From NCBI GenBank assembly GCA_020793555.1, contig DQIO01000312.1:1-18990 (forward strand): DNA of 18,990 nt. The letters are read 5' to 3'. The stretch comes from Methanosarcinaceae archaeon. GTDB taxonomy: Archaea > Halobacteriota > Methanosarcinia > Methanosarcinales > Methanosarcinaceae. Positions 1 through 18,990 of the stretch are shown in pieces; position 1 is the stretch's first letter; each line of letters starts with the position of its first letter. Below the pieces are notes generated by a model. The model saw only the letters and a program-made list of their open reading frames with translations, was not told the origin of the DNA and searched no databases. A program made the translations under genes and the position numbers.

Positions 1-44
1 CAACGACCTCATTGCGCCGCATCTGAATACTCAAACAGCCTTAT

Positions 45-1334
45 TCAAACCTTCGCACCACACTTTCCACAGAAACTAGCGTCCGCAGGAATAGGTGCCC
101 CACAACTCGAACATTTTTTCATATTAGACCTGGCCGAAGACATCGGTTTTGCAGCACCCATCAAATCAGCATCAAGCCCCATCCTGCGATTGGCATCAGC
201 GCGCTCGCGGTCTTCAACATCCATCATGAACTGTACCTTATCTTCCTTAGCTCGCGCCTCAGTTTCCTTCATCTTTGCGAGGGCTTCGAGTTGTTCGGGT
301 GACATGCCACTAAGTTCACGACCCTGTACAATCGTGTTGGCAACATCAGCGCCGCCTGTTTCGGTAACCGATTTCAGATACTCCATATCGCGCCCGTGTT
401 TGCGGTCGGTCATATCCTCATCAAGTTCCATCTCTGCACGTTTTGCATCCGTCTTAGCATCTTTCCATGACTTGAATGTGTCAATAGCCTGCCGCGCTTC
501 TGCTGCGTCCGCTTCGTTTTCGATAGTTGAGATCTCAGCCTCGTGGCGCGCATCCTTTATCCCCTCGGCGCGGCCATGTTCGCGCATCGCTGCCTCAGGT
601 GCAATATCGCCCCTGACCTTTGCAACATCCTCGCGCCCCATGCGCTCAAGATCGCCTTCGGCGGCAAGGGTATCCATCTCCTTAAGCTCTTCATCAGTCT
701 GATATTTATTTGATGCATCCAAAACGGAAACATAATCGCCAAGGTCCCACTGCACTGTGTATCGAAGCAGTTCAAGTCCCCACATGGAAAGCGTAGTCTT
801 AAGTTGCATCTCAAGTTCATTCTCCAGCTTAAGCTGGAGGTCGCGGTTCCCGTAGACGTTATCCATAGTCACCTGCTTGATCTCAGGCTCAAGTACCCGT
901 GAGATCGTCTCGCTCTCAAGACGCCCGTAAATATCCTGAACAGAAAGTACGCGCCCTCCTTTTTTATCAGGAGTTGTATAAGCAAAAAGCATCTGGAAAA
1001 AGCGCTTGGGGTCTTGCATCTTGAATCGCAGTATCCCACCGCAACCTACCTTTTGGTTATCGGCTGTCCACAGGTCGGCATGTTCCCAGTCAAGATCTTT
1101 TGGGGATGTGTCCATGAGTGCAACATCCACATCCTTCCCAATATTGCCGGGTTTGAGCAAGCCGCCAACGCGCAACTTTCCGCTATCGATAATCTCTTTG
1201 ACAACACCGTTTCTGATAATCACAGCCTTTTCGTTTGGGGAAATTACTACGGATTTACTAAACACTCCGCCAACGTCTTTTTTTGAGATCACACGTGCAA
1301 TATCATCTATCTGTTTCTTCCATTTGAATACCAT
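45..1334 (-). CDS. SPFH-domain (YdjI/virion-core-like) protein with C-terminal zinc ribbon
   Basis: This 429-residue protein probably acts as a membrane-associated scaffold. Residues about 25-210 look like an SPFH/band-7 domain of the YdjI type, with the pattern ISPNEKAVIIRNGVV followed by beta-rich segments and a DPKRFF turn. Residues about 212-385 are rich in Glu, Lys, Arg and Ala and should form long helices or coiled coil, as in other SPFH proteins. Residues 408-428 form a CxxC-x10-CxxC zinc ribbon (C408, C411, C422, C425). There is no clear transmembrane segment, so attachment would be peripheral. The start is supported by GGTGTC six bases upstream and a TATA box at 1368-1381. It is divergent from the RHH-Snf7 genes. 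SPFH proteins of this type are known to neighbour PspA/Snf7 genes, which fits the context. The fold call is by pattern; the function is inferred. Confidence 0.75.
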   Translation of the reverse strand: MVFKWKKQIDDIARVISKKDVGGVFSKSVVISPNEKAVIIRNGVVKEIIDSGKLRVGGLLKPGNIGKDVDVALMDTSPKDLDWEHADLWTADNQKVGCGGILRFKMQDPKRFFQMLFAYTTPDKKGGRVLSVQDIYGRLESETISRVLEPEIKQVTMDNVYGNRDLQLKLENELEMQLKTTLSMWGLELLRYTVQWDLGDYVSVLDASNKYQTDEELKEMDTLAAEGDLERMGREDVAKVRGDIAPEAAMREHGRAEGIKDARHEAEISTIENEADAAEARQAIDTFKSWKDAKTDAKRAEMELDEDMTDRKHGRDMEYLKSVTETGGADVANTIVQGRELSGMSPEQLEALAKMKETEARAKEDKVQFMMDVEDRERADANRRMGLDADLMGAAKPMSSARSNMKKCSSCGAPIPADASFCGKCGAKV

Positions 1335-1367
1335 GTTTTTGACACCTTACCATTACGAATAATTTTG

Positions 1368-1381
1368 ACTATATAATATAT
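1368..1381 (-). promoter_or_regulatory. Putative TATA box for the SPFH gene
   Basis: The minus strand reads as an AT-only TATA-like run ending about 34 bases before the SPFH start codon. Transcription would begin near 1350, leaving a short leader that contains the GGTGTC ribosome binding site. Confidence 0.45.
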
Positions 1382-1390
1382 TGAGTAAGT

Positions 1391-1402
1391 ATTATATATA
1401 TT
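1391..1402 (+). promoter_or_regulatory. Putative TATA box for the RHH-Snf7 operon
   Basis: The run ATTATATATATT lies about 25 bases upstream of a perfect palindrome. The expected transcription start is near 1420, about 37 bases before the RHH start codon. It is back to back with the SPFH promoter. Confidence 0.45.
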
Positions 1403-1409
1403 GTTTTCC

Positions 1410-1421
1410 ATTGTATACAAT
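1410..1421. promoter_or_regulatory. 12-bp perfect palindrome, candidate RHH operator
   Basis: ATTGTATACAAT is a perfect palindrome placed over the expected start of transcription of the RHH-Snf7 operon. RHH proteins bind short palindromes as dimers or tetramers and often repress their own operon. The position therefore suggests autorepression by the gene at 1457. This is inference; AT-rich palindromes also arise by chance. Confidence 0.35.
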
Positions 1422-1456
1422 AGTAATACATAATAACCCTAATCGGTGGAGAACAA

Positions 1457-1612
1457 ATGAAACGATCCTATGCAGTTAGTGCACGAGTATCAGAAAATAG
1501 TAAACAGTATCTGGACGAGTTAGTTGAAAAAGGGATAGCGATCAATAAATCCGAAGCATTGAAAATATGTATAAGGTATGCCAAACAAATGAAAATGGAG
1601 GAGGAGATATAA
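1457..1612 (+). CDS. Small ribbon-helix-helix (CopG/MetJ-like) DNA-binding protein
   Basis: This is a 51-residue protein starting MKRSYAVSARVSEN. The layout is that of a ribbon-helix-helix domain: a basic alternating strand (SYAVSARV), a first helix (NSKQYLDELVEKG), a turn with INKSEA, and a second helix (LKICIRYAKQM). Its stop codon TAA is immediately followed by the ATG of the Snf7-like gene. The Snf7 ribosome binding site (GGAGGAG) lies inside its last codons, so the two are translationally coupled. Its own start is preceded by GGTGGAG. It is probably the local transcription factor of the cluster, with the palindrome at 1410-1421 as a possible target. The pairing of an RHH gene with a Snf7-family gene is unlikely to be accidental given zero spacing. 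Confidence 0.75.
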   Translation: MKRSYAVSARVSENSKQYLDELVEKGIAINKSEALKICIRYAKQMKMEEEI

Positions 1613-2176
1613 ATGGGAATAAGTAATCCATTCAAAAAAGTGTCACCAGACGAGATGAAGACAAAACTTTCGATGTCCGAACAGAGATTATCAACACGTG
1701 AGAGGGAACTTGATAAAAAACGCCAGAAGGCGCGTGACCAGGCAAAAGAAGCGCTTGCAAACGGAAACGACCGCGAATTCAGGGTCGCATCCCGCAGGCA
1801 TTCCATGGTTGAGGGGCAGGTTAATACTATCAGCAGCATGGTTGAGATGGCACAGTCCATGTCAGATGTTATTGAGATGCAGACCGGACTTAAAGAGGTT
1901 GTTGATATTGGAAATGACCTTGGTAAGTGGCAAAAAGAACTTGGGTTTGACACAAGCAAGTTAGAGGGCGCAGTCACCAACATCCGCACTTCGATGGAAA
2001 AAGTAAATACCGCAACCAACATGATGACCAGTTCAATGGATGCAGCCATGGGCGGCGGAACTGAACTCAGCGATATGCAGGATTCTCTCAGAGGCGAACT
2101 TCTTGCAGAACTTAGTAGTGATACAGCATCTGATGACAAGTTGTCAAAGAAGATCGAAGAAGAGATGGAAGAGTGA
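1613..2176 (+). CDS. ESCRT-III/Snf7-family (CdvB-like) coiled-coil protein
   Basis: This 187-residue, almost entirely helical protein is probably a membrane-remodelling filament subunit. The N-terminal half (about 15-75) is a long charged helical hairpin with the sequence LANGNDREFRVASRRHSMVE at the turn and second helix, the pattern seen in Snf7 proteins. Residues 75-150 give further amphipathic helices rich in Met and Ser. The C-terminal tail (about 158-187) is acidic, with a leucine-repeat helix (LRGELLAEL) where ESCRT-III proteins carry the MIT-interacting motif; it does not match the MIM1 consensus exactly. A MIT-domain Vps4-like ATPase is encoded next, which supports the assignment over PspA. 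The start directly follows the RHH stop and has a strong GGAGGAG site. A PspA/IM30 identity is the main alternative, since the two families share the fold. Confidence 0.72.
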   Translation: MGISNPFKKVSPDEMKTKLSMSEQRLSTRERELDKKRQKARDQAKEALANGNDREFRVASRRHSMVEGQVNTISSMVEMAQSMSDVIEMQTGLKEVVDIGNDLGKWQKELGFDTSKLEGAVTNIRTSMEKVNTATNMMTSSMDAAMGGGTELSDMQDSLRGELLAELSSDTASDDKLSKKIEEEMEE

Positions 2177-2248
2177 TTTAATTTTGTGAATGAGTGAAAC
2201 TGCACTGTTCCAAAATTCAGTTATTCAATGCATATTGAACAAAATTTC

Positions 2249-2316
2249 ACCGCGGAGAACGCAGAGGGCGCAGAGGGCGCAGAGTTATATTCAGCCCTCT
2301 GCGCGTTCTCTGCGGT
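2249..2316. repeat. GC-rich inverted repeat of the GCAGAG type
   Basis: The left arm begins ACCGCGGAGAACGCAGAGG at 2249. The right arm (GCCCTCTGCGCGTTCTCTGCGGT, 2294-2316) is its near-perfect reverse complement. Inside the left arm the unit GCAGAGGGC is repeated in tandem (from 2261 and 2270). It sits in the 220-bp gap between the Snf7 and Vps4 genes and could fold into a strong hairpin. I recognise this as a motif dispersed in many environmental prokaryote genomes. Whether it is a mobile element, a terminator or a processing site cannot be told here. Confidence 0.7.
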
Positions 2317-2358
2317 TTGTTTTTCCAACATTTCGAACGTATGTTAAATGATTCTTTA

Positions 2359-2382
2359 CCATATATTAGGATAATTATATTT
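2359..2382 (+). promoter_or_regulatory. Putative promoter of the Vps4-like gene
   Basis: TATA-like runs (ATATATTAGG at 2361-2370 and ATAATTATAT at 2371-2380) lie 30-45 bases before the likely start codon and downstream of the inverted repeat. The ATPase may therefore have its own promoter in addition to any read-through from the RHH-Snf7 operon. Confidence 0.35.
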
Positions 2383-2409
2383 TTACGATAATCTAAAATG
2401 AGGAATCCC

Positions 2410-3570
2410 ATGTCATCATCAACAACCCTTGCCGCCCAGGCACGCGGATATGCAAAAGCTGCCAGAACATTGGAAGACGATAACAATCTCAAAAATGCCA
2501 GGGAACTCTACCTCAAGGCAGCTAAGTTATACAATGAAGCATCCAAAATCGCAAGTGATAAGACAGATAGCAACACACAGCGCGACCTTGCCGAGCATCT
2601 TCTGAACAAAGCACAATCACTCAAAAGCACTGGTGTCCAACAGTCAGGCTCTGGTGTGAGTAGTGAAGGCAGGGGCGGTAGTGACACGGACGAATCTTCG
2701 TTGTCAAAAGACGACCTGATCCTAAAGGAGATCCCTAACATCGGATTCGATGATATTGGCGGTCTTGAATCTGTTAAAGAGGAGATCAGAAAAGCGATCA
2801 TCTACCCATTCACCCACAAGGACCTGTATAAGATGTATGGACAGAAAGCAGGCGAGGGGATTCTCCTCTACGGTCCGCCTGGATGCGGCAAGACCATGAT
2901 GGCAAAGGCTGCTGCAAGGGAATGCGGCGCGGATTTCATTAGCGTCAAGACAAGCAGCATTGTTAGTAAGTGGGTCGGTGCGTCCGAGAAGAACATCAAA
3001 CAGGTGTTTGAGACCGCGCGCCAGTCCGAAAAAACGATTGTCTTTTTCGATGAGATCGATTCCATTGCCGGACGGCGCAGTGAGAGTGAGGACTACGCCA
3101 AGCGCGTGGTTAACGAACTTCTTGCCCAGATGGACGGCGTTGATACAGCCGACGACGAACTCCTGATACTTGCAGCTACCAACGAGCCGTGGACAATCGA
3201 CCCTGCACTCCGCCGCCCCGGGCGTTTCAGCAAACTTGTGTACATTCCCGAACCTGACCTCGATGCCCGCGCCGCGATATTCAAGATCAATATGAAAGGG
3301 CGCCCGATTGCTGCTGATGTTGATGTGAACCGACTGGCTGGGATGACTGACTCCTATTCCGGCGCAGACATTTCCGCTATCTGCAAGGAGGCGGCGGATA
3401 TTCCTCTTGGTGAGGCACTTCGCGGTGGCACACCACGCAAGATCGAAGATAGAGATTTTATCAAAGTGCTGGAGGGGAGGAAGCCTTCAATTTTGAGCTG
3501 GTATGTTGAGGCTCGGAGGGAGGTTAAGAAGAGTGGGGAGGAGGCGGTTTTTGATGGGATTATGGGATGA
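2410..3570 (+). CDS. Vps4/CdvC-like AAA ATPase with N-terminal MIT-like domain
   Basis: From ATG 2410 the protein has 386 residues, the usual size for archaeal Vps4/CdvC. Residues 1-75 are a helical bundle (AARTLEDDNNLKNARELYLKA) typical of a MIT domain, which in this family binds ESCRT-III tails. A Ser/Gly-rich linker (75-100) follows. The AAA module shows Walker A GPPGCGKT (155-162), pore loop KWVG (187-190), Walker B IVFFDEID (210-217), sensor 1 AATN (255-258), arginine fingers RRPGRF (268-273) and SGAD sensor 2 (317-320). All catalytic residues are present, so it should be an active ATPase that disassembles Snf7-type filaments. GAGGA sits just before ATG 2410; the in-frame ATG at 2398 has no such site. 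The stop overlaps the next gene as ATGA. PAN/Cdc48-type ATPases are excluded by the single AAA domain and the MIT-like N-terminus. Confidence 0.85.
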   Translation: MSSSTTLAAQARGYAKAARTLEDDNNLKNARELYLKAAKLYNEASKIASDKTDSNTQRDLAEHLLNKAQSLKSTGVQQSGSGVSSEGRGGSDTDESSLSKDDLILKEIPNIGFDDIGGLESVKEEIRKAIIYPFTHKDLYKMYGQKAGEGILLYGPPGCGKTMMAKAAARECGADFISVKTSSIVSKWVGASEKNIKQVFETARQSEKTIVFFDEIDSIAGRRSESEDYAKRVVNELLAQMDGVDTADDELLILAATNEPWTIDPALRRPGRFSKLVYIPEPDLDARAAIFKINMKGRPIAADVDVNRLAGMTDSYSGADISAICKEAADIPLGEALRGGTPRKIEDRDFIKVLEGRKPSILSWYVEARREVKKSGEEAVFDGIMG

Positions 3571-6005
3571 AATGTGCACAATTTGATAACATTTTTTGTA
3601 AAACGGATGTGATTAGTGTGGAAAAAATAAGTTTCAAAGAAAATCTGCGTACTGCTTTGACTGTTGGAGCGGTGGTGGGATTTTTTATTGGCATATTTGG
3701 CGGTTCAATTGTTAGTGGATTATTCGTAGGATTAATTGTTGGATTAATTAGTTGTATAATGTTTACTAACGATGATAATTATTATCCAATGATGGGATTA
3801 TGGGTTGGTTTATTTTTTGGCGGCACCATTGGATTATTAATAGGAGTTTTCGCCGATGTGATATATATTGGTCTATTTGTAGGTGGGACTGTTGGTGGAT
3901 ATACAACCTTTTTAATAAATGACAAAAATAAAAAACTTCTAATAGAATATGAAAATCAAAATGACAAATATGCAAATAACATCGAGATATATGCTGATTC
4001 TCATATACCATTAAAACTTGGTGTCGAAAATCCAGTTAAAATTACAGTAAATAATAAAACAGAAACAACAATTTCAAATATTCATCTAAAATCAAATTTT
4101 CCAAAATCGGTGATTTGCAATGAGACTATTGTATTAATAGAGGAAGTTCCCGAAGGATTATCAAAATCCATAACTCTGTTAGTAACTCCAACAGTTGCCA
4201 ATGAAATCAATTTGGACGACCTCGAAATAACACTTGATATCAACGGTAATCCTTATGAAAAAGAACCTGTTAAAATCGGTATATTTGATGTGATACCACC
4301 TGAAATCGACATTCAGATCGATGTGCCTAACCCCTTTAAAGTCGGAATGGAGAATCCAGTTAAAATTACAGTGAAAAATCAATCGGATGTGCTCCTATCC
4401 AATGTTCAAATTGAAACACATTTTTCAAGACTAATCACATGTGACGAAACTATAGTGCACACTGATAATATTCCTTCAAACTCATCTGAATACACAGCCA
4501 TATTCATAACTCCAAGAATGGCGGATAAAATCAACTTAGGCGACCTCAATTTATCATATGACATTAATGGCAACACATACGAAAAAGAACCAATAGCAAT
4601 GGGAATTTATGAGGCAGTCGAAGTAACATCACACAAACCCACTAAATATTCAGGCGACATCAATTCAGATATATCTATTTCCCGCGAAACCGAATTCTAT
4701 CAAGGTTATATTCGCTTTAAAATGTCTGTCACCAACACTTCATCATTTGTAGTAAACGATGTTGCTCTCGATTTTGATTATGATCACAACTTATTGCGAA
4801 TCGACAGACGTGAACCTGATTATCAAACCAAAAATGGCAGAACTATATTTGGAAACATCTCTGCCAATTCATCAAAAACCATTGCAGTCTACTTTGACCC
4901 GATGATGTGTTCCAAAGGTGCAGATATCAACTGTCAGGTAAATTACAAAGATGCAAAAGGGCAACCTCAAACTACACACATGAAACCAAAACAAATCAGT
5001 GTAGTTTGTCCGATTATGGAAACTGAATCGGATATAAATATCGGTCGGCTCAAAGAGTTCATTGAAAAACTGCCATATCGGGACAGTAAAGTGTACCAAG
5101 TTCAGAATGATTTTGATATTGATGTACTGAAAAATATCTCTCGGGAAATTATACAAAAACACGATGTAAAGCATATACGTACACTATTCACTAAAGATAG
5201 AAACACATGTGAGATATGGTATTATGGTAAAACAAAAGTACATAGCCATGATATTGTCATTAAAATTACAATTTTGAGTGAAACACAGAACATTGAATTG
5301 TTTGCTGCAACGGAGACTGTGGAATCACTTGCCGGACTTCTGGCAGAGGTTGGACGTGAGTTGAAAGGTGCAATTGAAAATAAAGTCACTGGCAATGTTC
5401 AACAGGTCATCAATGTTTCAATTAAGGATTCGATCATTCAGCGAAGCAACCTTTTGAGTTATTGTGATATTGACGACAATTGCAGTGGGGATGTTGTAAT
5501 TGAAGATAGTCTTGTGCAGCGTTCGGACGTAGGCAATGTTGAATTTGAAAATAAAGTAGTGAGCAAAGAGATGGATAAAGAGAAAGTGTATAATTATTTA
5601 CTAAATATTGTAAATAATAGTTCAAATATTGAGGATATGAATATTGAATACAAAGAGGTTTTGAGCTATTTTAATCGGGATACGCAATCTATGCCCTTGT
5701 TATTTAATCGACTTAATGAAATTTGTAGAAATAATCACGAACGAAAAGAGCCATTGATATCTGCAATTGTTGTCAATGAAGAGCCTCAGATACCTGGTAA
5801 AGGTTTTTTTGATAATTGTATGCGTAAATATAGGGGTTATACAGGTCCATCCGATGGACCAAAAGCACAGATAGCACATAACGAAGAATTAAAACGTGTA
5901 TTTAGCCACTGGCATAATGGTAACAAAAACTCTTGCCCGGCGTGTGGTGGAGTTGTGCCGGATGGTGCGAAATTCTGCATGGAATGTGGTGGGAAAATCG
6001 AATAA
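3567..6005 (+). CDS. Large membrane-anchored multi-domain protein with beta repeats and C-terminal zinc ribbon
   Basis: This 812-residue protein is of unrecognised function. Residues about 25-120 form several glycine-rich transmembrane segments. Two tandem beta-sandwich (CARDB-like) repeats follow at about 138-240 and 247-349; they share ENPVKITV near the start and an ITLDINGN/LSYDINGN stretch near the end. A third Ig-like domain lies at about 360-482. An alpha/beta region at 485-605 ends LAGLLAEVGREL, a block I believe recurs in archaeal proteins. Residues 615-655 hold two copies of a motif of the form IKDSIIQRS. A helical domain with the pattern SAIVVNEEPQIPGKGFF spans about 672-785. The zinc ribbon has C790, C793, C804 and C807. 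The gene overlaps the ATPase stop (ATGA), so coupling is likely. An in-frame GTG at 3618 could be the true start. Confidence 0.65.
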   Translation: MKCAQFDNIFCKTDVISVEKISFKENLRTALTVGAVVGFFIGIFGGSIVSGLFVGLIVGLISCIMFTNDDNYYPMMGLWVGLFFGGTIGLLIGVFADVIYIGLFVGGTVGGYTTFLINDKNKKLLIEYENQNDKYANNIEIYADSHIPLKLGVENPVKITVNNKTETTISNIHLKSNFPKSVICNETIVLIEEVPEGLSKSITLLVTPTVANEINLDDLEITLDINGNPYEKEPVKIGIFDVIPPEIDIQIDVPNPFKVGMENPVKITVKNQSDVLLSNVQIETHFSRLITCDETIVHTDNIPSNSSEYTAIFITPRMADKINLGDLNLSYDINGNTYEKEPIAMGIYEAVEVTSHKPTKYSGDINSDISISRETEFYQGYIRFKMSVTNTSSFVVNDVALDFDYDHNLLRIDRREPDYQTKNGRTIFGNISANSSKTIAVYFDPMMCSKGADINCQVNYKDAKGQPQTTHMKPKQISVVCPIMETESDINIGRLKEFIEKLPYRDSKVYQVQNDFDIDVLKNISREIIQKHDVKHIRTLFTKDRNTCEIWYYGKTKVHSHDIVIKITILSETQNIELFAATETVESLAGLLAEVGRELKGAIENKVTGNVQQVINVSIKDSIIQRSNLLSYCDIDDNCSGDVVIEDSLVQRSDVGNVEFENKVVSKEMDKEKVYNYLLNIVNNSSNIEDMNIEYKEVLSYFNRDTQSMPLLFNRLNEICRNNHERKEPLISAIVVNEEPQIPGKGFFDNCMRKYRGYTGPSDGPKAQIAHNEELKRVFSHWHNGNKNSCPACGGVVPDGAKFCMECGGKIE
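4029..4372 (+). repeat. Internal duplication of a 108-codon beta domain
   Basis: The 20-base string AATCCAGTTAAAATTACAGT occurs at 4029 and again at 4353, exactly 324 bases (108 codons) apart and in the same frame. The flanking protein sequence is clearly similar for about 100 residues. This is a fairly recent tandem domain duplication inside the 812-residue protein. Confidence 0.8.
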
Positions 6006-6043
6006 TACGGCTATTTATTAGACGATAGTGGGTGAGTAAAAAT

Positions 6044-6898
6044 ATGGTATATACCAACAAATCAAAAGTCAATAAAGACTTAAATGATTGCTTGCGTGAA
6101 CTGGACAGCACAAATTACAGAACACGCACAAGCGCCGCAATAAATATATCAGTACTTGCTAAAAAAGGAATATACCATAATTATGCCATTCAACCATTGA
6201 CAAAATTGTTGTCTGATAAATATAAATCGGTGCGAAAGCAGGCGGCTTTTGCACTTGGAGATATTGCAGAATGTGGAGTTTGGGACAAAAATGCGATAAT
6301 ACCATTAAAGAAACTATTATCTGACAAAGATCATGAAGTGCGATGGAGTGCGACTTTTGCACTGAGGGTACTTGCTAAAAATGATATTTTTGAACGCAAC
6401 GCAATACAATGTTTTGAAAAATTATTGTTTGACAGATATCATCGTGTACGCTATAATGCTGCATTTGCACTTGGTGCTCTTGCAGAGCATGAAATTTGTT
6501 CTAAGTCTACACTATACCCTTTAATCACTTTACTGGCTGACCGCAACAGTATGGTGCGTAGAAGTGCTGCTTTTTCAATTGGTTGTCTTGCAAAGAATGA
6601 TATCTTTGATATTGTTGCTGTTAAACCATTAACGAGTTTACTATCGGATAAGAATCATGTTGTCCGCAAAAATGCTGCACAAGCACTTACAGTGCTGAAC
6701 GAAAAAGGTGCGGGGGGAATCAATGAAAAGAATATGGTGCAACACATTCACTATGGCGACAACATTGGTACGCAGGTAAAAGATAGTTTTGTTTATAAAT
6801 CCAGCATTAATGATGATGCCAAAACGTGTCCTTCATGCGGACGCGAAGTTGGCGAAGATGAACGATTCTGTATGGAATGCGGAGGGAAATTAATATGA
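6044..6898 (+). CDS. HEAT-repeat protein with C-terminal zinc ribbon
   Basis: This 284-residue soluble protein probably acts as a binding scaffold. Residues about 20-220 contain five HEAT/PBS-type repeats of about 41 residues; a typical unit reads PLTKLLSDKYKSVRKQAAFA. Residues 236-256 carry the motif VKDSFVYKSS, which resembles the IKDSIIQRS motif of the preceding protein. A zinc ribbon follows (C262, C265, C276, C279) ending FCMECGGKLI, nearly identical to the end of the preceding protein (FCMECGGKIE). I chose ATG 6044 because GGTGAG lies just upstream of it; the in-frame GTG at 6032 overlaps that site. The 38-bp gap after the previous gene suggests the same transcript. The partner bound by the HEAT repeats is unknown. 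Confidence 0.75.
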   Translation: MVYTNKSKVNKDLNDCLRELDSTNYRTRTSAAINISVLAKKGIYHNYAIQPLTKLLSDKYKSVRKQAAFALGDIAECGVWDKNAIIPLKKLLSDKDHEVRWSATFALRVLAKNDIFERNAIQCFEKLLFDRYHRVRYNAAFALGALAEHEICSKSTLYPLITLLADRNSMVRRSAAFSIGCLAKNDIFDIVAVKPLTSLLSDKNHVVRKNAAQALTVLNEKGAGGINEKNMVQHIHYGDNIGTQVKDSFVYKSSINDDAKTCPSCGREVGEDERFCMECGGKLI

Positions 6899-6932
6899 CC
6901 CAAAAAACTAATTTTACTTCAAACGAAGCTAC

Positions 6933-6989
6933 ATGAGCAACATAGAAGAAGGCATGCAGTGGTTCAAACGAACTGCTCACGATGATTAA
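6933..6989 (+). pseudogene. Possible HEPN-domain N-terminal remnant (18 codons)
   Basis: A short reading frame encodes MSNIEEGMQWFKRTAHDD and stops. The pattern EEGMQWFKRTAHDD resembles the opening helix of HEPN proteins (EEALRWLKQAEEDL type). It lies in the 133-bp gap before the first UPF0175 gene. It may be the stump of a deleted HEPN toxin gene, or a chance frame. Confidence 0.15.
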
Positions 6990-7031
6990 TTATTTATATT
7001 TACAAGCAAAGAAAAGAATGAGGCAAAAGAT

Positions 7032-7328
7032 ATGGAAATTGTAGAAGATGGAATAAATGCTCTTGTCGGGCAGAAGATTTACAATTCAAAGGACGCAGTC
7101 ATTATTGATGCCATTCGGGCATTGCTTGAACTTAAACCTAATCTTAAGATTGAAATTGCAATAAATCTCTATAAAAATAAAAAGATCAGTTTATGGAAAG
7201 CAGCTGAAACAGCAGGACTTGAGATGGAACAATTTAAAGAAATCCTGTCAGCGAGAAATATTAAGATCGAAATCGATGGAACAAAGGAAGAAAGTAAAAA
7301 ACGTATTGAACGTGCTTTGGGTGCTTAA
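7032..7328 (+). CDS. UPF0175-family antitoxin (VapB-like), first copy
   Basis: This 98-residue protein is likely the antitoxin partner and repressor for the PIN gene that follows. The C-terminal half has the UPF0175 pattern AINLYKNKKISLWKAAETAG followed by EQFKEIL. The N-terminal 45 residues (NSKDAVIIDAIRALLE) look like a ribbon-helix-helix segment. Its stop codon TAA is followed at once by the ATG of the PIN gene, the usual toxin-antitoxin coupling. A GAGG site lies upstream. It is related to the copy at 8830 but clearly diverged, so the two pairs are old paralogues or separate acquisitions. Confidence 0.8.
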   Translation: MEIVEDGINALVGQKIYNSKDAVIIDAIRALLELKPNLKIEIAINLYKNKKISLWKAAETAGLEMEQFKEILSARNIKIEIDGTKEESKKRIERALGA

Positions 7329-7820
7329 ATGTTCATTCTTGATTGTGATATTGCAAGCACTTTTGCCAAGATTAACAAAATCGATCTGTTGAAAGCGACA
7401 CTCCCATCAGATGTTTGTATATCAAATTCCGTATATATCGAACTTATGCGGGCAAAAGAGATGGGTTTCTCTTTTCCGGATACAATATTTAACAACATAA
7501 CCACAATCACTTTAAATGACAGTGAGTTAATAGATTTCCAAAAATTTTCACAAGAGAAGAAAATACATTTTGGTGAAACTGAAGGCATAGCCATCTGTAA
7601 AAATCGAAATGCTGTTTTTCTTACCAATGATTCCATCGTTGTCAAATTTTGTGAAGCTAAGGGAATTAAGGTCTTGAATTTGAAGGATGTACTTATTTTC
7701 ATGGCAGGGAGCAATCTTGTCTCAAAAACTGAGATGATGGACATTATAAAAGATATCGAAGATAGAGACAATACCGTAATCAAACATAAGAAGGATATCC
7801 TTGAGGAATATGATTCCTGA
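7329..7820 (+). CDS. PIN-domain ribonuclease (VapC-like toxin), first copy
   Basis: This 163-residue PIN protein is probably the toxin of a UPF0175-PIN pair, cutting RNA with a divalent metal. The acidic residues expected at the active site are visible: D5 (and D7) in the first strand, E38 in YIELMRAKE, E83/E85 in GETEGIAI, and D101 in FLTNDS. The gene starts immediately after the antitoxin stop, and no residue seems lost, so it may be active. The length is typical of the DUF3368-like PIN proteins paired with UPF0175. The cellular RNA target is unknown. Confidence 0.8.
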   Translation: MFILDCDIASTFAKINKIDLLKATLPSDVCISNSVYIELMRAKEMGFSFPDTIFNNITTITLNDSELIDFQKFSQEKKIHFGETEGIAICKNRNAVFLTNDSIVVKFCEAKGIKVLNLKDVLIFMAGSNLVSKTEMMDIIKDIEDRDNTVIKHKKDILEEYDS

Positions 7821-7859
7821 TGATTTTGGATATTTTCAATATTGGATGATGACATATTT

Positions 7860-7925
7860 GGGGGATGGACAGAATTAACAGGATGGGGCGAGCCACTTGA
7901 ATCCCGTCAATCCTGTTCATCCTCC
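7860..7925. repeat. Inverted repeat of the ACAGGAT/ATCCTGT type
   Basis: The left arm is 7860-7884 (starting GGGGGATGGACAGAATTAAC) and the right arm 7901-7925, with a 16-base loop. The arms match at 20 of 25 positions, and every difference is A versus G, so part of the mismatch is tolerated as G-U pairs in RNA. I recognise this as a class of dispersed palindrome common in environmental prokaryotes. It lies between the first PIN gene and the AbiEi remnant. Confidence 0.75.
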
Positions 7926-7940
7926 CAATTGATTCACGCA

Positions 7941-7948
7941 TTTTTTTT
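7941..7948 (+). terminator. Oligo-T tract after the inverted repeat
   Basis: Eight consecutive T residues follow the hairpin at 7860-7925. Archaeal termination uses oligo-T tracts, so this is a plausible terminator for the UPF0175-PIN operon. Confidence 0.4.
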
Positions 7949-7974
7949 CAATACATGCCATTGCACTCATTCCC

Positions 7975-8670
7975 AAATACATTTATGGCGAATATACAGC
8001 CAAACTGCTTGGAGAAGGAAAACTTTAAAAGATCAGAAAGGGATTATATGCAGTTCTGTCTCCATTGGAAGAACCAACAAAACACATTTCAGATAAGTTC
8101 ATCATCGCAGGCAAGATCAGGGATCGTTATTATCTTGGGTTTCATTCTGCGCTTGAATATTATGGGTCAGCATACAGTCATTATAATGAAGTGTACATTA
8201 CAATCCTTCCTGAAAATCGTTTTTCTTCTTTTAAATATCAGAACCTTAATTTTAAGCCGATTTTTACAAAAGATATTTCATTTGGCATCGAAACAAAAAA
8301 GTACCGCACCACTGAAATAAAAGTGAGCAGTAAAGAACGCACTTTTGTTGACTGTGTAGACAGGCCGAATTATGCAGGTGGATGGGAAGAATGCCTCAAA
8401 AGTCTCAGTGTCTTAAGTGGACTTGATTTCAATAAAATTACTGACATTCTTGGCATGTACAACAAAAAAAATCTTTATGCCAAAGTTGGTTTTGTACTTG
8501 AACTGTTGCGTGAACGTTCCGTTTTCTATGAACACCTAAGCGATGAAACATTAGACAAAATTAAAGCACATAAACCAAAGACTCCAAAGTACCTTGAAAG
8601 ATCAGGCTGGAGCACTTTGAATAAAGATTGGAATCTCTACATTATGGAAGAGTTTGTTGAGTATCTTTAG
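7975..8670 (+). pseudogene. Orphan AbiEi-like antitoxin gene, broken near its N-terminus
   Basis: From 8065 to 8670 the frame encodes the AbiEi-type C-terminal domain: FIIAGKIRDRYYLGFHSALEYYG, then KERTFVDCVDRPNYAGGWEE, as in type IV toxin-antitoxin antitoxins. The same frame continues upstream and reads KGLYAVLSPLEEPT, the usual junction from the winged-helix domain. An in-frame TAA at 8026-8028 interrupts it. Before that stop the frame still reads YGEYTAKLLGEGKL, the kind of sequence expected in the missing winged helix, but it is too short and has no start codon. An N-terminal deletion plus a nonsense change is likely. A shortened product from TTG 8065 cannot be excluded. No AbiEii nucleotidyltransferase toxin gene follows, so the antitoxin is an orphan. 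Confidence 0.7.
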
Positions 8671-8829
8671 ATTAAAAGGCTCAATATATCATGAAACATT
8701 TCATTTAACAAGCATTGGCTTACCAAGTAGAAAATATAAAACCGCCGAAAATGAGGGGGTTCTTGATTGACAAAGGAAAAGATTTTATCATAAGAAAAAT
8801 AATAATATCATAATCAAGAGGTTAATAAA

Positions 8830-9135
8830 ATGGAAACGCTGTCAATTAGTGTGGATCGGAAAGTAAAGGCACTGGTAAATGCGGGGTATTATTCCAGTGA
8901 ATTAGATGTAATCAAAGACGCTATAAGAAGTCTATTCAGGGAGAACGCGGAACTTAAGGTTAATGCAGCGATAGAACTGTATAAAGAAGAGGAAGTATCC
9001 TTGAGTAAAGCAGCTGAGATGGCAGGGGTAACTACTATCGAATTTAAAGATCTCTTGGGTAAACGGGGAATCATAAGAGAGATAGAGGCGAGACCAGCTG
9101 CGGAAATAGACCGGAAAGTTAAAAAATACCTCTGA
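8830..9135 (+). CDS. UPF0175-family antitoxin (VapB-like), second copy
   Basis: This 101-residue protein has an N-terminal ribbon-helix-helix-like segment (LSISVDRKVKALVNAGYYSS, then DVIKDAIRSLF) and a UPF0175 part (AIELYKEEEVSLSKAAEMAG, EFKDLLGKRG). It is the likely antitoxin of the PIN gene two bases downstream. AGAGGT precedes the start. The 159-bp region upstream (8671-8829) holds no gene I can support. Confidence 0.82.
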   Translation: METLSISVDRKVKALVNAGYYSSELDVIKDAIRSLFRENAELKVNAAIELYKEEEVSLSKAAEMAGVTTIEFKDLLGKRGIIREIEARPAAEIDRKVKKYL

Positions 9136-9137
9136 AA

Positions 9138-9632
9138 ATGATCTTCGATACAGATATTTTGAGCATACTTGGTAAGTTAGGCAGAGCCGATTTGTTGAGA
9201 AAATTGTTTCCGGAAACAAACCTACTAATTACTTTTGAAGTGTACAACGAACTTTTAATAGCAAAGGAAGTTGGGTATAATTTTGTTGAAGATATCTTAA
9301 AGCAAAAATTCAAAATCGTTCATCTGGACTCCGATCTAACTCTGGAGTATGAACAGATGAAAGAAAAATTAATAGGTATCCATGCGGGTGAACTGACATC
9401 CATCCTGTTATGTAAAAAAGAAGGCATGGATTTCGTAACCAACGATAAAAAAGCGAAGATATATTGTAAAGAAATTGGTGTGGAGTGGTTAGACATTATC
9501 GACATGCTCAGGTTATGTTATCTCAAGCGCTTACTAAACAGAAAAGAAATTGAAACTTTGATCAGTGATATCGAAAAAACTGACAGGACGAGAATAACAC
9601 GATCTGATGAAATCTTTGCTGATTATGCATGA
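9138..9632 (+). CDS. PIN-domain ribonuclease (VapC-like toxin), second copy
   Basis: This 164-residue PIN protein is the likely toxin of the second UPF0175-PIN pair. Active-site acids visible are D4 and D6 (FDTDIL), E38 (VYNELLIAKE), E85 (HAGELTS) and D103 (FVTNDKKA). It is the same length as the copy at 7329 and follows the same layout (NELLIAKEVG against IELMRAKEMG), showing common descent with strong divergence. It begins two bases after the antitoxin stop. The site appears intact, so an active RNase is expected. Confidence 0.82.
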   Translation: MIFDTDILSILGKLGRADLLRKLFPETNLLITFEVYNELLIAKEVGYNFVEDILKQKFKIVHLDSDLTLEYEQMKEKLIGIHAGELTSILLCKKEGMDFVTNDKKAKIYCKEIGVEWLDIIDMLRLCYLKRLLNRKEIETLISDIEKTDRTRITRSDEIFADYA

Positions 9633-9793
9633 AATCCATGTTTTTACTCCCCACAATACAATCTTAATCCACAGCTTATGGATGGTTTCTAGCTCGCTCC
9701 GACCACCGCAGTAGAATTTGAAAGAATGTCATACAGACTGTAAAACCTAACAACATAAATGTTTTAATCATTCGACTCGTAATACTAAGTATT

Positions 9794-11212
9794 ATGAGTC
9801 TATTCATTAACCGAACCGAAGAACTTGACTTTCTCGAATCCGAATATGCAAAAGATTCATCGTCACTCGTCATAATCCATGGAAGGCGGCGTGTTGGTAA
9901 AACAGAACTTTCACTCAAATTTGGAGCAGGAAAACCATCAGTATACTACCTTGCCCAAAAATTGAATCTTGAACATCAGGTAGATGACTTTCTGGAAAAG
10001 ACATCTGAACAGCTCGATGTACACCAACCAAAAATCACAAAATGGGATGGGGCACTCAAATTTATTGCAGAGCAGATGAAAGGAAAAGGTAAGCCACTTA
10101 TCATAATCGACGAGGTTCCGTACTTAATAGAAGGCAGCAATGCGGCCATGTCAGCATTTCAGGCGGCATGGGACCTACATCTTAAAGATGCAAACGTAAT
10201 GGTAATTCTTCTTGGTTCAAGCATCGGAATGATGGAAAATGAAGTTATTGGCTATAAATCACCCCTCTATGGTCGAAGGAGCGGACAGATTAAAGTCGAA
10301 CCACTAAAATACAAACACACTGCATATTTCTTCCCGCAAAAGACCACAGAAGAGATCGTTCAAACATACGGCTGTCTGGGAGGCGTGCCTGCATATCTTA
10401 ATAAGTTCGATGAAAGTCTCTCGTTCATTGATAATGTAAATAAGAACATACTTCACAGAGCAACTTTCCTTTATGATGAAGCCAATTTCCTGTTGAAACA
10501 AGAACTAAGAGAACCGGCCAAATATGAACTGATCCTTGAAGCGATTTCCAAAGGCAAGAATAGAGTCTCCGAAATATCAAACGAAACAGGCATACCAGTC
10601 AACAATATTCCTAAATATCTGCGTGTTCTTATAGATCTTGGATTCGTAACTAAAGAATTGCCTATAATTCTTAAAAAAGCACGGGACATAAGAACAGGTT
10701 CCATCTACACAATATCTGATAATTTCATGAAATTTTGGTACACATACGTGTATCCGACAAGATCAATATTGGAAATAAACCGGGATGCTGCCGTCTCAAA
10801 AATAAGCGACACATATAACCGATATCTTGGTCATGTTTTTGAAGACATTGTGAAACAATATCTCATCGATCAGAACGTTTCCAATAATTTACCAATTGTT
10901 TTTGAAAGGATAGGGCGGCAGTGGGGCAATATCCAGGGAAAACAAAAAGGGAAAAACAGTTATGAGATTGATCTTGTTGCATTGAATGAGAGTTCAAAAG
11001 AGATCTTATTCATTGAATGTAAATGGCAGGTTCTAACGAACAAAAATACAAAACAAATCCTTAATGACCTGAAGGAAAAATCAAGATATGTTTATTGGAA
11101 CAATGAAGAACGGAAAGATTATTTCGCCGTTGTTGGAAAGAAGATAGAAAATAAGGTCGAATTAAGAAAAAATGGAATTATGGTTTTCGATTTAGATGAA
11201 CTCTTTGCATGA
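9794..11212 (+). CDS. Archaeal ATPase (ATPase_2) with DUF234 / PD-(D/E)XK-like C-terminus
   Basis: This 472-residue protein is a P-loop ATPase of the large archaeal family with a nuclease-like tail. Walker A is GRRRVGKT (30-37), Walker B LIIIDEV (102-108), and the sensor stretch VILLGSS (137-143). A winged-helix region spans about 245-300 (SEISNETGIPVNNIPKYLRV). The C-terminal DUF234 part has E350 (HVFEDIV), D393 (EIDLVAL) and E408-x-K410 (IECKW), the layout of a PD-(D/E)XK fold with its acidic and lysine residues kept. These genes are common orphans in archaeal accessory regions and their role is not settled; defence or element maintenance is often suspected. The upstream gap (9633-9793) has only a small hairpin at 9667-9683. 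Confidence 0.85.
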   Translation: MSLFINRTEELDFLESEYAKDSSSLVIIHGRRRVGKTELSLKFGAGKPSVYYLAQKLNLEHQVDDFLEKTSEQLDVHQPKITKWDGALKFIAEQMKGKGKPLIIIDEVPYLIEGSNAAMSAFQAAWDLHLKDANVMVILLGSSIGMMENEVIGYKSPLYGRRSGQIKVEPLKYKHTAYFFPQKTTEEIVQTYGCLGGVPAYLNKFDESLSFIDNVNKNILHRATFLYDEANFLLKQELREPAKYELILEAISKGKNRVSEISNETGIPVNNIPKYLRVLIDLGFVTKELPIILKKARDIRTGSIYTISDNFMKFWYTYVYPTRSILEINRDAAVSKISDTYNRYLGHVFEDIVKQYLIDQNVSNNLPIVFERIGRQWGNIQGKQKGKNSYEIDLVALNESSKEILFIECKWQVLTNKNTKQILNDLKEKSRYVYWNNEERKDYFAVVGKKIENKVELRKNGIMVFDLDELFA

Positions 11213-11325
11213 AACTATAAAATGTTGCAAAATGTCATTCTAAACATTTATCAAACAAGTAGATCAAAACATATTAACATCACATTAACCTTAGCACTCT
11301 GACCAAATAACAGATGGTGACGTAC

Positions 11326-12498
11326 ATGACCGACAACGAAACAGATCCAAGTGACCTACAACAATCAAACCGCCAGACCGCTATCAACAACCTGCGAGAT
11401 ACGCATGCTGTGATCGAAAGACTGATGAATAAAACCTATCAGCAGCAGGATGTAACTGCAAGTTCAGCACTCCGCCAGATCAGGACAAAGGTAACCGCGC
11501 TGCTTTCAGATATGGAGAACATAGATCTCGACACATTCAGCGGACGGGAGGGGACACTGGAGGAGTTCTACGACAACGAGGGACGTTTCATCGAAAGTTC
11601 AACTGGACTGCTAAAAACAGCCGAAGATGCTTTGGAGTCAGGCGAATCAGTCGATACATACTCAATCGAAAGTTCAGTTGATACACTGGAAAAGAGTTTC
11701 AACAACCGGATAATCCTCACAAAAAAACATTTACAAGAATATGAGAAAAAACGAACCGAGTCCCAGTCCCGGAAAGAACCGGGTAGCAGCGCGCCGGATG
11801 CAGAACCAAAAACCGAATCATCCGCGTGGCTTAATGATACAACTAAAAATTATGCATCAGTGATACCAAAAATGTACAACTACATCAATATCCTTGAACA
11901 AAAATACACTCACTGTCAGCCTGAAGTTTCAAACAACGGAGATTATCTTGGAAACAAGACATGGAAAGTCGATCTCCTTGATTACGGTATTCGCGGCACA
12001 GTCAAAGATGGGGCATTCAAAATACCGCTTGTTTTTGAAACATACTGGTACCCATTAAACAGTGTGCTGGAAGCCGCACAGTTTGTGCAGTCGCAGGCGA
12101 ATGAGGTTGGCAAAAGCCAGTACAAGAGCCTGTGTCTTATCAACGATGTATGGGACGATAAAATCAAGGAGTGGGTTAAAGATTTCGTTCATCAGCGCAT
12201 GTCGCTGTTCTTGTATGAACTGGAAAATGACACGCTCACCTATAAAGACAAATCAGAAATCACAGAACGGTTCGAGTTCTGGCATTCCAATACTATATTT
12301 AAAGCACCTATTGAAGAGGAGATAAAAATTCTTATCGAGAAAATGGAATATTTCACAGTAAATGATGTCATGGGAATGTTTGGGTTCAACACAAAAGGAG
12401 CAGAGGCGTATCTCTATGACCTGATGAAAAAAGGAGAGATCATTGACGTTGGGCTTGACAGTCCAAAATATACGAAGGTTAAACATCGTGAGCAGTAG
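11326..12498 (+). CDS. Unrecognised two-domain protein with a C-terminal winged-helix-like end
   Basis: I do not recognise a named family. From ATG 11326 it has 390 residues. Residues 1-145 are helical and charged with no signal peptide, and residues about 146-165 form a Ser/Pro/Glu-rich linker. The second half (about 168-330) is alpha/beta, with a central stretch YKSLCLINDVWDDKIKEWVK followed by LFLYELENDTLTYKDKSE. This reminds me of degenerate restriction-endonuclease-like folds, but I see no complete catalytic motif. The end (FTVNDVMGMFGFNTKGAEAY, then LMKKGEIIDVG) looks like a winged helix. I chose 11326 because GGTGAC lies seven bases upstream; the in-frame ATG at 11314 overlaps that site. 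It stands alone, with about 100 bp before and 240 bp after. Confidence 0.6.
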   Translation: MTDNETDPSDLQQSNRQTAINNLRDTHAVIERLMNKTYQQQDVTASSALRQIRTKVTALLSDMENIDLDTFSGREGTLEEFYDNEGRFIESSTGLLKTAEDALESGESVDTYSIESSVDTLEKSFNNRIILTKKHLQEYEKKRTESQSRKEPGSSAPDAEPKTESSAWLNDTTKNYASVIPKMYNYINILEQKYTHCQPEVSNNGDYLGNKTWKVDLLDYGIRGTVKDGAFKIPLVFETYWYPLNSVLEAAQFVQSQANEVGKSQYKSLCLINDVWDDKIKEWVKDFVHQRMSLFLYELENDTLTYKDKSEITERFEFWHSNTIFKAPIEEEIKILIEKMEYFTVNDVMGMFGFNTKGAEAYLYDLMKKGEIIDVGLDSPKYTKVKHREQ

Positions 12499-12560
12499 TG
12501 CAAAAGCAATACAACAATTCAATGACCATTTACATCGGAAAATTGTGAAAAAATATATCT

Positions 12561-12574
12561 GCATATCGATATGC
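12561..12574. promoter_or_regulatory. 14-bp perfect palindrome in the 12499-12741 intergenic region
   Basis: GCATATCGATATGC is a perfect palindrome followed by TTTT. The nine-base string TTACATCGG occurs on both sides of it, at 12532 and 12593. It could be an operator for the downstream phosphoesterase-MgtC pair or a small terminator for the gene at 11326. I see no other gene in this 243-bp gap. Confidence 0.35.
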
Positions 12575-12741
12575 TTTTACATGATGGATTTATTACATCG
12601 GTTATATTTAAGTGAATTCTATATTAATAAGTTCAGAAATTCCCCATAACGCTCACACAAATAATATATGATTATACTTTCATAACTTAATCAGTTGCAT
12701 CAAACACAACATATCATAACCAATTCAAAGGATGTGAAACA

Positions 12742-13410
12742 ATCAAAATACTCGCCATTTCTGACGCTCATGGAGACTATTCCAAAGTTGGACCGATCTT
12801 AAAACTAAAGCAGGTCAACGACATTGACTTGATCCTTATTGCAGGAGACATCACAGACTTCGGTCCGGACGAATATGTAACAAAATTGCTTAACATGTTT
12901 AAAACACCCATAATGGCAATACCCGGAAACTGTGATCCAAAAACCATACTCAAGGTACTGGACAATTCAAAAGCCGTCAACCTTCACAACACATCTAAAC
13001 GCATCGGCAATATCACATTTATCGGTCTTGGAGGCTCGAACCCGACACCATTTGACACACCTTTTGAACTGCAGGAAGATGAGATCGAAAGTAATCTTGA
13101 AAAAATGATAACGGAAACGGAAAATGATCCGAACAGCAATACGATTGTATTGCTCACTCATGCACCGCCATACGGTACTGTTGACGAGATACAAATTGGA
13201 CATGTCGGAAGTACTGCTATTGAGAAATTCGTTGGCAGGGTTGACCTGATCGTCTGCGGGCATATCCATGAAGCAAAAGGTGTAATGAAAGTCGGTAAAA
13301 CCGTTGTTGTAAATCCGGGGATGGTCTCTGAAGGCAATGGAGCAGTCATAACCATAACTAATGAGAATCATGGAAATGTACAGATAGATACTGAACTAAT
13401 AGATACATAA
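12742..13410 (+). CDS. Calcineurin-like metallophosphoesterase without a canonical start codon
   Basis: This frame encodes about 222 residues with all metal-site motifs of the family: D8-x-H10 (ISDAHGDY), AGD ending at D36, GN (62-63) in PGNCD, H140 in LTHAPP, and GHIH (173-176). Members hydrolyse phosphoesters with two metal ions; the substrate here is unknown. The first in-frame TTG (12829) lies past the DxH motif and would give a dead protein. Upstream the frame is open to a TAA at 12688 but has no ATG, GTG or TTG. GTG at 12734 is one base out of frame; one extra A in the A run after it would give V-K-T-I-K-I-L-A, an excellent start. A one-base deletion, a sequence error, or an ATC/ATA start are the options. 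The MgtC-like gene follows by nine bases. Confidence 0.75.
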   Translation: MKILAISDAHGDYSKVGPILKLKQVNDIDLILIAGDITDFGPDEYVTKLLNMFKTPIMAIPGNCDPKTILKVLDNSKAVNLHNTSKRIGNITFIGLGGSNPTPFDTPFELQEDEIESNLEKMITETENDPNSNTIVLLTHAPPYGTVDEIQIGHVGSTAIEKFVGRVDLIVCGHIHEAKGVMKVGKTVVVNPGMVSEGNGAVITITNENHGNVQIDTELIDT

Positions 13411-13419
13411 CATTGATAA

Positions 13420-14739
13420 TTGGTGGATTTGGGGGACAATACTACGAACTGGATATATGACCTTGGTCTTGATGCGACATTAATTGATCTGCTCCAAAAA
13501 TTGGGGCTCTCTTTCCTGATTGGAATTTTGATCGGCATCGAGCGAGAGCACCGTCGGGTGAACAAAAAAATATCCAGTGGTGTCAGGACATTTGTTCTTG
13601 CATGTATAATCGGCATGTTAGCAACGTTTGTATCAGAATTGATAGGTATAGAAATATTGCTCATCACTGCAATTTTCTTCGCAGCATTATCCATCATAAT
13701 AGCGTACACAACAAACATTGTTTATGGAAAAGCCGGCATAACAAATTCAATTGCCCTTTTTTGCACCTTTCTGTTAGGAATACTGGTAGCAATGGATTAT
13801 CACCTATTTGCAATCGTCAGTGCAGTTGTATTGACATTCCTATTAGTTGAAAAAAGGCCGTTGCATAGTTTTGCGCAACATCTGTCTGATGATGATATAC
13901 TAAATGCTGTTCGCTTCCTCGCAGTAGCATTCATATTGTACCCCATAATGCCGAATGAGGTGCTATTTGGAATTGTGAACCCAAGGTCTGTAATTCTTAT
14001 TGTTGTACTTGTATCACTGATAAGTTTTTCCAGTTACATATCCCTTCGAAAATTTGGAACACGAGGGGGAATATCATATTCAGGTCTGCTTGGAGGTTTT
14101 ATTAACAGCGAAGCAACAACCGGCGCTCTTTCTTCCATGTCAAAAAACAGATCAACTCTGATAGATGCGACATACATAGGAATACTATTGACAAATACTG
14201 CAATGCTGGTCAGAAACCTGATAATTGCTCTAATTGTTGACCCAAGTGGCAGATTTGCACTTTTGATGCTACCGCCACAGTTGATATTAATAATTGCTTC
14301 GTTGTTCATTACTTTCCTCAAACGAAAAACATTTGACACCACAGATGAGCAGCTCAAGATCAATTCACCATTTGCACTTGGTCCGGCTTTTAAATTTGGT
14401 GCAGGTTTCACCATAATCCTGATCATTGCAACAATTGCAAACGATGTTGCAGGTCCGATTGGAATATACGCAATGGCACTTGGAGGATTTGTCAGCAGTG
14501 CAGCTGTCACAGTGTCAATGGCAACACTTGCAGTCAATGGTAGCATATCGTTTTCGACCGCAGCACAGGCAGCTGTTCTTGCAAGCATAGTTAGCACGTC
14601 TGCAAAGGTAGCATTAATAAAGATGTCAGGTTCTGATGAATTGTTTATGCGAGCAAGGAATACGTTTGTGCTACTTGGTCTCATCGGAGCGGTCGCACTT
14701 GCAGGATGGAGCTATTATAGGTATCTGGCCGTATTTTGA
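13420..14739 (+). CDS. MgtC/SapB family membrane protein with DUF4010 domain
   Basis: This 439-residue integral membrane protein has about twelve hydrophobic segments. Residues about 22-150 form the MgtC/SapB domain, with the family signature FLIGILIGIEREHRR. Residues about 185-410 form the DUF4010 domain, including GGFINSEATTGALSS and GGFVSSAAVTVSMA, two similar halves. The function of the fusion is unproven; MgtC itself is linked to magnesium and acid stress in bacteria. The start is not ATG: TTG 13420, GTG 13423 and TTG 13429 are all possible. The nine-base gap to the phosphoesterase suggests one operon. Confidence 0.85.
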   Translation: MVDLGDNTTNWIYDLGLDATLIDLLQKLGLSFLIGILIGIEREHRRVNKKISSGVRTFVLACIIGMLATFVSELIGIEILLITAIFFAALSIIIAYTTNIVYGKAGITNSIALFCTFLLGILVAMDYHLFAIVSAVVLTFLLVEKRPLHSFAQHLSDDDILNAVRFLAVAFILYPIMPNEVLFGIVNPRSVILIVVLVSLISFSSYISLRKFGTRGGISYSGLLGGFINSEATTGALSSMSKNRSTLIDATYIGILLTNTAMLVRNLIIALIVDPSGRFALLMLPPQLILIIASLFITFLKRKTFDTTDEQLKINSPFALGPAFKFGAGFTIILIIATIANDVAGPIGIYAMALGGFVSSAAVTVSMATLAVNGSISFSTAAQAAVLASIVSTSAKVALIKMSGSDELFMRARNTFVLLGLIGAVALAGWSYYRYLAVF

Positions 14740-14814
14740 TGTGCCAACATCACGAAACGGCTAGCATAGATAACGTTATTAAATATTAAAGACTTTTATT
14801 ATTCTGGTGTCTGT

Positions 14815-15267
14815 ATGAGAATCAAAACAATCATTGTATTTTTAATGTTAATAGCAACATCAGTTTTTTTTGCAGGTTGTATAGGTGATGATGATCCTGT
14901 TATTGAGGAAACGATCCCTGTAATAAATGAAACTCCTGAAGAAGTTGAAATTGAAGAAATACCAGTCGAAGAACCGGAAGTTGTAGAAGAAATACCTGCG
15001 GTTGATCCACAAACATATACGATACGAATGGAGCATTATATGGTCAGAATACCGTCACCATTTGAAATCAATAGAGGCGATACCGTTGTCTGGAGAAACA
15101 ATCAGGATCCAAAAAGATATCTAACAGTTGTGAGTGAAAATGGACTATGGGAAAATACTACATTGGGCTATCGTCAAACATTATTATATACTTTTAACGA
15201 ATCTGGCACATACAATTTCAGTGTAATAGGTCAATCAAGAATGAGTGGCTCCATTGTAGTCAACTAA
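14815..15267 (+). CDS. Lipoprotein with ligand-poor cupredoxin-like domain
   Basis: This 150-residue secreted protein has an N-terminal signal ending in the lipobox FFAGC (C22 as lipid site). An acidic Pro/Glu/Val-rich spacer (about 25-65) follows. The C-terminal domain (about 68-150) has the cupredoxin layout: INRGDTVVWRNNQ, then VVSENGLW, then TFNESGTYNFSV and RMSGSIVVN. Aligned to plastocyanin-type sequences, the ligand His before the SDNG turn appears as Leu, the Cys as Val and the second His as Gln; only the Met is kept. Copper binding is therefore doubtful. GGTGTC lies upstream of the start and an AT-rich TATA-like run near 14780. It probably sits on the outer face of the membrane, perhaps as a binding or structural protein. 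Confidence 0.75.
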   Translation: MRIKTIIVFLMLIATSVFFAGCIGDDDPVIEETIPVINETPEEVEIEEIPVEEPEVVEEIPAVDPQTYTIRMEHYMVRIPSPFEINRGDTVVWRNNQDPKRYLTVVSENGLWENTTLGYRQTLLYTFNESGTYNFSVIGQSRMSGSIVVN

Positions 15268-15303
15268 TCCAAATACAACCATAAACTATCAAATCCGATA
15301 CAA

Positions 15304-16485
15304 ATGAATACCAAAACCATAACAGAAGGTACGACAGAGGTTTTGGTACCAATTCCACCGGAGGGCGTATCATTCCCTCCATCTGCAGCACCTGTTTTTT
15401 ATAATCCGGAGATGGAACTTAATCGCGACATCAACGTTGCGACCAATGCTGCTTTTGTAAATCGTCTGATTTTAAAGTTACAATTACAGCGCGATATTGT
15501 ACTGGCAGACATCACCTATGTTGATGCATTATCAGCATCAGGTATTCGAGGGATCAGGGTTGCGAATGAGATTGGCATCTCTGCTGTTTTGAATGACTGG
15601 AACGAGGATTCATATGATCTTATTGTTAAGAATATCGAATTGAACAACCTATCTGAAACTACAACTGCATCCCACAAAGATGCAAATGTTCTGCTTCATG
15701 AAAAAAGGTTTAATATCGTAGACCTCGACCCTTTCGGCACACCAACCACATTTTTAAATGCTGCAGCGCGCTCGGCTGTACATTTGCTTGAAGTCACGGC
15801 AACTGATACGGCGCCCCTTTGCGGTGCGCACTTAAACTCAGGCATAAGGAAATATTCTGCTGTGCCCCTTAATACCGAATATCATAGCGAGATGGGAATA
15901 CGTATACTTCTTGGCAAGATTGCGCGCGAACTTGCAAAACATGAAAAGGCAATGACCCCATTGCTATCTCATGCTACACGCCACTATGTCCGCACATATG
16001 TGCAGGTACAAAAAGGTGCAAAACTGACTGATAATACCCTTAAAGAGATGGGGTTCATCTCAAATTGTTCTGATTGCGGATATCGGGAATCGGTGTTTGG
16101 GCTGGCTGTTCACATCAACAAGGAATGTCCGATATGCGGCAGCACAACCGAGATTGCAGGTCCGCTATGGCTTGGGCAATTGCACGAAGTGACGTTTTGT
16201 GATGAGGTTCTGCTTGAATTCGAAAAACGACATCTTAAAACGAAAGAGAAAGCTATGAAAATTATCACTCTTTGTAGGGACGAACTCAATATTCCAATGT
16301 TCTACGACCAACATGTTATCTGCAAACGTCTGGGAATTTCTGCATCAACCATAGATTCGCTGATAAGTGCACTCAAAAAGCATGGATACAAAGCGTCACG
16401 AACACATTTTGATGGCATATCTTTTAAGACCAACGCCGAAATTACCGATATTGAAAGAATAATGCTGGGCGAAAGATTGGGTTAA
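15304..16485 (+). CDS. trm1: tRNA (guanine26-N2/N2)-dimethyltransferase Trm1
   Basis: This 393-residue enzyme uses S-adenosylmethionine to dimethylate G26 of tRNA. It has the full archaeal Trm1 length. The N-terminus has [11 protein letters not shown] and the conserved [12 protein letters not shown] (31-42). The SAM motif is [12 protein letters not shown] (74-85), and the acidic loop LNDWNEDS follows. The catalytic motif DLDPFG is at 140-145 and [10 protein letters not shown] at 165-174. The C-terminal zinc site is CSDC (255-258) and CPIC (275-278). The gene is 36 bp downstream of the lipoprotein gene and has no strong ribosome binding site, so a short-leader or leaderless transcript is possible. 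This is a core archaeal gene. Confidence 0.95.
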
Positions 16486-16502
16486 TTCGCTGAACATTGT
16501 CG

Positions 16503-16509
16503 TTTTTTT
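16503..16509 (+). terminator. Oligo-T terminator after trm1
   Basis: Seven T residues lie 18 bases after the Trm1 stop codon, followed by another TTTT. This is the usual archaeal termination signal. Confidence 0.5.
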
Positions 16510-16547
16510 GCATTTTACCTTTGACATATCACAACCAATACAGAAAG

Positions 16548-16562
16548 TAATATATAATATAG
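16548..16562 (+). promoter_or_regulatory. Putative TATA box for the winged-helix gene
   Basis: AGTAATATATAATATAG lies about 65 bases before the start at 16622, giving a leader of about 35 bases. A 13-codon frame (ATG at 16589) in this leader ends just inside the coding region and could be a small upstream frame. Confidence 0.4.
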
Positions 16563-16621
16563 TGTCTAATTTGATATATATTGCAACATGATAAGTGAAC
16601 TAATGGAGAGTAAAGTAAAAC

Positions 16622-17209
16622 ATGGCTGAAGAATATGCAAAACAATTATTTTTACAGGAAAAACCCACACTTGCACTGCTAGCGATCAGTTCATCCACAA
16701 AGACCTATGCATCTGTGATAACAAAGGAAATCAATTCAACGTTTGCACATACAACCAAGATATTATCAAAAATGAAAGAGCACGGGCTTGTTGAATTTAC
16801 AGTAGAGGGGCGGGTAAAGTATGTTGAACTTACCGATCACGGAATGAACGTTGTTGGTGCATTAAAAAACCTAATCATTGCAATTGGGGAAGAACCAGGT
16901 GCAAAAAGCATCAATGCTTCTGTATCACCTGACAAACAATCGTCCACATCAGAAATGTCAGATACATCATCATCTCAAGCTATTCAAAAAAAGATAGACC
17001 AGCTAAGTTCAAAAATTGAATCAATTTATGATACAGCAATTGAGAATGGAGCAGATAAAAATGCAATGTCGCTTAAACTTGGACCGTTTAATCGAGACAT
17101 TGCAATGACCGAAAAAATGATTGAATCTTCAAATTATCAGATCGACGAGTCTGTTATCAATTCGCTTAATGATGTGCGTGCTCGTATCGAATCCATTCTC
17201 AATCAATAA
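16622..17209 (+). CDS. MarR-like winged-helix protein with C-terminal coiled coil
   Basis: This 195-residue likely transcription factor has a winged helix in residues about 10-85 (TYASVITKEINSTFAHTTKI, then LVEFTVEGRVKYVELTDHG), typical of archaeal MarR/PadR-like proteins. Residues about 95-120 are a Ser-rich linker. Residues 120-195 are helical (KKIDQLSSKIESIYDTAIEN) and should allow dimerisation. GGAGAG precedes the start. No ligand-binding domain is visible, so the signal is unknown. It is monocistronic as far as can be seen, with 136 bp upstream and 74 bp downstream. Confidence 0.75.
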   Translation: MAEEYAKQLFLQEKPTLALLAISSSTKTYASVITKEINSTFAHTTKILSKMKEHGLVEFTVEGRVKYVELTDHGMNVVGALKNLIIAIGEEPGAKSINASVSPDKQSSTSEMSDTSSSQAIQKKIDQLSSKIESIYDTAIENGADKNAMSLKLGPFNRDIAMTEKMIESSNYQIDESVINSLNDVRARIESILNQ

Positions 17210-17283
17210 TTTGGCATTAAATTGTTATACCCGATCAATAATTTGAATACTAATTTACTAGAACTTATCAGTATCCGATAATC

Positions 17284-17973
17284 ATGAGATCAATAATATT
17301 ACTTTTAAAAATATATGGCAGCCGTGACCGTGCTGTTCGTTCGTTCGAAGCTGTGATAGCTAATGATATCAAAAATATTGATGCATCAGCCCGTATCCAT
17401 GTAACCAACGATGGCTGGGTGCAGATTGACATAACAGGTGAAGACGATGAGTTCTGTGCTAATTATTTGATGACAAAATACGGTGCACCAGTCAAAGAAG
17501 CAGAGGTTGGGGAAGTCTACAAAGGATACATTGATTTAATCGAAGAAGATGGAATCATTATTGATGTAGGAATCAAGGTCAACATAACCCTTGATGGACT
17601 TAAACCATTGGGAACAGGGGACGTCAAACAGATCGCATCACGTTTTGGAATCATACCACACCTTCCGGTTTCTATTGAAATTGTCAAGGTTGGTGATGAT
17701 ACAAAGGTTTGCTTTACAAAGAAACAGGTTGACCTGTGGTGGAAATTTAAAAAATCCGGCACTGACAGGGTTATAGCAAATGCTGCTACACGCTCTGAAT
17801 TAAAGGCTGCAGTAAAAAAGACAGGACATGCCAGGGATATTTACGGAATCGAGCGCATCGGAGTATTGGAACATGCAATCGTCTGCCGCGAAAATACTGA
17901 CGGACCCGGGATTGTAGCCGACATTGGTCCATTGTTAAAATCTGAACTTGGGGTTATAATAAAACATGCATAA
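17284..17973 (+). CDS. DUF2110 family archaeal protein
   Basis: This 229-residue protein belongs to a conserved archaeal family of unknown function. The middle part (about 75-150) has an S1-like beta pattern, VGEVYKGYIDLIEEDGIIID then GIKVNITLDGLKPLG, suggesting nucleic-acid binding. The C-terminal part (WWKFKKSGTDRVIANAATRS and RDIYGIERIGVLEHAIVCRE) is characteristic of the family. There is no signal peptide or membrane segment. It converges on the V4R regulator with a 28-bp gap. Confidence 0.8.
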   Translation: MRSIILLLKIYGSRDRAVRSFEAVIANDIKNIDASARIHVTNDGWVQIDITGEDDEFCANYLMTKYGAPVKEAEVGEVYKGYIDLIEEDGIIIDVGIKVNITLDGLKPLGTGDVKQIASRFGIIPHLPVSIEIVKVGDDTKVCFTKKQVDLWWKFKKSGTDRVIANAATRSELKAAVKKTGHARDIYGIERIGVLEHAIVCRENTDGPGIVADIGPLLKSELGVIIKHA

Positions 17974-18001
17974 TCTCATCTGACGATCTTATACGAAGGG
18001 T

Positions 18002-18742
18002 TTAATCCTGCATTACAAACAGACAATGTTTATAACCATTTCCAAAACATTCTGTCTCCTTGATAGTGCAGTTGAGCCCCAATTTCCCATAAATAATTCC
18101 TTCGAGAAGCCCTTCATCAAAAGAACAAAGTGTTTTGCCAACAACAGGCATTGATTTGCAGTCGAAACATTCGTAAACAATGACTGTCAATGGATTCATG
18201 CTAATGACAGACATGTCACCCATATTGTGTGTTTTCCAGAAATGTGATGTATCCTTGAGCACACCATCAAGATCAGTTGATTTAAAGTTTACAGATATAC
18301 TTTCACCTATATCTGCACCAATCTTTTTCATGATAGGCTCATGATTGATCCCATATGCTTCAAAACCAAATCGGATGGCGTGAAAAATTGATTTTAAGAA
18401 ACTACATTCACCATCACTGGAAGATGCGACTCTTTGTATAATATTGTTATAATGTTTTATGATAGGTTCTTGCGAACAAGCCATGTATTGAGAATTCAGG
18501 TTATATATCTTTTTTCGCTTGTCATTGGGATCAATTTTCTCTTCGAGCAAATCACATGATTTAAGGTCAGTAATGTGCACTGAAATTGTTGATTTTGCTT
18601 TTCCGGTATGTTTTACAATTTCATCGAACGATCTTGAGCCGGTTTTCAGGAAATCCAATATTTTAAGTTTGACAGGACCATTTAATGCAATGAAACCATT
18701 GTCTGTAGAAAATAATGCAGTGTGGTTTCCAGCTCGTTTCAT
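18002..18742 (-). CDS. msvR: MsvR-like redox regulator: winged helix plus V4R domain
   Basis: This 246-residue protein has an ArsR-type winged helix at about 15-85 (GPVKLKILDFLKTGSRSFDE, KSTISVHITDLKS) and a V4R domain at about 115-245. Six cysteines in the V4R part (192, 195, 206, 225, 232, 240) fit the redox-sensing arrangement known in MsvR of methanogens, where cysteine state changes DNA binding. The length also fits that family. Its promoter holds a TTCG-N8-CGAA inverted repeat, the kind of site reported for MsvR, so autoregulation is likely. The expected transcription start is within a few bases of the ATG and no ribosome binding site is seen, so translation may be leaderless. MsvR rather than another V4R regulator is likely but not certain. 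Confidence 0.75.
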   Translation of the reverse strand: MKRAGNHTALFSTDNGFIALNGPVKLKILDFLKTGSRSFDEIVKHTGKAKSTISVHITDLKSCDLLEEKIDPNDKRKKIYNLNSQYMACSQEPIIKHYNNIIQRVASSSDGECSFLKSIFHAIRFGFEAYGINHEPIMKKIGADIGESISVNFKSTDLDGVLKDTSHFWKTHNMGDMSVISMNPLTVIVYECFDCKSMPVVGKTLCSFDEGLLEGIIYGKLGLNCTIKETECFGNGYKHCLFVMQD

Positions 18743-18762
18743 AGTGATAAATAATAAGGTGC

Positions 18763-18775
18763 AATATATATATAA
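18763..18775 (-). promoter_or_regulatory. TATA box of the msvR-like gene
   Basis: A pure AT run (minus strand TTTATATATATAT) lies 21-33 bases before the start codon. Transcription should start close to 18745, giving an almost leaderless message. Confidence 0.5.
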
Positions 18776-18782
18776 ATGTTCG

Positions 18783-18798
18783 TTCGCAAATAGCCGAA
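18783..18798. promoter_or_regulatory. TTCG-N8-CGAA inverted repeat, candidate MsvR box
   Basis: TTCGCAAATAGCCGAA lies directly upstream of the TATA box on the side where BRE and TFB bind. An extra TTCG overlaps its edge at 18779-18782. A regulator bound here would block or alter promoter assembly. The site type is like that known for MsvR. Confidence 0.5.
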
Positions 18799-18895
18799 TT
18801 GAATTTATGTGAACATTTCTATAGTTAAAGATAATCTATTGTATGCGTTGATCATTAGTTAAAAGTTATTGGACACAATCCGAGAAAATTCTCTC

Positions 18896-18930
18896 TTCGG
18901 TCGATTTGACTCGAACTTTATACTTATAAA
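18896..18930 (+). promoter_or_regulatory. Second TTCG...CGAA site and TATA box before the partial right-edge gene
   Basis: TTCG at 18896-18899 and CGAA at 18912-18915 are 12 bases apart and enclose TCGA-N6-TCGA. A TATA-like run (TTTATACTTATAAAAT) follows at once. The layout, site then TATA then ATG, mirrors that of the msvR-like promoter, although the spacer differs. Confidence 0.35.
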
Positions 18931-18939
18931 ATCTATACT

Positions 18940-18990
18940 ATGAAAAAAGCAATCCTAATACCGGTTGAAGATGCAGAATCTACAAGGTCA
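18940..18990 (+). CDS. Partial CDS at the right edge (17 codons visible)
   Basis: ATG at 18940 opens a frame reading MKKAILIPVEDAESTRS that runs off the window. It is preceded by a TATA-like run, with an expected transcript start very near the ATG. The family cannot be named from 17 residues. It is divergent from the msvR-like gene, so it may be under its control. Confidence 0.45.
   Translation, partial: MKKAILIPVEDAESTRS

Follow-up and report, generated by a model that had tools for sequence, protein, structure and literature searches.

Composition of the locus

The window analysed here, a complete contig of 18,990 nt from a Methanosarcinaceae relative, carries a putative ESCRT-type gene cluster that is truncated by the contig end at base 1 (Table 1). 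The four genes named in the initial annotation (SPFH, RHH, ESCRT-III-like and Vps4-like ATPase) were all found where it had placed them, and further members of the cluster, beyond that annotation, occupy positions 3567-6898 and 11314-12498. The Vps4 gene is followed by genes for a membrane protein with Ig-like repeats and a zinc ribbon and for a HEAT/zinc-ribbon protein, then by inserted toxin-antitoxin-like genes and finally by the gene for a protein with a helical N-terminus, a central domain and a winged helix.

Table 1. Genes and sites of the ESCRT-type cluster in the window
Feature	Position	Strand	Length	Basis
SPFH (Band 7) protein, coiled coil and C-terminal zinc ribbon	45..1334	-	429 aa	Band_7 and Zn_Ribbon_1 above cut-off; divergent from RHH-ESCRT-III in 20/20 loci
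Presumed TATA box of the RHH-ESCRT-III operon, TATATATA	1393..1400	+		Identical in 20/20 loci, constant distance to the dyad; promoter role presumed
Palindromic element TTTTCCATTGTATACAATAGTAAT, presumed RHH operator	1404..1427	+		Left arm and centre conserved in 20/20 loci
RHH (CopG-type) protein, presumed autoregulator	1457..1612	+	51 aa	RHH_1 below cut-off; ortholog in L063 above
ESCRT-III-like (Snf7 superfamily) protein	1613..2176	+	187 aa	Snf7 in 32/40 family members; AlphaFold model and fold search
Vps4-like ATPase, N-terminal MIT and one AAA domain	2398..3570	+	390 aa	AAA, MIT, catalytic motifs
Membrane protein, Ig-like (adaptin-appendage-like) repeats and C-terminal zinc ribbon	3567..6005	+	812 aa	Start overlaps Vps4 stop
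HEAT-repeat protein with C-terminal zinc ribbon, accessory	6032..6898	+	288 aa	HEAT 113 bits
Helical N-terminus, central alpha/beta domain, C-terminal winged helix; candidate ESCRT-II-like subunit	11314..12498	+	394 aa	18/20 loci; AlphaFold pLDDT 80

The SPFH protein matched the Pfam Band_7 profile with 41.4 bits (cut-off 23.6), and its C-terminal zinc ribbon also scored over the Pfam cut-off. Since the gene is transcribed divergently from the RHH-ESCRT-III pair in all 20 loci, the arrangement is not a matter of chance. The ESCRT-III-like protein of the window gave a Snf7 match below the cut-off (E 0.0026, 17.9 bits against 27.3); in its family, Snf7 was the commonest Pfam match, reaching E <= 0.1 in 32 of the 40 members (best 3.1e-5). 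A fold search with the AlphaFold model returned ESCRT-III filaments in the top rows, at E 0.03 or worse, and the protein is predicted to have the helical hairpin core of the ESCRT-III fold. The product of the gene at 1613 did not turn out to be an unrelated coiled coil, the outcome that would have spoken against the initial annotation. A second ESCRT-III between the ESCRT-III and Vps4 genes of L064 and L065 was considered and rejected, as the 159-aa protein encoded there had no Pfam match. The gene next to it in L064 encodes a nucleotidyltransferase.

In the Vps4-like ATPase the AAA profile scored 154 bits. Of 18 ortholog N-termini, 16 gave an MIT match at E <= 0.1 (2.4e-6 for the strongest); the window protein itself stayed below the cut-off with E 0.0075, and the best PDB row for a profile of the MIT region was Calpain-7 (E 0.0056). 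Walker A, Walker B, N262 and R272/R273 were invariant in all 18 orthologs, which bears out the claim of intact catalytic motifs. The Vps4_C helix did not appear in the Pfam listing for the window, which comprised 25 of the 42 rows. The NCBIfam CdvC equivalog model aligned to residues 5-371 with 243 bits, under its cut-off of 650, and the AAA domain alone scored nearer Cdc48 D2 than the Main-clade Vps4s compared. In a tree built without TACK, Asgard or eukaryote references, 14 cluster Vps4s and the one from L178 formed a single clade (support 100), separate from the Cdc48 and PAN of the same genome; its link to four other Vps4s, one of which stood apart from the other three, had supports of 51 and 57.

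Downstream, the Ig-like/zinc-ribbon protein has three hydrophobic segments and belongs to the cluster in 14 of 16 loci. Alpha_adaptinC2 matched it below the cut-off (E 0.0039 in the window, 2.6e-4 for the L064 paralog) and was found in 2 of 10 in the aligned region of the Ig-like proteins; a PDB search with the Ig-like protein gave no match. The HEAT protein was rejected as a core member, full-length orthologs being present in just 3 of 16 loci, the window included. The central domain of the winged-helix protein is homologous to that of its counterpart in the ESCRT loci of the Main clade (E 4e-7, against 0.19 for the best of 30 shuffles). We equate this counterpart with arCOG09748 by its description in PMC10936438. 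The similarity is confined to this domain, as neither the winged helix alone (E 0.13) nor the N-terminus alone (E 0.55) resembled the Main-clade protein in profile comparison. Two matches to the winged-helix protein outside ESCRT loci were judged to be due to chance: the one in G062 falls in an operon read as acetyl-CoA synthase/CO dehydrogenase and the one in G127 (C113) lies beside restriction-modification-like genes. Around a further match, in G285, none of the other cluster genes was present in the stretch examined.

The RHH gene and its promoter element

The RHH_1 profile matched the RHH protein of the window with E 0.0018 (18.6 bits, below the cut-off of 20.5). Seven of nine cluster RHH proteins were matched at E <= 0.1, and only the ortholog in L063 exceeded the cut-off (E 4.4e-5). 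The RHH stop and the ESCRT-III start abut in 9 loci and overlap by one base in the other 11 of the 20, and the two genes are present in the identical 13 of 60 genomes.

The palindromic element lies beside the presumed TATA box, and the copy in L055 is a perfect 24-base dyad. An exact 15-mer of the palindrome occurs at a single site per genome in 13/13 ESCRT-III-positive genomes. The pattern TTTTCYATTGTATAC was drawn from the same loci in which it was counted, so that finding it there is no test; the informative part is that the rest of these genomes lacks it. Among the 47 ESCRT-III-negative genomes the 15-mer was found in one (G035), inside a coding sequence, and the reversed control was found in one of 60 genomes. 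That the promoter region forms a structured nucleic acid, RNA or DNA, was considered and rejected, with no Rfam match in the window and a single-strand fold z of -1.1. Judged from these sequence patterns, autoregulation of RHH through the predicted operator is likely.

Control of division genes by RHH proteins has precedents in archaea: in haloarchaea the gene of CdrS is co-transcribed with ftsZ2, and in Saccharolobus aCcr1 acts on CdvA (PMC7617429, PMC7439475). These systems likewise combine an RHH protein with membrane-constriction genes, but the RHH gene of the window is coupled to ESCRT-III, and the comparison is one of RHH regulators in general. The possibility that it is a CdrS paralog was rejected, since phmmer found no match among the ORFs that surround the three FtsZ-family genes in its own genome.

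Distribution among relatives and comparison with known systems

FtsZ-family genes were found in 60/60 relatives and ESCRT-III in 13/60, so an essential role of the cluster in division is unlikely, in line with the earlier proposal of another function. The cluster is present in G001 and was not found in the five other genomes of the genus, G004 and G005 among them being more than 90% complete; G271 contains its decayed remnants. The cluster is probably dispensable, and it is absent from most relatives.

Comparison of the loci confirmed, at the level of sequence, a compact cluster for ESCRT-type membrane remodelling with a small predicted DNA-binding regulator in a methanogen relative, a reduced counterpart of the machinery that cuts membranes in human cells. 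The ESCRT-III/Vps4-like pair with SPFH and RHH proposed for this euryarchaeon stands, with Band_7 above its cut-off and AAA at 154 bits in the window and Snf7, MIT and RHH_1 stronger in the families and orthologs. The proposed RHH-Snf7-Vps4-SPFH neighbourhood proved conserved in Methanosarcinales, and the suggestion of an RHH-regulated system fits the strict conservation of the palindrome. In the field, however, an ESCRT set in such an archaeon is not unexpected: Makarova et al. 2024 (PMC10936438) had already described a Meth_adaptin clade, in which SPFH and zinc-ribbon proteins accompany ESCRT.

According to the same paper, which takes MIT or ESCRT neighbours as its criteria, the components of that clade include ProX-like and GOLD-fused proteins as well as proteins of the adaptin-appendage type (Ig and TBP-like), of which one carries a zinc ribbon. 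The cluster of the window shares with it the MIT-Vps4, the ESCRT-III, the coiled-coil and zinc-ribbon SPFH protein and probably the Ig-like zinc-ribbon proteins; the Vps4-like ATPase gene adjoins that of ESCRT-III, and the SPFH architecture recurs in all 20 loci. In the accessible text of PMC10936438 neither 'rhh' nor 'ribbon-helix-helix' occurs, and its account of Meth_adaptin mentions no palindromic element and no winged-helix protein; its figures and its supplement, which holds the arCOG lists, may include the RHH or winged-helix genes. By that text only, the RHH gene coupled to ESCRT-III together with a conserved DNA site, and the winged-helix protein as a conserved member of a Meth_adaptin-type cluster, seem new.

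With the Main-clade euryarchaeal ESCRT, the cluster has in common Vps4, ESCRT-III and the protein with the homologous central domain and a C-terminal winged helix. The Main-type loci L090 and L166 contain a 177-181-aa protein fitting the arCOG08177 description in the accessible text of PMC10936438. Each also has more than one ESCRT-III-like gene, and L090 has kinase genes in addition; neither has a match to the SPFH protein of the window. The CdvABC system of TACK archaea likewise pairs ESCRT-III with a MIT-AAA ATPase; unlike there, the ATPase falls under the CdvC cut-off, FtsZ-family genes are present and no CdvA is among the genes described. In Bacillus YdjFGHI/PspA-YdjI, an SPFH protein also works with a protein of the ESCRT-III superfamily, the likeness lying in the SPFH family: the YdjI system has PspA, whereas the window cluster has a Snf7-type protein and a Vps4-like ATPase.

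Predicted mechanism and rival readings

In the mechanism that we propose, an RHH dimer would bind the palindrome, which overlaps the stretch from TATA box to start site, and repress its own operon; once repression is lifted, RHH, ESCRT-III and Vps4 would be made jointly. The SPFH protein may form a scaffold at the cytoplasmic membrane and bring ESCRT-III to its inner face, where ESCRT-III would polymerise. Cargo or sites on the membrane would be tied to this polymer by the Ig-like/zinc-ribbon membrane proteins and by the winged-helix protein, a putative ESCRT-II-like adaptor, and Vps4, docked through MIT on the C-terminal helix of ESCRT-III, would remodel the polymer with ATP. The cluster may thus serve budding, sorting or repair; the likely outcome would be conditional outward budding or sorting of membrane cargo in vesicles, with membrane repair second, essential division presumably falling to FtsZ. 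Sorting is also what PMC10936438 proposes for this kind of system. Taken jointly with this mechanism, the assignment of the cluster to the Meth_adaptin-type archaeal ESCRTs, with a built-in regulator, appears rather probable to us. A more specific version is put forward tentatively: a self-gated Methanosarcinales ESCRT, switched on and off by the translationally coupled 51-aa RHH protein and its single genomic operator at the SPFH/RHH promoter, whose ESCRT-II-like winged-helix subunit is common to other euryarchaeal ESCRTs.

PspA is the classical partner of SPFH/YdjI systems. The cluster could be a device for envelope-stress repair, in which SPFH and ESCRT-III act as YdjI and PspA do in Bacillus, Vps4 is added and RHH senses the stress; the adjoining of a zinc-ribbon SPFH gene and an ESCRT-III superfamily gene agrees with it, as does the lack of any PspA_IM30 (PF04012) match at 1e-5 in the window's own genome and in the 7 genomes of the genus searched. 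Against it, the occurrence of PspA does not follow that of the cluster: it is present in 7/13 ESCRT-III-positive and 27/47 negative genomes, so neither replaces the other where they coexist, and the idea of the cluster as a PspA replacement was dropped. Moreover, 47 of the 60 genomes do without the cluster, and the YdjI operon is not known to include Ig-like or winged-helix partners. YdjI does link PspA to the membrane (cited in PMC10936438); all in all, we consider the repair reading unlikely.

An accessory device for division or cell separation beside FtsZ, controlled by RHH in the manner of CdrS-ftsZ2 and aCcr1-cdvA, is still less credible. It draws on those precedents (PMC7617429, PMC7439475) and on a CdrS-like RHH ORF directly upstream of an FtsZ-family gene in the same genome (L180), but the RHH of the cluster has no phmmer match to the ORFs near the FtsZ genes, and the spread of FtsZ-family genes over all 60 relatives, the scarcity of the cluster within the genus and its decay in G271 speak against it. 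The least probable reading, to which we give very little credence, is an antiviral or virus-related membrane system in a defence island. The HEAT and winged-helix genes do flank UPF0175/PIN pairs, a gene resembling AbiEi and an ATPase that matches the PADLOC model PDC-S27, the ATPase matches IetA models and the distribution of the cluster is patchy. Yet the insertion (7032-11212) is missing from L056, where the HEAT and winged-helix genes adjoin, IetA matches are to be expected for AAA proteins generally, and SPFH, ESCRT-III and the Ig-like protein had no PADLOC match at 1e-5.

It is an open question what role ESCRT had before eukaryotes arose. Experiments have mostly been done in TACK archaea, where ESCRT serves cell division, or in Asgard archaea, whose cultivation is difficult. 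The cluster described here resides in methanogens that carry FtsZ and include cultured members (the relatives Methanolobus, Methanococcoides and Methanohalophilus), and the putative RHH-operator pair offers a direct handle for switching it on and probing the effects on the membrane. The common central domain of the winged-helix proteins joins two ESCRT clades to which the accessible text of PMC10936438 gives different partners. If the self-gated reading is true, ESCRT-II, ESCRT-III and Vps4 would be an ancestral archaeal unit that could be studied in culturable methanogens not needing ESCRT for division.

Matches in Bacteroidales metagenomes, with 31-41% identity, were also observed.

Composition and distribution of the cluster

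The ESCRT-III/Vps4-like pair accompanied by an SPFH protein and an RHH regulator, as proposed in the initial annotation, was confirmed in the window, which is contig C146 of a 2.56-Mb assembly of 334 contigs. This kind of cluster has already been described.

Features of the window in gene order
Feature	Coordinates	Strand	Remarks
SPFH-zinc-ribbon protein		-	first in gene order
RHH protein, 51 aa		+	next after SPFH
ESCRT-III-like protein, 187 aa		+	after RHH
Palindromic CGCGGAGAACGCAGAGG-type repeat	2251-2330		in ESCRT-III/Vps4 gap
Vps4-like ATPase, 390 aa		+	after ESCRT-III-like
Membrane Ig-like/zinc-ribbon protein, 812 aa		+	start overlaps Vps4 stop
HEAT/zinc-ribbon protein		+	after 812-aa protein
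Toxin-antitoxin-type genes and ATPase	7032-11212		between HEAT and 394-aa genes
UPF0175/RHH-like, then PIN-like gene	7032-7820		first pair
AbiEi-like gene			flanked by both pairs
UPF0175/RHH-like, then PIN-like gene	8830-9632		second pair; pairs about 44% and 32% identical
ATPase	9794-11212		residues 1-445 match PADLOC candidate PDC-S27
394-aa winged-helix protein	11314-12498		past the 7032-11212 stretch
MsvR transcription factor	18002-18742	-	303 bits, cut-off 220

Of 60 relatives surveyed, 13 gave an ESCRT-III match (9/37 in the own family; 3/6, 1/5, 0/6 and 0/6 in four other families within the order). Phylum-wide, 14 of 294 genomes did so, of which the own family contributes 13; one match is partial. 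Together with three and four loci from two other searches, the 13 formed a set of 20, all with divergent SPFH and adjacent RHH and ESCRT-III genes; 18 carried the 394-aa gene (L055 is a 3.1-kb contig). In genome G271 the cluster has decayed to the Vps4 end and a stop-containing gene of the 394-aa type. The distribution fits vertical descent with losses, the reading given to such patterns in PMC10936438.

Genome G016 of the same family has a Main-type ESCRT locus instead (L166, 2921-9094), and G029 encodes a winged-helix protein matching that of this locus. Small genes of differing kinds, one a DUF2204 nucleotidyltransferase, separate ESCRT-III from Vps4 in other families of the order (L064 10652-11666, L055, L065). 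The corresponding gap in the window is unusually long (221 bases vs 185 or less in other loci with both genes close), and the core of its repeat has eight matches in the own genome with at most one mismatch. Toxin-antitoxin-type cassettes lie within the cluster (7032-9632). Since the HEAT and 394-aa genes adjoin in L056, a locus of the same genus, the whole 7032-11212 stretch was either inserted here or lost there.

The RHH gene and its upstream element

The RHH stop directly abuts the ESCRT-III start in nine loci and overlaps it by one base in the other 11, and most of the 20 carry a GAGGAGG-like ribosome site within the RHH gene end; translational coupling is therefore likely. The SPFH-RHH intergenic region varies in sequence and length, but TATATATA, two bases and GTTTTCYATTGTATACA are kept in all 20 loci and make up one half or the whole of a 24-base dyad, perfect in L055. 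Every one of the 13 ESCRT-III-positive genomes has this element as an exact 15-mer at a single place, vs one of 47 negative ones, there within coding sequence; the reversed 15-mer (control) occurred in 1/60. Among the 60 relatives, RHH orthologs are present as single copies in the 13 ESCRT-III-positive genomes.

The simplest reading of these sequences is that RHH is a putative dedicated autoregulator with one target. CdrS and, as a second precedent, aCcr1 are described in PMC7617429 and PMC7439475 as RHH regulators of archaeal division genes. In the own genome, a different RHH ORF precedes an FtsZ-family gene. Judged against the PMC10936438 text and literature searches, the putative RHH-operator unit seems new.

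Identity of the ATPase and putative role

Among named relatives, the window ATPase is closest to that of a Methanosarcinaceae MAG (L002, 92% identity). Walker A, Walker B, N262 and R272/R273 of its single AAA domain are invariant in 18/18 orthologs, and the N-terminal domain matched MIT in 16. The CdvC model aligned over the full length (243 bits, cut-off 650), and Cdc48 scored 278, covering the AAA part. In a small tree, 14 cluster Vps4s and L178 formed one group (support 100) apart from own-genome Cdc48 domains and PAN, and the branches joining this group to four Vps4s from other ESCRT loci in archaea had low support (51, 57); pairwise, the AAA domain was nearer Cdc48 D2 (230 bits vs 134-147 for those four). 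Therefore, the Vps4 label rests on MIT, the single AAA domain and the neighbours, the criteria used in PMC10936438.

An essential division role seems unlikely, because FtsZ-family genes occur in 60/60 relatives. A membrane scaffold, a polymer, a disassembly ATPase and membrane-anchored adaptor-like proteins, which would be under repressor control, point to conditional budding or sorting, with membrane repair the next best candidate. PspA and the cluster do not substitute for each other in their distribution.

Of 16 loci, 14 encode a member of the Ig-like zinc-ribbon protein group. Among such proteins, one matched Alpha_adaptinC2 (2.6e-4, L064), one carries PEGA and CARDB domains (L056) and a third exceeded the TRAPPC13_C cut-off (L059). 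The putative adaptin-like structure of these proteins is taken from PMC10936438. The link of the winged-helix protein to other ESCRT loci seems new against that text and literature searches. The same assembly contains, where contig C124 ends (L190, 11038-11442), a 95% identical copy of the window SPFH gene end (1-405, 405 bases), which may reflect strain variants of a single locus or an additional copy; the adjoining Ig-like/zinc-ribbon genes look interrupted.
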